Shown: in pieces, positions 1 through 37,684 of the stretch | Layout of the letters: every line of letters starts with the position of its first letter | How positions within the stretch are numbered: the stretch's first letter is position 1 | Assembly (NCBI GenBank): GCA_018267585.1 | Contig: JAFDYE010000176.1 | Location: 1-37,684, forward strand | Reading direction: 5' to 3' | DNA length: 37,684 bases | DNA from: Bacteroidota bacterium | GTDB taxonomy: Bacteria; Bacteroidota; Bacteroidia; Chitinophagales; Chitinophagaceae | The notes under the pieces: model-generated | What the model was told of the DNA's origin: nothing | Seen by the model: the letters and a program-made list of their open reading frames with translations, nothing else | Database searches by the model: none | Position numbers and translations under genes: made by a program

Positions 1-300
1 AGGGGAGACTGTACGGTCGATCTGCCGTCGGACTGGGAAGGGCGCTGGCACCTGATCGCCGGCGTTTGTGATGACAGCGGTCTTAGGGTATATATCGATG
101 GTGTACGGTGCGGCGCCACGCCGTTGGAAAAAGGCGTACATTTATATGGGGGAGAGAACAGCTGGATGATCGGCGGCAACGACGAGTTTCCGGGGCAACG
201 GCTCTTTAAGGGAAGGCTGCGCAGGCCGAGGATATTCCAGGATGCGCTGTCCGATGAAGAGATCCGAGCGATCTATCAAAAAGAAACCAACAACCCATGA
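1..300 (+). CDS. C-terminal end of a LamG/concanavalin A-like protein (5' end outside window)
   Basis: An open frame runs from the first base of the window to a TGA at 298-300, giving the last 99 residues of a larger protein. The pattern GRWHLIAGVCDD, then VYIDGV, then FKGRLRRPRIFQDALSDEEI is typical of LamG/jelly-roll sandwich domains, which often end in a 'Lsd-eEI-ai' helix. Such domains form C-terminal carbohydrate-binding or accessory modules on secreted glycosidases of Bacteroidota. The stop overlaps the ATG of the next gene as ATGA, so the two are probably translationally coupled and may act on the same glycan. The catalytic part, if any, lies to the left of the window, so the enzyme family cannot be named. 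Confidence 0.75.
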   Translation, partial: RGDCTVDLPSDWEGRWHLIAGVCDDSGLRVYIDGVRCGATPLEKGVHLYGGENSWMIGGNDEFPGQRLFKGRLRRPRIFQDALSDEEIRAIYQKETNNP

Positions 301-2795
301 AATTATATCTGATCTTTTTAACCCTGGCCAGTCTTACGGCTGGGGTTTTTGCGCAGGAGAGGGGTGGGGCCGTGAAGGCGCCGGGAGGCGGTGACGCGGG
401 GAAGGGGAAGGGAGTGAGTTCGGTGGGCCGGGAGAACCGTCTGTGGTATCGTCAGCCTGCGGCCGTGTGGACCGAAGCGCTGCCTGTGGGGAACGGAAGA
501 ATGGGAGGGATGGTCTATGGTAAAGTGGCCGACGAGATCGTCTCCCTCAATGAACCTACGCTGTGGTCGGGCGGGCCTGTCCGCGGGGATGTGAATCCCG
601 ATGCGAAGCAGTATCTGGACCCGCTGAGAATAGCGTTGTTTACCGAGAACTATGAAGAGGCGGAGCGTCTGGCGAGGAAGATGCAGGGCGGGTGGTCGGA
701 AAGCTATCTGCCCCTGGGTGAGCTGCATCTGCACCAGGATGTTGAGAAGCCGGCGACCTATATGAGAGAGCTGGACATCCGTGACGGAATTGCGCGCACC
801 TCCTTTATGGCGAATGGCGCGAAATATGTCAGGGAGGTGTTCGTCTCTGCGCCGGACCAGGTCATGGTGGTGAGGTGGACCTGCAGCAGGCCGGCGGGTA
901 TCAACCTCGTGCTTGGCGCGTCCAGCCTTTTGCACAACAGCCATGCTGCAACCGACAGTATATGGAAGATGCGGGGTAAGGCGCCGGCGCACGTCGATCC
1001 CAACTATGTCGACTATACAAGACAGCCGGTGGTCTATGACGATAGTGACAGCTGCCGGGGTATGCCGTGGATGATGGCGATGAGGGCAGCCAGCAGGGGT
1101 GGCGTGATAACCATCGATTCGTCGGGTATAAAGGTGAGCAAAGCATCGGAGGTCGTCCTGTATGTTTCTATGCAGACCGGATTCAGGGGGTTTGACCAGT
1201 GTCCGAACGGGACCCCGGATGGGGCGGACGCCATCGGAAAAGCGATACAGCTGGGTTATGGTGAGCTGTTGTCACGGCATCTTGCGGACATCCATAGATT
1301 TTTCGATAGGGTATCGTTGACGTTGGGGGCCAATCAGTCGTCTTTGCCGACCGACGAGCGGCTTGCGGCTTACACAAAGGGCGCGATCGATCCGGGTCTC
1401 GAGGCGTTGTACTTCCAGTACGGCCGCTATCTTCTGATCTGCAGCTCGCGGACGCCGGGTGTCCCGGCCAATCTGCAGGGCATCTGGAATGCCGAGCTGA
1501 GGGCGCCCTGGAGCTCCAACTATACCACTAATATCAATCTGCAGATGAATTACTGGCTGGCGGAGGAATGCGATCTGTCCGAGATGGTGGAACCCCTTAT
1601 CGGCTTCATCGGCAATCTGGCGGTGAATGGCAGGAAGGCGGCGCGGCAATTCTATGGTGCGAAGGGATGGGTAGCGCATCATAACAGTGATATATGGGCG
1701 ATGGCTACGCCGGTAGGCGATAAGGGCAGGGGCGAGCCGAAATGGGCCAACTGGCCGATGGGCGGCGCCTGGCTGGTACGCCATCTCTGGGAGCACTATT
1801 TGTATACGGGCGACCGGCGTTTCCTGAAGGACACGGCCCTGCCATTGATGAAGGGGGCGGCCGAGTTCATCGATGACTGGCTGGTACCGGATGCGGGCGG
1901 GCGTCTCGTGACGGCGCCGTCGATGTCGCCGGAGAATGAATTTATTTACAAGGATGATAAGGTTGCGGACGTTTCGGTCGCGACGACGATGGATCTCGGG
2001 ATCATCCGGGACCTCCTCGATGATCTGGCGGCGGCGGATAGTGTATTGGGTGATACCAGTCTTTCCCGTCTGCTTGCGCTGCGTCGGCGGCTGATGCCTT
2101 ACCAGATTGGCGGCCAGGGTCAGCTTCAGGAATGGTACAAGGACTATGCTTCTCCGGACCCGCATCACCGTCATGTGTCACATCTTTATTCGCTATACCC
2201 GGCGAACGAGATATCGCTTTCCCGGACGCCTGCTCTGGCTGCGGCGGCGCAGCAGTCGCTCATCCTAAGAGGAGACGTCGGCACGGGCTGGAGTATGGCC
2301 TGGAAGGTCAACCTTTGGGCGCGTCTGATGGACGGGAACCATGCCTACCGCCTTTTCCGGCACTTGCTGCGGCTTACGCGGGACAATGAGATAAAAATGG
2401 GAGGGGGCGAGGGTGGGGGCGCCTATCCGAACCTGTTCGATGCGCACCCTCCCTTCCAGATCGACGGCAATTTTGGCGGTGCTGCGGGGATGGCTGAAAT
2501 GTTGCTGCAGAGCCAGGACGGCGATCTGCACCTGCTGCCGGCCCTGCCGGATGTCTGGGCCAGCGGTTCGGTGAGCGGGTTGGTCGGGAGAGGCGGTTTT
2601 GTTGTGGACATGAGCTGGAAAGGCGGGCGGCTGGTTTTGGCGAGGGTTCTTTCGAGGCTGGGGGGGAGGGTGGTTATTCGCAGTAGTACCCCTTTGATAA
2701 TGAATGAGCTGCGATCGAAGAAGGAAGGGAAGGATTATATACTGGCGCTCGATACTACTCCGGGTGTAACTTTTTATCTGGCCGGGACGTCGTAG
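297..2795 (+). CDS. GH95 family glycosidase, probable secreted alpha-L-fucosidase
   Basis: The 832-residue product starts with a signal peptide (about residues 1-20, ending FAQ). An N-terminal beta domain carries the family signature around residues 48-94 (LWYRQPA, ALPVGNGRMGGMVYG, LNEPTLWSGGP), followed by an (alpha/alpha)6 barrel. Residues matching the GH95 active site of Bifidobacterium AfcA are present: the NIN pair N412/N414, E546 in SPEN, and D723 in QIDGNFGG. Known members are inverting 1,2-alpha-L-fucosidases or alpha-L-galactosidases that act on plant or host glycans; the exact substrate cannot be read here. The length fits the family. The ATG overlaps the stop of the preceding LamG gene. 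A Gly/Lys-rich linker (about 23-45) separates the signal peptide from the catalytic region. Confidence 0.93.
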   Translation: MKLYLIFLTLASLTAGVFAQERGGAVKAPGGGDAGKGKGVSSVGRENRLWYRQPAAVWTEALPVGNGRMGGMVYGKVADEIVSLNEPTLWSGGPVRGDVNPDAKQYLDPLRIALFTENYEEAERLARKMQGGWSESYLPLGELHLHQDVEKPATYMRELDIRDGIARTSFMANGAKYVREVFVSAPDQVMVVRWTCSRPAGINLVLGASSLLHNSHAATDSIWKMRGKAPAHVDPNYVDYTRQPVVYDDSDSCRGMPWMMAMRAASRGGVITIDSSGIKVSKASEVVLYVSMQTGFRGFDQCPNGTPDGADAIGKAIQLGYGELLSRHLADIHRFFDRVSLTLGANQSSLPTDERLAAYTKGAIDPGLEALYFQYGRYLLICSSRTPGVPANLQGIWNAELRAPWSSNYTTNINLQMNYWLAEECDLSEMVEPLIGFIGNLAVNGRKAARQFYGAKGWVAHHNSDIWAMATPVGDKGRGEPKWANWPMGGAWLVRHLWEHYLYTGDRRFLKDTALPLMKGAAEFIDDWLVPDAGGRLVTAPSMSPENEFIYKDDKVADVSVATTMDLGIIRDLLDDLAAADSVLGDTSLSRLLALRRRLMPYQIGGQGQLQEWYKDYASPDPHHRHVSHLYSLYPANEISLSRTPALAAAAQQSLILRGDVGTGWSMAWKVNLWARLMDGNHAYRLFRHLLRLTRDNEIKMGGGEGGGAYPNLFDAHPPFQIDGNFGGAAGMAEMLLQSQDGDLHLLPALPDVWASGSVSGLVGRGGFVVDMSWKGGRLVLARVLSRLGGRVVIRSSTPLIMNELRSKKEGKDYILALDTTPGVTFYLAGTS

Positions 2796-2854
2796 TTGTC
2801 TGGCGCGTGCAACATTGTTCGTGCTATGGCGACTTTTAAAAAAACATCTACTAT

Positions 2855-3874
2855 ATGAAGCGTATTCTAATCGCGTTTGCTTGCGGTCTGCCCTTTATCC
2901 TGCATGCGCAGACCAGCGCACCTTATATGCAAAAATCGTTTCCGCGCGATGCGGTACACCGGTTGGAAGCTCAGACCTCCGGTGGGAATATTTCGGTATC
3001 GGCTGAGCCCGGAGATGCCCGTGTCGAGGTATATATAAGGTCGAACAATGGTCGTGAGATATCCAAGGAAGAGATACAGCAGCGACTCAACGAACAGTTC
3101 GACCTGACGGTGGGTCTTGAAGGCGGGGTGCTGAAGGCGGTCGCCAAACATAAGTTGCGGGATATCAACTGGAACAAAAGCCTGTCGATTTCGTTTGTGA
3201 TCCATTCGCCTTCGGCGGTGAGCTCATCGCTGAAGACAAGTGGTGGAAATATCGATCTTAATGGGCTTTCGGGAAATGAAGATTTCAAGACCAGCGGCGG
3301 CAACCTGAGTCTCGCGGGCCTTAGCGGCAAGATCACGGGCAGGACCTCGGGTGGGAATGTCTCGATCGACAATTCAAAAGACAATATTGACTTGCAGACC
3401 AGCGGCGGCAATATGAGTGCAAAACACTGCGAAGGGACGATCCGTCTGGAAACTTCCGGTGGAAACCTCGACATTACCGACATCAAAGGCAGTATCAAGG
3501 CTACGACCTCCGGTGGTCATGTCGGGGGTTCTAACGTCGCCGGCGAGCTGCAGGCGAGGACCTCGGGGGGCAATATCGACTTTGACAATATGACCGGCAG
3601 CCTGGCGGCATCGACCAGTGGCGGCAATATTCATGTTATCATTAACCCGGCGAAATTTATCGATCTATCGAACTCGGGCGGCAATATTACCCTTGAGCTG
3701 CCCAAGGACAAGGGCATGGACCTGAATATCTCGGGCGACCAGGTGCATTCCACGGCCATGACCAACTTCAGGGGCGATGTGGACAAGCACCGTATCAGCG
3801 GGAGCCTGAATGGAGGTGGTATCCCGGTGAAAGTGGATGGAAATGGCGGAAGCGTCCATTTGAGTTTCAGATAA
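2855..3874 (+). CDS. DUF4097 family exported beta-solenoid protein with TSGG repeats
   Basis: The 339-residue protein has a signal peptide (MKRILIAFACGLPFILHAQ). One TSGGN motif lies near the N terminus (residue 41), and a repeat block follows in which TSGG recurs at residues 128, 146, 164, 182, 200, 218, 236 and 254, exactly 18 residues apart, with a final NSGG at 273. This is the DUF4097 (putative adhesin) pattern, expected to fold as a right-handed beta-solenoid with one coil per repeat. No catalytic motif is visible. Location is probably periplasm or cell surface. The family often sits near anti-sigma or envelope-stress genes, but none is visible here. The start was chosen because it opens directly on the signal peptide. 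Molecular role is unknown. Confidence 0.85.
   Translation: MKRILIAFACGLPFILHAQTSAPYMQKSFPRDAVHRLEAQTSGGNISVSAEPGDARVEVYIRSNNGREISKEEIQQRLNEQFDLTVGLEGGVLKAVAKHKLRDINWNKSLSISFVIHSPSAVSSSLKTSGGNIDLNGLSGNEDFKTSGGNLSLAGLSGKITGRTSGGNVSIDNSKDNIDLQTSGGNMSAKHCEGTIRLETSGGNLDITDIKGSIKATTSGGHVGGSNVAGELQARTSGGNIDFDNMTGSLAASTSGGNIHVIINPAKFIDLSNSGGNITLELPKDKGMDLNISGDQVHSTAMTNFRGDVDKHRISGSLNGGGIPVKVDGNGGSVHLSFR
3236..3724 (+). repeat. 54-bp-period coding repeat (18-residue TSGG solenoid)
   Basis: Within the DUF4097 gene, eight TSGG motifs spaced exactly 18 codons apart plus one NSGG at 19 codons make a regular coding repeat. Codons vary between units (acctcggg, accagcgg, acttccgg), so the period is conserved in protein more than in DNA. 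This points to old duplications under structural selection. Confidence 0.85.
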
Positions 3875-3888
3875 GAACGCGGAGATAT

Positions 3889-3896
3889 TATATTTG
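3889..3896 (+). promoter_or_regulatory. Candidate -7 box (TATATTTG) for the M28 peptidase gene
   Basis: TATATTTG matches the Bacteroidota -7 consensus TAnnTTTG at all fixed positions and lies 44 bases before the preferred ATG at 3933. A TTTC at 3865-3868, about 20 bases upstream, is a weak -33 candidate. If used, transcription would start near 3902 and the hairpin at 3899-3924 would form the very 5' end of the mRNA. Confidence 0.4.
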
Positions 3897-3898
3897 CG

Positions 3899-3924
3899 TA
3901 GCCCCCGGCCAAACCCGGGGGCTA
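3899..3924 (+). promoter_or_regulatory. Perfect 10-bp GC-rich hairpin just upstream of the M28 start codon
   Basis: The arms TAGCCCCCGG (3899-3908) and CCGGGGGCTA (3915-3924) are exact reverse complements around the 6-base loop CCAAAC. No T-run follows, so it is not a standard intrinsic terminator. The right arm ends 8 bases before the ATG at 3933, over the ribosome-loading region, so it could restrain translation or stabilise the 5' end. The structure is seen directly; the role is inferred. Confidence 0.6.
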
Positions 3925-3932
3925 CTGCACGT

Positions 3933-5282
3933 ATGAGAAAATATATTCTTACGATCCTTTTATTCGCGGGCGCCTTTACCGGTCATGCACAGGTGACGGT
4001 CGAAAGAGACCCGGAGATCGCGGACATGATAAAAGAGGTAAATGCGGATTCCCTTCAGTCGTATATACACTCGATGGTAGCATTTGGGACCAGGAGTACG
4101 GTGAGTTCGGTCACCGACCGGAGGCGGGGCATCGGGGCTGCCAGGGAATGGGTGCTGGCGAAGTTCAACCAGTGGGCGGCTTCTTCGGGCGGACGGCTGA
4201 CGGCGTTTGTGGATACCACGACCTATGCGGCTGACGGCCGGCGGGTAAAAGCACCGGTCAACCTGGGTAATACCGTGGCGACGCTGAAAGGGACCGACCC
4301 CAACGACAACCGGATATTTATTATCAGCGGTCACCTGGATAGCCGGCGTACGGACGTAATGGACGGGACGGCGGATGCGCCGGGCGCCAATGACGATGGC
4401 AGCGGGAGTGCGGCAGTCCTCGAGTGTGCGCGGGTGATGAGCCGGCACGCTTTCCCGGCGACGATCGTATTTGTCACGGTCAGCGGTGAAGAGCAGGGGT
4501 TGCTGGGTTCGGGGTATATGGCGAAGAAGGCGAAAGGGCAGAACTGGAATATAGCCGCTGTGCTCAACAACGACATTATGGGGAGCAACAACAGCAATGA
4601 GACCAATATCATCGACAATACGCGGGTGAGGGTATTCAGCGAAGGGTTGCCGGCCTATGACCTGGACAAACAGGCCAAACAGATCAGGCAGCTTGGGTTG
4701 GAGAATGACGGCGCCGCCAGGCAGTTGGCGAGGTATGTAAAGGAGGTGGGGCAGCGGTATGTGGACAACCTGGAGGTCGTTATGGTATACCGCAACGACA
4801 GGTTTCTGCGGGGTGGGGATCATTCGCCGTATGTAGAGAACGGCTTTCCGGCGGTGCGGATCACGGAGATGAATGAGAACTACAACCACCAGCACCAGGA
4901 TGTACGGACGGAGAAAGGGGTCGTCTACGGCGATCTGGCGGAGTTCATGGACTTTGAATATCTGCGGAAGAATACGGCGATGAACCTGGCGAACCTGGCC
5001 AATCTGGCGAAGGCGCCGGGGATGCCGCAGGAGGTGCGTGTGGAAGTAAGAAACCTGACCAACGGGACACAGCTGAGCTGGAAGGCGCCGGCAAATGGAA
5101 AAGTGAGGGGATACTATATCCTGATGCGGGAGACCACCAGCGCGGTCTGGGAAAAGAAGATATTTACGCCGTTGACAGAGATGAAGCTGCCCTATTCCAA
5201 AGACAATTATTTCTTTGCGGTACAAAGTGTTAGTGAAAGCGGTAATGAGAGTTTACCCGTAGTGCCCGTACCGGGCAGGTAG
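3933..5282 (+). CDS. Secreted M28 family zinc aminopeptidase/carboxypeptidase
   Basis: The product is 449 residues from the ATG at 3933, which opens on a signal peptide (MRKYILTILLFAGAFTGHAQ). An in-frame start at 3894 would add 13 polar residues and run through the leader hairpin, so it is rejected. M28 metal and catalytic residues are visible: H134 and D136 in SGHLDSR, D154 in GANDDGSG, the EE pair 186-187 in SGEEQGLLGS, D214 in NNDIMGS, and a late His in the NHQHQD region. The fold is the co-catalytic di-zinc exopeptidase fold. The last roughly 90 residues look like a fibronectin III-type module (VRVEVRNL, LSWKAP, GYYILMRE). It probably trims peptides in the periplasm or outside the cell. 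Exact specificity cannot be told. Confidence 0.92.
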   Translation: MRKYILTILLFAGAFTGHAQVTVERDPEIADMIKEVNADSLQSYIHSMVAFGTRSTVSSVTDRRRGIGAAREWVLAKFNQWAASSGGRLTAFVDTTTYAADGRRVKAPVNLGNTVATLKGTDPNDNRIFIISGHLDSRRTDVMDGTADAPGANDDGSGSAAVLECARVMSRHAFPATIVFVTVSGEEQGLLGSGYMAKKAKGQNWNIAAVLNNDIMGSNNSNETNIIDNTRVRVFSEGLPAYDLDKQAKQIRQLGLENDGAARQLARYVKEVGQRYVDNLEVVMVYRNDRFLRGGDHSPYVENGFPAVRITEMNENYNHQHQDVRTEKGVVYGDLAEFMDFEYLRKNTAMNLANLANLAKAPGMPQEVRVEVRNLTNGTQLSWKAPANGKVRGYYILMRETTSAVWEKKIFTPLTEMKLPYSKDNYFFAVQSVSESGNESLPVVPVPGR

Positions 5283-5334
5283 CCGGTGTAACATTTTTCG
5301 GGGGTCGATCGTCCAAGGGGGATAATCTTCAACG

Positions 5335-7770
5335 ATGTTTTCCAACTATTTCAAGACAGCGCTCCGCAACCTGTGGAAGAACAAGGGTTTTTCCGCAATC
5401 AATATCGTCGGTCTGGCTATCGGTCTTTCCACCTGTCTGCTGATCCTCATTTTCGTGATGGACGAATTGGGATACGACCAGTACAATAAGAATGCCGACC
5501 GTATCTACCGGCTGGATGGAGAGATCAAATTCGGGGGCAACCATTTTATTCTCGCTACTGCGCCGGCGCCGGCGGGACCTGCCATGTTGCGCGATTATCC
5601 CGAGGTCGAAAAGGAGGTGCGTTTCCGCAATTACGGCGGGCTTTCGGTGAAGAAAGGGAATCAGAATATCCGGGAGGATGCGGTCATCCATGCGGATTCT
5701 ACGCTGTTCGATGTGTTCACGCTGCCGGTGCTGGCCGGTGACCCGCATACGGCGTTGGCGGAGCCGCGTACCGTTGTCATCAGTGAAAAGATAGCCAGGA
5801 AGTATTTTGGAGACCTTGGGGCAGGTGTTGTCGGACGGAACCTGATCATCAACGACAGCATACCTTACAAGGTGACGGCCGTCATCAGGGATATGCCGGA
5901 ACAGTCGCATTTCCGGTTCGACATTTTTGTATCGCTGTCCGGATCGAACGAGGCGAAGAGTACGACGGAGTGGGTCTCGAATAATTTTAATACCTATATC
6001 CTGCTTCGGAAGGGGGCAGACCCGAAAAAACTGGAGGCGAAGTTCCCGGGAATGGTCCGCAAATATGTCGGCCCGCTGCTGATGAGCGTGGTAAATACTT
6101 CCCTGGATGATTTCTTCAAAAGCGGCAACTATGTTGGATTCCTGCTGACACCGCTGAGCTCGATACATCTGCACAGTAATAAGACGGCTGAACTCGGTGC
6201 TAATGGTAATGTTCAGTACGTCTATATCTTCTCTGCGATAGCGTTGTTCATTCTTCTGATCGCCTGTGTCAACTTTATGAACCTGTCGACTGCGAGATCG
6301 GCGAACCGGGCCAAGGAAGTGGGTGTCAGGAAAGTTCTGGGCTCCCTGCGCGGTCATCTTGTCTGGCAGTTCATGCTGGAGTCCGTGCTGATCAGCTTTA
6401 TTTCCATGCTGATCGCGTTGGGGCTGGCCTGGCTGCTATTGCCGCTATTCAACACGCTCGCTGCAAAGCATATGTCGATCGGGCTTTTCTCCCGGCCCTG
6501 GCTGGCGCCGTCGATACTCCTGCTGGTATTGATCGTTGGGATACTGGCCGGCAGCTATCCTGCCTTTTTCCTCTCGGCCTTCCGGCCCATTGCGGTATTA
6601 AAGGGGAATGTCGCCGCCGGGTTTAAGACCAGCTGGCTGAGAAACTCGCTGGTCGTCTTCCAGTTCGGGATATCTATTTTTCTTATAGTGGGGACGGCCG
6701 TTATTTACCGGCAGCTGGGGTATATCCGGCAGCGGTCGCTGGGTTTCGACCGTGAGCAGGTGCTGATCATCAACAACGCCTTTACACTGGGCAACAATGT
6801 CAGGGCCTATAAAGATGGCCTGGTCAAGCTGACCGGGGTTAAAGGAGCGACTATGACGGGCTTTCTTCCTACGGCGGATTCCCGTAATGACGATGCCTTT
6901 TTCTTTTCTCCGGCCCTCGATCCGAAGAAGGCCATATCCATGCAGAACTGGAATATCGACGAATCCTATTTACCTACACTGGGGATGCAATTGGCGTCGG
7001 GGAGGAATTTTTCAAAGGATTTCCCGACCGATTCCAATGGGGTGATCATTAACCAGGCGGCGGCGCAGCTGATGGGCGGCGGGGATGTGATCGGTCGTAA
7101 GCTATACGAGTTGGAGAGTGCGACCAGCAAGAAGCTGGATGAATACCATGTGGTAGGTGTGGTAAAGGATTTTAATTTCAATTCCCTGCGGCAGGTGGTG
7201 ACGCCGGTGGGACTGTTCCTGCACGAAGACCGGGGGAGTATAGCCCTCAGGATCGGCAATGGCAAGGATGCGTCGCGGATACTGGCGCAGGCAGAACAGG
7301 CCTGGCAGAGGGTCGCGAACGGACAGGAGTTCAGCTATGTCTTTATGGACGACCAATTCAATAACATTTATAAAGCCGAACAGCGGATGGGAGGGATATC
7401 CCTGTCTTTCTCGCTGCTGGCAATATTTATTGCCTGTCTGGGTCTTTTTGGTCTGGCGGCCTATGCGGCTGAGCAGCGAACGAGGGAGATCGGCATCCGT
7501 AAGGTGCTGGGGGCCAGCGTGAGCGGCATTATCACGTTGCTGTCAAAGGATTTTTTGCGGCTCGTGCTGGTGGCTGCCATTCTGGCCTTCCCGTTGTCGT
7601 GGTGGGCGATGCACAGCTGGCTCGAGGACTTTGCTTACCGGATCAGCATCGGATGGGAAGTGTTTGCGCTGGCGGCGGTACTGGCGATGTCGATCGCGCT
7701 GGCTACTGTCAGTCTACAGGCGATCAAGGCGGCGCTGGCGAATCCGGTGAAGAGTCTCCGATCTGAGTAG
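5335..7770 (+). CDS. ABC transporter permease, duplicated MacB-PCD/FtsX architecture
   Basis: The 811-residue inner-membrane protein begins MFSNYFKTALRNLWKNKGFS, the usual opening of this large Bacteroidota family. Eight membrane segments are expected: about 20-42, a MacB-type periplasmic domain (45-285), then about 293-315, 345-370 and 388-405, then a second unit with a segment near 435-455, a second periplasmic domain (460-680), and segments near 686-708, 737-757 and 770-792. The FtsX signature after the segments (ANRAKEVGVRKVLGS and EQRTREIGIRKVLGAS) occurs twice, showing internal duplication. Relatives work with a LolD/MacB-like ATPase in mechanotransmission, lipoprotein traffic or efflux. 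No ATPase gene is present here, so the partner must be encoded elsewhere and the substrate is unknown. Confidence 0.9.
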   Translation: MFSNYFKTALRNLWKNKGFSAINIVGLAIGLSTCLLILIFVMDELGYDQYNKNADRIYRLDGEIKFGGNHFILATAPAPAGPAMLRDYPEVEKEVRFRNYGGLSVKKGNQNIREDAVIHADSTLFDVFTLPVLAGDPHTALAEPRTVVISEKIARKYFGDLGAGVVGRNLIINDSIPYKVTAVIRDMPEQSHFRFDIFVSLSGSNEAKSTTEWVSNNFNTYILLRKGADPKKLEAKFPGMVRKYVGPLLMSVVNTSLDDFFKSGNYVGFLLTPLSSIHLHSNKTAELGANGNVQYVYIFSAIALFILLIACVNFMNLSTARSANRAKEVGVRKVLGSLRGHLVWQFMLESVLISFISMLIALGLAWLLLPLFNTLAAKHMSIGLFSRPWLAPSILLLVLIVGILAGSYPAFFLSAFRPIAVLKGNVAAGFKTSWLRNSLVVFQFGISIFLIVGTAVIYRQLGYIRQRSLGFDREQVLIINNAFTLGNNVRAYKDGLVKLTGVKGATMTGFLPTADSRNDDAFFFSPALDPKKAISMQNWNIDESYLPTLGMQLASGRNFSKDFPTDSNGVIINQAAAQLMGGGDVIGRKLYELESATSKKLDEYHVVGVVKDFNFNSLRQVVTPVGLFLHEDRGSIALRIGNGKDASRILAQAEQAWQRVANGQEFSYVFMDDQFNNIYKAEQRMGGISLSFSLLAIFIACLGLFGLAAYAAEQRTREIGIRKVLGASVSGIITLLSKDFLRLVLVAAILAFPLSWWAMHSWLEDFAYRISIGWEVFALAAVLAMSIALATVSLQAIKAALANPVKSLRSE

Positions 7771-7780
7771 GCGCACGGTC

Positions 7781-7788
7781 TATGTTTG
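7781..7788 (+). promoter_or_regulatory. Candidate -7 box (TATGTTTG) for the AI-2E family gene
   Basis: TATGTTTG fits TAnnTTTG fully and lies 41 bases before the ATG at 7829. No good -33 TTG is visible at the expected distance. It overlaps nothing coding, since the upstream gene stops at 7770. Confidence 0.35.
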
Positions 7789-7828
7789 CAGTAAGATTTA
7801 TATTAACTTTAGCTGCAAGCGCGCTATT

Positions 7829-8905
7829 ATGAGCAAATCTATGCAAAACAACCCTCGAAGTATTATCGAGACCATTCTTGTGCTGCTGTTGTTGTTGAGC
7901 CTGATGCTGGCCTTGTATGATGTGGTGAAGGTCTTTTTTGGCGTCCTGACCTTTGCGCTGATCTTTTCGGTTTCATTTTCGGATATATTTGAGCGTTTGG
8001 TCCGTCTCATCGGCAACCGGCGGAAACTGGCAGCTGTTATCTATTCGATACTGCTGGTTGCGATCGTCGCATTACCGGTCCTCGTGATCGTCGGGGCCGT
8101 GAGGGCGCATATCAGGGGGGCCATCGACTGGATCGGCCGTATCAGGGCCAGCGGTCTTCCGCCCCTGCCGGACTGGATCGGAAGGTTGCCGATCGTCGGG
8201 GGGGATATCCAGGTCTTCTGGCAGCAGTTGCAGGACAGTCCCCGGGATACTATAACCCACCATGAAGAGCAGGTCCGGATGTTGCTGCGTCATGCGCTGA
8301 CCAGCGGCGTCGGGATGATCAGCACCATTTTGCAGGTGGTGGTCGGGATCGTCATCTCCGCGTTCTTCCTGGTCTCGAGGGACAAGATATTGCAGCCGAT
8401 AAAGGCGACGGTTGCGCATTTGCTGGGAAGGAGGGATGGGCTGACATTGCTGGCGGCTACTACGCAGGCCATTAAGGGAGTCTCTATCGGTATGATGGGG
8501 ACGGCATTTGTTGCGGCCATACTGGCGTGGATCGGTCTGGCGATTGCCGGGATCTCGTTCTCGCTGATACTGGCCGGGTTGGTGTTCTTCCTGGTGCTGA
8601 TCCAGGTGGGGCCGTTGGTGGTCTGGGTGCCTGTGGTGGTCTGGTCGGCCATGCAGGAGAATACGGCAACGACGGTGTTTTTGATCATTTATGGGGTGGG
8701 GCTGCTGGCTGTGGATGGGTTTTTGAAGCCTGTGCTGATCGCGCGCAGCGGGGGGAAGCTGCCCTTTTTGGTCATGTTCCTTGGGGTGATAGGGGGGCTG
8801 GCGGCCTGGGGTTTTACGGGCATGTTCAAAGGGGCTATTATAATGGCTGTGTTTTATACGCTATTTACTTCGTGGTTGCAGAAAAAAAGAATGTCCACCA
8901 GCTGA
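7829..8905 (+). CDS. AI-2E family transporter (PerM/YdiK-like) membrane protein
   Basis: The 358-residue polytopic membrane protein has paired hydrophobic segments at the N terminus (about 12-60, then 70-95), a soluble central stretch, and a C-terminal membrane core. The C-terminal pattern (LAVDGFLKPVLIARSGGKLPFLVMFLGVIGGLAAWGFTGMFKG, positions about 293-335) is the hallmark of the AI-2E exporter family PF01594. Members include the E. coli TqsA AI-2 exporter and Na+/H+ antiporters, so the substrate should not be assumed to be AI-2. The gene stands alone behind the FtsX permease. Its last codons lie inside the terminator hairpin of the convergent tricorn gene. Confidence 0.88.
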   Translation: MSKSMQNNPRSIIETILVLLLLLSLMLALYDVVKVFFGVLTFALIFSVSFSDIFERLVRLIGNRRKLAAVIYSILLVAIVALPVLVIVGAVRAHIRGAIDWIGRIRASGLPPLPDWIGRLPIVGGDIQVFWQQLQDSPRDTITHHEEQVRMLLRHALTSGVGMISTILQVVVGIVISAFFLVSRDKILQPIKATVAHLLGRRDGLTLLAATTQAIKGVSIGMMGTAFVAAILAWIGLAIAGISFSLILAGLVFFLVLIQVGPLVVWVPVVVWSAMQENTATTVFLIIYGVGLLAVDGFLKPVLIARSGGKLPFLVMFLGVIGGLAAWGFTGMFKGAIIMAVFYTLFTSWLQKKRMSTS

Positions 8906-8918
8906 CGCTGGCGGACAT
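8882..8918 (-). terminator. Intrinsic terminator of the tricorn-type protease gene, inside the convergent AI-2E gene end
   Basis: On the minus strand a 12-bp stem with one G-U pair (8907-8918 with 8891-8902) and a 4-base loop (8903-8906) is followed directly by TC and seven T residues (8882-8888). This is a canonical Rho-independent terminator 17 bases after the minus-strand stop at 8935. It overlaps the last codons and the TGA (8903-8905) of the convergent plus-strand gene. Confidence 0.8.
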
Positions 8919-8934
8919 CCGGACGCATAAGCCA

Positions 8935-11900
8935 TTAACGCGGCTCGGCGGTTGGGCGGGCGGGAGCCGTGAATTCTTTTTTCATTAGTTCGGTTACTTC
9001 GCTGATGGCTCGTTCGAGCTGGTTATCCTTTCCCCGGGAGCCCTGGGTCAGGTCTTCGGGAACCAGGATATCGGGATCGACGCCGTGTCCTTCCCTGAAC
9101 CAGGTGCCATCGGGGTTGATCATACGAAATGTGGGAACGGTGACATTGCCGCCATCGATGAGGCCGGGTGCCCCGCTGATGCCGATAAGACCGCCCCAGG
9201 TGCGCGTCCCGACGAGGGGGCCGAGACCGGCTTTGCGGAAATAGTCGGGGAAGGCGTCGCCGCCGGAGCCGCTCCATCCATTGATCAGCATGACCTTGGC
9301 TCCGAAATTGCCAGCGGGGGGAGATTGGGATGTCGCACCGTCGCGTGTTGCCCAGAAAGCAAGCGGCTTACGGTTGAGCATCTCGATAAATCTGTCAGGT
9401 ATCTGGCCGCCGTTGTTGAAGCGTTCGTCGATGATCAGTGCCTTTTTCTCCAGCTGTCCCATGAACTGGCGGATCAGCTCGTTCTGCCCGTCGATGCCCG
9501 TGCTGGGTACGTGAATATAGCCTACCTGACCGTTGGTCGCGGCTTCTACCCGCTGTCTCTTCTCTTCTATCCAGGCCAGGTTGCGCAGGCGGAACTCGGT
9601 AGGCAGCAGCTGGACGATGGCCGTCCTTGCGCCGCTGAAGCCGGGGCTGCTGTTGTATGTCAGCTCGACGGACCTTCCGGCGAGGTTCACGAAGGGGGCG
9701 AAGACGTCGGTCTTTGTCGTAAGCGGAATGCCGTTGACGGCAAGGATATAGTCGCCTTCTTTGACCGGGACGCCGGGCAGGTCGAGCGGCGAGCGGACCT
9801 CTGCATCCCAGGGTGCGCCGCGGATGATCTTCTTTATTTTATAATATTCTCCTTCGGGGGTCCAGTCGACGCCGAGGTAGCCGATCGAGGCGCGTTTGGT
9901 CTCTTCGACCGCGCCTCCGCCGTGATAGGTATGCGAAGAATTGAGCTCTCCGATCATCTCGCCGATGATAAAGTCTACTTCCTCGCGGGTGGCTGCTTCA
10001 TCGACCAGTCTGCCGTATTGCGTGCGTACTTTTCCCCAGTCGACTCCGTGCATATTCGCGTCATAGAAATAATCCCGTTCGAGCCGCCATGCGTCGGTAT
10101 ATATCTGGCGCCATTCCTCCCGGGGGGTCACCCATTGCTGCATTTCGGAGGTGCGGAGCTTTTTATCCATCTTCTGGCCTTCGTCCGCGGCGACGATGAA
10201 ATAGCCATGGTCTTTTTCGATCAGCACGTGCTTGCCGTCTGCGGCGAGATTGTAGTCGCCTATGTCTTCGAGGATCGTCTTTGTCTTACGCTTGTCGAGG
10301 TCGAAGAATCTCAGTGCCTTTGCCTTTGAGCCTGAGCCGGTGTTGGGCTGCTGCATGTACAGCAGCTTGCCCTCGGCCGCCTGGAGATTGTTGTAATTGC
10401 CTGGCTCGCCGGGCAGGATGATCAGCCGGCTTTCCAGTCCGTCGAAATCGATCTTTACGTCGGGTATCGGGGGCTTTGCGGCGGGTGGGGCGGCGGGGGC
10501 GGATGGTTTAGTGGCCGGAGGCGGAGCGGGGGAGGCTGTGATGGCTACCGTATCGTTCTTCGGATACAGCGGGGAGGGTGTGGTCTTTTGCAGGACGATC
10601 GCTGCGAGTCTTGTGGAATTGGGATAGATGAAGGTATTGTCCATGTCGCTGTACAGCGGCTCAAAAGACTGGTTGGTAGCCACAAAGAGGTATTTGCCCG
10701 AAGGATCGAAGACCGGGCTGCTGCTGGTGTAGAAGGGGGACGTGACCTGGTGCAATTGTTTGCCGGGATAGTCGTAGATAAATACCGCGCTATGGGTATT
10801 GGGAAGGTCGCGGTCATAGGTCAGCCAGCGGCTGTCGGGGGACCAGCTTGCCTTGAAGCCCTGCAGGGGGCCGTCGGTCATGTAGGTGCCGTGGTCGACC
10901 AGTGTGGTTTGGTCGGTGCTGCGGTCATAGATGTGGACCTTCATCGCCTTGTCGATAAAGGCGATCTTTTTGCTGTCGGGTGACCAGTAAAGATTATAGC
11001 GGAATCCCGGGCCATAGGATGTGAGTTTTTTTTCAGGGGTGTTCTTTCCGGCTTCGCGGAGAGTGAGCTCGTATTCGCCTGAGCGGTCGGACCAATAGGC
11101 GATATAGCGCCCGTCCGGAGACCAGGCGGGGAATCGTTCGGCGACGCCGCTGCTTTGCGTAAGGTCGATCACGGGTCCGTCCTCGGCGGGCACCGTATAG
11201 AGGTCACCGCGGGCTTCGAACAGCACCTGTTTGCCGTCGGGGCCGATGAATGCATTGTAAATGAGTTTTTCTGTCGGCTGGAGGCCGGGGCGCAGCGCCG
11301 ACTCGTCGCTCACCACCTGGACGGGCACTTTTTTGTACTGGTGTCTGCCCAGGGTATACAGGTACAGTGCGCCTCCCTGTTCGAAGACGATGTCGTCGGG
11401 TCCGAGGGAGGGGTAGTGTACGTCATAGTCTGTAAAGCGGGTCAGTTGGGTGAACTTTTTGGACGTTATGTCGTACTCCCACAAATTCATTCTCTTTTCA
11501 TCGCCGCGGTCGGAGAGGAAGTAGATGCTATTGCCGTGCCACATGGGGAGCTCTTCGTCTGCGTCTGTACCGGCGGAGATGTTCTCGTCTGCATAGCCGC
11601 TGAGGTGGAAGAGGTGAATCTTGCCGGCCCAGCCGCCGCGGTAGCGTTTCCAGTTGCGGCCTATCTGTGAGGTATAGGTGAAGGCCAGCTGTGTGCCATC
11701 GGGGGATAGGGAGCCATATTCTGCGTAGGGCATGGGCAGGGTCTCTACGGGACCGCCCGCCACTCCAATGGAGAAGAAGCGGTTGAAGCGTTCGCGTCCG
11801 CTCTGGCGTCCCGAAGCGAACAGCAGGCGCTTGCCGTCGGGATACCAGTCTACGACCCTTTCGGTGCCACTGTACCAGGTGATGCGGTTGGGGATGCCGC

Positions 11901-12189
11901 CCATCGCGGGCAGGGTATAGATCGAGTTATTGCCGTCGTAGTCGGCCGTGAAGGCGATGGTATTGCCGTCGGGCGAAAATTTGGGGAAGACCTCGACGCC
12001 GGCGGGTGAGCTGAGGTGGGTGGCCTTTCCGCCTTCTTTTGGCACGACCCAGAGGTCGTTGGCGTAGGTAAAGACGATCTGCGTGGCAGACACGTCCGGG
12101 TAGCGGAAGAGGGCTGCGTTGGTCTGCGCTTTTGCTGCGGTGGCGAAAAGGCAGACGGATGCCAGAATGGTTAATGGAGTTTTTTTCAT
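8935..12189 (-). CDS. Tricorn protease homologue, S41 family, with PD40 beta-propeller and PDZ domain
   Basis: The 1084-residue product starts at the ATG at 12189, which opens on a signal peptide (MKKTPLTILASVCLFATAAKAQ); an in-frame TTG three codons upstream is less likely. Residues about 25-540 hold PD40/WD40-like propeller blades (many 'SPDGk-iaf' motifs). A Pro/Ala-rich linker follows near 550-585. The C-terminal half has the tricorn core, a PDZ domain (about 775-860) and the S41 domain. H753 in NSSHTYH, S975 in GWSGSGGD and E1033 in REGHGVDPD align with the tricorn catalytic His, Ser and Glu. The residue after the Ser is Gly where archaeal tricorn has Asp. It should degrade peptides in the periplasm. 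It has its own terminator and is divergent from the DUF62 gene. Confidence 0.9.
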   Translation of the reverse strand: MKKTPLTILASVCLFATAAKAQTNAALFRYPDVSATQIVFTYANDLWVVPKEGGKATHLSSPAGVEVFPKFSPDGNTIAFTADYDGNNSIYTLPAMGGIPNRITWYSGTERVVDWYPDGKRLLFASGRQSGRERFNRFFSIGVAGGPVETLPMPYAEYGSLSPDGTQLAFTYTSQIGRNWKRYRGGWAGKIHLFHLSGYADENISAGTDADEELPMWHGNSIYFLSDRGDEKRMNLWEYDITSKKFTQLTRFTDYDVHYPSLGPDDIVFEQGGALYLYTLGRHQYKKVPVQVVSDESALRPGLQPTEKLIYNAFIGPDGKQVLFEARGDLYTVPAEDGPVIDLTQSSGVAERFPAWSPDGRYIAYWSDRSGEYELTLREAGKNTPEKKLTSYGPGFRYNLYWSPDSKKIAFIDKAMKVHIYDRSTDQTTLVDHGTYMTDGPLQGFKASWSPDSRWLTYDRDLPNTHSAVFIYDYPGKQLHQVTSPFYTSSSPVFDPSGKYLFVATNQSFEPLYSDMDNTFIYPNSTRLAAIVLQKTTPSPLYPKNDTVAITASPAPPPATKPSAPAAPPAAKPPIPDVKIDFDGLESRLIILPGEPGNYNNLQAAEGKLLYMQQPNTGSGSKAKALRFFDLDKRKTKTILEDIGDYNLAADGKHVLIEKDHGYFIVAADEGQKMDKKLRTSEMQQWVTPREEWRQIYTDAWRLERDYFYDANMHGVDWGKVRTQYGRLVDEAATREEVDFIIGEMIGELNSSHTYHGGGAVEETKRASIGYLGVDWTPEGEYYKIKKIIRGAPWDAEVRSPLDLPGVPVKEGDYILAVNGIPLTTKTDVFAPFVNLAGRSVELTYNSSPGFSGARTAIVQLLPTEFRLRNLAWIEEKRQRVEAATNGQVGYIHVPSTGIDGQNELIRQFMGQLEKKALIIDERFNNGGQIPDRFIEMLNRKPLAFWATRDGATSQSPPAGNFGAKVMLINGWSGSGGDAFPDYFRKAGLGPLVGTRTWGGLIGISGAPGLIDGGNVTVPTFRMINPDGTWFREGHGVDPDILVPEDLTQGSRGKDNQLERAISEVTELMKKEFTAPARPTAEPR

Positions 12190-12259
12190 AATTTTCAATT
12201 ATTGGCGTGGTCCCATAGTGTTATCGGGGCGAGCCTAATAAAGATAAAACATTTAACCT

Positions 12260-13171
12260 ATGATGAAAGTCAGGCTCAAAAGGGCTGTCGCTATTTCTGG
12301 ATTATTGGTATTGGGGCTGTGTGGACGGTCGCAAAACAAGATCGTCGTATATCAGACCGATTTTGGTCTGAAGGATGGGGCGGTGTCGGAGATGAAAGGG
12401 GTGGCGATGGCTGTGTCGCCGGACCTGAAACTCTTCGATCTGACGCATGAGATACCCGCCTATGATATCTGGGCGGCTGCCTACCGGCTGCAGCAGACTG
12501 TACCTTACTGGCCTGCCGGGACGGTATTCGTCAGCGTTGTAGACCCTGGTGTGGGGACGGCCAGGAAGTCGGTCGTGCTCAAGACAAAGACGGGGGTATT
12601 CATCGTGACGCCGGACAACGGGACGCTGACGCTGATCGCCGAATCGCTGGGGATAGAAGCGATCAGGGAGATCGACGAGACGGTCAACAGGAGGCCGGAC
12701 TCGCGCAAGTCCTATACCTTTCATGGCAGGGATGTATACTCTTATACCGGCGCCAGGCTCGCTGCGGGTGTCATCAGCTATGAGCAGGTGGGACCGCTGC
12801 TGGCAAGACAGGAGGTGGTTTCGATCCCCTATCAGAAGGCAGAGCTCAAGGGGCCGGCTATTCTGGGGACTATCCCTGTGCTGGATGTACAATACGGTAA
12901 TGTATGGACGAATATACCAGGTGAGCTATTCCAGCAGTTGCATGTCGCCTTTGGTGAAAATATACAGGTTCGCATCCTTCACCAGGGGAAAGAAGTCTAC
13001 AAGGGGGAAATGCCCTATATGTCGACGTTTGGAGCCGTGCCGCCGGGCAAGCCGCTCGCTTATCTGAACAGCCTGCTGCAGTTGGCCTTCGCGCTCAACC
13101 AGGGGAATTTTGCGGCGGCCAATAACATTGGAAGCGGCGGGGACTGGCAGGTGGAGGTCCGCAGGAAGTAA
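12260..13171 (+). CDS. DUF62 family S-adenosylmethionine hydrolase (SAM hydroxide adenosyltransferase), apparently exported
   Basis: The 303-residue protein belongs to the fluorinase/chlorinase-related DUF62 family, which splits SAM to adenosine and methionine with water. Family blocks are clear: YQTDFGLKDG (31-40), LTHEIPAYD (61-69), VVDPGVGTARKSV, VTPDNGTL and FHGRDVYSY. The D-R-H triad that activates hydroxide is intact as D95, R102 and H155, with the usual seven-residue gap from Asp to Arg. Unusually, a positively charged and hydrophobic leader (MMKVRLKRAVAISGLLVLGLCGRSQ) precedes the domain and looks like a signal peptide. The Cys at 21 is not in a good lipobox. Two adjacent ATGs (12260 and 12263) are equivalent. 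SAM is cytoplasmic, so export would be puzzling. It is divergent from the tricorn gene and convergent with the esterase. Confidence 0.88.
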   Translation: MMKVRLKRAVAISGLLVLGLCGRSQNKIVVYQTDFGLKDGAVSEMKGVAMAVSPDLKLFDLTHEIPAYDIWAAAYRLQQTVPYWPAGTVFVSVVDPGVGTARKSVVLKTKTGVFIVTPDNGTLTLIAESLGIEAIREIDETVNRRPDSRKSYTFHGRDVYSYTGARLAAGVISYEQVGPLLARQEVVSIPYQKAELKGPAILGTIPVLDVQYGNVWTNIPGELFQQLHVAFGENIQVRILHQGKEVYKGEMPYMSTFGAVPPGKPLAYLNSLLQLAFALNQGNFAAANNIGSGGDWQVEVRRK

Positions 13172-13205
13172 TAATCGGGCGATCATGGACTTTGAGCAGG
13201 GGGCG

Positions 13206-13934
13206 TCAGAAGTACAGCTGCACCATGTGTTTCCAGTACCTGGCTTTATGGGATTCCCCGTCCCAAAGGTGGAGGGCGTTCCAGATACCTTTTTCCCAGA
13301 GGGCGTTGCTGATGGCGCGGTTGTTATCGATGAACACGTCCTTTTCTCCTACCACAAAGACTATCTCCAGCGCTTTTAGCTGCTGTATCAGGTCAGGGTC
13401 GTTGAGGTTGGGGATGAACTGACTGGGCATGTTATAATAGATATTCTCGTCGCGGTAGCCTTCGAAGAGGTCCTCGAAATGTTCCATCGAGGAGGTGAGA
13501 TCATAGCGGCCGCTGAGGCCGACCACTTTGTGGAACAGTGTGGGATGCTTGAAGGCGAGGTTGGCGGCGTGGTATGCTCCGAGGCTGCAGCCGGCGGCGA
13601 CGATGGTGGGGTGGGGGTTGGTCTTTTGGATGTGGTCGAGGACTTCGTACAGGATATATTTTTCGTATTGCAGATATCGCAGGATGCGGTCGGCGGGATG
13701 GAGGTGTTTGGAGTAAAAGCTTTCTTTGTCTACGCTGTCGACGCACCAGACCTGGATGGCGCCCGATTCGATCTTTCTCCGGAGGGCTTCGATCACGTGC
13801 CAGTCTTCATAGTCGAAAAAACGTGCTGTTCGGGTTGGGAAGAAGAGAATGGGGTCGCCGGCGTGGCCAAAGACCAGCAGCTCCATTTCTCGTCCCAAAG
13901 AGGGGCTGAACCATTTATGATAATCTCTTCTCAT
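13206..13934 (-). CDS. Alpha/beta-hydrolase esterase (PF00756-like)
   Basis: The product is 242 residues from the ATG at 13934 (MRRDYHKWFSPSLGREMELL). A more upstream in-frame ATG exists at 13976, but 13934 forms an ATGA overlap with the stop of the preceding SGNH gene, a common coupling arrangement, so it is preferred. The catalytic serine is S117 in GCSLGAYHA. The probable triad partners are D199 in VVGEKD and H229 in GESHKARYW. No signal peptide is seen, so it should be cytoplasmic. Related proteins are annotated as esterase D, enterochelin esterase-like or antigen 85-like. The acyl substrate cannot be deduced. Pairing with an SGNH hydrolase suggests stepwise deacylation of one compound, but this is inference. 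Confidence 0.85.
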   Translation of the reverse strand: MRRDYHKWFSPSLGREMELLVFGHAGDPILFFPTRTARFFDYEDWHVIEALRRKIESGAIQVWCVDSVDKESFYSKHLHPADRILRYLQYEKYILYEVLDHIQKTNPHPTIVAAGCSLGAYHAANLAFKHPTLFHKVVGLSGRYDLTSSMEHFEDLFEGYRDENIYYNMPSQFIPNLNDPDLIQQLKALEIVFVVGEKDVFIDNNRAISNALWEKGIWNALHLWDGESHKARYWKHMVQLYF

Positions 13935-14530
13935 GGCGTCCGTGCGGATAGGTATTGCAGGAGTATCTCTTTCCATAAAGCATAGCCTTTCTCGTTGATG
14001 TGCAATCCATCGGGGTCCAGGAATTCTCTTTTCGGGTAACCGGAATTATCGGTCATCCTATTATAGACATTTATGAAGTGCAGATTGTTGCCCTGTCTCC
14101 TGATCTCTTCTTCAATAATTCTGTTCGTATAGCGGATGCTGTCGATAATATTCCAGCGGGTAACGCTCGGTTTTATGGAAATAAAGGCCAGTGGGATATC
14201 GCCAAAGCGCTGACGGGTGCGTGCGACCAGCTGCTGAAAGAAGATGAAGACCTCTTCCGGGTGCCGTCCGTCGCCCAGGTCGTTGTCTCCGGCATACACG
14301 ATGATGGAGGAGGGGTGGAAGGAGGACAGCAGCCGGTCGAAGAACCAGTCGCAGGCTGCAAGGGTAGAGCCGCCGAAGCCGAGGTTGACGGGCTGGTAGG
14401 ATGCAAAGTCTTCGTACAGGCTTTCCCATAGCCGGATGGACGAGCTGCCATAAAAAAGCAGTTTGGGATCGTAGGTCAATGCCGCCCTTTCTTTTTCGAG
14501 CCGCTGGACTTCGTTTTCGTACCAGACCAT
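13931..14530 (-). CDS. SGNH/GDSL-type hydrolase
   Basis: The 199-residue product carries all four SGNH blocks: the nucleophile region FYGSSSIRLW (S30, with Ser replacing the Asp of GDS, common in this subfamily), G53/G54 in GFGGS, N83 in YAGDND, and D174/H177 in DPDGLHIN. Relatives are esterases, acetylxylan or carbohydrate esterases, and lysophospholipase-like enzymes. No signal peptide is apparent, so a cytoplasmic location is likely. It is first in a two-gene minus-strand unit, overlapping the esterase by four bases, with a candidate -7 box 17 bases upstream. The substrate is unknown. Confidence 0.88.
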   Translation of the reverse strand: MVWYENEVQRLEKERAALTYDPKLLFYGSSSIRLWESLYEDFASYQPVNLGFGGSTLAACDWFFDRLLSSFHPSSIIVYAGDNDLGDGRHPEEVFIFFQQLVARTRQRFGDIPLAFISIKPSVTRWNIIDSIRYTNRIIEEEIRRQGNNLHFINVYNRMTDNSGYPKREFLDPDGLHINEKGYALWKEILLQYLSARTP

Positions 14531-14547
14531 AGTTGGGGTTTGTCTAC

Positions 14548-14555
14548 CAAATATA
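14548..14555 (-). promoter_or_regulatory. Candidate -7 box (TATATTTG) for the SGNH-esterase pair
   Basis: On the minus strand TATATTTG matches TAnnTTTG completely and ends 17 bases before the ATG at 14530, implying a leader of about ten bases. No clear -33 element lies at the usual distance. Confidence 0.45.
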
Positions 14556-14620
14556 AGCGGAAGAAAGGATAACGGGCCCGATTGGTCAATTGATAAAATT
14601 AAGATAACGGGGGCGGCGGG

Positions 14621-15325
14621 TTAAGACAAAGGGGGCAGGTGACGAGTATGGTATTCGTTGAGGCGGGCAAGCATGGACACGAGCTGTCGTCTTTCCGTTT
14701 CGTTCAGGGTGGACAGGAATTCGGAGTGGATGGGGGAGAGCTTCGTATAGCCCTGCAGGAGTGTTTGCTTACCTTTTTCCGTGAGGCTTAGAAGGGCGGA
14801 GCGCCTGTCGTTGACGTCGGGTTTTTCCTTGAGGAAACCCTTTGCCGTCAGGCGTCTGGTGATCTCGACGCCGGTAGAACCTTCAATGAGCAGCTCGTGG
14901 CAGAGCTGTTTTTTGTTGGGGTTGTTCATGATGGCCGTTTGGACGAGTATGGAGAACTCCTGGGGTTTGGTAAAGCCGAGGTATTTGACGATCGGTTTGC
15001 TGCGGAATTGTACGATGCGGTGAAGTCTGCTGATGAGGAGGAGGCTTTGTGCGGTGCTGTCGAGGTTGGTTGCGGGTTCGGGGGCGGATTGTTCCTCGAT
15101 TGGCGGTGAGGTATGACCGGATGCCGGGGAAGTATGGCCAGGCGCCGTTGAGGTATGGCCGGGAGCCGGGGAAGTATGGCCGGGTGCCGGGGATTCGGCG
15201 GGGGTTGTGGCGGACGTCGCGAGGACCCAGCGGGCAAAGCCGGTGATATCGCCTTCCGGGAATTGGTTGAGATACTCTTCCCACTTTGATAATAAAGGCA
15301 TTATGGTGGACGCCGACAAACCCAT
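14621..15325 (-). CDS. MarR family transcriptional regulator with an N-terminal heptapeptide-repeat insert
   Basis: The C-terminal part (about residues 88-225) is a MarR winged helix: helices through RLHRIVQF and GFTKPQEFSIL, a recognition helix near STGVEITRRLTAKG, and the wing motif DVNDRRSALLSLTEKG. The N-terminal 85 residues are unusual: a short helix (about 9-35), then four tandem copies of SPAPGHT with small changes (45-72), then an acidic linker. At 234 residues it is longer than the usual 140-170. The start at 15325 is taken, but an ATG at 15301 is also possible. A dyad abuts the start codon, suggesting autoregulation. The divergent small gene and the SMP-30 gene are possible targets. 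The ligand is unknown. Confidence 0.85.
   Translation of the reverse strand: MGLSASTIMPLLSKWEEYLNQFPEGDITGFARWVLATSATTPAESPAPGHTSPAPGHTSTAPGHTSPASGHTSPPIEEQSAPEPATNLDSTAQSLLLISRLHRIVQFRSKPIVKYLGFTKPQEFSILVQTAIMNNPNKKQLCHELLIEGSTGVEITRRLTAKGFLKEKPDVNDRRSALLSLTEKGKQTLLQGYTKLSPIHSEFLSTLNETERRQLVSMLARLNEYHTRHLPPLS
15110..15193 (-). repeat. Four tandem 21-bp units encoding SPAPGHT in the MarR gene
   Basis: Four adjacent 21-base units encode SPAPGHT, SPAPGHT, STAPGHT and SPASGHT. The DNA copies remain very similar (ggtatggccgg core on the plus strand), which points to recent slippage and possible copy-number variation between strains. Confidence 0.8.
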
Positions 15326-15344
15326 TAGACCAATTTTGGTGTAA
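15325..15344. promoter_or_regulatory. Operator-like dyad next to the marR start
   Basis: TTAGACCAA-TT-TTGGTGTAA is an inverted repeat with 8 of 9 matching positions per arm and a 2-base spacer. It touches the ATG of the MarR gene and lies just downstream of a TATATTTT (-7-like, minus strand, 15352-15359). MarR proteins usually bind dyads of this size to repress their own promoter. Binding is inferred. Confidence 0.55.
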
Positions 15345-15409
15345 ATTAAAAAAAATATACGACAAAACTGCTACATATTAGGACGGTATTGTTTATTTTC
15401 AGCCTCAAA

Positions 15410-15429
15410 TTAGACCAAAATTGTTGTAT
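15410..15429. promoter_or_regulatory. Second operator-like dyad upstream of the small gene
   Basis: TTAGACCAA-AA-TTGTTGTAT repeats the left half-site TTAGACCAA of the dyad at 15325 exactly, with a weaker right arm (6 of 9). It ends one base before the ATG at 15431. Two copies of the same half-site in a divergent promoter region fit control of both directions by the MarR protein. Confidence 0.5.
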
Positions 15430-15430
15430 T

Positions 15431-15553
15431 ATGGAAAAGATATTGCTCGGACTCATTTTCTTTTTTTCCCTCGAGCGGGAGTGGCGGTTTTATCTGCTGG
15501 ACCTGGTCGATCTAGTGATCGACGTGCTGGAGCCGGGGAGTCCTGGTGTATAG
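15431..15553 (+). CDS. Possible 40-residue small protein divergent from marR
   Basis: An ATG at 15431 opens a 40-codon frame ending in TAG. The first 13 residues are hydrophobic (MEKILLGLIFFFS) and the rest is an acidic amphipathic stretch (REWRFYLLDLVDLVIDVLEPG). Third codon positions are mostly G or C, as in neighbouring genes, which supports coding. It starts one base after an operator-like dyad. It could be a small membrane-associated protein or the remnant of a longer gene. No family is recognised. Confidence 0.35.
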   Translation: MEKILLGLIFFFSLEREWRFYLLDLVDLVIDVLEPGSPGV

Positions 15554-15629
15554 GTGACCGTCATATACGAGGCGGCGTGAAGAGGCTTAGGAATGGTGGA
15601 ATGAGGGTATATTGCTGAAAATTTGGACT

Positions 15630-16523
15630 ATGAAACTATTTTTATGGATAATGGTGGCGTTAGCGGGCGGGCGGGCGATGGCGCAGCAGCAGGCCTTCGA
15701 TTCTGCCGGCATTGTGGCCGGACCGTTGAAACAGGTGCCGGGGCAGTTCGCCTTCACGGAGGGGGCGGCGGTGGACAAGCAGGGGAACGTCTTTTTCACG
15801 GATCAGCCTAATAATAAAATATGGGAATACCGGGTCGATGGGCGGTTGGTCCTTTTCATGGACAGCACGGGTCGATCGAATGGGATGTACTTTGACCGGA
15901 AAGGCCGGCTCGTTGCCTGTGCGGATGAGAACGATCAGCTGTGGGCGGTCGATAAGAATAAGAAGGTAAGTGTTCTGCTGAGGGACCTGGGGGGTAAGAA
16001 GTTCAACGGTCCCAATGATCTATGGATCGACCGGCACGGGGGTATCTGGTTCACGGATCCCTATTACCAGCGGGACTACTGGGCGAGGACGAAGCCGGAC
16101 CTGGATGCGCAGAATGTCTATTACCTGGCTCCCGGGGCGTCGCAGGCCGTAGTAGCGGCGGATGGGCTCAAGCAACCTAACGGTATCGTGGGTACGCCGG
16201 ATGGGCGCTACCTGTATGTTTCCGACCTTGGCGGGGGGAAGACCTATAAGTACGCCATCGGCGCCGGCGGCAAGCTGTCCGACCGGGAATTGTTCTGCAG
16301 CAAGGGATCGGACGGGATGACACTGGATGAAAAAGGGGATGTATACCTGACGGGTAATGGGGTGACGGTCTATGGGGCGTCCGGCCGGAGGGTGGCGTAT
16401 ATTCCGGTGCCGGAGAAATGGGTGGGCAATCTTTGTTTTGGCGGGAAGGACAGGAAGACGCTGTTTATTACTGCGTCGACGGGATTTTATGCTATACCCA
16501 TGAAGGTCAGGGGGGTAGAATAG
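15630..16523 (+). CDS. SMP-30/gluconolactonase/LRE family protein, exported
   Basis: The product is 297 residues from the ATG at 15630, which opens on a signal peptide (MKLFLWIMVALAGGRAMAQ); an in-frame TTG at 15612 is rejected. The body is a six-bladed beta-propeller. Divalent-metal and active-site residues expected for SMP-30 enzymes are visible: E44 in FTEGAAVD, N129 in FNGPNDLW, N184 in KQPNGI and D228 in SDGMTLDEKG. The blade motif 'GnvfFTD' occurs twice. The family hydrolyses sugar lactones or other lactones; a periplasmic lactonase is likely, with the substrate unknown. The gene end lies in a 20-bp tandem repeat. It may belong to the MarR regulon, but its own promoter is not clear. Confidence 0.88.
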   Translation: MKLFLWIMVALAGGRAMAQQQAFDSAGIVAGPLKQVPGQFAFTEGAAVDKQGNVFFTDQPNNKIWEYRVDGRLVLFMDSTGRSNGMYFDRKGRLVACADENDQLWAVDKNKKVSVLLRDLGGKKFNGPNDLWIDRHGGIWFTDPYYQRDYWARTKPDLDAQNVYYLAPGASQAVVAADGLKQPNGIVGTPDGRYLYVSDLGGGKTYKYAIGAGGKLSDRELFCSKGSDGMTLDEKGDVYLTGNGVTVYGASGRRVAYIPVPEKWVGNLCFGGKDRKTLFITASTGFYAIPMKVRGVE

Positions 16524-16578
16524 AGGTCAGGGGGGTAGAATAGAGGTCAGAGGGTAGGATGGAGGTCAGGGGGTAGGG
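16504..16578 (+). repeat. 20-bp tandem repeat spanning the SMP-30 stop codon
   Basis: Two exact 20-base units (AGGTCAGGGGGGTAGAATAG at 16504-16523 and 16524-16543) are followed by a diverged 19-base unit and a partial fourth. The first unit contains the TAG stop of the SMP-30 gene, so the coding end (VRGVE) was the source of the duplication. No terminator structure is obvious here. Confidence 0.8.
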
Positions 16579-16587
16579 ACGGGATAG

Positions 16588-16983
16588 TCAGCGGGCGACC
16601 ATGAACTGTTCGATCATTTCGCGATAGGCCTGCATCGTATCCGGCTTGGCAACTACGTCCTCGGCGCCGAGGTCTAGGCATTCACGGTAGAAATCCCTCA
16701 CCTGGTAGGTGGAGTAGACAATGGTTGGAATGCTTTTATACCGGGGGTGCGTCTTCAAAAAGACCAGGCTTTCTTTTCCCGTCATCCTGGGCATATTCTG
16801 GTCGAGAATGATGAGGCCGGGGAGGTGGTCGTCTGCTGTATTATTGAGCATGGTTACCATTTCAAGGCCGTTCTCTGCGTTGTCGACAATCGTATCGTCG
16901 TCTATTTCATGGAGCAGCTCTTCAAAGATCTGACGATCGTCTGCATCGTCGTCTACCAGTAGGATTTTTTTGTACTTCAACAT
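16588..16983 (-). CDS. Single-domain response regulator (CheY/Rcp1-like)
   Basis: The 131-residue receiver domain has no output domain. The acidic pocket is D11-D12 (LVDDDADD), the phosphoacceptor is D61 in LIILDQNMPRMTGKE, the conserved Ser/Thr is near S91-T92, and the Lys is K113 in VAKPD. It is similar in form to the Rcp1-type regulators that pair with phytochrome kinases. It is the last gene of the phytochrome cluster, 45 bases after the kinase gene, and is the natural phosphorylation target of that kinase. With no DNA-binding or enzyme domain, it should act by protein contact or pass phosphate to another protein. Confidence 0.92.
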   Translation of the reverse strand: MLKYKKILLVDDDADDRQIFEELLHEIDDDTIVDNAENGLEMVTMLNNTADDHLPGLIILDQNMPRMTGKESLVFLKTHPRYKSIPTIVYSTYQVRDFYRECLDLGAEDVVAKPDTMQAYREMIEQFMVAR

Positions 16984-17002
16984 AACCGGGTTTTAATTAT
17001 AT

Positions 17003-17020
17003 ACCGCCGTGGCAGGCGGT
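17003..17020 (-). other. Intergenic 6-bp hairpin between the kinase and response regulator genes
   Basis: ACCGCC (17003-17008) and GGCGGT (17015-17020) are exact reverse complements around a 6-base loop in the 45-base gap. No T-run follows on the minus strand, so full termination is unlikely. It might mark mRNA processing or adjust the expression ratio. Confidence 0.35.
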
Positions 17021-17028
17021 TCTTGAGA

Positions 17029-20000
17029 TCAGTGTTTTTTGGGTAATATCCATTCGAAAGTGGTGCCTTTACCTTCTTTGCTGTGAACGGTGATGATTCC
17101 ATTATGCCGCTCGATGATCTTTTTTGTTATTGCAAGACCTATGCCTGTGCCTTCAAAACGGTCTTTGGAATGTAGTCGCTGAAACAGCTTGAAGACGTCA
17201 TCTGCAAATTTCTCTTCAAAGCCGATGCCATTGTCGATCAGGGCGAAGCGATAGTAGTTGCCGTTGGGATCGGGTTCGCTGTTGAAATCCTTGCTGCGTA
17301 TGCATTCTGCTTCCAGTCGTATGACGGGCGGAACATCGGGTCTGGTAAATTTCAGTGCGTTGCTGATGAGATTGTGCAGGACCTGGCGGAACTGGCCCGG
17401 CAGGATATCGATCTCCGGCAGGTTGGATGCGGTGAGCTCTGCCTTTTTCTCCCGGATGCTCACCTCAAAATCGTCCAGTATCTCCGTGAAAACGACCTTG
17501 AGGTCCGTGCGTTTGAAGAAGGACACTTCGGCGGAGAGGCGGGAAAAGTTGAGTATATCGATGATCAGCGAGCGCATGCGGTCGGTGGAACGGACGATCT
17601 TATTGAAATAGATCCTGATATCTTCGGGCATCTGGCCATCATATCTTTCGCGAATGGCTGCGGCGAACATATGGACCTTTCTCAGTGGTTCCTGCAGGTC
17701 GTGGGATGCGATGGACGCGAATTGCTGCAGTTCGTGGTTGCTGGTTTCCAGGGCTTCGTTCAGCTGTTGCAGCTGGGAGGTACGTTCGGCTACCTTTTCT
17801 TCCAGCACCTGTTTGGCGCGTGCAAGCTCTTCGGTAGCCTTTTTCAGCTCGGTGATATCGAGCATGGATCCAAGCATGCGATACGGAGTGCCGTTGGGGT
17901 CATGCAGGATATAGGCGCGGTCGAGGATATGGGCATAGCTGCCGTCGTCCTTGTAAAAACGGTATTCGCGGGTCCACTGCGTCTGGTGACCGTTGATTGC
18001 TGCGTAGATGCTGTCCTCGGTCGCTGCGCGGTCGTCCGGATGCACTTTCAGGAGCCACCCGTTGCGGTCGAGCGGCTGGCCGGGGGTGTCCTGGCAAAAC
18101 CGGTTGAAGAACGTGTCGCTCCACCATACGATATTATTGACAAAGTCCCAGTCCCAGAGTGCGTCGTTGGTGACACGGGATACGAGACGAAACCGCTCTT
18201 CGCTGACGGCCAGTGCCCGGGTACGTTTGGCCACCTTGTCTTCCAACTCCGCATTCAGTTTGCGGAGTGTCTCCCGGGCGGAGACGAGCTCCATATAGTT
18301 GGAGCGCAGCTTTTCTTCGGCGTTTTTGCGTTCGGTAATATTGGTAAATGTGGCTACAAAGCCGTCCATCATCTTTACTATGGTGACCTCGTACCATTTG
18401 TTGTCCTCGCTGACACGGATTAAGCCGTGGTAGCTGTTCTCCCCGTTGACCACTTCTACATATTTTTTGAGAAGGTCGTTCGTCAGCAGCAGGGGCAGCT
18501 GTTTTTTCAGGGAGACCCCTCTTAGGTCTTCGTTGGACCGGTGTACCATGGCGTTAGCGGCGTAGTTGGAAGAAAGCAGCTCAAAGTCGAGGATATGACT
18601 TGCGGCATCGCGTCTGGTCTGGAAGGCAAAGATGGCGCTGGGGCTGGAATTGAACACGCCCCGGATGATATTGTTGAGGTCCGTGATGGCAGTTATGTCG
18701 ACGAATGCGATGATGACGCCTTCGATCTTCCCATTGTAGGCAAGATAGGGCATGATGCGCATGAGCAGATTTTTTCCTCCGACGAGCTGCACTTCTTTTT
18801 CGAGAGGCCGCCCGCTTTTCAACACGCTTTGGGCATCATTGAGCAGATTTTCGGAGCGGATATTGTTCGAGATATGTGTCAGCGGGCGGCCTGTGTCCGA
18901 ATCGATGAAATTGATCATTCTCGAAGAGGCCGGGTTGAACTTTCGGATGCGGAGGTCGTTGTCGAGGAATATCTGGGCGATATCGGTACTGCGGAAATAG
19001 TTGTTGAGGTCGTCGTTGAGCTCGAGCAGCTCTTTGATTTTCAGCTGGTGTTCGGTGTTGAGGGTGATCAGCTCTTCGTTGAGGGACTGAAGCTCTTCGT
19101 TGGAGCTCTGCAGCTCTTCGTTGGCCGAGAGCAGCTCTTCATTGGTGGACTGCAGTTCTTCGTTGGTGGTTTCGAGGTCTTCGATCGCCAGCTGCAGGTG
19201 GCTTCTGGTCTCGCTGAGCTCGGACTCCAGGGCCCGGACGTATTCTTCTTCGTGGCCGTTGTGCTCGAAGGGGCCGCTGCCGATGGCGTTGTTCTCTTCC
19301 GTAGCCGTCTCGCGCATGACCAGCAGCGTGTAAGGCTGGATGGTGTTCAGGTTTGCGGGGCGGATAAATATTTCCAGGGAGATCGTTTTGTCTTCCTTTT
19401 GGTAGCGAATATTTCGGAGGTGGATCTTTTTGTTCGCCCTTTCCGCCTTCCGTATCTCGGCTCCCAGCAGGGTAGAGATGGCAGGAGGGACCATTCTGAG
19501 GAGGTTGAGGTGAAGCTGCCGGCGTGGCAGGGCCAGGAATTTCTCGTACTGGCCGATGGTCTCATGTATCTCAAAGCTGGAGTCGAGGTATATGGCTGCA
19601 AAGGAGAGGTCTTCCGCCAGTATCTGTCTGAAGTCCTCCCAGAGTATCGACTGTGTGCGTGTATCTTTGGGCTGGTCGGATCTCGGGCCTTTGGCGGCGC
19701 GGCTGTTCTGGTTGTCGACCGATGGCTGCTGATAATAGTAGCTGGGTTTGGTCTCGACCGTTTTGCGATATATCTTCCAGCGGCCGCTGATCTCTTTTAC
19801 GTCCTTTTTGAGGAGATTGGAGTTCTCGCTAGGGCCCAGGAAGATAAATCCATCCCTGCCCGCAGCGAACAATAGCAGGGAGAAGATGCGCTGTTGAAGG
19901 GTAGGGCTAATATAGATGATCATGTTGCGGCAGCTGACCAAATCGTTGTGGATGAAGGGCGGGTCCTTAATGATATTGTGCCGGGCGAATACTATCTGTT

Positions 20001-21168
20001 TTCGCAGGCGTGGGGTGATCGTATAGGTTTTGCCGGCGCGGGTAAAGTATTTTCTGAGGAGGTGCGGCTCGATGTCCTTTTCGATGGAGGCAGGGTATTC
20101 GCCTATTGCTGCGAATTGGATAGCCTCGGCGTCGATATCGGAGGCAAATATTTTTACGCTTAGTGTCCTGGGGCTTTTTTCGAGCACTTCGTCGATGATC
20201 ATGGCGATGGTGTAGGCTTCTTCGCCGGTGCTGCAGGCGGTGACCCATACCTTGATCGTATCGCCCTCGTCTTTGTTGCCGATGATGGTCGGGATAACGG
20301 TTTGCTGCAACACATCGAAAGCTTCCCGGTCGCGGAAGAAGCGGGTCACTCCGATGAGGAAATCCTGTCCCAGTTGTTTGATCTCCTCTTTGTTCTCCCT
20401 TAGGTAGGAGACGTACTGGTCGGGGTTGGAGAAGTTGCCTTGTAGCATCCGCCGGTTGATGCGCCGGAGGATAGTTGGAGTCTTGTAATAGTGAAATTCG
20501 ACGCCCGACTCGTCCTTTATGAGGTCAAAGACGGACCTCAGGAATTGTTCGTCTTTTTTCTCGTTGTCATAGAGCTGTGTGGGAGACGGGGAGATATGAT
20601 CGAGTATTTCGTTGCAGATTGCTGACGGGGGCAGGATAAAGTCGGCATTGCCGGCGGCGATCACGCTGTTGGGCATTCCGTCGAATTTGGCGGTGGAAGG
20701 GTCCTGGACGATCACGAGGCCGCCTTCTTTTTTTATCGCTTCGGTTCCCTTTGTACCGTCGGTGCCCGTTCCGGAGAGGATGACGGCGATCGATCTTCCC
20801 TTCCGCTCTTTTGCGAGTGAATTGAGGAACACGTCGACCGCGTTATTGGGAACTTTCGGATTGGCCTTGTCGGTGAGCCGCAGCTGGTTCTTGTTGATCG
20901 TGATCAGCTTGGTATTCGGGATCACGTAGATGCATTTCCGTTCGATCTCCTGGTGATCTTCCGCCTCGAAGACCTTCATATCGGTATGGCGGGCGACGAG
21001 TTCGACGAGGAGGCTTTTGTAGTCCGGGGACAGGTGCTGGATGATGATGAACGAGAGATGTGGGGTATTGGGCATGCTGTCGAAGAATTCGTGGATGGCC
21101 TCGAGGCCGCCCGCTGATGCTCCGATAGCGACGATATAGTGGTCGTATTTACTTGTTGCTGTATTCAT
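17029..21168 (-). CDS. CheB-CheR-PAS-histidine kinase fusion protein
   Basis: The product is 1379 residues from the ATG at 21168; the frame extends upstream to 21291, but that part overlaps the phytochrome gene and looks non-coding. Domains in order: CheB methylesterase (about 10-185; S18, H45 and D137 intact), CheR methyltransferase (about 200-470; VTACSTGEEAYT, ASDIDAEAI, CRNMIIY), a coiled coil of NEELQSx heptads (about 635-715), three PAS-like regions (about 725-835, 850-965, 1000-1115), HisKA with H1156 in SHDLQEPLRK, and HATPase_c with an N-box near N1270 and the GTGIGLAI motif. There is no receiver and no membrane segment. It overlaps the phytochrome core gene by 20 bases and is followed by a response regulator, so it is the likely transmitter for the light sensor. 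Confidence 0.93.
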   Translation of the reverse strand: MNTATSKYDHYIVAIGASAGGLEAIHEFFDSMPNTPHLSFIIIQHLSPDYKSLLVELVARHTDMKVFEAEDHQEIERKCIYVIPNTKLITINKNQLRLTDKANPKVPNNAVDVFLNSLAKERKGRSIAVILSGTGTDGTKGTEAIKKEGGLVIVQDPSTAKFDGMPNSVIAAGNADFILPPSAICNEILDHISPSPTQLYDNEKKDEQFLRSVFDLIKDESGVEFHYYKTPTILRRINRRMLQGNFSNPDQYVSYLRENKEEIKQLGQDFLIGVTRFFRDREAFDVLQQTVIPTIIGNKDEGDTIKVWVTACSTGEEAYTIAMIIDEVLEKSPRTLSVKIFASDIDAEAIQFAAIGEYPASIEKDIEPHLLRKYFTRAGKTYTITPRLRKQIVFARHNIIKDPPFIHNDLVSCRNMIIYISPTLQQRIFSLLLFAAGRDGFIFLGPSENSNLLKKDVKEISGRWKIYRKTVETKPSYYYQQPSVDNQNSRAAKGPRSDQPKDTRTQSILWEDFRQILAEDLSFAAIYLDSSFEIHETIGQYEKFLALPRRQLHLNLLRMVPPAISTLLGAEIRKAERANKKIHLRNIRYQKEDKTISLEIFIRPANLNTIQPYTLLVMRETATEENNAIGSGPFEHNGHEEEYVRALESELSETRSHLQLAIEDLETTNEELQSTNEELLSANEELQSSNEELQSLNEELITLNTEHQLKIKELLELNDDLNNYFRSTDIAQIFLDNDLRIRKFNPASSRMINFIDSDTGRPLTHISNNIRSENLLNDAQSVLKSGRPLEKEVQLVGGKNLLMRIMPYLAYNGKIEGVIIAFVDITAITDLNNIIRGVFNSSPSAIFAFQTRRDAASHILDFELLSSNYAANAMVHRSNEDLRGVSLKKQLPLLLTNDLLKKYVEVVNGENSYHGLIRVSEDNKWYEVTIVKMMDGFVATFTNITERKNAEEKLRSNYMELVSARETLRKLNAELEDKVAKRTRALAVSEERFRLVSRVTNDALWDWDFVNNIVWWSDTFFNRFCQDTPGQPLDRNGWLLKVHPDDRAATEDSIYAAINGHQTQWTREYRFYKDDGSYAHILDRAYILHDPNGTPYRMLGSMLDITELKKATEELARAKQVLEEKVAERTSQLQQLNEALETSNHELQQFASIASHDLQEPLRKVHMFAAAIRERYDGQMPEDIRIYFNKIVRSTDRMRSLIIDILNFSRLSAEVSFFKRTDLKVVFTEILDDFEVSIREKKAELTASNLPEIDILPGQFRQVLHNLISNALKFTRPDVPPVIRLEAECIRSKDFNSEPDPNGNYYRFALIDNGIGFEEKFADDVFKLFQRLHSKDRFEGTGIGLAITKKIIERHNGIITVHSKEGKGTTFEWILPKKH
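19070..19174 (-). repeat. 21-bp coding repeat encoding NEELQS heptads
   Basis: The motif agctcttcgttg (plus-strand view) recurs at 19070, 19091, 19112, 19133 and 19154, exactly 21 bases apart, with one or two base changes in the last two copies. It encodes the NEEL(Q/L)S heptads of the signalling coiled coil between the CheR and PAS domains, a typical feature of CheB-CheR-PAS proteins. Confidence 0.85.
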
Positions 21169-22657
21169 ATAAAAAGCTCCTGAGCGTTTCTGCGATGGAC
21201 AGCTCTTCTTCCGCCCAGGGAAGGGAAGTGCCGCTGACGGTCTCGCGCCAGGCGTGGAACGAGGACCTTGGATGGTAGCTGAGGCCGTCATTTTCGTAAA
21301 CGATCCTGCCGGCGGGGTCTCCGCCCCAGTCGATGACCTTTTTTACTTCGGGTCTGAACAGCAGAACATACTCTTCTTTTGAAGGATTGAAGGGAATGGC
21401 GAGCAGGCCGCTGGCAGTGTCCATATAAGGTGCTGCGTGGTCGAACTGGCCTGACAGATGGTCTGTCTGGTACGACCGTGTGAGCCGCCGGGTATGCAGC
21501 CATAGCAGCAGCTCGTCCAGGCTGTCCCTGTCGGGGAGCGAGCCTTGCGTGGTCAGCTCTCCGTTGTGGGTGACTGCGGCGCCGGAGGCCCTGAATAGCT
21601 CGAGGATCGTAGTATCGCCCTGTTGGAGCGCCCTTGGGATATTGCTGGTCTCGAATATCTGCTCGATGATGCGGGCATAGGAGTGGTGGGTGCGGGTATA
21701 GCTGTCGTGCTTCTCTTTATTCTGCAGGGTATGCATCCTGGCGGAAATGACGTTGGATAGCAGCTCGAAGATGGAGCAAAGCTCGAAGTTGAGGTTTCTT
21801 GCGGTCTTGTGGTGACAGGCAATGAGCCCCCAGAGCCGGTCATTATTTAGGATGCGGGTAGACATCGATGCGACGACGCCCATATTGGCCAGGTACTCGA
21901 GGTGGACCGGAGCGACGCCCCGGACGTTGCAGTCTGAGAGGTCGGTAAAAGAATGCGTCACGGGGTTGATGACCGGGTGAAGCTTGACCGGTTGGTAATC
22001 CCGGTCGGGGATAAAGCGGTAAGGATTACGCAGATACAGGTCGCGGGCCTGTTTGGGGATGTCCGAGGCCGGGAAGGTAAAGCCGAGATAGGCTTCCATG
22101 TCGCTGCCGAGCTCTTCGGCGATCACGGTGCCGTTCCATTCCTTGTCGAAGCGATAGATCATGACCTTGTCGAAGCCGGAAAGCCGCCTGAGCTCGCGGG
22201 CCGCGATGGCACAGACATCTGTTGTCGACGTTGCGCTCTCGATCAGTGCCATGGAATATTTTATCTCCTGATAGACGCTGACGAACGAGCGGAGGGTTTC
22301 TTCTTCGTGGGCCTGGGCCTCGAGCTCTACCAGGATATGGTTCTTCTTTATATGGACTATGGCAGGGTATTTTTTGTCGCCGATGGCCCATACCTGCGGG
22401 ATCCGGTCGGAGTTCTTCCCGCTGGCCAGCAACTGGAGCGCTATGGCCGTAGGAGCCGAGATGTGTGCATCCAGCCGGGTCCGGATCATTTCGGCAGCCG
22501 ACAGGCCAAATATCCCGGTCGTGTTCTCGCTGACCTGGGAAATGGCAAGCGTTTCCCTGTCCAGTACAAGCAGGACGCCATAGGGTTGCACGGTGTTGAT
22601 CAGGTGGATAGGTACTTTACCGCAGAGTTCCGAATCATAATTGGGGTTGGAGCTCAT
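21149..22657 (-). CDS. Bacteriophytochrome photosensory core (PAS-GAF-PHY) without output domain
   Basis: The 502-residue protein has the full biliverdin-binding core. C12 in LCGKVPIH is the expected thioether cysteine. GAF residues match Deinococcus BphP with a constant offset of 8: Y168 (Y176), D199 in PASDIP (D207), R214 (R222), H252 (H260), Y255 (Y263) and H282 (H290). The PHY tongue has W444-G-G and PRSSF at 463-467. The chain ends about 20 residues after the tongue-side motif region (LRSFLYEYSNK), where most bacteriophytochromes enter the kinase helix, so no histidine kinase is attached. It overlaps the heme oxygenase gene upstream by 23 bases and the CheB-CheR kinase gene downstream by 20. 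It should be a cytosolic red/far-red sensor acting in trans. Confidence 0.93.
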   Translation of the reverse strand: MSSNPNYDSELCGKVPIHLINTVQPYGVLLVLDRETLAISQVSENTTGIFGLSAAEMIRTRLDAHISAPTAIALQLLASGKNSDRIPQVWAIGDKKYPAIVHIKKNHILVELEAQAHEEETLRSFVSVYQEIKYSMALIESATSTTDVCAIAARELRRLSGFDKVMIYRFDKEWNGTVIAEELGSDMEAYLGFTFPASDIPKQARDLYLRNPYRFIPDRDYQPVKLHPVINPVTHSFTDLSDCNVRGVAPVHLEYLANMGVVASMSTRILNNDRLWGLIACHHKTARNLNFELCSIFELLSNVISARMHTLQNKEKHDSYTRTHHSYARIIEQIFETSNIPRALQQGDTTILELFRASGAAVTHNGELTTQGSLPDRDSLDELLLWLHTRRLTRSYQTDHLSGQFDHAAPYMDTASGLLAIPFNPSKEEYVLLFRPEVKKVIDWGGDPAGRIVYENDGLSYHPRSSFHAWRETVSGTSLPWAEEELSIAETLRSFLYEYSNK

Positions 22658-23207
22658 GTTTTTCGATCCAGTTTTTAAAAGTTAGGAAAGTGTCTTCAGC
22701 CGCCGCGATCACCTCGCGGCGCTCGTGTGAAGAAAAGGGTTGGTTGAGGTAAGCTTTGAAGGTCGACCACATATTGCCGGTCTCGGCGCCGTATCCGTTG
22801 AAGAAAGATAGACAATGGGTGGACTCGAGCGAGCGGGCGATCATCCCGGCGATAATGCGTCCACCGAGGGTGCTCCCTTCGAGGACGTACATGGCGCCGA
22901 GCGCACTGTGAAAGGAGTCGATCACGGGTAGCTGTTCGCAGGCCTCCAGCGCGGGCGCCGGCAGACCGGACTCCCGGATATCCCAAAGGATATATTCGGC
23001 ACGGCTGCGCCGGTTGATGTCCGGGAAATTGTCTTCTGTCAGGTGTTGACGGATCAGCTTTTCTACCGGCGCATAGAATCCATATAGCCAGCTCAGCATA
23101 CGGATATAGTCCTCGTATGTCGATATCTGCCTGAGGGCGACGATCATCTTCTTTTCCGATGCGTGGTGCACATCCTCCGTATATTCCTTCAGTTCGTCTG
23201 TCAGCAT
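22635..23207 (-). CDS. bphO: Biliverdin-producing heme oxygenase (BphO type)
   Basis: The 190-residue heme oxygenase has its proximal heme ligand probably at H14 in YTEDVHHASE, aligned with H25 of human HO-1. The distal helix region is recognised as LGAMYVLEGSTLGGRIIAG, a bacterial HO signature. Length is normal for bacterial enzymes (about 190-215). It opens heme to biliverdin, iron and CO, supplying the chromophore for the phytochrome encoded by the next, overlapping gene. It is first in the phytochrome operon, with a candidate -7 box 31 bases upstream. The name bphO is used by analogy with other phytochrome-linked heme oxygenases. Confidence 0.92.
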   Translation of the reverse strand: MLTDELKEYTEDVHHASEKKMIVALRQISTYEDYIRMLSWLYGFYAPVEKLIRQHLTEDNFPDINRRSRAEYILWDIRESGLPAPALEACEQLPVIDSFHSALGAMYVLEGSTLGGRIIAGMIARSLESTHCLSFFNGYGAETGNMWSTFKAYLNQPFSSHERREVIAAAEDTFLTFKNWIEKHELQPQL

Positions 23208-23238
23208 GCCGGATATTTTTACTGGTTATTGAATTGGT

Positions 23239-23246
23239 CAAAGGTA
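23239..23246 (-). promoter_or_regulatory. Candidate -7 box (TACCTTTG) for the phytochrome operon
   Basis: On the minus strand TACCTTTG fits TAnnTTTG fully and ends 31 bases before the heme oxygenase ATG at 23207. No strong -33 TTG is seen at the usual distance. It shares the 137-base gap with the divergent phospholipase C gene. Confidence 0.4.
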
Positions 23247-23344
23247 TATTGCCATTGGTTTAGCGGCTGTAGAAAGAGTGTGGAAATTGTTCCACAAAAT
23301 GATCTTATCTTTCACTCTGACTTCATTCTATCTATCTATTACAT

Positions 23345-25771
23345 ATGGGCAATCGTAGAGAATTTATCAAAAAGGCGGCCATTCTTGCGGGAGGCACCGG
23401 TCTGAACGGTGCTTTTCCACAATCGATCCAGCGAGCTCTCGCCATCAATCCCGCTGCGGGCAGCACCTGGCTGGATGCAGAACACGTGGTCATCCTGATG
23501 CAGGAGAACCGATCATTCGACCATTGTTACGGAATGTTGCAGGGAGTCAGAGGGTACAGGGACCCCAGGGCTATTGCTCTACCCGGAGGCAATCCCGTAT
23601 GGCTGCAGACGAACGCAGAAGGGGAGGTCTATGCGCCTTTCAGATTGGATATCAAGGATACGAAGGCCACGTGGATGGGATCATTACCGCATTCGTGGAC
23701 GGACCAGGCAGATGCGCGCAACGAAGGAAAGTATGACCAGTGGCTGGTGGCCAAGCGATCGGGAAATAAAGATTTCGCTGCTATGCCGCTGACGATGGGC
23801 TATTATGACAGAAGGGACCTTCCTTTCTATTATTCGCTTGCGGATGCTTTTACGATAGCCGATCAAAATTTCTGTTCGTCGCTGACGGGAACTACTCCAA
23901 ACCGCCTGCATTTATGGACGGGCACCATCCGGGGCGAGGCGTCTGCGCGGGCACGGGTTCGCAACGAAGACACGGACTACGGGGTAGAGGCGTCGTGGGT
24001 CACTTTCCCCGAGCGGCTGGAGGATGCCGGCGTGAGCTGGCGGGTCTATCAGAATGAGCTGAGTGTCTATCAGGGCTTCCGCGACGAAGAGGAGGCTTGG
24101 CTGTCCAATTTTACCGACAATCCGCTCGAATGGTTCACGCAATACCAGGTCCGGTTCTCCCCGGCATATATGGACCATCTGCCGGAGATAGTTGCGGTTC
24201 TGAAGAAGGAGGTTGCCGGACTGGAGGCGAAGCTTGGTATGGCGCCTTCGGACGAGGCGGTCAAACGTCGGCTGGAAGAACGACAGGCCGTCCTGAAGAT
24301 CGTGGAGAAGGATATGGTTGAGCTTACGCCCGAGCGGCGGGAAAGTCTGTCTCAGCGGACGAAGGACCTGCATGCGAAAGCGTTCACCCGCAACAGTGGG
24401 GACCGGGATTTCCATTCGTTGGACAGCATGGGCTATATGGATGGAGACCGGGTCCGGGAGATGAAAGCGCCAAAAGGAGATGTATTATGGCAGTTCAGGA
24501 AGGACGCCGGGTCGGGCAGTCTTCCGACGGTGTCGTGGCTGGTGGCGCCGGAGAATTTTTCCGATCATCCCGGAGCGCCCTGGTATGGCGCCTGGTATGT
24601 CTCGGAAGTGCTGGATATACTGACAAAGAATCCAGAGGTCTGGAAGAAGACTATTCTTATCCTCTGCTATGACGAGAACGACGGCTACTTCGATCATGTC
24701 TCACCCTTCGTAGCACCGGACCCTGCCCGTCCGGAGACTGGCCTGGTTGGGGCGGGGATCGACGCGAAGCCGGAATATCATAGCCGGCAGGATGATCTGA
24801 AGCGGGTCAGCGAAAAAGATGCCAGGGGAGGTCCGATCGGGCTGGGGTACCGGGTGCCGCTGGTCGTCGCTTCGCCGTGGAGCCGGGGCGGCTATGTCAA
24901 TTCGCAGGTATTTGATCATACTTCCATATTGATGATGCTTGAGAAGCTGGTCAGGCATCGTACGGGTAAGGATGTCCGGGAGACGAATATCAGCGGGTGG
25001 CGGCGGGCGGTCTGTGGAGACCTGAGCACCATGTTCAGGCCTTACAATGGGGAGAAGATCGTGCTGCCGGAGCCGCTGGGGCTTGCGGAGACTTTGAAGG
25101 GGATCAACAAGGCGCAGTATCTCGGGCTTCCGATGGGATATAAGAAGCTGAGTGAAGAGGAGATAGCGGAGGCACGCCGGGAAGGACATAACTGGAAGGG
25201 ACTGCCGGACCAGGAGAGAGGGACGAGGAGGTCCTGTGCGCTGCCCTATCTGCTGGGGGCGTGGGTACGGGTGACGGATGGCAGCTGTGAGCTGGGAATG
25301 GAGGTCCGGGGTACCGCCGCGGCGCCTTTCACGGCGTATATGGGTGGAAGTATCCGTAACTATGCGGTCACATTCGGGGTGCTGACGGATCGCTACGTGC
25401 TGGAAGGCGGCAAATATGATCTGCGTGTATATGGACCCAACGGATGGTACTGGGAGATGAAGGGGGATGGGGGTGAACCAGACCACGGGATGCGGTTATG
25501 GATCGAGGATAGTAAGCTGATCATTGGGGTCGGGAGCGCGGGTGCGGGTCGTATATTGACGATCACGGACAATACATATGGAGAGGGGACGATGAGGCGA
25601 AAGCTGGATCGTCCAGACAAGGGCGGGGGATTTGGTGTACGTTTGCCTCTGCGGAAGCATCGCTGGTTCGATTATACGGTGCGGGTGGAGGGGGCTGATG
25701 GATTTCTGCGGCGGTTTGCGGGGAGGGTGGAGAATGGGCAGGAGGGGGTGACGGACCCGGCGATGGGGTGA
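23345..25771 (+). CDS. Phosphocholine-specific phospholipase C, Tat-exported
   Basis: The 808-residue protein begins with a twin-arginine signal (NRREFIKKAAILAGG), so it is exported folded. The phosphoesterase domain (about 45-560) carries ENRSFDH (54-60), the nucleophile region TGTTPNR (181-187; a Thr acts as nucleophile in PlcH-type enzymes) and the metal-binding DENDGYFDHVSP near 440. Two C-terminal DUF756 beta domains (about 635-715 and 720-800) are typical of non-hemolytic PlcN/PlcH enzymes. It should release phosphocholine or similar head groups from phosphatidylcholine or sphingomyelin. It is followed after 22 bases by the S10 peptidase and is probably co-transcribed with it. Confidence 0.93.
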   Translation: MGNRREFIKKAAILAGGTGLNGAFPQSIQRALAINPAAGSTWLDAEHVVILMQENRSFDHCYGMLQGVRGYRDPRAIALPGGNPVWLQTNAEGEVYAPFRLDIKDTKATWMGSLPHSWTDQADARNEGKYDQWLVAKRSGNKDFAAMPLTMGYYDRRDLPFYYSLADAFTIADQNFCSSLTGTTPNRLHLWTGTIRGEASARARVRNEDTDYGVEASWVTFPERLEDAGVSWRVYQNELSVYQGFRDEEEAWLSNFTDNPLEWFTQYQVRFSPAYMDHLPEIVAVLKKEVAGLEAKLGMAPSDEAVKRRLEERQAVLKIVEKDMVELTPERRESLSQRTKDLHAKAFTRNSGDRDFHSLDSMGYMDGDRVREMKAPKGDVLWQFRKDAGSGSLPTVSWLVAPENFSDHPGAPWYGAWYVSEVLDILTKNPEVWKKTILILCYDENDGYFDHVSPFVAPDPARPETGLVGAGIDAKPEYHSRQDDLKRVSEKDARGGPIGLGYRVPLVVASPWSRGGYVNSQVFDHTSILMMLEKLVRHRTGKDVRETNISGWRRAVCGDLSTMFRPYNGEKIVLPEPLGLAETLKGINKAQYLGLPMGYKKLSEEEIAEARREGHNWKGLPDQERGTRRSCALPYLLGAWVRVTDGSCELGMEVRGTAAAPFTAYMGGSIRNYAVTFGVLTDRYVLEGGKYDLRVYGPNGWYWEMKGDGGEPDHGMRLWIEDSKLIIGVGSAGAGRILTITDNTYGEGTMRRKLDRPDKGGGFGVRLPLRKHRWFDYTVRVEGADGFLRRFAGRVENGQEGVTDPAMG

Positions 25772-25793
25772 TGAAAAAAATAAATGTTAACAT

Positions 25794-27329
25794 ATGAGAA
25801 AAATTACGCTATTATTTGTTGTGATGCTGGGGGCGGCCGGCGGGTATGCACAGCGGAATGCTCCTGCTGCGGCGCCTCCGGCTACTCCGCCGGCAGAGAA
25901 GATGCCGCCCGGGAGCCGGGTGCTCAACATTGATTCGTCGGTGACGACCCATTCCCAGGTGACGATCAAGGGGCAGGTGGTTCCTTATGACGCTACGGCA
26001 GGGACTATGCCTGTATGGGACGAGGAAGGCAAGCCGATCGCCGGTGTCTTTTACACCTATTATGAACGGTCGGATGTCAAGGACCGTGCCGCGCGGCCGC
26101 TGGTCATTTCTTTCAACGGCGGACCCGGCACTCCGTCGGTGTGGATGGAGATCGGGTATACGGGGCCGCGCAGGCTGAACATCGACGACGAGGGATATCC
26201 CATTCAGCCTTATGGTGTGAAGGAGAACAACTGGTCGATCCTGGATGTTGCGGATATCGTCTATCTTGACCCGGTGAACACGGGTTTTTCCCGGGCTGTG
26301 AGCGCGTCTATCCCGACCTCACGTTTTTTTGGCGTCAATGAGGACATCAAATACCTGGCGCAGTGGATCGCGACGTTTGTCAGCCGCAAGAATCGCTGGG
26401 CCTCTCCGAAGTTCCTCATCGGGGAGAGCTATGGAACGACCAGGGCCTCCGGGCTTGCGCTCGAGCTGCAGGAGGCGCAGTGGATGTATCTCAATGGGGT
26501 TATTCTTGTCTCGCCCACCGTGCTGGGCATCGAACGGAGCGAGTTCGTGCAGGCGTCGCTGCGGGTGCCCTATTATGCTGCAACGGCCTGGTATCACAAG
26601 GCGCTGGGGCCGGATGAGCAGCGTCGCGACCTGACCGATCTGCTGCCGGAGGTAGAGAACTTTACGATCAACGAGCTGATACCTGCGCTGGCCAGGGGAG
26701 GGTTCCTGGAAGACGCGAAGAAGAAAGAGCTGGCGGCCAAAATGTCGAAGTATATCGGCTTGTCGGAAAAGGTGATCCTGCAGTCCAACCTTGTCATCCC
26801 GGCGAATTTCTTCTGGAAGGAATTGCTGAGGGATAAGGGTTATACGGTGGGCCGGCTGGATTCGCGCTACAAGGGCATCGACGAGAGTGATGCCGGTGAC
26901 AGCCCGGACTACAATGCCGAGCTGAATTCCTGGAATCATGCGTTCATGCCTGCGATGAATGTCTATTTGCGGGAGGAGCTGCACTACAAGACCGATCTCA
27001 ATTATTATTTATTCGGGCCTGTGCGGCCCTGGAATAACCAGAACGATCATACGGGTGAGAATCTGCGGAAGGCGATCGCGGAGAATCCTTTCCTGCACCT
27101 GATGATACAGTCCGGCTACTATGATGGTGCCTGCGATTATTTCAATGCGAAATACAGTCTCTGGCAGCTGGACCCTTCGGGCAAGCTGAAGGACCGTCTG
27201 ACCTGGGAGGGATACCGCAGCGGGCATATGATGTATTTGCGGAAGCCCGATCTGGAGGCTGCGACGGAAAGCCTGAGGAAGTTCATAAAGGGTGCGTTGC
27301 CCAAGCCGGGGGAGCCTGCGAAGTATTAA
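25794..27329 (+). CDS. Secreted S10 family serine carboxypeptidase
   Basis: The 511-residue protein has a signal peptide (MRKITLLFVVMLGAAGGYAQ) and an Ala/Pro-rich linker (22-40). The oxyanion region is SFNGGPGTPS (106-115), the nucleophile is S212 in GESYGT, the Asp is probably D448 in DGACDYFNA, and the His is H478 in SGHMMY. This is the serine carboxypeptidase fold. It removes C-terminal residues from peptides, probably in the periplasm. It lies directly behind the phospholipase C gene. A hairpin after the stop may serve as its transcript end. The role of pairing with a phospholipase is unclear. Confidence 0.92.
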   Translation: MRKITLLFVVMLGAAGGYAQRNAPAAAPPATPPAEKMPPGSRVLNIDSSVTTHSQVTIKGQVVPYDATAGTMPVWDEEGKPIAGVFYTYYERSDVKDRAARPLVISFNGGPGTPSVWMEIGYTGPRRLNIDDEGYPIQPYGVKENNWSILDVADIVYLDPVNTGFSRAVSASIPTSRFFGVNEDIKYLAQWIATFVSRKNRWASPKFLIGESYGTTRASGLALELQEAQWMYLNGVILVSPTVLGIERSEFVQASLRVPYYAATAWYHKALGPDEQRRDLTDLLPEVENFTINELIPALARGGFLEDAKKKELAAKMSKYIGLSEKVILQSNLVIPANFFWKELLRDKGYTVGRLDSRYKGIDESDAGDSPDYNAELNSWNHAFMPAMNVYLREELHYKTDLNYYLFGPVRPWNNQNDHTGENLRKAIAENPFLHLMIQSGYYDGACDYFNAKYSLWQLDPSGKLKDRLTWEGYRSGHMMYLRKPDLEAATESLRKFIKGALPKPGEPAKY

Positions 27330-27332
27330 GAT

Positions 27333-27362
27333 GCGGATCGACGCGCTAGCGTGTTGATCTGC
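27333..27362 (+). terminator. Long GU-containing hairpin between convergent genes, terminator-like
   Basis: Fourteen bases (27333-27346) can pair with 27349-27362 on the plus-strand RNA, with four G-U pairs; the innermost pairs must open to form a loop. It starts three bases after the S10 stop and covers the TAG stop (27346-27348) of the convergent oxidoreductase gene. No T-run follows on either strand, so it is terminator-like only. The minus-strand RNA would have A-C mismatches at the G-U positions. Confidence 0.4.
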
Positions 27363-29640
27363 GAAGATGGACAAGGACAAGTTTGGACACGGGTGTATTG
27401 CTTTTTTCGGCGACGGTGTCGATCGGTACGAGCACGTTCGTCTCGGGATAATACGTCGCGGCGCAGCTCCGCGGGATGGGATATGGAATGACTACGAAAC
27501 GGTGTGCGACGCGCTCGATGCCTCCGTGGTGATTATATATATCTACGATATCGCCATTGACGAGGTTCTGTTCCTGCATGTCGGCCTCGTTGAGGAAGAT
27601 GACGCGTCGTTCGTTGTATACACCCCGGTAGCGATCGGTGAGTCCGTAGATGGTTGTGTTGAACTGGTCGTGGCTGCGGATCGTCATCATCATTAGCTGG
27701 CCTTTTTCCAGCGGGATCTCGCGGGGGTTGGCGATGTTGAAATGCGCTTTCCCGTCGGGAGTGGCGAATTTGCCTTCGCGGGCGCTGTTGGGGAGATAAA
27801 AGCCGCCCGGCTGGCGGACGCGGAGATTGTAGCTGGCGAATCCGGGGATGGTGCGTTCGATGTCATCACGGACATTGTCGTAGTCGGTGAGGTATTTATC
27901 CCAATTGATCTTTGTTCTTTGGCCCAGTGTGGCTTTTGCGAGGCGGCAGACGATGGCGGGTTCGCTGAGCAGGTGTTCGCTGACGGGGTTCAGCACGCCC
28001 CGGGACGACTGCACGACACCCATCGAATTTTCGCAGGATACGAATTGTTCGTGGCCGCCGGTGAGGTCGCGGTCGCTGCGTGCCAGGCAGGGAAGGATGT
28101 AGGCCTCTTCGCCGTGTATCAGGTGGCTGCGGTTGAGCTTCGTGGATACGTGTACGGTGAGCCGGCTTCTGCGGAGGGCTTCTGCGGTATAGTTCGTGTC
28201 GGGGGTGGCGGAAAGGAAATTGCCGCCCATTGCAAAGAACACGGTGGCCTTTCTTTCGTACAGCGCCCTGATCGAGTTGACGACGTCATAGCCGTTTTGC
28301 CGGGGCGGTTCGAAACCAAAGTTATCACGGAGGCAGTTCAGGAGCTTCTCTGTGGGTCTTTCCCAGATGCCGACGGTGCGGTCGCCCTGGACATTGCTGT
28401 GGCCGCGTACGGGGCAGGTGCCTGCGCCGGGCTTGCCGATGCTGCCCTTGAGCAGGAGGAGGTTGGTGATCTCTTTTATTGTGTCGACGGCATTGGTGTG
28501 CTGGGTCAGCCCCATGGCCCAGCAGATAATGATCTTCTTTTTATCTTTTATCATTTCGGCGGCCTTGCCGATCTCATCGATGGAGAGGCCGCAGTTGCGG
28601 GCGAGGTCGGGAAGCGAGACCTGTTTGAGGTGCGCCATAAATTCGCCATAGCCGGTGGTCTGGTCGCGGATGAATTCGGTGTCGAAGACGGAGCCCGGCG
28701 CCTTTTCTTCTTCCAGCCACAGCAGCAGCTCGATGGCCTGCAGGAGGGCCATGTCACCGTTGAGCTTTACGGGAAGGTAGAGGTCGGTCAGCGGAGTGGC
28801 CAGCCCGAGGAGACCTTTTACCTGCTGGGGGTTGTTGAAGGCCATCAGGCCTGTTTCCGGCAGGGGGTTGACGGAAATTATTTTTCCACCGTTGTCTTTT
28901 GCCTTTTGGAGGGCTGTAAGCATGCGAGGCGCGTTGGTACCGGGGTTTTGTCCCATGATGATGATCAGCTCTGCGATGTGCAGGTCTTCGAGCGTGACGG
29001 ATCCTTTGCCGATGCCGACTGTTTCGAGCAGGGCCACGCCGCTGGACTCGTGGCACATATTGCTGCAGTCGGGCAGGTTGTTGGTGCCATATTCCCGTGC
29101 GAACAGCTGGTAGAGGAAGGCGGCTTCGTTGCTGGTGCGGCCGGAGGTATAGAAGATGGCTTCGTTGGGAGAGTCGAGGCTGTTGAGGGTCCGGCCGATA
29201 TGCCGGAAAGCATCGTCCCAGGAGACCGGCTGGTAGTGGGTTGCGCCTTTGGGGAGATACATGGGCTGGGCGATGCGGCCCTGGCTGCCCAGTTCGAAGT
29301 CAGTCATGGCTGCGAGCCGGGCTATGCTGTGTTCTTCGAAGAATTTGGGGGTGAGTCTTTTTGTCGTCGTCTCTTCGGCGACGGCCTTGGCGCCGTTCTC
29401 GCAGTATTCGGCTATGCCCGAGCGTTCGTCGTCCGGGTCGGGCCAGGCGCATGAGGGGCAGTCGTAGCCGCCTTTCTGGTTGAGGCGGGCGAGGGCCTTC
29501 AGGCCGCGGGCGAGGCCTGCTTCGCCAATGACGTGGCGGAAGCTGGAGACGATAGCGGGGAGGCCGACGGCGTCTTTTTTTATCTTCTTTTGATGAAGGT
29601 GGTTGAGTTGATCGGGACTTTCGGCTGATGGTTGTTCCAT
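27346..29640 (-). CDS. FdhF/YdeP family molybdopterin oxidoreductase (formate dehydrogenase alpha-like)
   Basis: The 764-residue cytosolic protein is of the YdeP type. The N-terminal motif DCPSCAWPDP (C61, C64) and C80 in EYCENGAKAVAEE are family markers for the FeS region; only three clustered cysteines are seen, not the usual four. Molybdopterin-binding blocks follow (FYTSGRTSNEAAF, LPDCSNMCHESSG with C196 as a possible Mo ligand, IIMGQNPGTNAPRM). The C-terminal dinucleotide-binding domain includes LMMMTIRSHDQFNTTIYG. The reaction is unproven for the family; formate oxidation or an acid- or oxidative-stress role has been suggested. The gene follows fdhD with a one-base gap, consistent with FdhD-dependent sulfuration of its cofactor. 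No electron-transfer subunit is encoded nearby. Confidence 0.9.
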   Translation of the reverse strand: MEQPSAESPDQLNHLHQKKIKKDAVGLPAIVSSFRHVIGEAGLARGLKALARLNQKGGYDCPSCAWPDPDDERSGIAEYCENGAKAVAEETTTKRLTPKFFEEHSIARLAAMTDFELGSQGRIAQPMYLPKGATHYQPVSWDDAFRHIGRTLNSLDSPNEAIFYTSGRTSNEAAFLYQLFAREYGTNNLPDCSNMCHESSGVALLETVGIGKGSVTLEDLHIAELIIIMGQNPGTNAPRMLTALQKAKDNGGKIISVNPLPETGLMAFNNPQQVKGLLGLATPLTDLYLPVKLNGDMALLQAIELLLWLEEEKAPGSVFDTEFIRDQTTGYGEFMAHLKQVSLPDLARNCGLSIDEIGKAAEMIKDKKKIIICWAMGLTQHTNAVDTIKEITNLLLLKGSIGKPGAGTCPVRGHSNVQGDRTVGIWERPTEKLLNCLRDNFGFEPPRQNGYDVVNSIRALYERKATVFFAMGGNFLSATPDTNYTAEALRRSRLTVHVSTKLNRSHLIHGEEAYILPCLARSDRDLTGGHEQFVSCENSMGVVQSSRGVLNPVSEHLLSEPAIVCRLAKATLGQRTKINWDKYLTDYDNVRDDIERTIPGFASYNLRVRQPGGFYLPNSAREGKFATPDGKAHFNIANPREIPLEKGQLMMMTIRSHDQFNTTIYGLTDRYRGVYNERRVIFLNEADMQEQNLVNGDIVDIYNHHGGIERVAHRFVVIPYPIPRSCAATYYPETNVLVPIDTVAEKSNTPVSKLVLVHLRRSTR

Positions 29641-29641
29641 A

Positions 29642-30511
29642 TTATATGCTGATGCGGCGTGCGCCGGAATAGATGTTGAATCGTTGTTCTCTTAGAAAGC
29701 CTATGAGGGTGATATCGGATTCTTCGGCCGTCTGCACGGCCAGGCTGGAAGGGGGGCCGATCGCTGCTATTATTTTGATCCCGGCCATGGCGGCTTTCTG
29801 GATGAGCTCAAAGCAGGCGCGGCCGGAGAGCAGGAGAATGGTGTCTGTTAAAGGGAGCAGGTTGTCCTGCACTGCGTGGCCGATCAGCTTGTCGACGGCG
29901 TTGTGGCGGCCGATGTCCTCCCGGAGCGAAAGGATCAGCCCCGAGCGGTTAAAAAGGGCGGCGGCGTGAAGTCCCCCGGTAGTCTCGAAAATGCTTTGTT
30001 CCTGGCGGAGCATCGGTGGGAGCCCGTAAAGGACCTGAGCTTCGACCGGGGCCTGCGTCTCTCTTTGTGATGCTTCCGGACCGATGACGTTACGCAGCGC
30101 TTCGATGGAGGTCTTTCCGCATACGCCACAGCTGGAGCTGGTATAAAAATGGCGTTGGAGGCGGTTGATGTCCGGGGTAATGGTCTCGTGCAGGCTGACC
30201 TTAATCCTATTTTCGCCTGTGGTCACCGATGCTATGGCTGATGCACCGGGAAGGATAGCTTCTGTGAACAGAAAGCCGACGGCCAGTTCGATGTCCTGAC
30301 CGGGAGTTCGCATGGTAACGGATATATTTTGCTGACAGCGGGCGGCGGCAGGGCCATATTCGAGGCTGATTTCCAACGGTTCTTCAATTGCGACGGGGTC
30401 AGCGACCCGCAGGGGTGCGCCGTCGCCGGTTATCTTTTGCACAGGTAGCAGGGCGACCCCGCTGGCCTTGCTGCCGAAGGGGACGGGTGGTATCGCTGAA
30501 AGATTGGGCAT
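29642..30511 (-). CDS. fdhD: Formate dehydrogenase accessory sulfurtransferase FdhD
   Basis: The 289-residue protein has the FdhD core: EEPLEISL, the RTPGQDIELAVGFLFTEAI block, and the sulfur-transferring cysteines C128 and C131 in SSSCGVCGK. The C-terminal FSRED-like region includes LSLREDIGRHNAVDKLIGHA and SGRACFELIQKAAMAGI. FdhD carries sulfur from IscS to the molybdenum cofactor before it enters formate dehydrogenase. Its stop lies one base before the ATG of the YdeP-type oxidoreductase, so the pair forms an operon in which this enzyme matures its neighbour. Confidence 0.95.
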   Translation of the reverse strand: MPNLSAIPPVPFGSKASGVALLPVQKITGDGAPLRVADPVAIEEPLEISLEYGPAAARCQQNISVTMRTPGQDIELAVGFLFTEAILPGASAIASVTTGENRIKVSLHETITPDINRLQRHFYTSSSCGVCGKTSIEALRNVIGPEASQRETQAPVEAQVLYGLPPMLRQEQSIFETTGGLHAAALFNRSGLILSLREDIGRHNAVDKLIGHAVQDNLLPLTDTILLLSGRACFELIQKAAMAGIKIIAAIGPPSSLAVQTAEESDITLIGFLREQRFNIYSGARRISI

Positions 30512-30576
30512 ATCACTAAGTTACGCAAAAATCGGGCGAAGGGCTCGCGGGATGGAATTATACAGTAAATTAGGGA

Positions 30577-32925
30577 ATGAATAGACTGCTTGTGCCCCTT
30601 GTGACTATCGCCGGGCTTGTCTTGCCGGTGATCACTTTTGGCCAGCTATCTGCTGCTGGTCCATCTTATTCCGCAGAGGAGATACGCCGTTACGAGACGG
30701 AGGCGAAGGCTGTGACGATCATCCGGGATGACTGGGGGGTGCCGCATATCTATGGGAAAACGGATGCGGAGACCGTTTTTGGTCTGATGTACGTGGAGTG
30801 TCAGACTGATTTCAGCCGTGTGGAGAAGAACTACCTGGAGATGTTGGGCCGGCAGGCGGAAGCGTATGGAGAGAACTACCTGTACACGGATGTGATGATG
30901 CGGCTGGTCTATGACAGCGCGCAGGCGGTTGCGGACTATGAGAAGAGTCCTGCCTGGATGCACAAGCTGCTGGATGCTTTTGCTGACGGCGTCAACTATT
31001 ATCTCTATAGGCATCCTGAGATAAAACCGCTGGTGCTGCGAAGATTTCAGCCCTGGTATGCGCTGATGTTTACGGATGGCAGCGTTTCTGCAACGAGTCT
31101 GGGAGGGGTTCGGTTGGATGAGATCAGGAATTTTTATAGTAAGAATCCGGTGACGGGAGTGACTGCTGCCCACAAGGTGTCGGCGATAGAGCGGATGGTC
31201 CTGGCGGACCGGGGGATACTGGCGCCGGCGGTGGAATCGCAGGCGGGTACCGGGGTTTTGGGAGGAGATGGGTTGGGGAGTGACGGTTTAAACGATCAAC
31301 CTGCGGTGGCCGGGCAGGACGAGGAGAAGGGCTCTAACGGTTTTGCACTGGCGGGTTTCCGGACGGCGTCAGAGGCGACGGAGCTCTATATTAATCCGCA
31401 CGTACCCTTTTACTTCAGGATGGAGGTTCAGCTGGTGAGTGAAGAAGGACTGAACGTGTACGGGGCAGTGACCTGGGGGCAGTTCTTTATCTACCAGGGG
31501 TTCAATGCACACTGTGGATGGATGCATACCTCGAGCTATGCCGACGTGGCCGACCTGTATGAAGAGAGGGTGAGTCAGGGGGACAAGGGCTGGGTCTATG
31601 CCTACGAAGGGCAGAAAAAGCCGGTGACGACGAAACCGTTCACTATCTTCTATAAAAAGGACAGCGGCCTGCAGTCTCTGGCGGTGACCGGGCTCTATAC
31701 CCATCATGGTCCGGTGATGGCCAGCCGGGATGGAAAATGGCTGAGTCTCCGGGAATACAACCGTTCGCTGAATGCGCTGATGGAAGCCTGGCAAATCACA
31801 AAGGCGAATACCTTCGAAGAATACAAGAAGGCGATGGACCTTCGCGCCAATACGACCAACAACACGGTCTATGCGGATGATCAGGGCAATATCGCCTACT
31901 GGCATGGTAACTTTATGCCTAAGCGGGACCCTACCTACGACTGGTCGTTGCCGGTAGATGGTTCCATCGCTGCTACGGAATGGAAGGGTTTGCATGAGCT
32001 GGACGAGATCGTACACGTTTACAATCCTGCAACGGGGTGGATACAGAATTGCAATTCCACGCCTTACAGCCTTTCGGGGAACAGCAGCCCCGAACGAAAT
32101 AAATATCCGGCATATATGGCTCCCGACGGCGAGAATTTTCGTGCTCTGAATGCGGTCCGGTTGTTGAGCGGCGCGTCCGAATTTACGCTGGACAGCCTTA
32201 TAAGTAAGGGGTACGACCGGTACCTGATGGCATTTGACGTCCTATTGCCGGCATTGTTCGAAGCGTATGCTTCGGCGCCTGATTCCACGAAAAGGAATCT
32301 ACAGGAGCCAATATCCGTCCTGCAGCGATGGGATCGCCGTTCGGACACCAGGTCGGTTGCAACGACCCTGGCGGTGGAGTGGGGGACCAGGATGATGCAG
32401 TATATGCCACGCCCCAGGACCTCTGAAGAGGCGTCGAATGCCGTAGGAAATATACAGGCTGAGCTGGAACATTCTACCGCAGCCCAGAAGACCGGCGAAT
32501 TGAGTGCGGTGATCAACGAGCTGAAAAAACAATATGGTACGTGGAGGGTCAACTGGGGTGACCGGTGCCGTTATCAACGGCTGACCGGAAAGATCGTGGA
32601 GACCTATGACGACGCGAAGCCCAGCCTTGCGGTGGGGCTGGCGCCTTCTTCTTTTGGCGCGCTGCCGTCCTATGTGAGCCGGGTTATGCCGGATACGAAG
32701 AAGCGGTATGGGTATTCGGGTAATAGTTTTATTGCTGCGGTGGAGTTTGGAAAGAAGGTCAGGGCAAAGACGATCGTGACCGGAGGGGAGAGCAGTGATC
32801 CTGCATCGCCGCATTTCTCGGATCAGGCGACGATGTATCTTTTCGGGATATTTAAAGACGTGCTATTTTATAAGGAGGATGTGCTGAAGAATGTGGAGAA
32901 GAAGTATCAACCGGGAGAGGAGTGA
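30577..32925 (+). CDS. Penicillin acylase family (Ntn-hydrolase) exported amidase
   Basis: The 782-residue precursor has a signal peptide (about 1-23, ending FGQ). The alpha chain begins near VTIIRDDWGVPHIYGKTDAE, typical of the penicillin amidase family. The Ntn nucleophile is S253, after G252 in EKGSNGFALAG, where self-cleavage would create the beta chain. Further blocks include INPHVPF, NAHCGWMHT and HHGPVM. A long linker of low-complexity Gly/Asp residues (about 218-250) precedes the cleavage point. Relatives hydrolyse beta-lactams, acyl-homoserine lactones or other N-acyl compounds in the periplasm, so the substrate is open. It is a single gene with a strong terminator downstream. Confidence 0.92.
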   Translation: MNRLLVPLVTIAGLVLPVITFGQLSAAGPSYSAEEIRRYETEAKAVTIIRDDWGVPHIYGKTDAETVFGLMYVECQTDFSRVEKNYLEMLGRQAEAYGENYLYTDVMMRLVYDSAQAVADYEKSPAWMHKLLDAFADGVNYYLYRHPEIKPLVLRRFQPWYALMFTDGSVSATSLGGVRLDEIRNFYSKNPVTGVTAAHKVSAIERMVLADRGILAPAVESQAGTGVLGGDGLGSDGLNDQPAVAGQDEEKGSNGFALAGFRTASEATELYINPHVPFYFRMEVQLVSEEGLNVYGAVTWGQFFIYQGFNAHCGWMHTSSYADVADLYEERVSQGDKGWVYAYEGQKKPVTTKPFTIFYKKDSGLQSLAVTGLYTHHGPVMASRDGKWLSLREYNRSLNALMEAWQITKANTFEEYKKAMDLRANTTNNTVYADDQGNIAYWHGNFMPKRDPTYDWSLPVDGSIAATEWKGLHELDEIVHVYNPATGWIQNCNSTPYSLSGNSSPERNKYPAYMAPDGENFRALNAVRLLSGASEFTLDSLISKGYDRYLMAFDVLLPALFEAYASAPDSTKRNLQEPISVLQRWDRRSDTRSVATTLAVEWGTRMMQYMPRPRTSEEASNAVGNIQAELEHSTAAQKTGELSAVINELKKQYGTWRVNWGDRCRYQRLTGKIVETYDDAKPSLAVGLAPSSFGALPSYVSRVMPDTKKRYGYSGNSFIAAVEFGKKVRAKTIVTGGESSDPASPHFSDQATMYLFGIFKDVLFYKEDVLKNVEKKYQPGEE

Positions 32926-32943
32926 TAAAGTCGCTACGCGGTA

Positions 32944-32969
32944 GCCCTGCTGCGCAGGGCATTTTTTTG
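32944..32969 (+). terminator. Intrinsic terminator after the acylase gene
   Basis: The stem GCCCTGC (32944-32950) with GCAGGGC (32954-32960) around a 3-base loop is followed by ATTTTTTTG (32961-32969). It lies 18 bases after the acylase stop and is a classic Rho-independent terminator. Confidence 0.88.
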
Positions 32970-33207
32970 TTCCTGCTTGCTAAAAAATGTAGTAAATTGG
33001 CCGGCCTAAGTTGAAATTCATGGGGCAGGGCGTGAAGGTGGGCGATCGATATTGTCGTCAAATAAAGAGCTGACCATATATGTTATTTCCGTGATAGGAT
33101 AAGAGGAAAAAGGGGATAAATAATGCGTGGAAAAATTAAGGCGAGGGTAAAACCCAGCACGAATTTTGGGAATCTCTCTTCGAGAATACAAACCTAAAAC
33201 ACATCGT
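32970..33207 (+). other. Leader region before the sedolisin gene, no gene seen
   Basis: This 238-base AT-richer stretch has no convincing reading frame. It contains a GGCCGGCC palindrome near 33000 and GAATTTTG at 33161-33168, one mismatch from the TAnnTTTG box and 40 bases before the ATG at 33208. A long leader or an upstream promoter is likely, but no riboswitch fold was recognised. Confidence 0.4.
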
Positions 33208-35007
33208 ATGAAATCAACGCGTCAAGACAAGACATCCGGGGAAAAAGGGACAATGCCGGCAACCGGAGCAACGGCAGTGGGAAGTGGATCAGGCGTATCG
33301 GGTAGCAGCGGTTCTGCGGGGTCGGGTGGATCGGGTGGCAGTGGTTCGGCAGCTCATGTTATCTTATCGGGAAGTATGCGGGCCGTGAGGCCCGGGGCGA
33401 GCGTATTGGGCGTGGCGGACCCGTCGGAGTGGATAGAGCTGACGATAAAGATCCGGCGGAAGAAGCCTTTGCCAGACGTCGTCAAAGGGGGGCCGGCAAG
33501 GCAGATCAGCCGGGCAGAGCTCGAGGCCCAGTATGGCGCGGACCCGGCTGATATGGAGCGGGTCAAAACCGTTCTTACCAGGCTGGGTCTGAAGATATTA
33601 AAGGAAAGCGCGGCAAGTTGCAGCCTGCGGGTCGGCGGCGACGCGGAGGTGATCGAAGCGGCCTTTCAGCTAAAGCTATTCCATTACTCCCACTGGTCGG
33701 GCAATTATCGCGGGAGGAAGGGTGATATTATGATACCGGCAGAGCTAAAGGACATTGTTACCGGGGTGTTTGGCCTGGACACCCGAAGCATGGTCAAAAG
33801 GAGGCCGATAAGAAGGCGGAGGACGTCGCTGGACCTTGCAGAGCGGGCTGCGGCGAGCCGGTCGTGGTTCTATCCGGCGGAGCTGGCGTCGATCTATTCG
33901 TTTCCTGACGGCGACGGAAAGGGGCAAACGATAGGGTTGGTCGAGTTCGGGGGCGGTTATTTTGAAAACGATCTGGCGACCTTTTGCCAAAACGCCAATG
34001 TGCCGATGCCGTCGGTCCGGACGGTCTCTGTCAACAATACGCCGACCAACCAGAAAGACGGGGCGGAAGGGGAGGTGATGCTGGACGTGGAGGTAGTTGC
34101 CGGCGTTTGCCCTGCGGCGGATATAGTGGTCTATTTTTCCTCCTTTGACGAAAGCGGGTGGGTGAATGTCGTAGATACCGCGGTCCACGATCAGGAGAGC
34201 AAGATATCGGTGCTGTCCATCAGCTGGGGATATGCCGAGGATGCGCCGGGTGCATGGTCTCCGGCGGCGCTGAACTCCATCAACGATACGCTGAAGGCCG
34301 CGGCTTTACTCGGCGTCACTATCTGTGTGGCTTCGGGCGACGACGGGTCGGACGATCAGGTAGGCGACGGACACGCGCATGTCGACTTCCCTTCGTCCAG
34401 TCCCTATGTGTTGGGGGTAGGAGGAACTACCGTTAAAAGATCTGCTACGGGTGTCGTATCCGAGACGGCCTGGAAGGATGGGGATGGTCTGCGGCAGGAC
34501 AATGGCGGCAGCACGGGCGGCGGCGTCAGCACCTTCTTTCCTCGTCCTGACTGGCAGGCTGTAACGATCGGTTCGGTCAATCCGGGTAGCATAGATGGGA
34601 GGATAGTGCCCGATGTGGCGGCGGATGCCAGCGCCAACACGGGCTACTGGATGGTGGTCGATGGCCAGGGTGGGGCGAGTGGCGGGACGAGCGCGGCTGC
34701 TCCTCTGTGGGCGGCGCTGGTCGCGCGTATCAATGCGACCCTACCCAGTCCGGTGGGATACCTGAATCCTTTGCTGTTCCAGCAGGGAGCTGACGGAAAA
34801 CAGCTGGGGGTATCCGGGTTCCGGGATATTGTATCGGGTGATAACAGTACTGCCTCTATCGGCGGGTACCAGGCGGGGACCGGATACGACGCGGTCACGG
34901 GATGGGGAGTTCCCGTAGGCACGGCGCTGCTCGATGGACTAAAGAGCATCAAAGCTGCGTCCGGTAGTCCGGGGGCGTCTGCATCGGCTGGTGACTCCTC
35001 TCAATAA
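33208..35007 (+). CDS. S53 family sedolisin (pro-kumamolisin-like) serine-carboxyl peptidase
   Basis: The product is 599 residues from the ATG at 33208; a TTG 14 codons upstream is less likely. The first roughly 50 residues are Gly/Ser-rich with no signal peptide. The pro-domain (about 55-190) and a basic stretch RRPIRRRR (198-205) precede the mature peptidase. The catalytic E289 and D293 lie in GEVMLDVEV, the oxyanion D378 in SGDDGSD, and the nucleophile S495 in GGTSAAAPLW. A C-terminal calcium site is recognisable at FRDIVSGDN and TGYDAVTGWG. Sedolisins are active in acid and mature by removing the pro-domain. Kumamolisin-type precursors also lack a classic signal peptide, so the export route is uncertain. 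Confidence 0.92.
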   Translation: MKSTRQDKTSGEKGTMPATGATAVGSGSGVSGSSGSAGSGGSGGSGSAAHVILSGSMRAVRPGASVLGVADPSEWIELTIKIRRKKPLPDVVKGGPARQISRAELEAQYGADPADMERVKTVLTRLGLKILKESAASCSLRVGGDAEVIEAAFQLKLFHYSHWSGNYRGRKGDIMIPAELKDIVTGVFGLDTRSMVKRRPIRRRRTSLDLAERAAASRSWFYPAELASIYSFPDGDGKGQTIGLVEFGGGYFENDLATFCQNANVPMPSVRTVSVNNTPTNQKDGAEGEVMLDVEVVAGVCPAADIVVYFSSFDESGWVNVVDTAVHDQESKISVLSISWGYAEDAPGAWSPAALNSINDTLKAAALLGVTICVASGDDGSDDQVGDGHAHVDFPSSSPYVLGVGGTTVKRSATGVVSETAWKDGDGLRQDNGGSTGGGVSTFFPRPDWQAVTIGSVNPGSIDGRIVPDVAADASANTGYWMVVDGQGGASGGTSAAAPLWAALVARINATLPSPVGYLNPLLFQQGADGKQLGVSGFRDIVSGDNSTASIGGYQAGTGYDAVTGWGVPVGTALLDGLKSIKAASGSPGASASAGDSSQ

Positions 35008-35170
35008 GCAGGCGGGATACTTATCGGACGTTAGAGCGGGGAATGAGCCAACGGGATTGGTGGTTAATGATTTTTTTCCCAGGTGTAAGCTGGACGACGA
35101 AACTTGTTGTAGTAAATGTGTATGTTCGTCGGGCCTGTGGCACAAAGAACTAATCAACAACCGGCATATT

Positions 35171-36412
35171 ATGAGATATATCCTTCGATTGGCGTTCCTA
35201 TTAGGTCCGCTCGGCGTTTTCGGCCAGAATTCGGGAGTGCATTTTGAACATGGCCTTACCTGGAAAGAAGTACAGGCGAAAGCAAAGGCGGAAAACAAGT
35301 ACATATTTATGGACTGTTTTACTACCTGGTGCGGTCCCTGCAGGTATATGGCGACCACCATTTTCCCCCAGCAGGAAATGGGAGATTACTTCAATCCGCG
35401 GTATGTCAGCGTAAAGGTCCAGATGGACAGGACAGCCGGTGACAACGAGGATGTGAAGAAATGGTACGACGACGCCACTGCTATTGAAAAAAGGTATGGC
35501 GTCAACGCCTACCCGACCTTTCTTTATTTTTCGCCGGAAGGCAAGCTGGTGCACCGGGTAGTAGGCGGCAGCGACGCAAAGGCATTTATTGCCAGGTCTG
35601 CAGAAGCCCTCGACCCGGAAAAGCAGTACTATACCCTGATGGAAAAATTCAACAAGCTGCCGGAAAAGCAGCCCGCCGAGATCCGGAAAATGGCCCTGGC
35701 TGCGCAAAATGCGTATGACCCGGTGAACGCAGCCGCCCTCTCCAACGAATATATTGCTACACAAAAGGACCTGCTCACCAAAGAGAATATCGAATTCCTC
35801 AAGGTCTTTACCAGCAGCAGCAAGGACAAAGGCTTTGGCGTATTCCTGGAGCACCCGGACAAAGTTGATGCGGTATTGGGTAAGGGCGCAGCGGCCGACA
35901 AAGTGGTGCGTATCATAACAAAAGAAGAGATATACACCAGGCTGCCGCACGGCGGAAGTGCCGCTCCGGATATGGACGCCATACAGGCAGGCCTTGCAAA
36001 GAAGTATCCCGCCTTTGCGGACCAGGCCATGACCAGGTTCAAAGTGCAGTACTACCAGTCTTCAAAGGACTGGAAGAATTTTCAGCAGGAAGTCGTAAAA
36101 TATATGAGCAAGTATGGCGCGGGCACGGCCAGCCCGGAGGAGCTGAATGAGTTTGCGTGGACCGTTTTCGAGAACTGTCCGGACATGAGCTGCGTGGGCG
36201 AAGCGCTGGAATGGAGCAGGCGCTCCTTTAAAGACAATAACAACCCGATGTTTATGGATACTTATGCCAATATTTTGTATAAGATGGGCAGGAAGAACGA
36301 AGCCGTCGAATGGGAGCAGAAGGCGGTGGCGTTGGCAACAGGTGATGAAAAGGCTTCCATGCAAGGCACGCTCGACAAAATGAACAAGGGCGAAAAGACC
36401 TGGAAGGACTAG
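35171..36412 (+). CDS. Exported thioredoxin-fold protein with WCGPC motif and helical C-terminal region
   Basis: The product is 413 residues from the ATG at 35171, which opens on a signal peptide (MRYILRLAFLLGPLGVFGQ); an in-frame start at 34991 inside the sedolisin gene is rejected. A thioredoxin domain (about 25-145) has the redox pair C54 and C57 in TTWCGPCRYM and the cis-Pro region NAYPTFLYF. The remaining 270 residues are mostly helical with TPR-like end units (FMDTYANILYKMGRKNEAVEWEQKAV). It probably reduces or isomerises disulfides in the periplasm, with the helical part binding partners. The 163-base gap from the sedolisin gene suggests its own promoter. Codon use is slightly more A-ending than in neighbours. 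Confidence 0.88.
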   Translation: MRYILRLAFLLGPLGVFGQNSGVHFEHGLTWKEVQAKAKAENKYIFMDCFTTWCGPCRYMATTIFPQQEMGDYFNPRYVSVKVQMDRTAGDNEDVKKWYDDATAIEKRYGVNAYPTFLYFSPEGKLVHRVVGGSDAKAFIARSAEALDPEKQYYTLMEKFNKLPEKQPAEIRKMALAAQNAYDPVNAAALSNEYIATQKDLLTKENIEFLKVFTSSSKDKGFGVFLEHPDKVDAVLGKGAAADKVVRIITKEEIYTRLPHGGSAAPDMDAIQAGLAKKYPAFADQAMTRFKVQYYQSSKDWKNFQQEVVKYMSKYGAGTASPEELNEFAWTVFENCPDMSCVGEALEWSRRSFKDNNNPMFMDTYANILYKMGRKNEAVEWEQKAVALATGDEKASMQGTLDKMNKGEKTWKD

Positions 36413-36486
36413 TTTTTCTTCCTATGACCAGGCTGAAATAAGCAGATGAACTCATGGAATGCAGGCCGCCTTCTTCGTCAGGAGGG

Positions 36487-37684
36487 TTATGGGTCCAGCG
36501 GATCATGTGGATCCATGTGCAGCGCCGCCATTACCGGGAAAAATTCGATATCGTGTAAGCCAACCACCTGCTTGTCCCGGTAGGGCAGGTATCCCAGCTC
36601 GCGGAGGTTTCGCTGGTCGAAGGCTGCTGCTGCTGCATAGTCTGTCTGGGATTTGGACGTCACAAAGACCGAGGGTTTGGTGAGCGGTATGCCATACCGG
36701 ATCATGAGCCGGTCGGCATTGCGGATATTGGTAGTAGTATGCCGGGCATGCGGGTCGATGATGATTGCAGCTGCGGGGATATTATAGCGGGTCATCAGGA
36801 ATTTTTTCATTTCTATCGCTTCGCAGTAGGGGCCTCTGAAGGGATAGCAATAGCCGCCGCTGACGATGATAAAAGGCGCCCAGTTATTCTTATAGCGCAT
36901 CGCCGCAACGGCGCAGTGTATCTTGTTGTCGGGGCTGATCGGAGTGGTGGTCAGGACTGGACCATTGCCGGGGATGACGATCGTCGCATATTTATATTTA
37001 TTCCAGTCGGTGCGGGCGATCTTTTGGACAGCTGCCTGGTTCTCTCCTGCCTCCATCGGCTCAAAGCGGGCAGGCTCATCCCTGTCATTGACGTCCATCA
37101 GCTGGAGGGCGAGTGCGAGGGAAGGGTGATAAAAAGCGGTCATGCCGGCTTCCTGCTCGCTCAGCAGGGCGAAGGCGTCCTTCAGCACCATCCGATAGTA
37201 GCGGCTGTTCACGTCATAGCTCGGGGAGTCGATGAGCGGATAGCGCATTTTTTTGCCGAGACCATACTGGTCAATGATATAATTGATGCCGGTGACCGTC
37301 TGTCCCCAGGCCTGCAACAGCAGGGCTTCATTACTGTCGGCGATAAAGCGCTCGTAGTAGCCTGAGGGACGGAGATGCCTGTCCACCAGGGCGTCGAAGG
37401 GGGCTTTGTTGCTGCGGTACAGTGTCTGCAGCGCAGTAGCTATTTCGAGGGAGTCCTCCGGGGTATAGCGAAAATCCGAGACAAGCGATGAGGCCCACGT
37501 ACAGGAGTCGGAAACGTGGCTTTTGAGGGTGGCCAGCCGACGGTCATGAATGGCCTTGAGGCGTTGGTCTGCAACGAGAAGGCTCAGTACGGCGGGCGTC
37601 TGGTCGATGACGGTCAGCCAATAGAAGTTCTTATCGGAGACGAGGTTGCCCGAATGGACGAACTGGTAGTCCCTTCGGTAGCCG
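36487..37684 (-). CDS. YdcF/SanA (DUF218) family protein, N terminus outside window
   Basis: The frame stays open from the stop at 36487 to the right edge, giving at least 399 residues; the true start lies beyond. A GTG at 37386 is internal, since the upstream frame has no stop and continues with sensible codon use. The C-terminal 200 residues match DUF218: ATIVIPGNGPV, FIIVSGGYCYP, EAIEMKKFLMTRYNIP, then HARHTTTNIRNADRLM. The N-terminal part (over 200 residues) is helical and unrecognised, much longer than in ElyC/SanA. DUF218 members act in envelope or peptidoglycan homeostasis, but the biochemical activity is not established. It converges on the thioredoxin-like gene. Confidence 0.85.
   Translation of the reverse strand, partial: GYRRDYQFVHSGNLVSDKNFYWLTVIDQTPAVLSLLVADQRLKAIHDRRLATLKSHVSDSCTWASSLVSDFRYTPEDSLEIATALQTLYRSNKAPFDALVDRHLRPSGYYERFIADSNEALLLQAWGQTVTGINYIIDQYGLGKKMRYPLIDSPSYDVNSRYYRMVLKDAFALLSEQEAGMTAFYHPSLALALQLMDVNDRDEPARFEPMEAGENQAAVQKIARTDWNKYKYATIVIPGNGPVLTTTPISPDNKIHCAVAAMRYKNNWAPFIIVSGGYCYPFRGPYCEAIEMKKFLMTRYNIPAAAIIIDPHARHTTTNIRNADRLMIRYGIPLTKPSVFVTSKSQTDYAAAAAFDQRNLRELGYLPYRDKQVVGLHDIEFFPVMAALHMDPHDPLDP

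Follow-up and report, generated by a model that had tools for sequence, protein, structure and literature searches.

Bacterial phytochromes are usually described as sensor-kinase fusions, and the locus considered here, from a draft Chitinophagaceae assembly (929 contigs, 95 % complete), raises the question of how a phytochrome that ends before any transmitter might signal, and what CheB and CheR domains may be doing in the histidine kinase encoded beside it. In the window, by which we mean the whole 37 684 nt stretch of DNA that was analysed, four intact ORFs lie on the minus strand between 16588 and 23207, at the positions given in the original prediction: a bphO-like heme oxygenase of 190 aa (22635..23207; Pfam Heme_oxygenase, 5.5e-14), a stand-alone PAS-GAF-PHY bacteriophytochrome of 502 aa (21149..22657), a protein of 1379 aa with the order CheB-CheR-cryptic domain-helix-PAS-PAS-PAS-histidine kinase (17029..21168) and a single-domain receiver of 131 aa (16588..16983; Pfam, 2.3e-18). 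The reading frames are open and the Pfam domain calls of all four genes exceed curated cut-offs, which upholds the predicted domains, including CheB (1.6e-53) and CheR (1e-44) in the kinase, and a sensor without a transmitter, there being no HisKA or HATPase match in the 502 aa phytochrome. The description of these genes as a complete light-signalling set stands in part: heme oxygenase, sensor, kinase and receiver are present, but the set stops before the cellular response, as the receiver lacks an output domain.

The first three genes overlap one another, heme oxygenase and phytochrome by 23 nt. The kinase ORF could be opened at an upstream ATG, 21291, which lies 143 nt within the phytochrome gene and would give 1420 aa. 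The ATG at 21168 (MNTATSKYDHY...), with AGGAG in front of it, gives 1379 aa and a phytochrome/kinase overlap of 20 nt, alongside overlaps of 20 nt in L002 and 26 nt in L003, and is probably the true start. A scan for sigma-70-type promoters returned five matches versus 4.6 in shuffled sequences, and no promoter is claimed; a Bacteroidota-type pattern had its single match elsewhere in the window.

A scan of 244 genomes of the same family found 41 phytochrome genes in 38 genomes, and the loci of all 40 phytochromes besides that of the window were retrieved and compared. Eighteen of the 41 lack a kinase and 23 are fused to one. A CheB-CheR kinase is encoded directly downstream, on the same strand, at 16 of the 18 stand-alone phytochromes versus 0 of the 23 fused ones (Fisher p 1.5e-9, for related and thus non-independent genomes), so that the conserved adjacency on which the original prediction had staked its case is borne out. 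The two stand-alone phytochromes without such a neighbour are L048 and L066, and partner-type kinases occur without a phytochrome in G016 and G179; the kinase's top 18 matches across the 244 genomes include 16 phytochrome partners. The stand-alone phytochromes fall in one clade (support 100/100), in which 24 of 26 members stand alone, the phytochrome and kinase trees are largely congruent, and the pair is also found outside the family (L107). Distances between phytochromes correlate with those between the CheB-CheR parts of the kinases (r 0.87, n=22, 0 of 5000 permutations as high), a value from which shared species history has not been removed, and they correlate less with kinase-domain distances (r 0.57). 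Co-inheritance of this kind indicates a functional link and is not proof of direct contact.

The kinase combines intact CheB and CheR active sites and a histidine kinase in one chain, as in a CheB-CheR fusion kinase. Its CheB methylesterase domain (20605..21132, minus strand like all features of this protein) retains the catalytic Ser18, His45 and Asp137, which all 23 proteins encoded beside a phytochrome, L006 among them, also have, and its CheR methyltransferase domain (19777..20349; CheR_N 3.4e-11) keeps the SAM motif and CRN..Y, Glu316 being replaced by Gln in 3 of the 23. A cryptic domain follows (residues 504-621; 19306..19659), which has no Pfam match, is weakly matched in the L048 kinase (E 0.0039) and is modelled by AlphaFold2 as mixed beta/alpha at medium confidence; it is perhaps PAS-like. 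Beyond the helix discussed below lie a PAS_10 domain (18691..19008; 6.4e-27), a partner-specific region (residues 863-1110; 17839..18582), the second half of which is PAS_3 (2.5e-14), a HisKA dimerization and phospho-acceptor domain (17530..17730; 4.9e-10), whose His1156 is present in 23 of 23, and a HATPase_c domain (17035..17394; 1.8e-20) with intact N, D and G boxes. The AlphaFold2 model, which covers residues 1-830 and was built from 7 sequences (pLDDT 69.6, pTM 0.45; medium confidence), has matches among CheR and CheB structures and shows one unbroken helix; how the helix sits relative to the enzyme domains cannot be read from it, and it is uninformative on docking.

No chemotaxis gene in the window had been seen to account for these enzymes, and this holds when the search is widened to genomes: MCPsignal, searched with one Pfam model, was found in 0 of 18 split-phytochrome genomes (that of the window and 17 others), and CheW over the cut-off in 0 of 19, with one sub-threshold match in G039. 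By these Pfam searches the genomes thus offer neither the MCP substrate nor the CheW of chemotactic adaptation, which leaves CheB and CheR without their ordinary substrate. Most of these genomes also have CheB genes that stand alone, together with one or two such CheR genes.

We hypothesize that the locus encodes a split phytochrome two-component system. The stand-alone PAS-GAF-PHY protein would bind biliverdin and switch with red/far-red light. Having no kinase of its own, it would signal in trans to the histidine kinase translated with it, on which the partner-specific PAS region (residues 863-1110) beside the kinase core is the most likely docking site. The most likely role of CheR and CheB would be to add methyl groups to, and remove them from, glutamates in the helix of the same kinase (residues 669-703), a target suggested by the failure to find a chemoreceptor in the genome, and helix methylation would reset kinase output after sustained light. 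To the whole of this explanation, trans control by light together with self-methylating tuning by CheR and CheB, we give a probability of about 0.6. Light acting in trans on the partner kinase is well supported by the comparison of loci; self-methylation of the helix, and likewise photoswitching, docking, phosphotransfer and adaptation, we infer from sequence features of the proteins. A more ambitious version, which we offer tentatively and at rather less than even odds, is that of a light-driven kinase with a chemotaxis-style memory, in which the separate phytochrome would set the kinase, the fused CheR and CheB would reversibly methylate the helix so as to adapt to steady light, and CheB-CheR fusions across phyla would be self-contained receptors.

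The putative methylation sites are five heptad-spaced Glu-Glu pairs (residues 669-703; 19060..19164), EELQST, EELLSA, EELQSS, EELQSL and EELITL, inside a helix of 88 residues (640-727) predicted by AlphaFold2 at medium confidence. These pairs are candidate counterparts of chemoreceptor methylation sites, for which the consensus in Tsr is EExxA(S/T), at sites 297, 304 and 311 (PMC1079850). The pattern E-E-x-x-[AS]-[AST] fits only three of the five sites of the window's kinase, and none of 1066 ORFs without CheB/CheR has at least three such sites in a row; with a stricter pattern, five in-register sites are found in 36 of 43 proteins and one to four in seven. Searches of PDB and Pfam with the helix gave weak coiled-coil matches only. 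The helix contains the most conserved stretch of 28 residues in the kinase, with identities of 0.94 among phytochrome neighbours and 0.83 among unlinked proteins, compared with 0.87 and 0.72 for the best such stretches beyond it. A precedent exists in Bacillus cereus, where the sensor kinase RsbK, rather than a chemoreceptor, is methylated on its signalling helix by RsbM; it differs in that this methyltransferase is not fused to its substrate, RsbK is a transmembrane hybrid that includes a receiver, and a cognate methylesterase is not known (PMC4574943). In the present kinase a helix with candidate methyl-accepting glutamates lies before the kinase core, and its sequence pattern and conservation would fit such a role.

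If light does control the kinase in trans, the CheB and CheR domains might nevertheless modify another protein, such as a separate kinase or the phytochrome, and the helix might be a dimerizing signalling linker and nothing else. We consider this unlikely, while regarding it as a serious competitor. A single long predicted helix is what a linker would look like, the stand-alone CheR and CheB genes of most genomes make other substrates possible, and there are six weaker helix matches in large ORFs without CheR. The glutamate columns, however, are less variable than the hydrophobic column across the 43 proteins (mean entropy 0.03 and 0.15 vs 0.58), which would be unexpected for a plain coiled coil; among the phytochrome neighbours by themselves Glu and Leu alike are almost invariant, and the contrast is owed to the unlinked proteins. 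The helix is moreover present in all 30 ORFs of at least 700 aa with a strong CheR match (23 genomes); excluded from the 30 are four large ORFs whose CheR matches are weak (E 3.8e-7 to 5.4e-4) and which lack a helix match. In the L048 kinase, CheB, CheR and the helix are absent together, with the partner-specific region and the kinase present, which also speaks against a mere linker. We dropped the reading of this as a joint loss, since L048 branches off outermost in the stand-alone clade and the absence may be ancestral, a circumstance that lowers the odds of self-methylation and of the whole explanation.

That phytochrome and kinase are separate sensors for a single regulon, sharing an operon and nothing more while the phytochrome serves another partner, seems to us improbable. 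Such a partner need not be a kinase: RpBphP1 of Rhodopseudomonas palustris, which retains PAS9-HOS output domains, signals in trans to the PAS-containing repressor PpsR2 (PMC6899989), and at L066 no kinase was detected adjacent to the stand-alone phytochrome. Against this, the only gene families common to at least 5 of 22 phytochrome loci, besides the partner kinase, are heme oxygenase and receiver, both of which also adjoin many fused phytochrome relatives. The partner-specific region argues in the same direction. Its profile was made from 22 partner kinases, so that their own matches to residues 863-1110 arise by construction; beyond these, the full-length region is found in the L048 kinase and in just 2 of 20 unlinked CheB-CheR proteins, and it is partial or missing in the other 18 and missing in L006. 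L048, without CheB-CheR, thus still adjoins the same kinase type, and in L054 and L059, inside the stand-alone clade, the phytochrome is fused to a kinase of broadly that type. The kinase tree puts L054 together with a partner kinase (support 83, an open fork). Secondary re-fusion in L054 and L059 is a reading on which we do not rely, because a tree uniting every stand-alone gene in a single clade is not rejected by the AU test (p 0.13).

The Pfam matches of the phytochrome (PAS_2 2.1e-14, GAF 1.3e-12, PHY 6.3e-44) lie in the order PAS_2-GAF-PHY, and the alignment places Cys12, Tyr168, DIP (199-201), His252, His282 and PRxSF (463-467), of which we take Cys12, in the N-terminal segment, to be the biliverdin cysteine, PRxSF the tongue, and Tyr168, DIP and the histidines chromophore residues; domain order and motifs are together those of a bacteriophytochrome core. 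Its NCBIfam BphP match (2e-90) reaches 303.9 of 1040 bits, far below the full-length cut-off, and the protein ends where the kinase usually starts, without the in-protein transmitter of a canonical type 1 BphP; in all 24 stand-alone phytochromes aligned, the C-terminus lies 40-49 aa past the start of PRxSF. Cys12, Tyr168, Asp199, Pro201, His252, His282 and PR.SF are identical in all 24, that of the window included. A decaying relic, or a non-signalling biliverdin store hitch-hiking with the operon, as the want of any output domain might suggest, is very improbable indeed given this invariance across a diverse lineage and the finding that no PHY frame matched in the family scan has an internal stop. 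The heme oxygenase, which has PDB matches to pa-HO and HemO and whose gene lies upstream of that of the split phytochrome at 12 of the 16 loci where the family has the pair, would supply the biliverdin chromophore. In a plasmid search for phytochromes, the features in the best 20 of 123 records were named kinases or phytochromes, or were unannotated.

Canonical BphP and Cph1 kinases share with this system the photosensory core (PDB matches to BphP and Cph1 chains), the heme oxygenase and a receiver that resembles RcpA/Rcp1; here, by contrast, the sensor stops at PHY, and a separate kinase has CheB, CheR, the Glu-Glu helix and extra PAS domains. Free heme-based sensors regulate kinases in trans: H-NOX and NosP are free cofactor-binding sensors that control co-cistronic histidine kinases, unlike the split phytochrome in that they sense gases by heme and involve neither CheB/CheR nor a phytochrome. 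CheBR fusions have been counted in Geobacter (PMC8396549), and CheB-CheR-PAS (kinase) fusions of Bacteroidota, Cyanobacteriota and Proteobacteria share the CheB-CheR core and have a comparable Glu-Glu helix, which was recognized by eye in 9 of 9 fusions examined from 248 plasmid records with a match; the partner subfamily differs from these in having the full region 863-1110 and in adjoining a stand-alone phytochrome. Among the papers listed in a search of the open-licence literature, none deals with a phytochrome paired with a CheB-CheR kinase or gives the helix of CheB-CheR fusions a methylation role. The split lineage may offer a natural two-part red-light switch for studies of light-to-kinase signalling and for optogenetics. 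CheB-CheR fusions being common, the Glu-Glu helix is also a candidate in-protein substrate wherever chemoreceptors are absent; if this is true, methylation-based adaptation reaches beyond chemotaxis to ordinary two-component kinases, and a self-contained pair of enzymes with its helix would explain CheB-CheR fusions in chemoreceptor-free genomes.

The kinase would hand its phosphate to the receiver; of the 16 family loci that have the pair, just 10 carry a receiver gene after the kinase. The best PDB matches of the receiver are 6xvu, named 'Response regulator' (1.7e-11), and the CheY homologue 3gwg (3e-10), followed by RcpA (1k68; 4.1e-10), the bacteriophytochrome-response regulator chain 8avv (4.3e-10) and Rcp1 (1.4e-8), phytochrome receivers being thus among its best solved relatives.

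All four genes that the original prediction had placed on the minus strand are present, with the claimed domains exceeding Pfam's curated cut-offs, and the phytochrome photosensor (21149-22657, minus strand) does, as claimed, lack a transmitter. The protein stops 40 residues beyond the point where its PRxSF tongue motif begins, and the NCBIfam BphP model covers it over model positions 7-505 of 622. The longest ORF for the CheB-CheR-PAS-histidine kinase encodes 1420 aa and starts 143 nt within the phytochrome gene; we prefer ATG 21168 (1379 aa, the form to which residue numbers refer) as the probable start, because it is preceded by AGGAG and gives an N-terminus that begins as in relatives. The heme oxygenase and phytochrome genes overlap by 23 nt and the phytochrome and kinase genes by 20 nt, and the receiver gene begins 45 nt after the kinase gene. 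A short repeat of CTGACCTCTATTCTACCCCC-like units (16500-16580) separates the receiver gene from a convergent SMP-30-like gene.

A scan for the PHY domain in 244 genomes of the same family yielded 41 genes in 38 genomes, 18 without a kinase domain (the window's included) and 23 kinase-bearing; the surroundings of the other 40 were fetched and typed with the window's proteins, those of L037 and L076 being short owing to short contigs. The gene pair predicted to signal in trans is indeed conserved: a CheB-CheR-PAS-kinase is the next same-strand gene in 16 of the 18 stand-alone phytochromes, against none of the 23 kinase-bearing ones (Fisher p 1.5e-9, related genomes not being independent). As to the exceptions, one stand-alone phytochrome (L048) adjoins a 795-aa kinase without CheB or CheR, and no adjacent kinase was detected beside the other (L066). 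Heme oxygenase lies upstream in 12, and a receiver downstream in 10, of the 16 family loci with the pair. Six more loci came from a named genome collection, for which the query was the window's phytochrome, with a bias toward relatives; five of them also have the pair, and in the sixth, from Salinimicrobium marinum (L006), the phytochrome is kinase-bearing and a CheB-CheR kinase lies upstream. In a phylum sample of 395 genomes, three of 46 PHY places above the cut-off are in open frames of less than 600 aa: the window, G004 (same family) and G496 (another family). Among the 20 stretches fetched, of 45 listed places outside the family scan, that of G496 (L107) has the pair; it is absent from the others with a typed phytochrome, where the phytochromes are kinase-bearing.

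We put the probability of an in-trans link from phytochrome to kinase at about 0.8. When the 22 partner kinases were set against 20 CheB-CheR proteins unlinked to phytochromes, drawn from the upper part of the kinase-match list for the 244 genomes, residues 863-1110 emerged as the best candidate for phytochrome docking, since a profile of this region built from the partners is otherwise full-length only in the L048 kinase, which has no CheB or CheR, and in two orphans (G016 and G179). The profile is partial, weak or absent in the other 18 unlinked proteins and has no match in L006. Beyond the gene content, we infer that heme oxygenase and phytochrome would provide the light input, that the phytochrome would dock on the PAS region of the kinase, and that the kinase would then signal to the receiver, the putative first output; the best solved relatives of this receiver include phytochrome receivers. 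CheR and CheB would act on the kinase as a slow gain control. The individual parts are already known and the arrangement is new as a variant; we found no description of it in the openly licensed literature.

In a tree of 67 phytochromes, 24 stand-alone proteins and two fused ones (L054 and L059) form one clade (support 100/100); these two may be re-fusions, though a tree keeping the stand-alone phytochromes together withstands the AU test (p 0.13). Position 171 is Asp in all 24 stand-alone phytochromes and variable among fused ones. Both the tree of phytochromes (100/98) and that of kinase domains (SH-aLRT 99) pair the G496 protein with that of G174, a grouping that suggests the unit has moved between families. 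Phytochrome distances correlate with those of CheB-CheR (r 0.87, n=22), heme oxygenase (0.92, n=18) and the kinase domain (0.57, n=22), values not equalled in 5000 permutations but still including the species history common to both proteins. No further gene families common to at least five of the 22 loci were found. With the kinase as query, matches occurred in 76 of the 244 genomes, and 16 of the 18 best are phytochrome partners. The other two, partner-type kinases of 1623 and 1680 aa (L127 in G016 and L128 in G179), come from genomes without a PHY match; possibly the sensor was lost or another input is used.

Reversible methylation of the kinase by its own CheR and CheB domains is a more tentative proposal, to which we give somewhat less than even odds. 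It concerns a predicted helix with five Glu-Glu pairs spaced every seven residues, within which residues 672-699 form the most conserved 28-residue stretch of the entire kinase (identity 0.94 among the 23 phytochrome-neighbouring proteins and 0.83 among the 20 unlinked ones). Four of the five pairs are Glu/Gln in all 43 proteins and the first in 36; over the 43 the Glu columns are less variable than the hydrophobic column, both being near-invariant within the neighbouring set alone. Methylation of Tsr is described as occurring in E-E-x-x-A-S/T, at sites 297, 304 and 311 (PMC1079850), and three of the five kinase sites match E-E-x-x-[AS]-[AST]. ORFs of at least 200 aa (short loci L008-L036 and L077-L106 left out) were divided by the presence of a CheB- or CheR-like signature: 46 of the 51 that have it contain at least four E-E-x-x-[ASTG] sites in heptad register, as do 4 of the 1070 that lack it; all four are CheB-CheR fusions missed by the signature, and once they are removed none of 1066 has even three or more. 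By eye, the helix is also present in nine plasmid-encoded CheB-CheR proteins, out of 248 plasmid records with a match; they belong to Cyanobacteriota, alpha- and betaproteobacteria and Spirosoma. A helix query of 23 genomes, compared by hand with CheR matches, hit 21 of them at a total of 36 places, and the 30 best places are within ORFs with CheR. All 30 ORFs of at least 700 aa with a strong CheR match have the helix; this count drops four large ORFs whose CheR matches are weak and which have no helix match. The two genomes without any helix match, G111 (L048) and G108 (L066), are those of the two split phytochromes that lack a CheB-CheR kinase. In L048 the neighbouring kinase aligns with the partner profile over 523-626 (weakly, E 0.0039) and 863-1377 (E 9e-205), and CheB, CheR, helix and PAS_10 are all absent together, which may reflect ancestral absence rather than loss, L048 being the outermost branch.

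A precedent for a methylated kinase is RsbK, whose signalling helix is described as methylated by RsbM (PMC4574943). The six weakest helix matches fall in large ORFs without CheR, in G496 (C1:2765591-2768636), G114, G185, G015 and G174; one in G496 has a stand-alone CheR about 2.3 kb away, and the corresponding distances in G114 and G185 are about 12.5 and 16 kb. By analogy with RsbK, these proteins may be methylated in trans.

The CheB catalytic residues, and the kinase His with the N, D and G boxes, are present in all 23 neighbouring proteins (L006 included), and the CheR motifs are retained except that three of the 23 have Gln in place of Glu at a single position. MCPsignal had matches in none of the 18 split-phytochrome genomes and in 7 of 14 control genomes, and CheW was above the cut-off in none of 19 genomes. 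Beside the split phytochrome operon of L052 (G039), on the opposite strand, is a second cluster of CheB, CheR, receiver and large hybrid kinase; in this genome MCP has no match, and CheW has one that stays below the threshold. Outside the unit, the divergent neighbour, a phosphoesterase with a phospholipase C C-terminal domain (23345-25771), is not among the window genes recurring in at least three of the 22 loci (window counted), and a winged-helix protein (14621-15325; HTH_27, weakly MarR) carries repeated PGHTS-like units near its N-terminus.
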